Shown here one piece after another: positions 1 through 32,110 of a stretch of 32,110 nucleotides of DNA. How positions within the stretch are numbered: the stretch's first letter is position 1; each line of letters starts with the position of its first letter. This DNA is from Candidatus Peregrinibacteria bacterium (GTDB taxonomy: Bacteria > Patescibacteriota > Gracilibacteria > UBA1369 > UM-FILTER-53-11), in contig JACRID010000053.1 of the NCBI GenBank assembly GCA_016220145.1, positions 1-32,110 of the forward strand, written 5' to 3'. The notes beneath the pieces are model-generated. The model was not told where the DNA came from, made no database searches, and saw only the letters and a list, made by a program, of their open reading frames with translations. The translations under genes were made by a program, and so were the position numbers.

Positions 1-60
1 GTCTACGACGCTTTCCATCTTTCTTGCTGTTGTATCCGCATTTAGGACATTTTTATTCAT
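1..60 (-). pseudogene. Possible 5' end of a zinc-ribbon transposase, frameshifted and cut by the window edge
   Basis: Reading the minus strand inward from position 60 there is an ATG followed by a short A-run. In the ATG frame the peptide begins MNKNVLNAD, which I do not recognise. In a neighbouring frame, which has a stop just before it and no start, the peptide is CPKCGYNSKKDGKRRR, a CxxC zinc ribbon followed by basic residues as at the N-terminus of IS1/IS1595-like transposases. Adding one A to the A5 run would fuse ATG to that frame (MNKKCPKCGY). The simplest reading is a decayed or frameshifted insertion sequence whose body lies outside the window. Only about 20 codons are visible, so the call is tentative. 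Confidence 0.35.
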
Positions 61-145
61 AAAATTAAAAAAAGATAAAAACACCCCTTACATTAAACGA
101 AAACAACCCTTTTCAGCCACACGAAAAGTTCCATTATCCCTTGAT

Positions 146-1510
146 TTATCCACTCAATGTCGCGTTTTTCAAAATCCGCACTTCCGGTATCGGTTTAATG
201 AAATTCTGCGCCAAAGAATATCTGTAAGCCCCCTGATTTGGCACCAAAATCACGTCGTTTTCGCGCACATCGGCCGCATAGCAATAAAGCCCCCAAAGGT
301 CGCGCGGCGTGCAAAGATATCCCATGATTTTAAACTCAATTTCTTTCAATGCCGGCTGCGTCAAATTTACCAAAGGAGTATAAAAATAATCGCCGCATTC
401 CCAGCCGGTTATATTCACACCGCCGTCGGCAATGGCAAATTTCTCACTCTTAACATCCATAACCCTGATAACTATGTGCATTGCCTTGCTGCAAATAATT
501 CGCCCAGGTTCGGTGTAATAATCGCAATCAATTATCGGCTTAAAATATTTTTTAAGGGCAGACGCAATTCCGCGCGCATAATCGCTTATCGGCATGGTTT
601 CAATGACATGGTATTTTTCGGCAAATTCCGTTTTTTTACCATAATACGAATCGGCCATTTGTATTATATTTCCGGCCGGCGAAATCCAAGGATAATGCGA
701 TGTCCAAGGATAATATGCATCCGAACGATTCGGAAAAAACCCGCCGCCAAAATCAATAAATTTAATTGAATTTCGCATTTCGGCGGTAAAATTTTTCTTC
801 AAATACGCTGCAACTTCTTTGATGACATTCTGGTAAGACGAAACTCCGCGGTTCCAACTCAAATGAAAATGAATTCCTTCCAATTTCACGTGCGGATATT
901 TTTCGGCCCCCTTCCAAAAATCCTTCAATTTTTCCAACGGAATTCCAAATTTATTCCATGTTCCATGAAATTTCGTATAAATCCTCACGCCGGCTTTTAT
1001 CGTTTTACCGCATTTAGTCGCGATTTTCTCAAGTTTTTCGATTTCCCCAAAAGAATCAATATTAATCGTTACAATTTTATTATTTTTGACGGCGGCCAAA
1101 AGTTCATCTTCGGTTTTCCCCGGTCCGTTGAAAATTATTCTTTCTGCGCCGCAATTGAGGGCGATTTCAAGTTCGCGTTTGCTGGACACATCAACCCCAA
1201 AACCATGCTTAACAACGGATTTAACGATATACGGATGGTCATCGGATTTCATCGCGTAAAAAATGCGAACCCCCTGAATAAATTTTTCAAATGGTGTTTT
1301 AAATTCATTTATGCTGTTTTCTAATTGTGCGTTATCAATCAGATAAAACGGCGTCGGATATTTTTTCGCAAGCCTCAAAATGCCGTCTCTTTTGGGAAGA
1401 AGTTCTTTTACTATATGCAGCAAATCGCCGCCGGGGTTCTTTTGCTTTGCATTCAAAATTCTCAAGACCCTTTTTTGCGCGCCTTTTAAGTCTTTAGCAA
1501 ACTTACTCAT
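146..1510 (-). CDS. PLP-dependent fold-type III amino-acid decarboxylase (DAP/ornithine decarboxylase-like)
   Basis: A 454-residue protein of the group IV (alanine-racemase-fold) decarboxylase family, cytoplasmic. The PLP lysine lies in FYAMKSDD (about residue 88). A GGGF phosphate-binding loop (about 254-257), an EPGR motif (about 338-341), and CTPRDLWG and GAYRYS near the C-terminus match the active-site Cys-Asp and Gly-Ala-Tyr motifs of LysA and ornithine decarboxylases. The barrel begins after an unusual basic N-terminal extension of about 50 residues. It starts 8 nt inside the end of the upstream glutamate-cysteine ligase gene, so the two are very probably cotranslated. The substrate cannot be read from sequence: the family decarboxylates meso-DAP, ornithine, lysine, arginine or carboxy-polyamines, and the neighbour suggests a glutamyl- or cysteine-containing product is also possible. 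The family call is firm; a lysA label would be over-reach. Confidence 0.85.
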   Translation of the reverse strand: MSKFAKDLKGAQKRVLRILNAKQKNPGGDLLHIVKELLPKRDGILRLAKKYPTPFYLIDNAQLENSINEFKTPFEKFIQGVRIFYAMKSDDHPYIVKSVVKHGFGVDVSSKRELEIALNCGAERIIFNGPGKTEDELLAAVKNNKIVTINIDSFGEIEKLEKIATKCGKTIKAGVRIYTKFHGTWNKFGIPLEKLKDFWKGAEKYPHVKLEGIHFHLSWNRGVSSYQNVIKEVAAYLKKNFTAEMRNSIKFIDFGGGFFPNRSDAYYPWTSHYPWISPAGNIIQMADSYYGKKTEFAEKYHVIETMPISDYARGIASALKKYFKPIIDCDYYTEPGRIICSKAMHIVIRVMDVKSEKFAIADGGVNITGWECGDYFYTPLVNLTQPALKEIEFKIMGYLCTPRDLWGLYCYAADVRENDVILVPNQGAYRYSLAQNFIKPIPEVRILKNATLSG

Positions 1511-2891
1511 ATCGGCACCACTTAATTAAGCGTTCCGGATTTTGTCCCCAATCGCCTTCCCATTGCTCGGCTACGTATTGTCCCGGCGACATTTCTTTTA
1601 TGAAAACAAAATCTTTAATTGATCTCAAATAAATGGATTCGTCGTCCTTTCGGTCGTTCAACACTTTAAAGCTTTTTAAATTATCACCGGCATGGTTGAT
1701 AATCTCGCGGCAATATTCCAAAAGTTTTTTGCCGCGCACTTCGACTTCCATCCCCTTCTTTGCAATTTTTTCATAAACTTCTTCAAAATCCTCAAAACTC
1801 CAGGATTTTGTAAGTTCCTTCAGGATACGTTCACCATCTTTGTGGTAAACAAAAGCTTTAACTATCGCCTGAATGGACGAAACCAAATATGAAGGAACGC
1901 TATCGCAAATGCGCGCCTCAATATATTTTTTCAAGCGAACAAAGGTATATACAAACCCGGTATGAGCCACCCAATCTTCAAGAGTTGGCCTAAAATCTTC
2001 ATAGCCATTCTCAAAAAATTGTCTAAACGTAAGATTTTTGGGATTTATCCATTTGCCGTTCCTATAAATTAGCGCAAGCGGTATATCCATGCAAAAATCA
2101 ATCCATTTCTCAAAACCAAAATCGCTGTCAAAAAAAGACTTTCTTATGCCAAAACGAGATGCGTCGTTATGCGTCAGTACGTGCGTGCGATAACTGACAA
2201 AACCGGTCAGCTTCCCGTCATTCAACGGGGAATGGGCATACATGGCGCTCAAAAACGGCGAAAGTCGAAGGAGTATTTGAAATTTTTTGCGCGCGTCGGC
2301 TTCGGAAGAATAATCTATATTCGCTTGCACGGACGCTATTTTTTTCCAGTCTTCTTCCCATAATCCGCCGCGGCTTTTGCAGTATCTGTAAAGCGCTTTA
2401 TAGCGCGGGCATTTGAGGGGTTTTATTTCACTATTCTTGGCAAACGGCTGGACGCCGATACCAAGCCACAATGTGCCGTAAATTTTAGAAATCACGCTTT
2501 CTTCGTGTTGATGTATTTTAAGTTCACGGGCCAAATCGTGAATGGAAGGATGCGTTCGCCCCGAGAGTTCACTCATCGACTGGGCCGACTCAAGCGTCAA
2601 ATGGCTTCCACATCGTTCCAATGCCATCCAAAAATTGCCATCCTTCCTCACTATTCTCCACCCAAGTTCCTCTATCATTTTTTTTTGGATTTTTTTCAGT
2701 CCTTTTGGTCCAAAATAAGTGATTGGTTGATGTGTTTCTTGGTTTATTCCGTGTTTCTCGACTTCCATCCCGATTACAACATCTTTTGGCTTTTTACAGC
2801 CCTCTTTATAATAATTAACTATATCTTTTCTCGATAGCCACACATCATTATCTTGGCCTGAAGCCGGGTATTTGCCACTGCTTCCATTCAT
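1503..2891 (-). CDS. gshA: Glutamate-cysteine ligase, plant/proteobacterial GCS2 type
   Basis: A 462-residue enzyme expected to form gamma-glutamylcysteine from glutamate, cysteine and ATP in the cytoplasm. The N-terminal GMEVEKHG (about 41-48) corresponds to the Glu-binding GTEHEK segment of plant GSH1. The centre carries SVQANIDYSSEADARKKF, then SPLNDGKLTGF and SYRTHVLTHND, which line up closely with the plant VQVNLDFSSEAD, SPFTEGKPNGF and RSHIW segments. LTFRQF and VRLKKYIEAR follow in the usual order. Length is normal for the family. No glutathione synthetase (gshB) is in the window. The product may therefore be gamma-Glu-Cys itself, or a related dipeptide handled by the overlapping decarboxylase gene. 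The ATG start at 2891 follows a small inverted repeat; no Shine-Dalgarno is visible. Family assignment is strong; exact substrate is inferred. Confidence 0.85.
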   Translation of the reverse strand: MNGSSGKYPASGQDNDVWLSRKDIVNYYKEGCKKPKDVVIGMEVEKHGINQETHQPITYFGPKGLKKIQKKMIEELGWRIVRKDGNFWMALERCGSHLTLESAQSMSELSGRTHPSIHDLARELKIHQHEESVISKIYGTLWLGIGVQPFAKNSEIKPLKCPRYKALYRYCKSRGGLWEEDWKKIASVQANIDYSSEADARKKFQILLRLSPFLSAMYAHSPLNDGKLTGFVSYRTHVLTHNDASRFGIRKSFFDSDFGFEKWIDFCMDIPLALIYRNGKWINPKNLTFRQFFENGYEDFRPTLEDWVAHTGFVYTFVRLKKYIEARICDSVPSYLVSSIQAIVKAFVYHKDGERILKELTKSWSFEDFEEVYEKIAKKGMEVEVRGKKLLEYCREIINHAGDNLKSFKVLNDRKDDESIYLRSIKDFVFIKEMSPGQYVAEQWEGDWGQNPERLIKWCRYE

Positions 2892-2903
2892 AAATTAATT
2901 GTT

Positions 2904-2921
2904 GTTTTGCTGACGCAAAAC
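2904..2921 (-). promoter_or_regulatory. 18-bp palindrome upstream of the glutamate-cysteine ligase gene, also found upstream of the MFS gene
   Basis: On the minus strand GTTTTGCGTCAGCAAAAC is a perfect 7-bp inverted repeat around a 4-nt centre, ending 12 nt before the ATG at 2891. A nearly identical copy (16 of 18 bases) precedes the MFS gene at 31588-31605 in the same orientation. It may be an operator or a leader hairpin. There is no U-tract, so a terminator is unlikely. Confidence 0.45.
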
Positions 2922-3262
2922 ATTATTTTCTTAACCTCGCCGCGGCTCGGTCTGGCAAGTAAAAAAAGCACCTTCTTAATAACGGGCTCCTTCAAAAACT
3001 AATCCGAAAAAATATTCGGAATAATTCATAAATTACTTTTGTTGCTTAATTTTAAATGTTATGTGGAAAATTTCAAGTCCAAAAACCGCTTCTGACACAT
3101 ATTGAGACCGACGTCAATGCGTTAGGATTTCATTGTTAAGAGTCGATGACAGCCGGTGTTTTTCTTATGTCAAAGCCAATCAAAATTATTCCCAAATACA
3201 TCTGTCATTTTACCAAAACAGAATGATCGCAATATAGCAACGTCATTTGATAGCGACTCGAT
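2922..3262. other. AT-rich intergenic region without a recognised gene
   Basis: This is the gap between the divergently transcribed gshA-like gene and nrdJ. All frames are broken. It must contain the minus-strand promoter for the gshA-like operon, but no convincing -35/-10 pair was identified. I looked for a cobalamin riboswitch, because the nrdJ enzyme is B12 dependent, and found no recognisable B12 box. Confidence 0.5.
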
Positions 3263-3316
3263 TGAAAACCACAATATATAGGGGTAAATTTAGCCTTCGG
3301 ACACTACATATTGTGT
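3263..3316 (+). promoter_or_regulatory. nrdJ promoter with two NrdR boxes
   Basis: Two palindromes match the NrdR-box consensus ACACWATATATWGTGT. They are CCACAATATATAGGGG at 3269-3284 and ACACTACATATTGTGT at 3301-3316, with starts 32 bp apart, about three helical turns as is usual for paired NrdR sites. A plausible promoter surrounds the first: TTGAAA (3263-3268), a 16-nt spacer that is exactly box 1, then TAAATT (3285-3290). Box 2 falls just past the expected transcription start. NrdR is the nucleotide-sensing zinc-finger/ATP-cone repressor of ribonucleotide reductase genes; nrdR itself is not in this window. Confidence 0.8.
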
Positions 3317-3322
3317 TTTTGC

Positions 3323-3337
3323 CCCCGCGAAGCGGGG
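3323..3337 (+). other. Small GC hairpin in the nrdJ leader
   Basis: CCCCGC-GAA-GCGGGG forms a perfect 6-bp stem with a three-base loop about 40 nt upstream of the nrdJ ATG. No T-run follows, so it is not an obvious terminator. It may be a leader structure or a fragment of a dispersed CCCGC..GCGGG repeat. Confidence 0.4.
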
Positions 3338-3379
3338 CCGAAACAAGGGATTCTTTCCATTTTTTAACTTTCCACAGCC

Positions 3380-6300
3380 ATGGCAAAACAAATTAACCGC
3401 ACCCAGCCGAAAACAGCCTCTAATATTTTCTCAAAGGCAAAAAAGGGTCTTTCCATTAAAAGGCGTTTTACAAAAAAGGGCCAGGATGCGCTTGAAAATA
3501 TTACTTACGAATTGCGCACTTCGCGCATAACGAATCCGGACGGATCCATTGTTTTTGAGATGAAAAATGTGGAAGTACCAGCAAGTTGGTCTCAAGTCGC
3601 AACCGACATTCTGGCGCAAAAATATTTGAGAAAAAAAGGGGTGTCGGATTCCAAAGGCGGCAAAAACGGCGCTGAATGGTCAATAAAACAAGTTGCGCAC
3701 AGACTGGCCGGAACGTGGAGGCATTGGGGCGAAAAATACGGTTATTTTGCAACCGGCGAAGATGCACAGGCTTTTGAAGACGAATTGAAATACATGATTG
3801 TGCAGCAAATGGCGGCGCCGAACAGCCCGCAGTGGTTTAACACGGGCTTGGCGTGGGCATATGGAATTACGGGCGAGGCGCAGGGACATTGCTATGTGGA
3901 TCCGGCGACGGGCAAATTAACGGAGTCAACGGATGCATATACTCATCCGCAACCGCACGCGTGCGGACGATGGGACACAAAAGTATATACGGAGGAAGGA
4001 GTTTTAAATCTTGGCAGTTTGGTTGAGCATAATCGAACAGGTTTAAAAATCTTCGATGGCGAAAATTGGGTTCGCATTCTGGCTGCAAAGGAGAATGGCA
4101 TTCGAAAGTTATATAAAATGACCTTAAGAAACGGCCAATATATAGAGTTTACGGATGACCATTTGATTTGGACCGCTGATGTGCGAAAAAAAGATGATGC
4201 CGTTTACAAATGGACTCCGCTTAAAGATTGCCTTGGGAAAAAAGTACAGCTGGTAAAAGTATCCGTGAAAAATTCGGTCCGCACGGATGTTCCGGTGGCT
4301 GAAGCGGCATTGGCCGGATTTCACATTGGAGATGGCTATTGCGGCACATATAAAGGCATTACGCATTTTGGGGTGGCAACAAATGATCCGGCTGAATTTT
4401 CCCACATTACCGACTTATTCAATGAAGTTTTAGGAGGTTATACATATACTAAAAAGCCGTCCATTGGTCCCGATTACAAAATCGTACGCGGAGATTTCAA
4501 TTACACCACTCTTTTTGCTGAACGGTACGGTTTGGGTATTGGCAGTGATGCCGTAAGGATTCATGATGCAATTTTTGAAGCGTGTCCGGAAGCCAAAAAG
4601 GCCTTTTTGAGAGGACTTTTTCAAGCTGATGGATGTGTGCGAATCCGTAGACGCAAAAATACAAAAAGTGGCGATGTTTGTTTAACAACCATTTCTGAAA
4701 ACCTGGCTCACGATGTTCAAAATTTACTTTTATCACTCGACATTTATTCGAGAATTTCAACCTGCCGTGACAAAAGACAGAATCATGCCATGCAATATCA
4801 TATTGAAGTGGCATACTCTTCGGAGCGTCAAAAATTTGAGAAAGAAATAGGTTTTATATCCAATTCAAAAAAGAAAAAACTCAGAGAATTAAATGAAACC
4901 GTGCCCGGCAAAGAAAAACCCGATGCAAGCGAAGAAACCGTGGTTTCAATAGAATACATGGGCGAGGAGGTGGTTTATGATATACAAACCGAAAGTGGGA
5001 AGTTCGCGGCAAACGGCGTCGTTGTCCATAATTGCTTTATCCAGTCCATAAAAGACGACCTTGTCAATGAAGGCGGAATTTTCGATTTGATGACGCGCGA
5101 GGCGAGATTATTCAAATATGGTTCGGGAACCGGCACGAATTTCTCTTCCATCCGCGGTAAAAATGAATGTTTGTCGGGCGGAGGAAAATCTTCCGGGCTT
5201 ATGAGCTTTTTGACGACAATCGATCGCGCAGCAGGAGCAATAAAATCCGGCGGAACAACCCGCCGCGCCGCGAAAATGGTCTGCCTCGACATCGATCACC
5301 CTGAAATCGAAGAGTTTGTAAATTGGAAGGTTATTGAGGAACAAAAGGTCGCGGCGCTGCATGCCGGCTCCTTCATCTGCAACGAACACCTGAAGAAAAT
5401 TCTGGCTTGTGCAAAAGAAAAAGGCATTGATCCGGCCACTAATCCTGAACTTAAAAAAATAATAAAGGCGGCGCACGATGCGTTCGTCCCTTTAAATTAC
5501 ATAAAGCGCGTGATAATGCTCGCCAAGCAGGGCGTCGACACCGACAATTTTGATTTTAGAACTTACGATACCGATTTCCGCTCGGAGGCTTATTTAACGG
5601 TCGCCGGCCAAAATTCCAACAATTCCATCCGCATAACGAATGAATTTCTGGAAACCTTGGAAAAAGGCGAAGACTGGACTCTTCGCAACAGAACCGACGG
5701 CAAATCGGCCGGCACTATAAAAGCCTCAAAACTCTGGAACGACATCATTTCTTCCGCTTGGTCATGCGCAGATCCGGGCATTCAGTATGATTCAACGATC
5801 AACGAATGGCACACCTGCAAAACCGACGGCAAAATAAATGCCAGCAACCCATGCAGCGAATATATGTTTTTGGATGACACGGCATGCAATTTGGCCAGTA
5901 TTAACTTAATAAAATTCTATAATAATGAGACTGCGCAATTTGACATTGAAAGTTTCAAACATGTAAGCCGGCTTTGGACGATCGTTTTGGAAATTTCCGT
6001 TTTAATGGCCCAATTTCCGGCACGCGAAATCGCCCAAAAATCCTACGACTATCGAACTTTGGGCTTGGGCTACGCAAATCTTGGCACCGTTTTAATGCAA
6101 ATGGGAATCCCTTATTCGGGCGAAGAGGCGTACTCGATTTGCGCCGCTTTGACTGCGATCATGTGCGGGGAATCTTATGCCACCTCCGCCGAAATGGCCG
6201 GCAAACTCGGCGCTTTCCCGCGCTACGAAGCAAACAAAAACCACATGCTTCGCGTTATTAGAAATCACGGACGCGCGGCTTACAACGCGCAAAAAAACGA

Positions 6301-7975
6301 ATATGAAGGCTTGACGGTAACTCCGCGCGGACTTTCGGACAAATATTGTCCTTCATATTTATTGGAATCCGCACGCGAATGCTGGGATCGCGCCTTTGAT
6401 TTGGGTAAAAAGTACGGCTATCGCAACGCGCAGGTCACGGTCATCGCCCCAACGGGCACTATCGGCCTTGTGATGGATTGCGACACGACTGGCATTGAAC
6501 CGGATTTCGCGCTTGTGAAGTTCAAAAAACTTGTCGGCGGCGGTTATTTCAAGATTGTAAATCGTTCAATGTGCGAGGCCCTGAAAGTTCTTAAATACAA
6601 TGACAAACAAATCGATGAAATTGAGAAATTCCTGAAGGGCCACGGAACGCTTGAGGGCTGCCCTCACATCAACGGGGAATCACTCAAAGAAAAGGGCTTC
6701 ACCGACAAAGAATTGTTGATTATTGAAACTCAACTGCCATCTGTTTTTGAACTTCGCTTTGCTTTCAACCGTTTTATCCTTGGAGACGCATTTTGCCGTG
6801 ACACGCTTGGATTCACGGACGAAATGCTGGCCAATCCGAAGCTCGACATTTTGGAGGTTCTTGGCTTCACTAAAGAACAAACAGAAGAGGCAAACGAATA
6901 CGTTTGCGGAACCATGACAATCGAAGGCGCTCCTCATCTAAAAGAGATTCACTACCCTATTTTTGACTGCGCAAATCGCTGCGGCAAAAATGGCAAAAGG
7001 TTTATTCCTTGGCTTGCGCATTTGCACATGATGAGCAGCGCGCAGCAATTCATCACCGGAGCCATCAGCAAGACCATAAATATGCCCGAAGAAGCCACCC
7101 TTGAAGACGTGGAAAAGGCCTATTTGTTGAGCTGGAAATATATGCTAAAGGCCGTTGCACTTTATAGAGACGGCAGCAAATTGAGCCAGCCGCTGAATAC
7201 TTCTTCCGGCGATCCGACTTACAGCGCTTTATTTAGTTTTGAAGAAGATCAACCAGAAGAGAAAATAAACGCCGCACAATTACAAATGGCAATGCAGGAA
7301 GAAGCCCGAAAACCGGTAAGAAGAAAATTGCCTAACGAGCGCCATTCCATCACCCACAAGTTCGTTGTGGCAAATCATGAGGGTTATCTGACAATCGGGC
7401 TTTATGAAGATGGTAATCCCGGCGAAATTTTCATAAAAATGAGCAAAGAAGGATCCACTCTTTCCGGCATTATGGACGCGTTCGCGCTTACCATTTCACT
7501 TTGCTTGCAATATGGGGTTCCGCTGGAAGTTTTGGTGGCAAAGTTTTCACATTCAAGGTTTGAACCGTCCGGCATGACGGGAAACAGAAACATTCCTCTT
7601 GTTAAATCCATTGTTGATTACATCGGCCGATATTTGGCGCTTAAATTCTTGCCGAAGGATATTGCGAAAAAATATCACAATGCGGAATTGATTGATCGCG
7701 CTTATGCGGAAGCCAATACTGTGCAGCTGCAAAGACTTCCGGCGGAGATTTCGGAACCGGCTTCTCCGGTTATTCAAAATCGCCGGCATTCCGGCTCACT
7801 GGGCGCAGGACCGGTTTTGAGAACCAAAGCTCAGCTTGAAAAAGCACAAACCAACATGGTTTTGGCGCTAAACAACGAAGATGCTCCAATGTGCGGCACT
7901 TGCGGGATCGTTATGATCCGCAACGGAGCGTGCTACAAGTGTTTGGAATGCGGCGAAACGAGTGGGTGTTCTTGA
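3380..7975 (+). CDS. nrdJ: Adenosylcobalamin-dependent (class II) ribonucleoside reductase, intein-containing precursor
   Basis: A 1531-residue precursor. Removal of the 357-residue intein (195-551) leaves a mature enzyme of about 1174 residues that reduces ribonucleotides using B12 and needs no separate radical-generating subunit. Catalytic landmarks in precursor numbering are the redox Cys552 (HA|CFIQS after splicing), then the NPCSE loop with Asn823, Cys825 (thiyl radical) and Glu827, then Cys836 in DDTACNLAS. The N/C/E/C offsets equal those of Thermotoga maritima NrdJ (320/322/324/333). PTGTIG and GIEPDFALVKFKKL are also present. The C-terminus carries four paired cysteines (CGTC...CLEC), a zinc-ribbon tail typical of vitamin-B12-type reductases and involved in re-reduction. 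The stretch after Cys552 is longer than in Thermotoga, with an insertion around HLKKILACAKEKG. Expression is probably controlled by NrdR through the two upstream boxes. Confidence 0.96.
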   Translation: MAKQINRTQPKTASNIFSKAKKGLSIKRRFTKKGQDALENITYELRTSRITNPDGSIVFEMKNVEVPASWSQVATDILAQKYLRKKGVSDSKGGKNGAEWSIKQVAHRLAGTWRHWGEKYGYFATGEDAQAFEDELKYMIVQQMAAPNSPQWFNTGLAWAYGITGEAQGHCYVDPATGKLTESTDAYTHPQPHACGRWDTKVYTEEGVLNLGSLVEHNRTGLKIFDGENWVRILAAKENGIRKLYKMTLRNGQYIEFTDDHLIWTADVRKKDDAVYKWTPLKDCLGKKVQLVKVSVKNSVRTDVPVAEAALAGFHIGDGYCGTYKGITHFGVATNDPAEFSHITDLFNEVLGGYTYTKKPSIGPDYKIVRGDFNYTTLFAERYGLGIGSDAVRIHDAIFEACPEAKKAFLRGLFQADGCVRIRRRKNTKSGDVCLTTISENLAHDVQNLLLSLDIYSRISTCRDKRQNHAMQYHIEVAYSSERQKFEKEIGFISNSKKKKLRELNETVPGKEKPDASEETVVSIEYMGEEVVYDIQTESGKFAANGVVVHNCFIQSIKDDLVNEGGIFDLMTREARLFKYGSGTGTNFSSIRGKNECLSGGGKSSGLMSFLTTIDRAAGAIKSGGTTRRAAKMVCLDIDHPEIEEFVNWKVIEEQKVAALHAGSFICNEHLKKILACAKEKGIDPATNPELKKIIKAAHDAFVPLNYIKRVIMLAKQGVDTDNFDFRTYDTDFRSEAYLTVAGQNSNNSIRITNEFLETLEKGEDWTLRNRTDGKSAGTIKASKLWNDIISSAWSCADPGIQYDSTINEWHTCKTDGKINASNPCSEYMFLDDTACNLASINLIKFYNNETAQFDIESFKHVSRLWTIVLEISVLMAQFPAREIAQKSYDYRTLGLGYANLGTVLMQMGIPYSGEEAYSICAALTAIMCGESYATSAEMAGKLGAFPRYEANKNHMLRVIRNHGRAAYNAQKNEYEGLTVTPRGLSDKYCPSYLLESARECWDRAFDLGKKYGYRNAQVTVIAPTGTIGLVMDCDTTGIEPDFALVKFKKLVGGGYFKIVNRSMCEALKVLKYNDKQIDEIEKFLKGHGTLEGCPHINGESLKEKGFTDKELLIIETQLPSVFELRFAFNRFILGDAFCRDTLGFTDEMLANPKLDILEVLGFTKEQTEEANEYVCGTMTIEGAPHLKEIHYPIFDCANRCGKNGKRFIPWLAHLHMMSSAQQFITGAISKTINMPEEATLEDVEKAYLLSWKYMLKAVALYRDGSKLSQPLNTSSGDPTYSALFSFEEDQPEEKINAAQLQMAMQEEARKPVRRKLPNERHSITHKFVVANHEGYLTIGLYEDGNPGEIFIKMSKEGSTLSGIMDAFALTISLCLQYGVPLEVLVAKFSHSRFEPSGMTGNRNIPLVKSIVDYIGRYLALKFLPKDIAKKYHNAELIDRAYAEANTVQLQRLPAEISEPASPVIQNRRHSGSLGAGPVLRTKAQLEKAQTNMVLALNNEDAPMCGTCGIVMIRNGACYKCLECGETSGCS
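3962..5032 (+). mobile_element. LAGLIDADG-endonuclease intein within nrdJ
   Basis: The insert runs from Cys195 (HA|CGRWDTKVY) to Asn551 (GVVVHN|CFIQ). It has the splicing blocks of a standard class 1 intein: N-terminal Cys, a block B with TDDH, and a C-terminal VVVHN where the penultimate His and terminal Asn drive cleavage, with Cys as the +1 nucleophile. Between the splicing halves lie the two dodecapeptide motifs of a homing endonuclease, LAGFHIGDG (about 310-318) and LRGLFQADG (about 409-417), both with their acidic residue. At 357 residues it is intact, so splicing and possibly homing competent. The joined extein HACFIQS reads exactly like an uninterrupted NrdJ. Confidence 0.93.
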
Positions 7976-7984
7976 TGGTATAAT
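7976..7984 (+). promoter_or_regulatory. Extended -10 promoter immediately before the 7993 gene
   Basis: TGGTATAAT is a perfect extended -10 element (TGn + TATAAT). It begins at the nrdJ stop codon and ends 8 nt before the ATG at 7993. The transcript would start within a base or two of the start codon, implying a leaderless mRNA. No convincing -35 is seen, as is common with extended -10 promoters. Confidence 0.6.
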
Positions 7985-7992
7985 CCAATCCC

Positions 7993-9504
7993 ATGGCTCT
8001 AGAATCAGCTCCCCAAGACGGACGCGAAAATGTCGACGCTGCCGGTTGCGACGTTGAGAGTATGCGTCAACATTTTCGTACACTTGTGATGGGAAGCAGG
8101 CTAAATCGCGAAGAACAGCAGTCGGCTTTGGGCTGGCTCGAAGAAAGCCAAGAAAGTCGCGATGCCTCACAACTTCAAATAAGGATCTCTCACTTGCCAG
8201 TCGCCGAACAGGCTTCTCGAAAACTGGTTGATGCCTATGCGAAAAAAATTGAGGATGCGATGCACGCAGGAACTTTCTCAAAAAATTCCAGTCGCAAGCA
8301 GGCTTACATGGATTGGTTTGAAAAATTATCTTATGCGGACAAGCAAAAATATCTAAAAGAAAGCGATCTCGATAAACCTGAACGCAAAGCGGTTTTGGAA
8401 GCTTTTAAAAGATTGCCGAGCGCGGTGAGAAAAGATTTGCAGCAGGAATTTGGCGATGGCGGTCTTGAAGAACGCCAAAAAATGGTGGGGAAAGCCTCAA
8501 AAAAACATGAGGAATTGAAATTGGCTTTTTTGAAATTGCCACCGGAAATTCAGGAAAAGTACAGAGAGCAATTTAAGGTTTCCACCCTGCAAGAACGCGA
8601 AAGGTTATTGAAATCCATAGGTGTTACGGGATTGAAAAAGGACGCGGAGAGCAAAAATAAATCGCCCGAAGATGCCGAAAATCAGCAACTGATAAAAGAA
8701 TATGATGAAAAAATGATAGGTCTCATTGAGAAAAATTTATTTTCGCCATTGAGTATGAAGGCTTATCAAGAATGGTTCCGCGCATTGCCGCTTTCGGAAA
8801 AGAGAAAGAATCTGCGAAAATCAGACTTAAACGACACGGATAAACTCAGGGAACGGGTCACCGTGCGCGACACTTTTATGGCCTTGAATCCGGCGATTCA
8901 AAAAAAGAACGAATTGCGTTTCAGAAACGCCGATTTGGAAGGCAGAAAAGCCATTCTGGCCTCTATGAATCAGACGGTGAGCAAAGGTTTTACAAGCTCT
9001 TATCCGGAAAATATAATGAAGCACACTCTCGAACAAGCGATGGAAAGTCCGGCGCTGGCGCAAACGCGCATGCTTTATACCGAAATGAAGGAAGTTGCTA
9101 CGCTGCGCAGAAGGGCGGAAATAAGATTCGAATCCAAAAAAGCCGACGGAATAGTCCAAAAAGCCGCGAATGACGACAGGGAAGTCGATCCGACAAATGT
9201 GATGTTTATTGAGGATTTCAGGCATCACCAAGAAAAAAGATTTGGACTAAAAAGGCATCTTATTCAAAAAAGAGCCGAAGGAAAAGACGCCATGGAAACC
9301 GGCGCCGTGCTTGTAAATAGGCAAAAACAGGAAGTAAACGCCGAGACTTTCGGGCATTTGATTGTGGATCACCTGAAAGGCGAATTCGTGGCCGGAATCG
9401 TAAATGCCGCAGCGCAAAGGCTGCCGCGCGCGAATCGGGCGGAACTCAGCAAGGTTGCGGAGAAACTGGATCCGACGGTGGATTTGTACAAAACCGTGGC
9501 GTAA
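7993..9504 (+). CDS. Hypothetical helical-repeat protein
   Basis: A 503-residue, strongly charged, probably all-helical soluble protein with no signal peptide or membrane segment; I do not recognise the family. It contains internal repeats of roughly 30-40 residues. AYMDWFEKLSYADKQKYL (about 101) recurs as AYQEWFRALPLSEKRKNL (about 256). AFKRLPSAVRKDLQQEF recurs as AFLKLPPEIQEKYREQF and as TFMALNPAIQKKNELRF. The shared pattern is an aromatic-containing helix, then L-P, a basic helix, then L-x-x-R-x-x-x-L. The last 130 residues (HHQEKRFGLKRHL onward) are not obviously repeated. It lies directly downstream of nrdJ but appears to have its own promoter. A scaffolding or binding role is possible but not shown. 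Confidence 0.75.
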   Translation: MALESAPQDGRENVDAAGCDVESMRQHFRTLVMGSRLNREEQQSALGWLEESQESRDASQLQIRISHLPVAEQASRKLVDAYAKKIEDAMHAGTFSKNSSRKQAYMDWFEKLSYADKQKYLKESDLDKPERKAVLEAFKRLPSAVRKDLQQEFGDGGLEERQKMVGKASKKHEELKLAFLKLPPEIQEKYREQFKVSTLQERERLLKSIGVTGLKKDAESKNKSPEDAENQQLIKEYDEKMIGLIEKNLFSPLSMKAYQEWFRALPLSEKRKNLRKSDLNDTDKLRERVTVRDTFMALNPAIQKKNELRFRNADLEGRKAILASMNQTVSKGFTSSYPENIMKHTLEQAMESPALAQTRMLYTEMKEVATLRRRAEIRFESKKADGIVQKAANDDREVDPTNVMFIEDFRHHQEKRFGLKRHLIQKRAEGKDAMETGAVLVNRQKQEVNAETFGHLIVDHLKGEFVAGIVNAAAQRLPRANRAELSKVAEKLDPTVDLYKTVA

Positions 9505-9519
9505 GGATAAACTAAAACC

Positions 9520-10053
9520 GTGATAGTCACCGATACCGTGCTGATTTTAACTTTGCTCTTTCTCCTCCTCATAGGCGCGAGCATGCTGGTTCATGTGTTT
9601 CTGGGCGTGCCGTATGTGCCATCCGAAAGCGCCGTTGTCGCCAAAATGATCGCAGCGGCCAAATTAAAATCCGGCGATACGGTTTTTGATCTTGGCTGTG
9701 GCGACGGGCGCCTGCTTTTTGCAGCCGAGAAAAAAGTAAAAGTAAAAACCATCGGCTACGAAGTCGCACCGGCCATGTTTTTGCTGGCTCACCTGCTAAA
9801 AATATTGGCTAAATCAAAGGCAAAAATTCATTTTAAAAGCCTGTTTTCGGCAAACTTGGCGGGGGCAAATGTGATTTTTTGCTATTTGATGCCCGGCGCG
9901 CTCGTGAAATTATCCGAAAAAATAAAGCGCGAGTGCAAAAAAGGAACTCGAATCGTCAGCAACACCTTCGGCATTCCGGGGCTTGAACTCGTCGAAAAGC
10001 TGGAAAGAGACAAATCAAAAGGCCTGCCGAGCATTTATTTATATAAAGTTTAG
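9520..10053 (+). CDS. Membrane-anchored class I SAM-dependent methyltransferase (paralog 1)
   Basis: A 177-residue protein with a GTG start, one N-terminal transmembrane helix (about residues 5-28), then a Rossmann methyltransferase domain. Motif I is FDLGCGDGR (about 58-66) with an acidic residue ending beta-2 at GYEVAP. The segment VPYVPSESAVVAKMI before motif I resembles the N-terminal anchor region of the FAM173/ATPSCKMT lysine-methyltransferase group. That group is small and membrane linked, with a PYVPT-type motif before DLGCGDGR. The target is unknown; a membrane protein lysine is only a family-based guess. It starts 15 nt after the helical-repeat gene and is about one-third identical by eye to the gene at 10238, so the pair arose by duplication. 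Confidence 0.8.
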   Translation: MIVTDTVLILTLLFLLLIGASMLVHVFLGVPYVPSESAVVAKMIAAAKLKSGDTVFDLGCGDGRLLFAAEKKVKVKTIGYEVAPAMFLLAHLLKILAKSKAKIHFKSLFSANLAGANVIFCYLMPGALVKLSEKIKRECKKGTRIVSNTFGIPGLELVEKLERDKSKGLPSIYLYKV

Positions 10054-10057
10054 AATG

Positions 10058-10227
10058 GGTTATGGGAAAAGATTTCTTTGCGGCACTGCCGAGGATGCGG
10101 GAACCAAAGCGGCAAAATCAAGCGTTTAAAAGCGAGCAGCTGATTGCGTCGCTGCGAGCTTTTAGCTTGATTTTGCCGCATTTGGTCGCACCGCAGGCTC
10201 GTGCCCAAAAAATCTTTTCCCATAACC
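10058..10227. repeat. ~170-bp imperfect palindrome (MITE-like or long hairpin) between the methyltransferase paralogs
   Basis: The outer arms are perfect over 18 bp: GGTTATGGGAAAAGATTT (10058-10075) against its reverse complement at 10210-10227. A second arm pair, ACCAAAGCGGCAAAATCAAGC and GCTTGATTTTGCCGCATTTGGT, is complementary except for one inserted base. The innermost GCAGC/GCTGC encloses a 10-nt loop near 10140-10150. It fills almost the entire gap between the two genes and has no coding frame. The size and terminal inverted repeats suggest a MITE; a structured RNA or a transcription barrier is possible. Confidence 0.75.
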
Positions 10228-10237
10228 TCAAATAAAT

Positions 10238-10810
10238 ATGTTTACGCACACAATCGTTTTTTACATCGAGCTCGCGGTTTTTATTGTCATATTTATTCCA
10301 ACGATGATTGCTTTTATAACCGGCGCGCCGTGGGTGCCGACGCCGATTGCCAGAGTAAAACGCATGCTTGAGCTGGCAAAACTGAAAAAAGGCGACAGAA
10401 TTTATGATTTGGGCTGCGGCGACGGTAGAATGGTTCACTTGGCGGCCAAATTATACGATGCGGACGCGATCGGACTTGAACTCTCTCCCGTATTATACGG
10501 CATGGCCCGTTTGCGAAATTTCATTTTAAAATCAAAATCCAAGGTTTTATTGCGCGATTTCAGGCGGATCCATTATGGAAATGCAAAGGTGATCGTGTGC
10601 TATTTGCTGCCGGAGATATTAAAAATAATGCGCCCGAAATTCGAGGCGGAACTTAAACCGGGCACGCTGCTTATTTCCTACGCTTTTTCGGTCGAAGGCT
10701 GGACGCCGGTTTACATAGAGCCAAAAGATGCGCAAAAAAACTATTCCAAGATCATGGTTTATGAGATGCCGATGTTCATGAAAGCAAATGGCAACCCTGA
10801 AAAAAAGTGA
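10238..10810 (+). CDS. Membrane-anchored class I SAM-dependent methyltransferase (paralog 2)
   Basis: A 190-residue protein with one N-terminal membrane helix (about residues 4-30), the APWVPTPIARVKRML segment, and motif I YDLGCGDGR (about 63-71) followed by the acidic GLELSP. VIVCYLLPE corresponds to VIFCYLMPG of the upstream paralog and would be motif IV. The WVPTP plus DLGCGDGR combination again recalls the FAM173 family of membrane-linked protein-lysine methyltransferases. The last 52 bp overlap the 3' end of comEC on the opposite strand, so the two genes converge. A strong palindrome separates it from its paralog, so transcription through from paralog 1 may be hindered. Substrate unknown. 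Confidence 0.8.
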   Translation: MFTHTIVFYIELAVFIVIFIPTMIAFITGAPWVPTPIARVKRMLELAKLKKGDRIYDLGCGDGRMVHLAAKLYDADAIGLELSPVLYGMARLRNFILKSKSKVLLRDFRRIHYGNAKVIVCYLLPEILKIMRPKFEAELKPGTLLISYAFSVEGWTPVYIEPKDAQKNYSKIMVYEMPMFMKANGNPEKK

Positions 10811-11955
10811 ACGGCTTTGAGCACTATTTCAAATAAAATCCACGTTGGCGCGGCGGTTATTTTCCCAAAAATCAGGCTCAAAAAACTTCCCAGCATTAAA
10901 AACGGAATCGCCGGCAAAACGACTATGTTCGCCGCAGTGGCTATCATTGAAATCCCTTTAAAATAAAGCAAAATTATGGGCGTCGTCAAAACTTGAGCGG
11001 ACCATGTCGTTGCAAGACTGTCACGCACTGCCAGCCAATTTGGCAAAAATTGTACGCGTTTTTCAAAAAAATCATTAAACAGGAGAATTCCGGCGGTTGC
11101 GCCAAACGACAATTGAAATCCGACATCATAAAAAATTATAAAAGGATCAAAAAGCGCCATCGCAAAACCGGTTATTAAAAGTGCGCGAATTCCTCCATAT
11201 GGACGCCCGAAAATCCGTGCGACAAGCTTGAGCGATCCCATAACCGCCGCCCGCACAACCGACGCACTCGCCCCAACTATAAACACAAATATGCAAACGG
11301 CCAGAATGGAAGCCGTATTTGCGCTTTTTCTCGGCAGCCACGCAAAAATCGCCGTAAAAAACGCGGCTAAAATAACCATATTGTATCCGGAAACCGCCAA
11401 AATATGTGTCAGTCCGGTTCTTTTAAAATCGGTCATAATATCGCGCGGCAAAGAATTCCTGGCGCCAAGCAATAAACCGGCCGCAAAGCCGGATTCCGGC
11501 TCGGGAAAAACGGCTTCCAGCCTTTTAGTAAGAACATTCTTTATCGATAAAAAAATCCCGCTAAAATTTGCGCCGTCGGCATTCTTTACGGATAAAATCC
11601 TCGGTTTGTATATTGCAGCCGAGATGCGCGGATCGGACGTTTCCGGCGCCTCCAATTTTCCCGAGATACGAACCAAATCCCCCATTTCAAGTTGCGCATT
11701 CAAATAATTCAATAAAATCGTTCCTGTCAATTTCCAACCAACATTGAATTTTTCAAAATTCAGCGTTTCAAAGCTCGCACGCGTCACCCCGAATTCATCA
11801 CCCGTTAAATCTCTTATGTAACCCGTTATTTCAAGTTCGCCGCCGATGTATGAACCGGCATATTCTTCATTAAATTCCGGCAAAGCCGACCAATATCTTA
11901 AACAGAATATCGCGACGGCCAAAACTGCAATAACCACATTCTTGCGCGTAATCAC
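10759..11955 (-). CDS. comEC: ComEC/Rec2-family DNA-uptake channel protein, short form
   Basis: A 398-residue polytopic membrane protein with a GTG start. After an N-terminal membrane helix there is an OB-like extracytoplasmic part (ELEITGYIRD, DLVRISGKLE). The ComEC signature follows: LLLGARNSLP, then FKRTGLTHILAVSGYNM (about residues 177-193), then several hydrophobic helices. ComEC translocates single-stranded DNA across the inner membrane during natural transformation. The usual C-terminal metallo-beta-lactamase domain (full proteins are about 700-800 residues) is absent, leaving only the channel core; such short forms occur in reduced genomes. The C-terminus overlaps the convergent methyltransferase gene by 52 bp. 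No other competence gene is in the window. Confidence 0.88.
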   Translation of the reverse strand: MITRKNVVIAVLAVAIFCLRYWSALPEFNEEYAGSYIGGELEITGYIRDLTGDEFGVTRASFETLNFEKFNVGWKLTGTILLNYLNAQLEMGDLVRISGKLEAPETSDPRISAAIYKPRILSVKNADGANFSGIFLSIKNVLTKRLEAVFPEPESGFAAGLLLGARNSLPRDIMTDFKRTGLTHILAVSGYNMVILAAFFTAIFAWLPRKSANTASILAVCIFVFIVGASASVVRAAVMGSLKLVARIFGRPYGGIRALLITGFAMALFDPFIIFYDVGFQLSFGATAGILLFNDFFEKRVQFLPNWLAVRDSLATTWSAQVLTTPIILLYFKGISMIATAANIVVLPAIPFLMLGSFLSLIFGKITAAPTWILFEIVLKAVHFFSGLPFAFMNIGIS

Positions 11956-11989
11956 AAAAGTTCATGCTACACGATTGGCATGAACTTTT
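11956..11989 (-). terminator. 12-bp perfect inverted repeat abutting the comEC start
   Basis: AAAAGTTCATGC and GCATGAACTTTT are exact reverse complements around a 10-nt loop. On the minus strand the hairpin follows the stop of the 12018 gene by about 28 nt and ends directly against the GTG of comEC, with a short T-run on each side. It could terminate the upstream gene, or fold over the comEC initiation site and limit its translation. Confidence 0.5.
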
Positions 11990-12017
11990 TATTAAAAAGT
12001 TATGAACTCGCCCTCCT

Positions 12018-13058
12018 TTATTTATTCGTTTTTGGAGCCGGTTTTGCCGCAGGCGCCGGCGTTGCGGGCGCTGCCGCCCCTGACTCTTCAGAAGTCGCCG
12101 CCCCTCCATCACTTACCGAGTTAAGCGTTCCAAAAAAAGGCAAAAGCATCAACGGATTAAAATCCTTTACATCCTCGGGAACAATAATGGCGACATCTTC
12201 CCCGTAATCCCAACCGCTGTAATCAATTTCAAACGAGCTGTTCGGTCCTTGTTTTGGACGAGAAGTAATTGTCCCGCGGATTCTGTGCAACATATCATCA
12301 TCATCTCCAATCCAAACCGCGCCGCTGAATTCAACCTCTTTCAAGCCGTCGGCAATTGCAATTTCTTCTTCCGGCGCCAATTGATTGCCGGAAACGCGCG
12401 CCAATTCCATAACGAACTTTTTCAATCCTTCTTTATCGACTTCGACCCTGTATTTCGTGCTGGCAACTCCATGGATATCTTCTTTTACGTCTCTTGTCGC
12501 ATTGGAAAAAATCTTTGCAACTTTAAGCGCATCTTTCAACTGTTTTTGTTCATCCGCTATTTTGCCGATAGATCCTTCTTCGCTGACCGACAACGACCAC
12601 CATTTATTCAAAACTTCGGTCAATTCGTTTTTTAGAGATGTTCCATCGGCGCCCGACATATCCAATTTCAAAAGGTTCAAATACATTTTCTTATCCAAAG
12701 TTCTGAAAAGGAATTCCCCAAGCATGGTTGCTCCATCTATATTTGTATCGAGCGCAAATTTAATGTCAGCCTTAAGTTGTTTATCGTCCGAACTGTCGAT
12801 CCTGCCCGATGCATTTAACTTAAATTGGGTTTTTGCCGGTTTCTCCCCCTCCGGCGCATTGACCGTTCCGCTCATATTCAGCTCCGAGTTCATTTTTTTC
12901 ACTTCGGTAAATTTAGCGATTCCTTCATTTACCGCTTTCTGCGGATCTTTCGAAAACCAGCCGGTATCTGAAAAAAGCACCGCAACCAGGCCCGAAGACG
13001 CTTTGTAACCCAGAAAAAGCACCGCAACAATGCCCAAAGACACAATAATTTTTTTCAT
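12018..13058 (-). CDS. Membrane-anchored protein with LppX/LolA-like beta domain (hypothetical)
   Basis: A 346-residue protein with an N-terminal hydrophobic helix (IIVSLGIVAVLFLGY), with no lipobox cysteine seen. An extracytoplasmic domain rich in alternating beta strands follows (for example TQFKLNASGRID, STKYRVEVDKEGLKKF). The pattern of helix, FTEVKKMNSELNMSG, then repeated strands resembles the LolA/LppX/DUF6612 lipoprotein fold, which holds hydrophobic ligands, but no specific motif proves it. The C-terminus is a low-complexity Ala/Pro tail ending in lysines. It is transcribed divergently from the CAP-domain gene (117-bp gap) and upstream of comEC on the same strand. Function unknown. 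Confidence 0.7.
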   Translation of the reverse strand: MKKIIVSLGIVAVLFLGYKASSGLVAVLFSDTGWFSKDPQKAVNEGIAKFTEVKKMNSELNMSGTVNAPEGEKPAKTQFKLNASGRIDSSDDKQLKADIKFALDTNIDGATMLGEFLFRTLDKKMYLNLLKLDMSGADGTSLKNELTEVLNKWWSLSVSEEGSIGKIADEQKQLKDALKVAKIFSNATRDVKEDIHGVASTKYRVEVDKEGLKKFVMELARVSGNQLAPEEEIAIADGLKEVEFSGAVWIGDDDDMLHRIRGTITSRPKQGPNSSFEIDYSGWDYGEDVAIIVPEDVKDFNPLMLLPFFGTLNSVSDGGAATSEESGAAAPATPAPAAKPAPKTNK

Positions 13059-13149
13059 AAGAATTTGTTAAAGAAACAACACCCAAAAAGGTATAGAAAC
13101 TTACACATAAAGTCAAAAAAGGTATTAAGTAGCGTTCCGTAAAGAAATA

Positions 13150-13158
13150 TGTTATAAT
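13150..13158 (+). promoter_or_regulatory. Extended -10 promoter of the CAP-domain gene
   Basis: TGTTATAAT (TGn + TATAAT) lies 17 nt before the ATG at 13176, giving a leader of only about ten bases. No good -35 is visible. The same gap holds two direct repeats of A5-6GGTAT (about 13085 and 13115) that may relate to the divergent gene. Confidence 0.6.
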
Positions 13159-13175
13159 AATACAAAGCATATTTT

Positions 13176-15530
13176 ATGAAAAACAAACACGGGCTGCCCG
13201 GAAACATATTCACAACCTTCGTTTATGCGATGGCCATAGCGCTCGTACTTGGGTGGCAAACCAATGCCAAAACGAACGACGCAACTTCTTTATTCGGCGA
13301 ATCATACAGCGAGAAACAGGTTGTCCCAAAGAAAATTTTAGCAAAGGCCTTGGTTCAATTCCTCGATTTAAATGAAGTACAAATTACAAATTGCTATAAA
13401 GATCTGAAAAAAACAGATTCCCTGTCCACCGCCATTTGCACGGTAAAAAGAGCGAAGATATTTAAGGGGACATCCTCTTCCAAATTCAAACCCGACGCCG
13501 ATGTAACATGGGAATTTGCAATAAAAAGCCTGTGCTCAAGCCAAAAACTGCCTAAGAACAAAACTTTTTCTTCTTGCTCCGCCTATAATAAAAAATCCGG
13601 ATTTTTGAAGGTATTCGGCAATAAAAAAATTCTGCCGAAAAAATCAATTACATACGGTGAATTGGCCAAAATGATGGGGGGCTCAAAGAACAGCCCCGCT
13701 GTGAAAACCGAACAAAATGCAAATCCGGCGACACCCCCCTCCACTGAAGATAACCGCGAATCTTCCATCAAAATACCCGACAAACAATATGATTCGCCGT
13801 CTTTTACCCCTTTCGAAAGCGACATCATAGGAACCGATTTCTTCGCGAATGTAAAACTGGCGGCTCCGATGCCAAATCATTTTTATAAAGACGAAGTTTA
13901 TTTTATCGAAGGTGAATTTACGGATTATGCAACCGCGGATGAAGCGTACGTTTTCTTATGCAAAGACGGGCAAGGATGCGATAATTCAGAGGACTTCATT
14001 GAAGATACAACCAACGGCGGCAGAAACTTCAGAATACCGGTTTATTTTAAAGACGTTGGAAATTTTCAAATCGGGATAATCCCAGGCCGGTCAGGGCAAA
14101 GCCGCATTGAAAATATATCGGTTTTGCCGCAGCCAGATGCCATCTCCGGAGGGCAAGCGCCAACGGAACTTTCTACCTCCTACGAAAATGGCAAAACAAA
14201 ATTCAGCTGGAATGGCAGCGGGACATTTTCACGTTTGGTTATTTTTCAAAATACAAACAGAGTGGACTATTTATTCAGGCGGAATGTAAAATCTTTTTCG
14301 CCGCGACCGGAGGACTTCAAAAATTTCAAGAAAGGGTTGGCTGGATGGCTTGTCAATCAAGATTCGGCTCAAAGCCCAATAAAAGAAATGGATCTTGTTA
14401 CGCAGGAATTCCGCAAAGTGGAATCCCCGGAAATACAAACAAAAGATTTCCAGGAAACATTTTCAACCGCTCCCGTGCATTTCAGTTTTTCGGCAAGAGC
14501 TCTTGGTCCGATTTCCAAACAAGCAGCCTTTACCCTGTCTGATGGCACAGTTGAAGAATTTGACTTTGACTTAAACGATTTGGTTGCCGGCCAAGATTTT
14601 AAAATTGAAAAAGATTTAAAATCGGCCGGAACCTATATTTTCGAAGTAAATAATCCTCAAGGATCGGCGATCATTAATGCACCCATATACGTCGGCCACG
14701 TTGTGCCTCTCATCCCCGATTATTTTTCTTTAAATCCGCCGGAACTGGATAAATCTTCTTTGGGAGATCTTGCAAAAGCGCGCGAACAGCTTTTGAGGCT
14801 CATAAATAAGGATCGTGCAACATACGAACTTTCGCCGGTGGCATTGTCCAACGCTTTAAATAATATTGCTCAAAAACACAGCCGGAACATGGTGGATTTG
14901 GACTTCTTCGGACACAACGATCCTGACGGAAACGGACCTGATGACAGACGCAAGGAAGCGATTTATCCGGCCTCAATTCGCGAGAATCTGGCAAAAGCAA
15001 CAACTCTCGAAGATGCCGAAAACGGCTTAATGCGAAGCCCCGTTCATCGTGCGGCATTGCTCGACCCCGAGATGGAACTTGTTGGACTTGGCATGGTCAA
15101 AAACTCTGAAGGCTACGTTTTCGTCACTCAAAACTTTTCCGCAAAACCGATTCTTCAATCCGACCTTCAGTCGATTGAAAATGGTCTTTTGGACACCGCG
15201 AAGAATACGCGCTTGTCGGACGGACTTCCCGGAATAAACGACAATCAGACACTAAACGAAGTCTCATCTTCTTGGGCTCAAAAAATGGTTGGTGAAAGAT
15301 TTTTCGGCGTCACTTCCAAGGGAGGCGAAGAGCTCCTGCAGACGGCAAGAAACAATGGAGTTAAGACTTCAATACAGGCACACATTGTGCAGGCATCTTC
15401 GGTGGAACAACTCAAAGAAGAGCTTTTAAAACAGGACGGGCTCAATAATGCCGCAAATTTAAATATTGGCATCGGGCTTGGCATAAACGGGATCGGAGAG
15501 CTGTTTATGGTGACTCTTTACACCCCCTGA
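13176..15530 (+). CDS. Secreted protein with SLH-like N-terminus and two tandem CAP (SCP/PR1) domains
   Basis: A 784-residue exported protein. Residues 1-32 form a signal peptide (basic start, hydrophobic core, cleavage probably near TNAKT). Residues about 45-175 resemble S-layer-homology repeats (CYKDLKKTDS, AKIFKGTSSSKFKPDADVTW), suggesting attachment to the cell wall. A low-complexity linker and beta-rich Ig-like domains follow (about 220-525). A CAP domain at about 535-655 has the expected landmarks: LLRLINKDRATYELSP, FFGHNDPDG and SPVHRAALLDP with both histidines, then GYVFVTQNF. The last 120 residues (LLDTAKNTRLSDGLPG ... GELFMVTLYTP) align by eye with the first CAP domain but lack both histidines. 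CAP domains occur in secreted bacterial proteins of largely unknown activity. It begins a run of envelope genes (LCP, DacA, MraY). Confidence 0.82.
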   Translation: MKNKHGLPGNIFTTFVYAMAIALVLGWQTNAKTNDATSLFGESYSEKQVVPKKILAKALVQFLDLNEVQITNCYKDLKKTDSLSTAICTVKRAKIFKGTSSSKFKPDADVTWEFAIKSLCSSQKLPKNKTFSSCSAYNKKSGFLKVFGNKKILPKKSITYGELAKMMGGSKNSPAVKTEQNANPATPPSTEDNRESSIKIPDKQYDSPSFTPFESDIIGTDFFANVKLAAPMPNHFYKDEVYFIEGEFTDYATADEAYVFLCKDGQGCDNSEDFIEDTTNGGRNFRIPVYFKDVGNFQIGIIPGRSGQSRIENISVLPQPDAISGGQAPTELSTSYENGKTKFSWNGSGTFSRLVIFQNTNRVDYLFRRNVKSFSPRPEDFKNFKKGLAGWLVNQDSAQSPIKEMDLVTQEFRKVESPEIQTKDFQETFSTAPVHFSFSARALGPISKQAAFTLSDGTVEEFDFDLNDLVAGQDFKIEKDLKSAGTYIFEVNNPQGSAIINAPIYVGHVVPLIPDYFSLNPPELDKSSLGDLAKAREQLLRLINKDRATYELSPVALSNALNNIAQKHSRNMVDLDFFGHNDPDGNGPDDRRKEAIYPASIRENLAKATTLEDAENGLMRSPVHRAALLDPEMELVGLGMVKNSEGYVFVTQNFSAKPILQSDLQSIENGLLDTAKNTRLSDGLPGINDNQTLNEVSSSWAQKMVGERFFGVTSKGGEELLQTARNNGVKTSIQAHIVQASSVEQLKEELLKQDGLNNAANLNIGIGLGINGIGELFMVTLYTP

Positions 15531-15538
15531 ATACAAGG

Positions 15539-15544
15539 TAGAAT
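15539..15544 (+). promoter_or_regulatory. Candidate -10 element before the LCP gene
   Basis: TAGAAT lies 9 nt before the GTG start at 15554, just after the stop of the CAP gene. If used, the transcript would be leaderless or nearly so. No -35 was recognised, so readthrough from the CAP gene is equally possible. Confidence 0.35.
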
Positions 15545-15553
15545 GGTCGTTGC

Positions 15554-16972
15554 GTGAGTGACTTTAAGTGTAGAAAAATTCGCAATGCCCCGCCGCGAAA
15601 ACCTTTAAGCGAAAAAACGAAGCAGAATATAGCTACCGCACTGGGGATTGTTCTGTTGATTTTGGTGGTTTATTCGGCAGGGCTAAAGATAGTGCAAAGT
15701 TTGAGCGGCACCAGATTGGTGGAAGTTTTCTCCGGTATCATTGGCAAAGATTTGGCTGTAGATGCGGAAAATCACACCAATATATTGATGCTTGGAGTCG
15801 GCGGAGAAGGCCACGAAGGCAAAGATTTAACGGACACCATCATCCTTGCAAGCCTGGATCACAATAATAATTCCGCTGCATTTTTCTCTGTACCTCGCGA
15901 TTTATATACCGAAACTTCCATTGGAGAAAGCCGCATAAACCGCCTATACGAAAAAGGGAAATTAAAATGGGATTCCGCTCAGGGCCTTGATTTTGTAAGG
16001 CAAACGGTTGAAGAAATGTTCGCACTGCCGATTCAATATGCGGTAAAAGTGGATTTTGAAGCGTTTGAGAAAGTGGTGGATGCCGCCGGCGGAATAGACG
16101 TATATGTTGCCGAAACCATCAACGATCCGATGTATCCGAAAGGCGAAACTTTTGAATATGAGACTTTTTTTCTTCCCCAGGGCAATCAGCATTTGAATGG
16201 ATCAACCGCCCTTAAATATGTACGCTCAAGAAAAACAAGTTCGGACTTTGACCGCAGCAAGCGCCAACAACAAGTTTTAATTGCATTAAAAAACAAGGCG
16301 GAGAGTGAAAGTCTGTTCGGCAAAAAACGTCTTATTCAACAGCTTTACAGCTCACTGCGCGACCATGTCGAGACCAATATCTCACTGCGGGAAATGCTAT
16401 CTCTTGCCGAATTCGGTTCCAAAATAAAGTCGGACTCAATTGCAGCGGCCACTCTCAATGACGAACCTATTTTCAAGGGCGGCTTTCTTTACACTCCGTT
16501 GCGTGAATTGTACGGCGGCGCCTATGTTCTTCTTCCGGCGAGCGATAATATGGACAATGTCAGAAAGTTCGCCAAACTCACTTTGTACGGACCCAAAAGC
16601 GCACAAAGTTTTCCCATCGCAATCCTTAATGGCACAAAAAAAGGCGGTTTGGCCTCAACTTTAATGTCGGAATTAAATAGATTTGGAGTTCGCACGGTCG
16701 CAACCGGAAATGCCATAAATCAAGATATGGCGGAAACAATATGGTATGCGCGCGATCAGGAAGCGGCATCGGCATTAACTTTCTTGAAAGATATGGTGCC
16801 CGGCTCTTCGGTAAGCCAATTCCCCGCCCAATATCTTCAGGATCCGAAACTTGCAAATGCGCGATTGATTGTGGAACTTGGCAAAGATTCGGTTGCGGTA
16901 ATAGATAAATTAAATATATTTAAAAATATAGTTTCACTTGTGCCTCAAAACGGCAGCTCCACCCCCAAATAA
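15554..16972 (+). CDS. LCP (LytR-CpsA-Psr) family wall-polymer transferase with LytR_C domain
   Basis: A 472-residue membrane protein with a GTG start. A basic cytoplasmic stretch precedes one transmembrane helix (about 28-50). The LCP domain (about 70-290) contains ILMLGVGGEG, DTIILASLDH, FFSVPRDLYTE, INRLYEKGK, VDAAGGIDVYV and TALKYVRSRKTSSDFDRSKRQQ, in canonical order, with the arginines that bind the polyprenyl pyrophosphate. A C-terminal LytR_C domain (about 350-455, IAILNGTKKGGLASTL) follows. LCP enzymes attach teichoic-acid-like or polysaccharide polymers to peptidoglycan at the outer face of the membrane. Its position 5' of dacA and mraY with 1-nt gaps marks an envelope operon and supports a thick monoderm-like wall. 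Confidence 0.93.
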   Translation: MSDFKCRKIRNAPPRKPLSEKTKQNIATALGIVLLILVVYSAGLKIVQSLSGTRLVEVFSGIIGKDLAVDAENHTNILMLGVGGEGHEGKDLTDTIILASLDHNNNSAAFFSVPRDLYTETSIGESRINRLYEKGKLKWDSAQGLDFVRQTVEEMFALPIQYAVKVDFEAFEKVVDAAGGIDVYVAETINDPMYPKGETFEYETFFLPQGNQHLNGSTALKYVRSRKTSSDFDRSKRQQQVLIALKNKAESESLFGKKRLIQQLYSSLRDHVETNISLREMLSLAEFGSKIKSDSIAAATLNDEPIFKGGFLYTPLRELYGGAYVLLPASDNMDNVRKFAKLTLYGPKSAQSFPIAILNGTKKGGLASTLMSELNRFGVRTVATGNAINQDMAETIWYARDQEAASALTFLKDMVPGSSVSQFPAQYLQDPKLANARLIVELGKDSVAVIDKLNIFKNIVSLVPQNGSSTPK

Positions 16973-16973
16973 C

Positions 16974-17888
16974 ATGTTCAGTCATTTCTTATTCTTTTTA
17001 CTTTTTGAAACGGCGCAACCCTCATATGGCATGTTCGCCAGCGTTCTTCCCGCGGAAATCGTGACTTCCGCTACAGCGGAAGTCACCGCAACAGCGCCAT
17101 CCTTGCAGCAACAAAATGCGCCGATAAAAAAGACGGACAGCATTGGACCCGTTATTTCGGCCGAGTCCGTCTATGCGATTGATTTAAACGGCGGAGAACC
17201 TTTGTTTACAAGAAACGTTTTTGCACGCAGGCAAATAGCCTCAATCGCAAAACTCGTCACCGCAATGGTAATTCTGGACAATCATAATGTTTTCGAAAAA
17301 GTCATTGTAAGCAAAAACGCGGCAACTCAAGAAGGATCATCGATGTTTTTGCGATCCGGAGAAGAAATAACCGTTGAAAATCTATTGACCGGACTGCTGA
17401 TAAATTCAGGTAACGATGCGGCTACCGCGTTGGCCGAATTTGATGCCGGCAGCGAATCGGCTTTTGTTTCCAAAATGAACGCAAAAGCGGCTTTATTGGG
17501 ATTAAAAGACACTCATTTTTCAAACGCAAAAGGGTTTGATGAGGCCGGGAATTACTCAACCGCATTCGACACCATGACTTTTGGACGCGCAGCCGTTTCT
17601 TATCCTTTCATAAGGAAAACGGTGGCTCTTAAAACCGCGGAAGTAATGTCCACCGATGGAAGAATAACTCACAGTTTGAAGAGCACCAATGAGCTTTTGG
17701 AAAATCCTTATTTTAAAATAATCGGTCTTAAAACAGGCACGACTCCGGAGGCGGGCCAGTCTTTCGTTTCTTTAACGGAAGCTCCCAACGACCATGAGGT
17801 GTTAACGGTTGTATTGGGCAGTCCCGACAGATTCAAAGAAACTGAAATTCTGCTAGACTGGGTATTGCGTAATTTTGAGTTTAAATAG
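16974..17888 (+). CDS. dacA: D-alanyl-D-alanine carboxypeptidase (peptidase S11, PBP5-like)
   Basis: The ORF track begins at a TTG inside the LCP gene. The ATG at 16974, one base after the LCP stop, is the better start and gives 304 residues with a signal peptide (FSHFLFFLLFETA). The catalytic motifs of penicillin-binding protein 5-type serine peptidases are complete: SIAK (Ser90-Lys93), SGN (145-147) and KTG (253-255). It trims the terminal D-Ala from peptidoglycan pentapeptides outside the membrane. The C-terminal domain and amphipathic anchor of E. coli PBP5 are missing; the protein ends soon after the catalytic domain, so it may be released or stay anchored by an uncleaved signal. It sits between the LCP gene and mraY. 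Confidence 0.92.
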   Translation: MFSHFLFFLLFETAQPSYGMFASVLPAEIVTSATAEVTATAPSLQQQNAPIKKTDSIGPVISAESVYAIDLNGGEPLFTRNVFARRQIASIAKLVTAMVILDNHNVFEKVIVSKNAATQEGSSMFLRSGEEITVENLLTGLLINSGNDAATALAEFDAGSESAFVSKMNAKAALLGLKDTHFSNAKGFDEAGNYSTAFDTMTFGRAAVSYPFIRKTVALKTAEVMSTDGRITHSLKSTNELLENPYFKIIGLKTGTTPEAGQSFVSLTEAPNDHEVLTVVLGSPDRFKETEILLDWVLRNFEFK

Positions 17889-17889
17889 C

Positions 17890-18963
17890 ATGCCAAAGTT
17901 TTCCATCGATATAGCCACAGCTCTGCGTCATTTTATATTGATATTCGGCTTAACGATCGGCTCTTTCTTAACCGTAGCGCTTGCGACCAGGCCGTATTAC
18001 AAATTTTTATTAAAAGCCGGCTTTAGAAAACGCTTGCGCGAAGAAACAGCAGACGGCAAGGCGGCTGAAATATTCAGAAAGCTGCACAAAGACAAAGAAG
18101 GCACTCCAACAATGGGCGGCGTATTAATTTGGGCAATAGTTGCAATCGTAATATTGCTTTCTCCGGTTGTACAGCGGCTCGGCATCACGCGTTTCTCTCT
18201 TTTTAACAGAAACGAAACCTATTTGCCGCTCTTCACATTGATTGCCACAGGAGTACTCGGCCTTGTCGATGATTGGCTCAATATAAAGGGCATCAAAGAA
18301 AAAGGGCTTAGGGTTAAACCGAAATTTTTGTGGCTGACGCTGTTTGGACTGCTCGGCGGCATGTGGTTTCATTTCAAGCTTGGCTATGACGCAATTCACA
18401 TTCCCGGAATTGGAGATTTCACAATCGGAGCTTTCTACGTAATCCTTTTCGCTTTTATAATCGTCGCCAGCGCAAATGCGGTAAATATTACCGACGGTCT
18501 CGACGGCCTGGCCGGAGGACTTACAATAATAGCTTTTCTGGCATTGGGTATAATCTCCTATCTGCAAGGACTGGTAATTCTCACCGCTTTTTGCGCATTG
18601 ATAGTTGGCGCCACAATCGCATTTGTCTGGTTTAATATACCGCCGGCGTTGTTTTATATGGGCGACACCGGAGCTTTGGCCCTGGGCGCAACCATGGGCG
18701 TAATTGCAATGCTGACCAACTCCGTTTTAATACTCCCTTTTATCGCTTTTATTTTTGTAATAGAAGCATTGTCATCCTTAATCCAATTGACATGGAAAAA
18801 GCTTTTTAAAAGAAAACTGCTTCTAATCGCGCCCTTGCACCATCATCTTGAAGAACGCGGCTGGGCCGAGGAAAAGGTTGTAATGAGGTTTTGGATAGCG
18901 GGGGCCTTTATGGCTGCACTGGGAGTGATTCTGGAGTTTTTAAGCCTGTTGTCGGGGGCGTAA
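17890..18963 (+). CDS. mraY: Phospho-N-acetylmuramoyl-pentapeptide transferase MraY
   Basis: The ATG at 17890, one base after the dacA stop, is preferred over the TTG at 17875 and gives 357 residues. It is an integral membrane enzyme with about ten helices that transfers phospho-MurNAc-pentapeptide from UDP to undecaprenyl phosphate, making lipid I. The family signatures are all present: EGTPTMGGVLI, VDDWLN, NITDGLDGLAGG with the catalytic aspartates, NIPPALFYMGDTGALALGA, and the histidine motif APLHHHLEERGW. It lies outside the classical dcw order, downstream of LCP and dacA rather than between murF and murD. Its last 56 bp overlap the convergent FecR/DUF5667 gene. Confidence 0.97.
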   Translation: MPKFSIDIATALRHFILIFGLTIGSFLTVALATRPYYKFLLKAGFRKRLREETADGKAAEIFRKLHKDKEGTPTMGGVLIWAIVAIVILLSPVVQRLGITRFSLFNRNETYLPLFTLIATGVLGLVDDWLNIKGIKEKGLRVKPKFLWLTLFGLLGGMWFHFKLGYDAIHIPGIGDFTIGAFYVILFAFIIVASANAVNITDGLDGLAGGLTIIAFLALGIISYLQGLVILTAFCALIVGATIAFVWFNIPPALFYMGDTGALALGATMGVIAMLTNSVLILPFIAFIFVIEALSSLIQLTWKKLFKRKLLLIAPLHHHLEERGWAEEKVVMRFWIAGAFMAALGVILEFLSLLSGA

Positions 18964-21148
18964 CAACCGGCGGCGTAATCGAAATTACATTCCCGTCAGA
19001 CTTAATGGTTACTTTATCGCGTGACAGGGTGATATCCATTAAAGGCTTTCCATTCATATCCATTTTTTTGATGTCCTGCAATTTTTGCATGACGGGCACG
19101 CTGGCTTTATTTTGTTGGACTTCAAGAACCGCTTCTCCCAATCGGGTTAAAGTTTCCGTTTTTGCGTCCGCAACCGTTTTTTTAAGTTCGGCCGTTTGAG
19201 CCGGAGACGGTTTTGCAACTTCTCCGGTTAATAATTCGGAACCGACCGCCGGCACTTGAGGTGCCGGAACAATAACTTCCGGCTGTACCAATGTCTCTGC
19301 GGAAAAACCAACCGTGCTGCTTCCTCCAACCGCTAAAGTATCCGTACCCAAAGCCAATGGAATGGAAGAAGTGCCCTGTATCGCCTCCGTCGGCGCCAGA
19401 GTCTGCACCGGAGCCGTCCCTGTCCCAATGGGCAGCAAATTTGGAGCAACAACCGGCACCGTCACCTCGACGGCATCCGCTGTTTCCGGTTGGGACACAA
19501 GCGCCTCAAGCGATTTCAAATCTTCCGCTTTGGTATCGATAATCGCCGAAACCGCCTTTTCTTTATCGTCGCTTTGCATTTGTTTCACTTCCGACACAAC
19601 GTCCGAAATCGCGTTCTGATATTCTTGCACCTGGGCAACCGCGCCCGCTTGATTCCCCTGTTCCACCAAATCATGAGCCTCATTTAATTTTTCCGTAGCC
19701 TGAGAAAGTTTCTCCTCCGTTTTCTGCACCGGACCCGCCGCAACAAGGATCTTGGTGTTTCCAATGGCGGTCTTTAAAACATACAGAGAATCATCCGGAA
19801 GAATTACCGCCAATTGCTTCTCATAACCGTCCAACATGGAACTTATCATCGTGCGAAGCTCCATAACCTGCACAGGGTGCGTTGCTTCAAACGCGGATGC
19901 CCATTGATGAACCTCGTCTATTTGAGATTGAAATTCTTTAAGCAGCGGATCAGCGCCAATTGCATCGCCTTTTTCGAGTAAAACTTCCGCTTCGGCCAAT
20001 TTTTCTTGCGCAACCATTACCACTTTCTTTTTCTTGTCAAAATCGTCAAAAGTCAGAACGAGTTTGGTAGATTCCGATAATTCTTTCATCGCGTATAACG
20101 GATTACCGGGCAGCATTTTCACTTGATCACTCATCTGATCTTTTACATCCTGTTTAACCGTTTCTATGTAAGCCTGATCTTGAACCAAATTATCTTTGAC
20201 CCATTTTTCTTGAGCGACATCCGGTTTCTCCTGAGAAACCTTTGGCAGACCGGTATTGGTTTCGGATTTAACTTCCGCCGAGAATCCCTTTACCAAAGTC
20301 GTTTCAACAACTTTTCTGTCCGTGGCAACCACAAGGTCAACTTTGTTCTTTACGGCCGAGACTTTCGCCCGGCCCTTCGAGGAAAGAGAAACGTCGAATG
20401 CCGCCTTTTTTTTGGCAACAGCGAGAGCGTTGTGCACCTTCACCTGAAAGCTCGAGAGATTATTTATCAAATTGATCACGCGAGACCACAGGCGTCCTTT
20501 ATTCAAAACGACTTCAACGGTCGTTTCCGTCTTATTCAAAGGATTTACGAAAAGTCTGGAGATTTTTATTTCCGTATCTTCATCAAGCCTGCTTACGCTT
20601 TGATCCAAAAATTTTATAACCGCTTTTGAATCTTTGCCCGTTCTAATAACATCATCGGCTTTCAACACAAATCCCATATCACCAACGAGCACATTCCCGT
20701 CGCGCACAACCTCAACGGTTCCGCTAACGTACTCCAATGAAGTTAAAAACGAAGCCTGCGCAACTTCAATTTTGAAAGTTGAGTTGAACAACACGCTAAA
20801 CACAAAAACGAACGCCAGCGCCGAAGCAAATGCTCTGCGAACGAACGTGGTCCTAAGCCGCGCCGGCAGAAAGAATCTGCGCGATGCCTGAAACTCCGCA
20901 ATCATCAAAAGTTTTTCTTTCAATAAAATGCGGAAATGCTCGCGCGGGTTTAATTGCTGCGCAATTTCTTTTATCTTAATTATCAATTTCGCAAAAGCCG
21001 GTTCATTAACAACCTCATTCTTTGCAACAGCCGCCAATATGCGATGTTTCATCTCAACTTGTTTCTCTTTGGACAAAGACATGCCGCCGCACTGCTTCAG
21101 TTTCTTTTCCAAAGGATGAAACGATTTGAATAAATCCATAAAGTCCAA
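18908..21148 (-). CDS. Membrane protein with FecR domain and two DUF5667-like repeats, partner of the sigma factor
   Basis: A 746-residue protein in three parts. A short cytoplasmic segment of about 100 residues (LSKEKQVEMKHRILAAV) could bind the sigma factor. One transmembrane helix follows (ALAFVFVFSVLF). The extracytoplasmic FecR-like domain (SLEYVSGTVEVVRDG, DDVIRTGKDSKAVIKFLD, VEVVLNKGRLWSRV) leads to two similar helical modules. These are PGNPLYAMKELSESTKLVL...AEVLLEKGDA and PDDSLYVLKTAIGNTKILV...AHDLVEQGNQ, matching the DUF5667 pattern. A Pro/Ala/Val-rich tail closes it. It follows the sigma gene by 28 nt. By analogy with sigma/anti-sigma pairs it may tether or sense, but the cytoplasmic part is not a recognised anti-sigma fold. 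The 3' end overlaps mraY by 56 bp. Confidence 0.8.
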   Translation of the reverse strand: MDFMDLFKSFHPLEKKLKQCGGMSLSKEKQVEMKHRILAAVAKNEVVNEPAFAKLIIKIKEIAQQLNPREHFRILLKEKLLMIAEFQASRRFFLPARLRTTFVRRAFASALAFVFVFSVLFNSTFKIEVAQASFLTSLEYVSGTVEVVRDGNVLVGDMGFVLKADDVIRTGKDSKAVIKFLDQSVSRLDEDTEIKISRLFVNPLNKTETTVEVVLNKGRLWSRVINLINNLSSFQVKVHNALAVAKKKAAFDVSLSSKGRAKVSAVKNKVDLVVATDRKVVETTLVKGFSAEVKSETNTGLPKVSQEKPDVAQEKWVKDNLVQDQAYIETVKQDVKDQMSDQVKMLPGNPLYAMKELSESTKLVLTFDDFDKKKKVVMVAQEKLAEAEVLLEKGDAIGADPLLKEFQSQIDEVHQWASAFEATHPVQVMELRTMISSMLDGYEKQLAVILPDDSLYVLKTAIGNTKILVAAGPVQKTEEKLSQATEKLNEAHDLVEQGNQAGAVAQVQEYQNAISDVVSEVKQMQSDDKEKAVSAIIDTKAEDLKSLEALVSQPETADAVEVTVPVVAPNLLPIGTGTAPVQTLAPTEAIQGTSSIPLALGTDTLAVGGSSTVGFSAETLVQPEVIVPAPQVPAVGSELLTGEVAKPSPAQTAELKKTVADAKTETLTRLGEAVLEVQQNKASVPVMQKLQDIKKMDMNGKPLMDITLSRDKVTIKSDGNVISITPPVVTPPTTGLKTPESLPVQP

Positions 21149-21176
21149 AGTTTAAAACGTAGAATTTTGGCTTCTG

Positions 21177-21752
21177 TTACACATCTAATTCGGAAATTCC
21201 TCTGCGTTCCAAAACTTTTTTCAGACTGCGCAAGGCTCTAAATTGTAAAATTCGCAGGGCGGCCTGGGTTTTCCCCATGATGTAGCCGATTTCTTCGTTG
21301 GAAAGGTCGTTTATATACTTCAAGATAAGGACTTGACGATAACGGTCTTTTAGTTCGGACATAGCGGCCGAAAGGAGTTCGTTGTCGAATCTTTTGTGTG
21401 CAGTCGCAGTGGCATTGGCCTCCTTGCGATGGTCTTCCATTTCCTCCGAGAGCTCATCCGAAGGATGCATTGCACGATAATGGTCAACAACCACGTTGTG
21501 AGCAATTCTGAATATCCAAGAAGAGAAGCTGCTTTCTCCTTTGCGGTATTGGCGTATATTTTCCCAGGTCTTCAAAAACACCAGTTCGGCCAAGTCTTCC
21601 GCCTCACCGGCCCCAACCCTATAGTAAATATATCTGTAAATCGGGTTTACAAATATATCGTAGAGTTTGCCAAAAGCGTCGCTATCTCCCTTTTGGGCAG
21701 TCACTACGAAAAGTTCTATCTCCGCTTCAGTTTGAGGATCTTTCAGGCTCAC
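21177..21752 (-). CDS. RNA polymerase sigma-70 family factor, ECF-like
   Basis: A 191-residue factor with the two-domain layout of extracytoplasmic-function sigma factors. Region 2 (about 23-95) contains DAFGKLYDIFVNPIYRYIYY, AEDLAELVFLKTWENI and SFSSWIFRIAHNVVVDHYR. Region 4 (about 128-185) contains LKDRYRQVLILKYINDLSNE, EIGYIMGKTQAALRILQFRA and RSLKKVL, a helix-turn-helix reading the -35 element. Its ATG overlaps the fbp stop by 4 nt (ATGA), so it is translationally coupled to a gluconeogenic enzyme, and it is followed by a membrane FecR/DUF5667 protein that is the likely signal input. The target promoters cannot be read here. Confidence 0.9.
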   Translation of the reverse strand: MSLKDPQTEAEIELFVVTAQKGDSDAFGKLYDIFVNPIYRYIYYRVGAGEAEDLAELVFLKTWENIRQYRKGESSFSSWIFRIAHNVVVDHYRAMHPSDELSEEMEDHRKEANATATAHKRFDNELLSAAMSELKDRYRQVLILKYINDLSNEEIGYIMGKTQAALRILQFRALRSLKKVLERRGISELDV

Positions 21753-22693
21753 GGTAATGCAGAAAATACCATTATTTTCGATTTTCGCAAAGCTTCAACG
21801 GCACGCTTGACGGTGTTTTTTGAGCCGATAAAAATTGGCGTGCGTTTGTGGAGCTCCGTAATCCGTTTATCGAGAATTCGAGCGCCTTCGCCGTCAAGTG
21901 CCGATCCGCCGGCGTTTTCCATCAAAAGAGCCATTGGGGCACACTCAAAAAGAAGGCGTAATTTTCCTTCCGGCGTTTTTGAATAAGCCGGATAAGTGAA
22001 AATTCCGTCGCCTTTAAGCAAAATATGATTTAAGTCCGGCACCATGCCGCCGGAATATCTTAAGGTTAATCCTGCTTTTATCCATTCGTTCGTGAGTTTT
22101 AGATAATCTTCACATTCTGCAGCCGCACGCAAGTTTCCAGGCGCAAAGTGCTTGGAATCTTCGCCGACATGCAGATTTTCGTTAGTAAGGTTAAACTGAT
22201 CGTCGGATTCCAGGCGAAATTCGTGTGTTCCTTTTTTACATGTAATCACAAATGTTGTGCGCGGTCCGTAAACTGCGAAACATGCTGCCAGTTGATCGTC
22301 GCCGGTTTTGCCGATCGGACTTCCGGCCTTATAGATGCCAAAAATTGAGCCGACAGCGAGATTGACATCGACGAGAGACGAACCGTCCAGCGGATCGAAG
22401 ACGACGGTGAAGGGGGCAGATTTTTTCGCCTCCACCTCTTCATCCAACTCTTCGGAAGCCATTAAATTTACTAAACCGGATTCTTTAAACGCCTCCATTG
22501 CAATCTGATTCGACTGAACGTCCAACTTAAGCTGCTTTTCGCCGTAAATATTTTGGCTGCCGGCAAGCTCCCCTTTTTGAGATTTAATCGCCTCCGCGAT
22601 TTCACGCACCGCCGACGGGATTACTTCACCAATCAACTTCGCCAAATCGGCCTCGCAACCGGATTTCTTTAAAAATTCTTGAAGTGTGGTCAT
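21749..22693 (-). CDS. fbp: Fructose-1,6-bisphosphatase, class I
   Basis: A 314-residue cytoplasmic enzyme that hydrolyses fructose 1,6-bisphosphate to fructose 6-phosphate, the committed gluconeogenic step. The metal-binding FDPLDGSS (99-106) is perfect. It is preceded by the SEELDEE acidic segment (80-86) and followed by GSIFGIYKAG. GGMVPDLNHILLKGDG and LLFECAPMALLMENAGG match the substrate-binding and C-terminal segments of class I enzymes. It lies 117 bp downstream of fba, with a hairpin repeat in the gap, and overlaps the sigma gene by 4 nt. With fba and gap nearby it indicates a working lower Embden-Meyerhof route used in the synthetic direction. Confidence 0.96.
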   Translation of the reverse strand: MTTLQEFLKKSGCEADLAKLIGEVIPSAVREIAEAIKSQKGELAGSQNIYGEKQLKLDVQSNQIAMEAFKESGLVNLMASEELDEEVEAKKSAPFTVVFDPLDGSSLVDVNLAVGSIFGIYKAGSPIGKTGDDQLAACFAVYGPRTTFVITCKKGTHEFRLESDDQFNLTNENLHVGEDSKHFAPGNLRAAAECEDYLKLTNEWIKAGLTLRYSGGMVPDLNHILLKGDGIFTYPAYSKTPEGKLRLLFECAPMALLMENAGGSALDGEGARILDKRITELHKRTPIFIGSKNTVKRAVEALRKSKIMVFSALP

Positions 22694-22740
22694 AAGGGGC
22701 GTAGGGAGTGGGCGGTAGGTTTTTAGGAAAAACTATTAAC

Positions 22741-22800
22741 GTCATTCTGTCCCGCTCAGCGGGATCAGAATCCAGATACTGAAATGAATTCAGGATGACA
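22741..22800. repeat. Dispersed hairpin repeat between fba and fbp
   Basis: ATTCTG-TCCCGC-TCA-GCGGGA-T-CAGAAT (22744-22771) folds into a 12-bp stem with one bulge. The whole 60-bp element is bounded by GTCATTCTG and CAGGATGAC in inverted orientation. It resembles the TGTCATCCTGAGC-type repeats scattered between genes in many bacteria. It may reduce or stabilise transcripts between fba and fbp. Confidence 0.6.
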
Positions 22801-22810
22801 TGGTTCAGGA

Positions 22811-23890
22811 TTACATTGATGCGTACAAATTGGCTTTATCTGCGCTCAAAAACGCCTTTTCAATCATAAATTTCATATGCTCCTCAATTTTCTTCTCCGC
22901 CGCGGAGTGATCCAATTTTGCAATTTCCGGCAAGAAATTATTTAAGATGTAACGCCTTGCTTTGCCTTTTTCTTTCGCAAAAGCATCCATTTTTTCAAGC
23001 AGCGCCTTTGGGAAATGCGCAAACCAAATGTCGGAAAGCGCCGTGGCGTAATTGAATTTTCGGGCGCCATTGTGAATCGCACGATTAAAATCCTCCGCAG
23101 TTAAGCCCGTTCCACCGTGCAACACACCATATGTTCCATACTTTCCGGCCATATCGCAAATTTCGCGAATTCGGTCAAAACCGATAATCGGCTTCTTTAA
23201 ATATTGCCCGTGACCGTTACCGACAAAAAATGCAATTGCGTCGGCACCAACCGCAGAAACCAACTTTTCCGCATCTGCAACCTTGGTGTAATAATCGGCA
23301 ATATTTTTCTCGACTTCAGGATCCGCAAGCGCCGCCGCGGTTCCAATTTCTCCTTCTTCAACTTCAAGCGAAATTCCAAGCGGATGCACCAGATTCACAA
23401 CTTCCGTGCATTTTGCGGCATTTTCCTCCACCGGTTTTTTGGAAAGATCCACCTCAACGGAAGAAAAACCCGCCTCAACCGCACGCTTGACACAACCATC
23501 AACGTCCTTCTGGATATGGTCATGGTGCAAAACAACCGGCACTTCGTAGTTGTACTGCTTAATCATTTTTTCAATTCCATCGTGAACCAAATCGGAAAGC
23601 CTGGATGGCGGCATTTCGCAATAACCGGTCTCGGATTCCGCAATTTCAAGAATAATCGGCGCGTGCAATTTCCAAGTTGCATTGAGCACCGCGTTCAAAA
23701 TCCACGGCGAGCGAATATTCGCAGCCACAACACCAAAATTGTGCTTGTCAGCAACCGAGAGAACCTGCCTAAGGTTATAAAGTCTGTAACCGTTTTTTAG
23801 CGTTCGAACATATTTATTTGTGTCCGGCGAAAAAGTCGCAAGCGGTGCCACCCCGGTTTGCTGTGATTTAGTAGCCATAATTTGTGCCAT
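22811..23890 (-). CDS. fba: Fructose-bisphosphate aldolase, class II
   Basis: A zinc-dependent aldolase that interconverts fructose 1,6-bisphosphate with dihydroxyacetone phosphate and glyceraldehyde 3-phosphate. VVLHHDH (119-125) holds the catalytic Asp and first zinc His. ISLEVEEGEIGT, FFVGNGHGQY and VLHGGTG give the other zinc and phosphate-binding residues, in the usual order. The length of 359 equals that of E. coli FbaA. KFNYATALSD replaces the common K-x-N-I-D-T-D near the C-terminus. Two in-frame starts are possible: ATG 23890 or ATG 23878 (MATKSQQ). A TATAAT on the minus strand at 23899-23894 would start RNA near 23887, favouring the second. It heads the fba-fbp-sigma-fecR run. Confidence 0.95.
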   Translation of the reverse strand: MAQIMATKSQQTGVAPLATFSPDTNKYVRTLKNGYRLYNLRQVLSVADKHNFGVVAANIRSPWILNAVLNATWKLHAPIILEIAESETGYCEMPPSRLSDLVHDGIEKMIKQYNYEVPVVLHHDHIQKDVDGCVKRAVEAGFSSVEVDLSKKPVEENAAKCTEVVNLVHPLGISLEVEEGEIGTAAALADPEVEKNIADYYTKVADAEKLVSAVGADAIAFFVGNGHGQYLKKPIIGFDRIREICDMAGKYGTYGVLHGGTGLTAEDFNRAIHNGARKFNYATALSDIWFAHFPKALLEKMDAFAKEKGKARRYILNNFLPEIAKLDHSAAEKKIEEHMKFMIEKAFLSADKANLYASM

Positions 23891-23893
23891 AAA

Positions 23894-23899
23894 ATTATA
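23894..23899 (-). promoter_or_regulatory. Candidate -10 element of fba
   Basis: On the minus strand TATAAT lies 3 nt before the annotated fba ATG (23890) and 15 nt before the next in-frame ATG (23878). No good -35 is visible. If used, the downstream ATG must be the start. Confidence 0.4.
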
Positions 23900-23974
23900 A
23901 AAAAGTTACTATTAAACAGCCGAAGTCTAACGGGTTTAAGGTAAAAATGGCAAATGTATTTTATAGACAAAGGA

Positions 23975-24358
23975 TTAACGCCTCATCCCCGCAAAATTCG
24001 GCAGTTGCGCCACGCTTCCGTCATCTTTAACAAAAACGGATGCGTGCGCCGGAACCATCGTCTGCGCAATCGGGCTATTTTTTATTTCTTCCAGTGTTTT
24101 TAACCTTGAAATATCTGTACTTTGGGTTTCCTGAGAAGCAACCAGCTTGCTGTGTTCAAGCTCAAGTTTTTGCAGCTGGTAACCTTTAGTCTGAATCTCG
24201 GTAAATTTCATCAGGTAGAAAAAACTCAGCAATCCGATCATAAAAGTCATACTGAAAAAGAGGAAAAATTTCCCAACTCTCACCGTCACTGGGAAAGAAT
24301 TGCGCGTGCGAAGTGCTTTGTGAAATTGAGATGAACGGGTGAGAATTAGTTGAGACAT
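23975..24358 (-). CDS. FtsL-like small bitopic cell-division protein (tentative)
   Basis: A 127-residue protein with a basic N-terminal cytoplasmic segment of about 30 residues and one membrane helix (FFLFFSMTFMIGLLSFFYLM by eye). A short coiled-coil-like stretch follows (FTEIQTKGYQLQKLELEHSKL) with a short extracytoplasmic tail. This layout and its place next downstream of rsmH fit FtsL of the division-and-cell-wall cluster, which forms a coiled coil with FtsB/DivIC. Sequence similarity is too weak to prove it. Two hairpins lie in the 158-bp gap from rsmH. The expected next gene, ftsI, is absent; fba follows instead. Confidence 0.6.
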   Translation of the reverse strand: MSQLILTRSSQFHKALRTRNSFPVTVRVGKFFLFFSMTFMIGLLSFFYLMKFTEIQTKGYQLQKLELEHSKLVASQETQSTDISRLKTLEEIKNSPIAQTMVPAHASVFVKDDGSVAQLPNFAGMRR

Positions 24359-24376
24359 ATTGGGTGGGATTTAAGA

Positions 24377-24462
24377 TGTCATGGTGAGCCTAGCTTGCAG
24401 CGAGCCTGTCGAGCTGAACTATGACTTGTATTTGGTCACCTTTCGACAGGCTCGGGGTGACA
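24377..24462. repeat. Inverted-repeat element between rsmH and the ftsL-like gene
   Basis: The element is bounded by TGTCA and TGACA and contains GAGCCTGTCGA (left) and TCGACAGGCTC (right) as an exact inverted pair, ending with a T6 run on the plus strand. The GACAGGCTCGGGGTGACA half belongs to a widespread style of intergenic repeat. Short ORFs predicted across it are artefacts. Confidence 0.6.
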
Positions 24463-24471
24463 TTTTTTGGC

Positions 24472-24515
24472 TTTCCTCTGGCCATTGCGGGCTTTCCCCG
24501 AGTGGCCAAAGGAAA
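24472..24515 (-). terminator. Strong hairpin immediately after rsmH
   Basis: TTTCCTCTGGCCA and TGGCCAAAGGAAA pair over 12 of 13 positions, with an inner CGGG/CCCG. It lies one base past the rsmH stop on the minus strand. There is no clear U-run on that strand, so it may be a 3'-end stabiliser or weak terminator that separates rsmH from the ftsL-like gene. Confidence 0.5.
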
Positions 24516-24516
24516 C

Positions 24517-25419
24517 TTATTTTGAGATTATTTTTTTCGCCGCGCGTAACTTTGCGCTTCTGCTTCTGCGGTTTTCCTCCATCTCTTTTTCGTCGGGTTC
24601 CAGCGGTTTTTTCGTGAGAATTTTCAGCACCTCTTCTTGCTTGCACCTCTTAAAAATATTTTTCACGATTCTGTCTTCCAGCGAATGATATGAGATGACC
24701 ACTATCTTTCCTCCCCTGGAAAGCACCTTAATCGCGCCTTCCAGCCCGGCGTGCACAACTGAAACCTCCCGATTCGTGGCTATCCGAAGAGCTTGAAATA
24801 TCCTAGTTGCCGGATGCCGCTTGAAATAGAAACCTTTTCGCGTCGCAATGCTGTCCGCGATAAAATTCGCAAGCTGCGACGTGGTTGTAAATCGCTTCCT
24901 CTTACGGTGCTCGACAATGCGCGTTGCAATCTTGTAAGAATTCCTTTCTTCTCCATAGATTCTAAATATTGAGAGTAAATCTTCGAGTGAATAAGTGTTT
25001 ATTATGTCTGCCGCGGTAACCGTTTGCCTGGTGTCGAACCTCATGTCCAGCGGACCTTCGCTTTGGAATGAAAATCCGCGGGTGCCTTCGTCCACATGCA
25101 TGGAAGAAAGCCCTAAATCGAAAAGAATCCCGTCAATCCGCCCCTCTTTTTGAAGTATTCTGCGCCCGAGCGTCTCCAAATTCTCAAAATTATCGCGTAT
25201 AAAATGAACATTTTTGTGGGTTTTAAGTTTTTCTTGGGCCAGCAACAGGTTTCTTTCATCCACCTCAATTCCGTATAAATTTCCTTTTCCAGCCAGCTTT
25301 TCAAGAATCATCTGGCTGTGGCCGCCGGCACCAAGAGTGCAATCGACGATTACGTTACCCGGTTGCGGATCGAGGAATTTCAGAACCTGATTGGTAAGGA
25401 CCGGAATGTGGTCAGCCAT
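24517..25419 (-). CDS. rsmH: 16S rRNA (cytosine-1402-N4)-methyltransferase RsmH
   Basis: A 300-residue SAM-dependent enzyme (old name MraW) that methylates N4 of C1402 in the ribosomal P site. The N-terminus HIPVLTNQVLKFLDPQPG leads to motif I DCTLGAGGHS (about 26-35). GILFDLGLSSMHVD, GFSFQSEGPLDMRFD, the insertion ending TRIFQALRIATNRE, and VVISYHSLEDRIVK near the C-terminus are all diagnostic. It is normally the second gene of the mra/dcw cluster; here the 320 bp upstream hold no mraZ. No Shine-Dalgarno is seen before the ATG. Confidence 0.97.
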   Translation of the reverse strand: MADHIPVLTNQVLKFLDPQPGNVIVDCTLGAGGHSQMILEKLAGKGNLYGIEVDERNLLLAQEKLKTHKNVHFIRDNFENLETLGRRILQKEGRIDGILFDLGLSSMHVDEGTRGFSFQSEGPLDMRFDTRQTVTAADIINTYSLEDLLSIFRIYGEERNSYKIATRIVEHRKRKRFTTTSQLANFIADSIATRKGFYFKRHPATRIFQALRIATNREVSVVHAGLEGAIKVLSRGGKIVVISYHSLEDRIVKNIFKRCKQEEVLKILTKKPLEPDEKEMEENRRSRSAKLRAAKKIISK

Positions 25420-25685
25420 TTAGTGAAGTGAATGTGTGTGCAAAAGTTGTGCACAAGAGGTGTATAACTTTTTTGATCACGTTGTGCCTGAAACATACTT
25501 TTAACAGATAATAGTGTCAAATCTTTTTCGTGCGATTCTCGCTGATAGTTCAATTTTTGTATTCATTTTTCGTCAAAAACATGCCGTTTTTGTTTTTCGT
25601 AAGCCAAAAATGCTGTTCTTCGTGATTCTGTTGCGATCTTGAGAATCTATTGGGTAATTTTTGTACTCGCTGCCAAACAAAAAGT
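25420..25685. other. AT-rich divergent intergenic region with diverged direct repeats
   Basis: No gene is visible. TTCGTGCGATTCT...AATTTTTGTATTC (about 25527-25564) recurs as TTCGTGATTCT...AATTTTTGTACTC (about 25619-25668), about 92-104 bp apart, suggesting an old duplication or paired binding sites. GTG-rich sequence near 25435-25465 lies just upstream of rsmH. MraZ-type operator repeats were looked for, but none is convincing. Confidence 0.4.
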
Positions 25686-25713
25686 TTGCCTTTTTCTGAA
25701 AATCTGTTATAGA
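25686..25713 (+). promoter_or_regulatory. Candidate sigma-70 promoter of the 25740 gene
   Basis: TTGCCT (25686-25691), a 16-nt spacer and TATAGA (25708-25713) lie 26 nt before the ATG at 25740. The spacing is near ideal and both hexamers match four or more consensus bases. Confidence 0.45.
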
Positions 25714-25739
25714 TATGGCTACTGCCAATTAATTTACAT

Positions 25740-26177
25740 ATGACAAATAGACTTCCGGCGTTATTACATTTGATACCGCCGCATATCGACAGAGAATTGC
25801 AGAGATTACGGCCCGATGATCGTTCTAATCTGGAACAGCGACTAAGGTTGTTGGAAAAAATATTGGAATGTATAGCCCAAATTGATGATTCGGATTTGGC
25901 TCATCAGCTGGCGGACAATTTGGTTAATGCCGTACAGGCTATAAAAGCCGAATTTACCGATGGATTATCGCGAAAGCAATCCCGTGCGTTGTTTGAATTT
26001 TTAAGAGATGGATATTATAAACATCCGGATAAAAAAACCGGGGCCGTGCTGTCCAGAATAGCGAGAGTAAGAACCGGCATAGGGAACATCAATCGCTACC
26101 GTGATCACACAGGACCTGAAGGAAAATCGTGCCCTGTCTTATTACTTGAGGAGGAGAAACGGAGACGTCAACAATAG
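25740..26177 (+). CDS. Hypothetical helical protein
   Basis: A 145-residue soluble protein of unknown family. Residues 1-100 are predicted by eye to be helical and amphipathic (ELQRLRPDDRSNLEQRLRLL, LLEKILECIAQIDDSDLA). GYYKHPDKKTGAVLSRIARV follows, and the tail is charged (LLLEEEKRRRQQ). It has a plausible promoter. The last 89 bp run antisense through the 3' end of tsaC, whose own C-terminus looks normal there. The tail of this protein is therefore probably a late extension into the neighbour, or the frame beyond about residue 115 is not conserved. No function can be assigned. Confidence 0.55.
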   Translation: MTNRLPALLHLIPPHIDRELQRLRPDDRSNLEQRLRLLEKILECIAQIDDSDLAHQLADNLVNAVQAIKAEFTDGLSRKQSRALFEFLRDGYYKHPDKKTGAVLSRIARVRTGIGNINRYRDHTGPEGKSCPVLLLEEEKRRRQQ

Positions 26178-26694
26178 TGGATGGCGGCGTTTTTTTGAGC
26201 CTGTCGGAATTCGGAATAAAATCCGGCTTCGGTTTTTGCCCGCGGAACTGTTTTTTGATTGCGGGAACCGAATAAGGCGACGGCAAACCCGAAATATTGG
26301 CGCTGGTGGTGGTGATCGGCGAACCGAGTTTTTTGACCAACTCGAGGGACAATTTGTGTCCGGGCACACGCATTCCGATGGTTTTTGACTTCGGATTCAA
26401 AAACTTCGGCAGAGTTTTTTTGCGCTTTACTATAATGGTTAGCGGACCCGGCCAATACTTTTTTGCCAGTTCAAGGGCAAGTTCATTAAAAACCCCGAAT
26501 TCTTGCGCCATTTTCAAATCCGCAACCAAAATGGAAACCGGTTTGTCGGCACCCATTTTTTTTATCTTATATAGACGACTAATGGCGCTTTTGTTAAAAA
26601 TATCGCAAGCAAAGCCGTAACAAGTTTCCGTTGCGTGAGCGATCACTTTCCCCTGTTTTAAAGCTATAAGTGCCTTTTTAACCATCATAGACAC
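26089..26694 (-). CDS. tsaC: L-threonylcarbamoyladenylate synthase (TsaC/Sua5/YrdC)
   Basis: A 201-residue enzyme that makes threonylcarbamoyl-AMP from threonine, bicarbonate and ATP for the t6A37 modification of ANN-decoding tRNAs. VIAHATETCYGFACD, IKKMGADKPVSILV, YWPGPLTIIVKRK, TIGMRVPGH, PITTTSANISG and PSTIVDVS...VIRQGTI are the full family set, in order. It is the short form without the Sua5 C-terminal domain. The ATG at 26694 may not be the real start: a minus-strand TATTAT at 26701-26696 would start RNA near 26689, favouring the ATGs at 26688 or 26685 as a leaderless start. It is divergent from gap. Confidence 0.94.
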   Translation of the reverse strand: MSMMVKKALIALKQGKVIAHATETCYGFACDIFNKSAISRLYKIKKMGADKPVSILVADLKMAQEFGVFNELALELAKKYWPGPLTIIVKRKKTLPKFLNPKSKTIGMRVPGHKLSLELVKKLGSPITTTSANISGLPSPYSVPAIKKQFRGQKPKPDFIPNSDRLKKTPPSTIVDVSVSPPQVIRQGTIFLQVLCDHGSD

Positions 26695-26739
26695 ATAATA
26701 CCATTTGCGGATTTCTCAAAATTGCCTTAATTTGGGGCC

Positions 26740-27747
26740 ATGAATAAACCACGCATTGCAATAAATGGCTTTGGCAGGATTGGCCGCATGATGCTTCGCT
26801 GCAACCTCGTGCGCGATCTTGTCGATATCGTAGCCATAAACGACCTTTCTCCATCCAACGTTGCGGCGCATTTGTTAAAACATGATTCCACATACGGAAG
26901 CATTAAAGATGACATAAAAGCGGAAGGAAATTCCCTGATAATAAATGACAAAAAGATTCAGTTGTTTGCAACGCGCGAACCTTTGGAATTGCCATGGGGG
27001 GACACCGGTATTGACGTTGTACTTGAGGCAACGGGTGTTTTTACAGATCGCGAGGGCGCAGGCAAACATATAAAAGCCGGTGCGAGAAGAGTGATAGTTA
27101 CGGCTCCGGCGAAAAATCCGGATGCGACTTTTGTGCGCGGCGTAAATTGCGGAAGTTTTGACCCGAAAAAGCATTTTATAGTTTCAAATGCGTCTTGTAC
27201 GACGAACTGTTTGGCGCCCATGGCAAAGGTTTTGGATGAGACCTTTGAAATTCAGCGGGGCTTTATGACAACCGTGCATGCCTATACGAGTGACCAAAAT
27301 CTTTTGGATAACGCCCACAAGGACTTGAGAAGAGCCAGGGCGGCGGGACTTTCATTGATCCCGACGAGCACGGGCGCGGCAAAAGCCATCGGCGAAGTGC
27401 TTCCGCATCTTGCGGGAAAATTAAATGGCGTGGCGGTTCGGGCGCCGACGCCAACCGTTTCATTGGTGGATTTGACGTGCGATATGGGAAAAGCGCCTAA
27501 GGATGCGGCTGAGGTTAACAACACGTTGAGAAAGGCCGCCTCGGCAGGTTCACTGAAGGGAATTTTGCATGTTGAAGACGAGCCCCTGGTTTCCGTCGAT
27601 TTCAAGCACAATGAATATTCCAGCATCGTCGATAGCGCCCTGACCATGGTTATTGGCAATATGGTGAAAACATTTGCCTGGTATGACAATGAGTGGGGTT
27701 ATTCAATGAGGACGATTGAGTTGGCGGCTATGATTGGCGCGGCTTAA
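26740..27747 (+). CDS. gap: Glyceraldehyde-3-phosphate dehydrogenase, type I
   Basis: A 335-residue NAD(P)-dependent enzyme of glycolysis and gluconeogenesis. The dinucleotide fold begins INGFGRIGRMMLR (9-21). The catalytic cysteine lies in SNASCTTNCLAP (about residue 152), with TVHAYTSDQNLLD and the phosphate-binding STGAAKAIGEVLP following. AVRAPTPTVSLVDL and the C-terminal WYDNEWGYS are also standard. The length is typical. It lies divergent to tsaC (45-bp gap) and 31 nt upstream of hrcA, an arrangement that could put glycolysis and heat-shock control in one transcript. Together with fba and fbp it completes a gluconeogenic set in this window. Confidence 0.97.
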   Translation: MNKPRIAINGFGRIGRMMLRCNLVRDLVDIVAINDLSPSNVAAHLLKHDSTYGSIKDDIKAEGNSLIINDKKIQLFATREPLELPWGDTGIDVVLEATGVFTDREGAGKHIKAGARRVIVTAPAKNPDATFVRGVNCGSFDPKKHFIVSNASCTTNCLAPMAKVLDETFEIQRGFMTTVHAYTSDQNLLDNAHKDLRRARAAGLSLIPTSTGAAKAIGEVLPHLAGKLNGVAVRAPTPTVSLVDLTCDMGKAPKDAAEVNNTLRKAASAGSLKGILHVEDEPLVSVDFKHNEYSSIVDSALTMVIGNMVKTFAWYDNEWGYSMRTIELAAMIGAA

Positions 27748-27778
27748 GCTGCGCTCCGCCTAATAATCCCGAAATTTT

Positions 27779-28546
27779 ATGGACCGACGACTCGCGATTT
27801 TGAACGCAATTATCAAGGAATTTATTGAAACGGCCGAGCCGGTTGGTTCGCAAACGATAATGATGAGTTATCATTTTTCGGTTTCGCCGGCGACGATTCG
27901 AAACGACATGTCGTCGCTGGAACATGAGGGGCTGATTTTTCAGCCTCACACTTCGTCCGGACGCGTTCCGACGGACACAGGTTACAGGCTTTATGTGGAT
28001 GAATTGGCTGACTATGAAATCGCCGAGAAACAGGCCGAAAAGGCTTTACAGAAGGCAATAGTCAGTTATGAAATTCAGAAGGCGCGCGAGAAAATGTATG
28101 ACGGCGTGAGGATTTTGGCGCAGGCGACGGGGAACGTCAGTTTTGCGACTTTGCCGGACAACCGCCGAACTTTTTATATCGGCGTTTCGAATGTTTTGAA
28201 GGAGCCGGAATTTTCACGCGATCCCATGCGCGCGTCGCAGGTGATTGAGGTTTTGGAGGACACCGACAATTTTGTTAATACCTTGCGCCATCTTGAAATC
28301 GGCGAAAACGACGTGAAAATTTACATCGGCAAGGAGAATATTTTGCCAAAAATTCAATCTTGCGCGATGGTGGTTGCCAAGTATCATATTGCCGTAATGG
28401 ATGCGCCTTCCGTGCGCAGTAATCCAGTAGCCGAGCCCCGGCTCGGCCTGTTTGAAGGATATATTGGGCTGCTTGGGCCGACTCGAATGAAGTATCCTTT
28501 CAATCACGCGGTGGTGAAAAAAATAAAGGAAATAATTGAAAGTTGA
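27779..28546 (+). CDS. hrcA: Heat-inducible transcription repressor HrcA
   Basis: A 255-residue repressor that in other bacteria binds CIRCE palindromes ahead of chaperone operons. The winged-helix domain (1-75) is well conserved: ETAEPVGSQTI, VSPATIRNDMSSLEHEGLI, HTSSGRVPTDTGYRLYVDEL. The C-terminus YIGLLGPTRMKYPFNHAV matches the end of full-length HrcA. The protein is about 85 residues shorter than usual, so the loss is internal, mostly in the GAF-like/dimerisation part rather than by truncation. No CIRCE (TTAGCACTC-N9-GAGTGCTAA) is visible anywhere in the window. A TA module now lies between it and grpE. Confidence 0.95.
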   Translation: MDRRLAILNAIIKEFIETAEPVGSQTIMMSYHFSVSPATIRNDMSSLEHEGLIFQPHTSSGRVPTDTGYRLYVDELADYEIAEKQAEKALQKAIVSYEIQKAREKMYDGVRILAQATGNVSFATLPDNRRTFYIGVSNVLKEPEFSRDPMRASQVIEVLEDTDNFVNTLRHLEIGENDVKIYIGKENILPKIQSCAMVVAKYHIAVMDAPSVRSNPVAEPRLGLFEGYIGLLGPTRMKYPFNHAVVKKIKEIIES

Positions 28547-28547
28547 A

Positions 28548-28587
28548 TTGACATCCGTATACGGTTCTGCTATTCTGTATACAGAAT
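28548..28587 (+). promoter_or_regulatory. Promoter with twin GTATAC operators for the toxin-antitoxin module
   Basis: TTGACA (28548-28553), a 17-nt spacer and TATTCT (28571-28576) form a near-consensus promoter starting one base after the hrcA stop. Two palindromes share a GTATAC core: CCGTATACGG (28555-28564) in the spacer and ATTCTGTATACAGAAT (28572-28587) covering the -10 and running into the ATG. Their centres are exactly 20 bp apart, two helical turns, as expected for cooperative binding of ribbon-helix-helix dimers. The predicted transcription start (about 28583) leaves essentially no leader. Confidence 0.8.
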
Positions 28588-28882
28588 GACAAAGATAATA
28601 ACAACTCGCGTTGACACGAACACAGCTGCGCGCCTTGAACAAGCCATAACCAACGCGCACACGGACAAGGCCACTTTTATTCGCGTACTCATAACAAGGG
28701 GGCTTAACGAGGTTGAGACTGAAGACTCCTTGAAACGCTATAAAAATGGAGAAATCTCTCTCGGTAAGATGTCGGAGCTTTTAAATATGACAAAATGGGA
28801 TGCGCTGGACATGTTAAGGTCAAGAAAAATAGCGTTCCAATTAAGCGAAGAAGATATTCGGGAAGACCTCGAGGCCCTATAA
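28586..28882 (+). CDS. Antitoxin: ribbon-helix-helix plus UPF0175-like tail
   Basis: A 98-residue protein. Residues 1-45 (TKIITTRVDTNTAARLEQAI, ATFIRVLITRGL) fit a ribbon-helix-helix DNA-binding fold, whose beta strand starts right at the ATG, supporting this start. Residues about 48-85 (SLKRYKNGEISLGKMSELLN, WDALDMLRSRKI) resemble the UPF0175 family found with DUF3368 PIN proteins. It would bind the twin GTATAC operators that overlap its own promoter and neutralise the PIN protein encoded 4 nt downstream. The role is inferred from fold, neighbour and operator; no close homolog could be checked. Confidence 0.82.
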   Translation: MTKIITTRVDTNTAARLEQAITNAHTDKATFIRVLITRGLNEVETEDSLKRYKNGEISLGKMSELLNMTKWDALDMLRSRKIAFQLSEEDIREDLEAL

Positions 28883-28886
28883 ACCT

Positions 28887-29360
28887 ATGAAATTCGCAGC
28901 TAACAGTTCGGTGCTCATTTTTCTGGCGAAACTGGATGTTTTACACCTTCTGGAGGGGTTTGAATTATTTATTCCCGATGCGGTAAAAAACGAACTTTTG
29001 GCAAAGGAATCCGTGGAAAAAGACCGTCTGGAAAAATTCCTCAAGCAAAAAACCATAAAAATCATTAAAATCAAGAAATTACGGCAATTTAGCGCCATTC
29101 TCGGGAAAGGCGAAATGGCGGTTTTGAACATTGCGGTTGAAAAGAAAATATCCGACGTGTTGCTTGATGACCGCAGGGCCAGATCTCTTGCAAAACTTCA
29201 TGGACTTACGCCAAGAGGAACAATTTGGGTTATTCTTAATGCTTTTAAAAACGGCGTGATTGACAAAAAAGAGACAAAAAGCTTAATTTATAACTTGCCA
29301 TCAAAAGGATTTAGGATTGATGAGGTATTATTTATGGAAATTCTAAAAAAGATTGATTAA
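28887..29360 (+). CDS. PIN-domain toxin, DUF3368 family
   Basis: A 157-residue probable ribonuclease toxin. The N-terminus FAANSSVLIFLAKLDVLHLL and FIPDAVKNELL match the DUF3368 PIN pattern, with acidic residues in KNELL, GKGEMAVL and LLDDRRAR. The first catalytic aspartate of classical PIN domains is Asn here (AANSS), as is frequent in DUF3368 proteins, so activity is likely but not certain. TPRGTIWVILNAFKNGVID is a typical C-terminal part. The gene lies 4 nt after the antitoxin gene and 2 nt before grpE, so the TA mRNA probably continues into the chaperone gene. Confidence 0.88.
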   Translation: MKFAANSSVLIFLAKLDVLHLLEGFELFIPDAVKNELLAKESVEKDRLEKFLKQKTIKIIKIKKLRQFSAILGKGEMAVLNIAVEKKISDVLLDDRRARSLAKLHGLTPRGTIWVILNAFKNGVIDKKETKSLIYNLPSKGFRIDEVLFMEILKKID

Positions 29361-29362
29361 AT

Positions 29363-29896
29363 ATGACCAAAGACAACAAAAATTCGAAGTCCGATGTTGC
29401 GGCGCCTCAAGTTGACGAGGCAGCAAAGCTAAAAGAGGAGCTGGCAGCTAAAGATAAGCAAATTGCGGATTTGACCGACACCGCAAAGCGCGCTTTGGCG
29501 GATTTGCAGAATTTTCGCCGGCAAGCGGAAAAAGACCGTGCACATTTTGTGGCTTTTGCAAACGCCGGATTGGTTCTGGAACTTTTGCCGATTTTGGATA
29601 ATTTTGCACGCGCGTTCGCTCGGGTACCGGAGGAAGTTCAAAAAACAAACTGGTTTAAGGGAGCGCTTCAAATCGAGCAGCAGCTCGTTGGAATCATGAA
29701 AAAACAGGGTGTTACCGAGATGCCGTCTTCTGTCGGCAAGAAGCTGGATGTGAATTTACATGAAGCGATCACGGTTGGCCCGGGCGAAGCGGACGTTGTA
29801 ATTGAGGAATTTGAAAAAGGTTATCTGATTGGCGATAAGGTGATTCGACCGGCGAAGGTGAGGGTTGGTGATGGGAACACCTCTACTCCTGCTTAG
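29363..29896 (+). CDS. grpE: Nucleotide exchange factor GrpE
   Basis: A 177-residue co-chaperone that releases ADP from DnaK. An N-terminal charged coiled coil (about 15-60, AAKLKEELAAKDKQIADL) leads to the family core: LADLQNFRRQAEKDR, LPILDNFARAF, GALQIEQQLVGIMKKQGVTE, then DVNLHEAITV and GYLIGDKVIRPAKVRVG. It begins 2 nt after the PIN toxin gene without a Shine-Dalgarno and lacks its own visible promoter, so it must be expressed from the hrcA or TA promoter. dnaK and dnaJ, usual followers, are absent; the next genes are convergent and overlap its end by 14 nt. Confidence 0.96.
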   Translation: MTKDNKNSKSDVAAPQVDEAAKLKEELAAKDKQIADLTDTAKRALADLQNFRRQAEKDRAHFVAFANAGLVLELLPILDNFARAFARVPEEVQKTNWFKGALQIEQQLVGIMKKQGVTEMPSSVGKKLDVNLHEAITVGPGEADVVIEEFEKGYLIGDKVIRPAKVRVGDGNTSTPA

Positions 29897-30142
29897 GCGT
29901 CTTTCCTTCTACCTGATCAAGTATAGCCAAAAGTTTTTTTCTCATTACGTCAGCTTCACCATTGTGCCCGTCTGCATTGCGTAATTTTGCCGTAGCTACA
30001 GCGGCTCTCCTTTCCTCGGGGGTGGCTCTGCCCTGAAACCGGCTAAGCGCTCTGGCAGCATGAGAATCAAATCCGAGATGATTCTCTTCGTCTATTCTGC
30101 GGTTTTCTTGTGGTATATGACCCCTTGATAATTTTTTTTTTT
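29883..30142 (-). pseudogene. C-terminal continuation of the NTase partner, out of frame after an A11 tract
   Basis: On the minus strand, shifting by one base at the A11 run (30142-30132) joins LEFAKTKKK to LSRGHIPQENRRIDEEN and on to HLGFDSHAARALSRFQGRAT and a charged end (GKTPKQE). This half has balanced, protein-like composition, whereas its own upstream frame (MTENICADANKAPPRPN) looks like antisense noise. A run of 10 rather than 11 A would restore one protein of about 122 residues. Causes could be a sequencing error, a true mutation or transcriptional slippage. Its end overlaps grpE by 14 nt on the other strand. Confidence 0.5.
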
Positions 30143-30252
30143 GTTTTGGCAAATTCCAGAGCCGCCGCCAACCAATCCAATTTGGCCTCGGGGGAGCTTT
30201 GTTTGCATCGGCGCAGATATTCTCTGTCAAATTGAGGGGACTTGGATTTCAC
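30067..30252 (-). CDS. Small partner protein of the nucleotidyltransferase (61-residue frame)
   Basis: The ATG at 30252 overlaps the stop of the nucleotidyltransferase gene by 4 nt (ATGA), marking it as the next cistron. The peptide contains FDREYLRRCKQSSPEAKLDW followed by LAAALEFAK. This is a short helical module of the 'S/P-x-E-+-L-x-W-L-x-x-A-x-E-F' style that often accompanies MNT-type nucleotidyltransferases. It runs through an A11 tract into a basic tail (KKKIIKGSYTTRK...) and stops at 30067. Either this 61-residue form is complete, or the gene is frameshifted at the A-tract and continues in the next frame (see 29883-30142). A toxin-antitoxin role is likely but inferred. Confidence 0.55.
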   Translation of the reverse strand: MKSKSPQFDREYLRRCKQSSPEAKLDWLAAALEFAKTKKKIIKGSYTTRKPQNRRRESSRI

Positions 30253-30737
30253 AGCGACTTCAATTCTAACAAGGCTTGCAGATCAAGTAAATCTTTATCG
30301 CGTCCCGCCTTTCTCTTCATAGCCATCAAATCGCCCAAAGCAATCACCGGCAAACGTATTCCCCACGCTTCAATAACGGTCTTTTTCGCATAAAACTTTT
30401 TAAAATTCAGCGAATATCCAGCCAAAATATCAATATCCAACTGCGGTTTCTTGGCCGAAATAAAAGTGTATGCCAGCATCCCCTTTTCCGTAAGCAATTT
30501 CTTAACATTCTTTTTATCCTTCAGGTCATGCAATTGAATGGGCAAACGTTCCGTATACCCCAATCGTTTCATCACTTTTTCCATTTTCAACAGATTCGCC
30601 AAATCAAGAGTAAGCAAAATATCCATATCTCCGGTAAAACGACTGTAGCCGTACAAATTCACGGCAACGCCGCCAACAACCAAATATTCAACTCCAGACT
30701 TTTGCAGTTCAAGAAAAACCTTTTTATATGGATTCAT
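30249..30737 (-). CDS. MNT-type nucleotidyltransferase (DNA polymerase beta fold, AbiEii/DUF6036-like)
   Basis: The ORF track begins at 30941, but that extension is antisense to the MFS gene. The ATG at 30737, overlapping the MFS stop by 4 nt, is the right start and gives 162 residues. GVEYLVVGGVAVNLYGY followed by FTGDMDILL (Asp37 and Asp39) is the GG...DxD signature of minimal nucleotidyltransferases, and QLDIDIL supplies the third acid. LGDLMAMKRKAGRDKDLLDL is the typical end of the AbiEii/DUF6036 group. Members pair with a small partner, some acting as toxin-antitoxin systems that modify RNA or protein by nucleotidylation. Here the partner is the overlapping downstream gene. Confidence 0.87.
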   Translation of the reverse strand: MNPYKKVFLELQKSGVEYLVVGGVAVNLYGYSRFTGDMDILLTLDLANLLKMEKVMKRLGYTERLPIQLHDLKDKKNVKKLLTEKGMLAYTFISAKKPQLDIDILAGYSLNFKKFYAKKTVIEAWGIRLPVIALGDLMAMKRKAGRDKDLLDLQALLELKSL

Positions 30738-31582
30738 GGCGATATTATACCAGCCGCCGCCCTTCTCATAAAAATCAACGAAACGAAACCGCACAAAAAG
30801 AACACTCCGGCGGAAAGCAAAAGCGCCCATAAAATGCCGAAGAACGCCAATGGCACGCCGGCATTTTCCCAATAAGGTTGGGTAAACCAAACCATATTTA
30901 AGGTCGCGGCTCCGATGACGGCCGAATACAAAATAAGCCATTTTATTTCTTTGCGGAAATGAAGCGCGTATTTGGTAATTCCCAGCATATTTTTCTTATC
31001 CTCAGTGATTTTTGCTTCATGCGGACGCGGCTCCCGCAAGCTGATTGCCAGTGGAATGGCGAAAAGCAAAACGGCAAATTCCGCGTAAAAAGGCGTTTTT
31101 AGGCTAATCAATGCCAAAAAGCCGCCAATAATGCTAGCCAAACCTTCGGCGAAATTCCCGATGGCGCTAACGCGTCCCTGTATTCTTTTGTAATTTTCTT
31201 CGTTTTTCATTTCAAGAAGGCTGTCGTAAATCAATGCGGAATCGGCACCCGAATAAAATCCCGCGCTGATGCTAAGGATAATTTCGGCCGTAAGAAATCC
31301 CCAAAAACCGCCAGCTATAATATAAAAGAACATGCCTATTGCACCGCCGGCCGCGCCGATGATTATTGACGCTTTTCTGCCAAATCTGTCGGCAAAATAC
31401 CCGCTCGGTATCTCAATCAAAACAATTCCGATGGAAAAAACAGCCTGAATAATCATCACCTGCTTCATGGAAAGTCCGTGCGCCTGGTAAAAAATGACAA
31501 GCGTCGGGATAATCAGAAAAAACCAGTTAATGAAGCTCAAAACCTGCATTTTCCAGATGTTCGCTTTAACCGAAGGCTGCAT
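30734..31582 (-). CDS. Major facilitator superfamily transporter, truncated
   Basis: A 282-residue membrane protein with about eight helices. IEIPSGYFADRFGRKASIII (about 57-76) is the MFS cytoplasmic loop 2-3 signature, and YSGADSALIYDSLLEMKNEE resembles a subgroup of bacterial MFS proteins of unknown substrate. Normal members have 12 helices and about 390-420 residues. Here the protein breaks off in the second half (LSAGVFFLCGFVSLIFMRRA) with an atypical end AAAGIISP, exactly at the ATGA junction with the nucleotidyltransferase. I found no continuation in other frames, so about four helices are missing, perhaps replaced by the NTase pair. Transport activity is doubtful. Confidence 0.82.
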   Translation of the reverse strand: MQPSVKANIWKMQVLSFINWFFLIIPTLVIFYQAHGLSMKQVMIIQAVFSIGIVLIEIPSGYFADRFGRKASIIIGAAGGAIGMFFYIIAGGFWGFLTAEIILSISAGFYSGADSALIYDSLLEMKNEENYKRIQGRVSAIGNFAEGLASIIGGFLALISLKTPFYAEFAVLLFAIPLAISLREPRPHEAKITEDKKNMLGITKYALHFRKEIKWLILYSAVIGAATLNMVWFTQPYWENAGVPLAFFGILWALLLSAGVFFLCGFVSLIFMRRAAAGIISP

Positions 31583-31587
31583 GTGAT

Positions 31588-31605
31588 GTTTTGCTTACTC
31601 AAAAC
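31588..31605 (-). promoter_or_regulatory. Second copy of the 18-bp palindrome, upstream of the MFS gene
   Basis: On the minus strand GTTTTGAGTAAGCAAAAC ends 5 nt before the ATG at 31582. It matches 16 of 18 bases of the element before the glutamate-cysteine ligase gene, and both half-sites GTTTTG/CAAAAC are intact. Confidence 0.45.
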
Positions 31606-31617
31606 GGTATTTAATGA

Positions 31618-31635
31618 CAAGCCCTCTGGGGCTTG
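31618..31635 (-). terminator. Short hairpin between the 31673 gene and the MFS gene
   Basis: CAAGCCC-TCTG-GGGCTTG is a perfect 7-bp stem located 37 nt after the stop of the minus-strand gene at 31673. The sequence after it on that strand (TCATTAAAT) has no U-run, so it is at best a weak terminator. Confidence 0.35.
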
Positions 31636-31672
31636 CCTAGCATGCGATGGATTATAGCAAAGGCTAAGGAAC

Positions 31673-32110
31673 CTAATCTCCTTTTTTTCTCAGTCCGAGG
31701 CGAATGCCATAATTGGGACTCTTCTTAGTGAGAACTACATTGTCGATGTTAAAATTCCCGGAGTAAATCAACCAGTGCGGGACGGGAATCGTACCTTGTT
31801 CACCTTTGGTTGAAAGAACTAAACTCCTAATAGCCAAATTCAAGTTGCCAGTTCCCATATCGGAATAATCCGGTATCCATCCCTGCGTTTCCAGACAATA
31901 AATCGTGTGAGCAATGGCCTGCTTTATATCCTGAGCATCCGCATTTGCAGGAAGAAGCCTATTTAAAAACATCCAGCTTTGCCAATTCAAGGCGCTCATT
32001 GCTTTTACGTCTACATCGGAAGGCATAACAAGCCTATCTCGTTCAAGACGCATAACGCCGCCGGTTCTTCTTTCGTTGCAGGTAAGTCGCGCCAAGACTT
32101 CGTCTTCGGA
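31673..32110 (-). CDS. Hypothetical protein, 5' end beyond the window
   Basis: The track starts this ORF at a TTG (32095), but the frame is open through the window edge (SEDEVLARLTCNERR...), so the real start may lie outside. Internal ATGs at about 32053 (MRLERDRLV) and 32026 (MPSDVDVKAM) are alternatives. The visible part has an alpha/beta look (SALNWQSWMFLNRLLPANAD, IKQAIAHTIYCLETQGWIPD). It ends with a strand-rich segment (HWLIYSGNFNIDNVVLTKKS) and a basic tail. No signal peptide, membrane helix or known family motif is seen. It is on the same strand as the MFS-NTase group but separated by a hairpin. Confidence 0.5.
   Translation of the reverse strand, partial: SEDEVLARLTCNERRTGGVMRLERDRLVMPSDVDVKAMSALNWQSWMFLNRLLPANADAQDIKQAIAHTIYCLETQGWIPDYSDMGTGNLNLAIRSLVLSTKGEQGTIPVPHWLIYSGNFNIDNVVLTKKSPNYGIRLGLRKKGD

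Follow-up and report, generated by a model that had tools for sequence, protein, structure and literature searches.

The window, the whole analysed stretch of 32,110 nucleotides from a Candidatus Peregrinibacteria bacterium, carries a predicted two-gene toxin-antitoxin (TA) module between the genes hrcA and grpE. A promoter in which the hexamer GTATAC occurs twice precedes the module. The features of this region are, in window coordinates:

27779-28546, + strand: hrcA (heat-shock repressor), the upstream neighbour, identified by PF01628 and TIGR00331
28548-28553, + strand: -35 element TTGACA, from the sequence and a consensus scan, beginning one base past the hrcA stop codon
28555-28564, no strand: candidate operator 1, CCGTATACGG, centre 28559.5, core GTATAC at 28557-28562, within the -35/-10 spacer
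28571-28576, + strand: -10 element TATTCT, from the consensus scan, as an extended -10 (TGcTATTCT) with its TG at 28568-28569
28572-28587, no strand: candidate operator 2, ATTCTGTATACAGAAT, centre 28579.5, core GTATAC at 28577-28582
28586-28882, + strand: predicted antitoxin, 98 aa, with RHH-like (ribbon-helix-helix) residues 1-45 and UPF0175/HTH-like residues 48-96; COG2886 family
28887-29360, + strand: predicted toxin, 157 aa, a DUF3368 PIN-fold protein according to PF11848, PADLOC and its structural model
29363-29896, + strand: grpE, the downstream neighbour, identified by PF01025 (E 2e-37)

With a spacer of 17 nt, the promoter TTGACA-N17-TATTCT is the top sigma-70-type match of the region, agreeing at 10/12 positions in the consensus scan. 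The initial annotation had described twin GTATAC palindromes centred exactly 20 bp apart, the first in the spacer and the second over the -10 and the start, and the coordinates confirm this layout. Transcription normally starts 7 to 9 nt past the -10, which would place the start at 28583-28585. The antitoxin ATG at 28586 is the earliest start codon of its open frame, so that the antitoxin mRNA would have no leader or almost none. The core of operator 2 fills the gap between the -10 and this putative transcription start, and the operator as a whole extends over the -10 and over the first two bases (A and T) of the antitoxin ATG. Since the second hexamer would lie upstream of the start and thus outside the transcript, an RNA-element reading of the twin GTATAC was rejected.

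Gene products and genomic setting

The only family match of the antitoxin over its cut-off is PF03683 (UPF0175), with an E-value of 4e-13 and 49.3 bits against a curated cut-off of 27.9. The match covers residues 48-96, and 7/7 module members share it. PF01402 (RHH_1) was found below threshold in 5/7 bacterial relatives and, again below threshold, in 9/21 relatives including archaeal ones (best E 0.006); the window antitoxin is not among the matches listed. An AlphaFold2 model (pLDDT 80.6, moderate confidence) shows residues 1-10 extended and helices at residues 11-24, 28-53, 59-65, 70-79 and 88-97. The N-terminus, a short strand followed by two helices, has the layout of an RHH protein in this model, which is of a monomer and cannot show the dimer sheet. 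A structure search with the model gave no PDB match at E <0.001, with DNA-bound CopG (1ea4) ranked low, and an annexin match was judged to be chance helical similarity. The earlier view of an RHH antitoxin acting as autoregulator stands in part: the twin operators are strongly supported by their presence at 7/7 loci and by the hexamer at haloarchaeal relatives, but the plain RHH assignment does not, as PF03683 is the sole significant match. No relatives emerged when viral and genome contigs were scanned with single proteins. An alignment scan returned just the six known bacterial loci from the genome contigs and none from the viral contigs.

The antitoxin gene comes first and is separated by 4 bp from the toxin gene, whose product matches PF11848 (DUF3368; E 8e-9, 35.7 bits, cut-off 27.3) and PADLOC PDC-S70 (E 4e-26). 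Top structure matches of the toxin model (pLDDT 86) are PIN domains including VapC4, with a probability of 1.00 and E ~1e-3. In the alignment of seven members E36 and D94/D95 are invariant. At the first acidic position, where PIN domains usually have a catalytic Asp, 6/7 members have Asn and the remaining one (L016) has Asp. Both genes co-occur strictly, in exactly the same 7 genomes.

Judged by its named relatives, the genome is of the Peregrinibacteria/Peribacteria type within the CPR. In five further genera of the family, hrcA directly adjoins grpE and no module intervenes, so the arrangement is most simply explained by insertion of the TA module between them in the window lineage. The grpE ATG follows two bases past the toxin stop, so the putatively autorepressed promoter at 28548-28587 may drive grpE too. 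Related modules have other neighbours, namely eno, rpsG/fusA and dxr/infC. In L017 (1-5958) the module again lies next to a core gene, with rpsL-rpsG upstream and fusA directly downstream. Carriers number 7/353 class genomes, and no further UPF0175 proteins were found in the order. Such sparse, shifting and strictly paired occurrence is the pattern expected of a mobile two-gene module. Just one direct repeat was found near the module, a 15-nt sequence inside the antitoxin gene and at the grpE start, which does not flank the module. Although hrcA is present, the window contains no CIRCE-like site at up to 3 mismatches, and a CIRCE reading of the twin GTATAC was rejected. Further downstream, the minus strand encodes at 30249-30941 a nucleotidyltransferase weakly similar to AbiEii/DUF2204, which may belong to another TA or defence pair.

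Conservation of the hexamer pair among bacterial modules

By itself, the pair in the window is only mildly improbable. Simulated 32-kb windows contain about one perfect 16-bp palindrome each, and 13% of them have two same-core palindromes, each with arms of 5 or more, lying within 40 bp. In the real window the twin-GTATAC locus is the sole such pair. It goes far beyond chance because GTATAC-N14-GTATAC recurs at related loci: in a scan of 341 class genomes, each of the 7 carriers had the motif exactly once, at the antitoxin promoter, where ~4e-5 occurrences would be expected by chance in seven upstream stretches of 150 bp. At non-TA places the motif occurs ~15 times in the 341 genomes, which is background level, as a reversed control pattern gave a similar or higher count. 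Most carrier genomes have few GTATAC pairs with any other spacing between 2 and 30.

At all seven modules found in the class, TTGA(c) is followed by two GTATAC separated by 14 nt, the final six of which form the -10. The TTGA of the -35 is invariant at 7/7 loci, a TAnnnT -10 stands in the same register in the relatives, and the aligned hexamers are spaced 20 bp from centre to centre at 7/7 loci. The antitoxins of the six relatives are 38-54% identical to that of the window. Each of the two GTATAC hexamers is identical to the window in 36/36 cells across these relatives, compared with 16/48 (33%) for the bases between the hexamers outside the -10, 13/60 (22%) for the upstream flank and 109/222 (49%) for the early antitoxin codons. 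Loss of the palindromes in homologous modules, which the initial annotation had named as grounds for refutation, is contradicted by this alignment, since the cores are kept at 7/7 loci. Their outer arms (ATTC..GAAT and CC..GG) are not conserved and are specific to the window locus.

The overlap of the second operator with the ATG, another element of the original description, is present in the window but is not conserved among the seven loci. At L002 and L003, which are leaderless by the same reading, the second GTATAC abuts the ATG without overlapping it, while at L004-L007 the ATG lies ~20 bp downstream of the second GTATAC. Leaderless by the -10 reading are thus 3/7 loci (the window, L002 and L003). 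The conserved relation is that of operator to -10, not that of operator to ATG. Three of the seven bacterial loci belong to one genus and most of the haloarchaeal loci described below to one clade, so that the counts overstate the number of independent observations.

Haloarchaeal relatives and phage promoters

On a Salinirubellus plasmid, the gene for a full-length antitoxin relative (36% identity) precedes a DUF3368 gene. Starting from this relative we collected 16 haloarchaeal plasmid loci, which represent about three independent lineages. An exact GTATAC lies no more than 45 bp from the antitoxin start at 13/16 of these loci and a 5/6 match at the remainder, compared with 0/544 exact occurrences in control windows from the same loci. 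Unlike the bacterial sites with their 20-bp spacing, the archaeal ones are arranged in several ways. At 14 loci a triplet of GTATAC-like hexamers with 9-bp steps occupies positions -27, -18 and -9, and Salinirubellus has a single site. A Haladaptatus plasmid (L161 576-600) has two exact GTATAC with a spacing of 19 bp, and the second directly adjoins the antitoxin ATG, an arrangement that resembles L002 and L003 and the bacterial design. The basal transcription apparatus of haloarchaea differs from that of bacteria.

Bacterial and archaeal antitoxins have in common the strand motif [IVTS]x[ST]xR, in which R8 is invariant and is preceded two residues earlier by S or T. Three distant UPF0175-like matches from other orders of the phylum, in which the N-terminus is different or missing, have no GTATAC near the gene. 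We think it rather likely that RHH-type UPF0175 antitoxins of CPR bacteria and haloarchaea share one DNA-recognition code, GTATAC. The word would be fixed and its arrangement re-fitted to each promoter type, so that the module would bring its own regulation across domains.

Viral contigs scanned for TTGAC-N4-GTATAC-N14-GTATAC gave four matches. In L051 (3707-3920, minus strand) TTGACA, twin GTATAC 20 bp apart and TATACT make up a well-formed promoter and precede a 46-residue RHH-like protein without a UPF0175 part, whose strand IVSFR shows the alternating I, S and R (IxSxR). L049 (753-1088) has a twin-GTATAC promoter with the 20-bp spacing before a non-TA phage gene with a ribosome-binding site. 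On the minus strand of L092 (1805-1830), twin GTATAC 20 bp apart lie before a non-TA gene whose ATG abuts the second site. As four matches are about the number expected by chance, these phage parallels are a lead only. Searching viral contigs for GTATAC-N8-TAnnnT-GTATAC produced 78 matches, nearly all lacking a -35 or gene start, which were set aside as noise.

Proposed regulation, alternatives and significance

We interpret the hexamers as sites of the antitoxin because their cores are kept in 7/7 loci and the same hexamer is found at haloarchaeal relatives. As candidate operators for autorepression by the antitoxin, the twin GTATAC are strongly supported by inference. The locus is very probably the promoter-operator through which a two-gene type II TA module of the COG2886 (UPF0175)-DUF3368 PIN kind regulates itself, with antitoxin dimers reading GTATAC. 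One dimer would bind each hexamer via its N-terminal RHH-like part, and two dimers would sit about two helical turns (about 1.9) apart, on nearly the same face of the DNA. Occupying the -35/-10 spacer and the stretch from the -10 to the start, they would exclude RNA polymerase and so repress the promoter. The PIN toxin, a putative RNase, would presumably bind to the C-terminal UPF0175 part, and toxin dimers may bridge both antitoxin dimers, by analogy with FitAB of Neisseria gonorrhoeae. In this VapBC-type system, composed of an RHH antitoxin and a PIN toxin, a hetero-octamer touches the operator via two RHH units (PMC3384007). FitAB is thus a model for two sites ~two turns apart, although its antitoxin family differs from the UPF0175 family of the window.

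The UPF0175 part is itself HTH-like and could add to or replace the RHH part in DNA binding. COG2886 has been described as an HTH family (Makarova et al., PMC2701414), and the antitoxin model contains a helix-turn-helix-like pair at residues 59-65 and 70-79. Nevertheless, we consider it unlikely that the antitoxin binds its operators mainly through this C-terminal domain rather than through the RHH-like N-terminus: the distant UPF0175-like matches with an altered or absent N-terminus have no upstream GTATAC, the RHH-like protein of phage contig L051 sits behind a twin-GTATAC promoter without having a UPF0175 part, and the [ST]xR strand residues are kept between bacteria and archaea.

Reading of the operators and control of the operon by another repressor, be it HrcA or a phage or host regulator, seems highly improbable to us. 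The module does lie directly behind hrcA, and phage contigs L049 and L092 share the promoter design before other genes, but the operator travels with the module while the neighbours named above vary. GTATAC bears no resemblance to CIRCE, and the window yielded no CIRCE-like site. There remains the explanation that the twin hexamers arose by chance or reflect promoter consensus, as a spacer or discriminator preference, and are not antitoxin sites. The frequency of same-core pairs in simulated windows speaks for it, whereas the 7/7 recurrence speaks against it. Moreover, a motif found once per carrier genome is no general promoter feature, and the same hexamer stands at archaeal promoters of another type; these two observations refute the explanation in practice, and we give it almost no credence.

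Autoregulation by the antitoxin fits a kind of system that is already known. COG2886-PIN pairs were predicted as TA systems in 2009 (Makarova et al., PMC2701414). The window module resembles these and the PADLOC candidate PDC-S70 in having a UPF0175 antitoxin beside a DUF3368 PIN toxin, in gene order and in tight spacing. Compared with the COG2886-PIN systems as described, its antitoxin adds an RHH-like N-terminus and an assignable GTATAC operator. The nearest operator analogue is yefM-yoeB/axe-txe, in which a long and a short palindrome with a shared 6-bp core are positioned at fixed spacing over the TA promoter (PMC7730913, PMC4803016). Their 12-bp spacing is constant and conserved across homologues (PMC7730913), and in axe-txe the long palindrome lies within the -35/-10 spacer (PMC7730913, PMC4803016). 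These systems combine the core TGTACA and the 12-bp spacing with YefM/Axe antitoxins, whereas the window combines GTATAC and 20 bp with an RHH-like antitoxin and a PIN toxin. In the open-licence literature we found no earlier operator, binding or repression report for the UPF0175/DUF3368/COG2886 family. What is new is the assignment of an operator to this family, together with its 20-bp geometry and a GTATAC word that is common with archaeal relatives.

Overall, the twin hexamers provide a concrete operator candidate for a TA family that was predicted in 2009 and has hardly been studied, also in uncultured CPR bacteria, whose regulation is readable from sequence alone. In the window genome, a putatively autorepressed promoter comes to lie directly ahead of the chaperone gene grpE. 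The hexamer common with archaea suggests a protein-DNA recognition code that survives transfer between domains despite their different transcription machinery.
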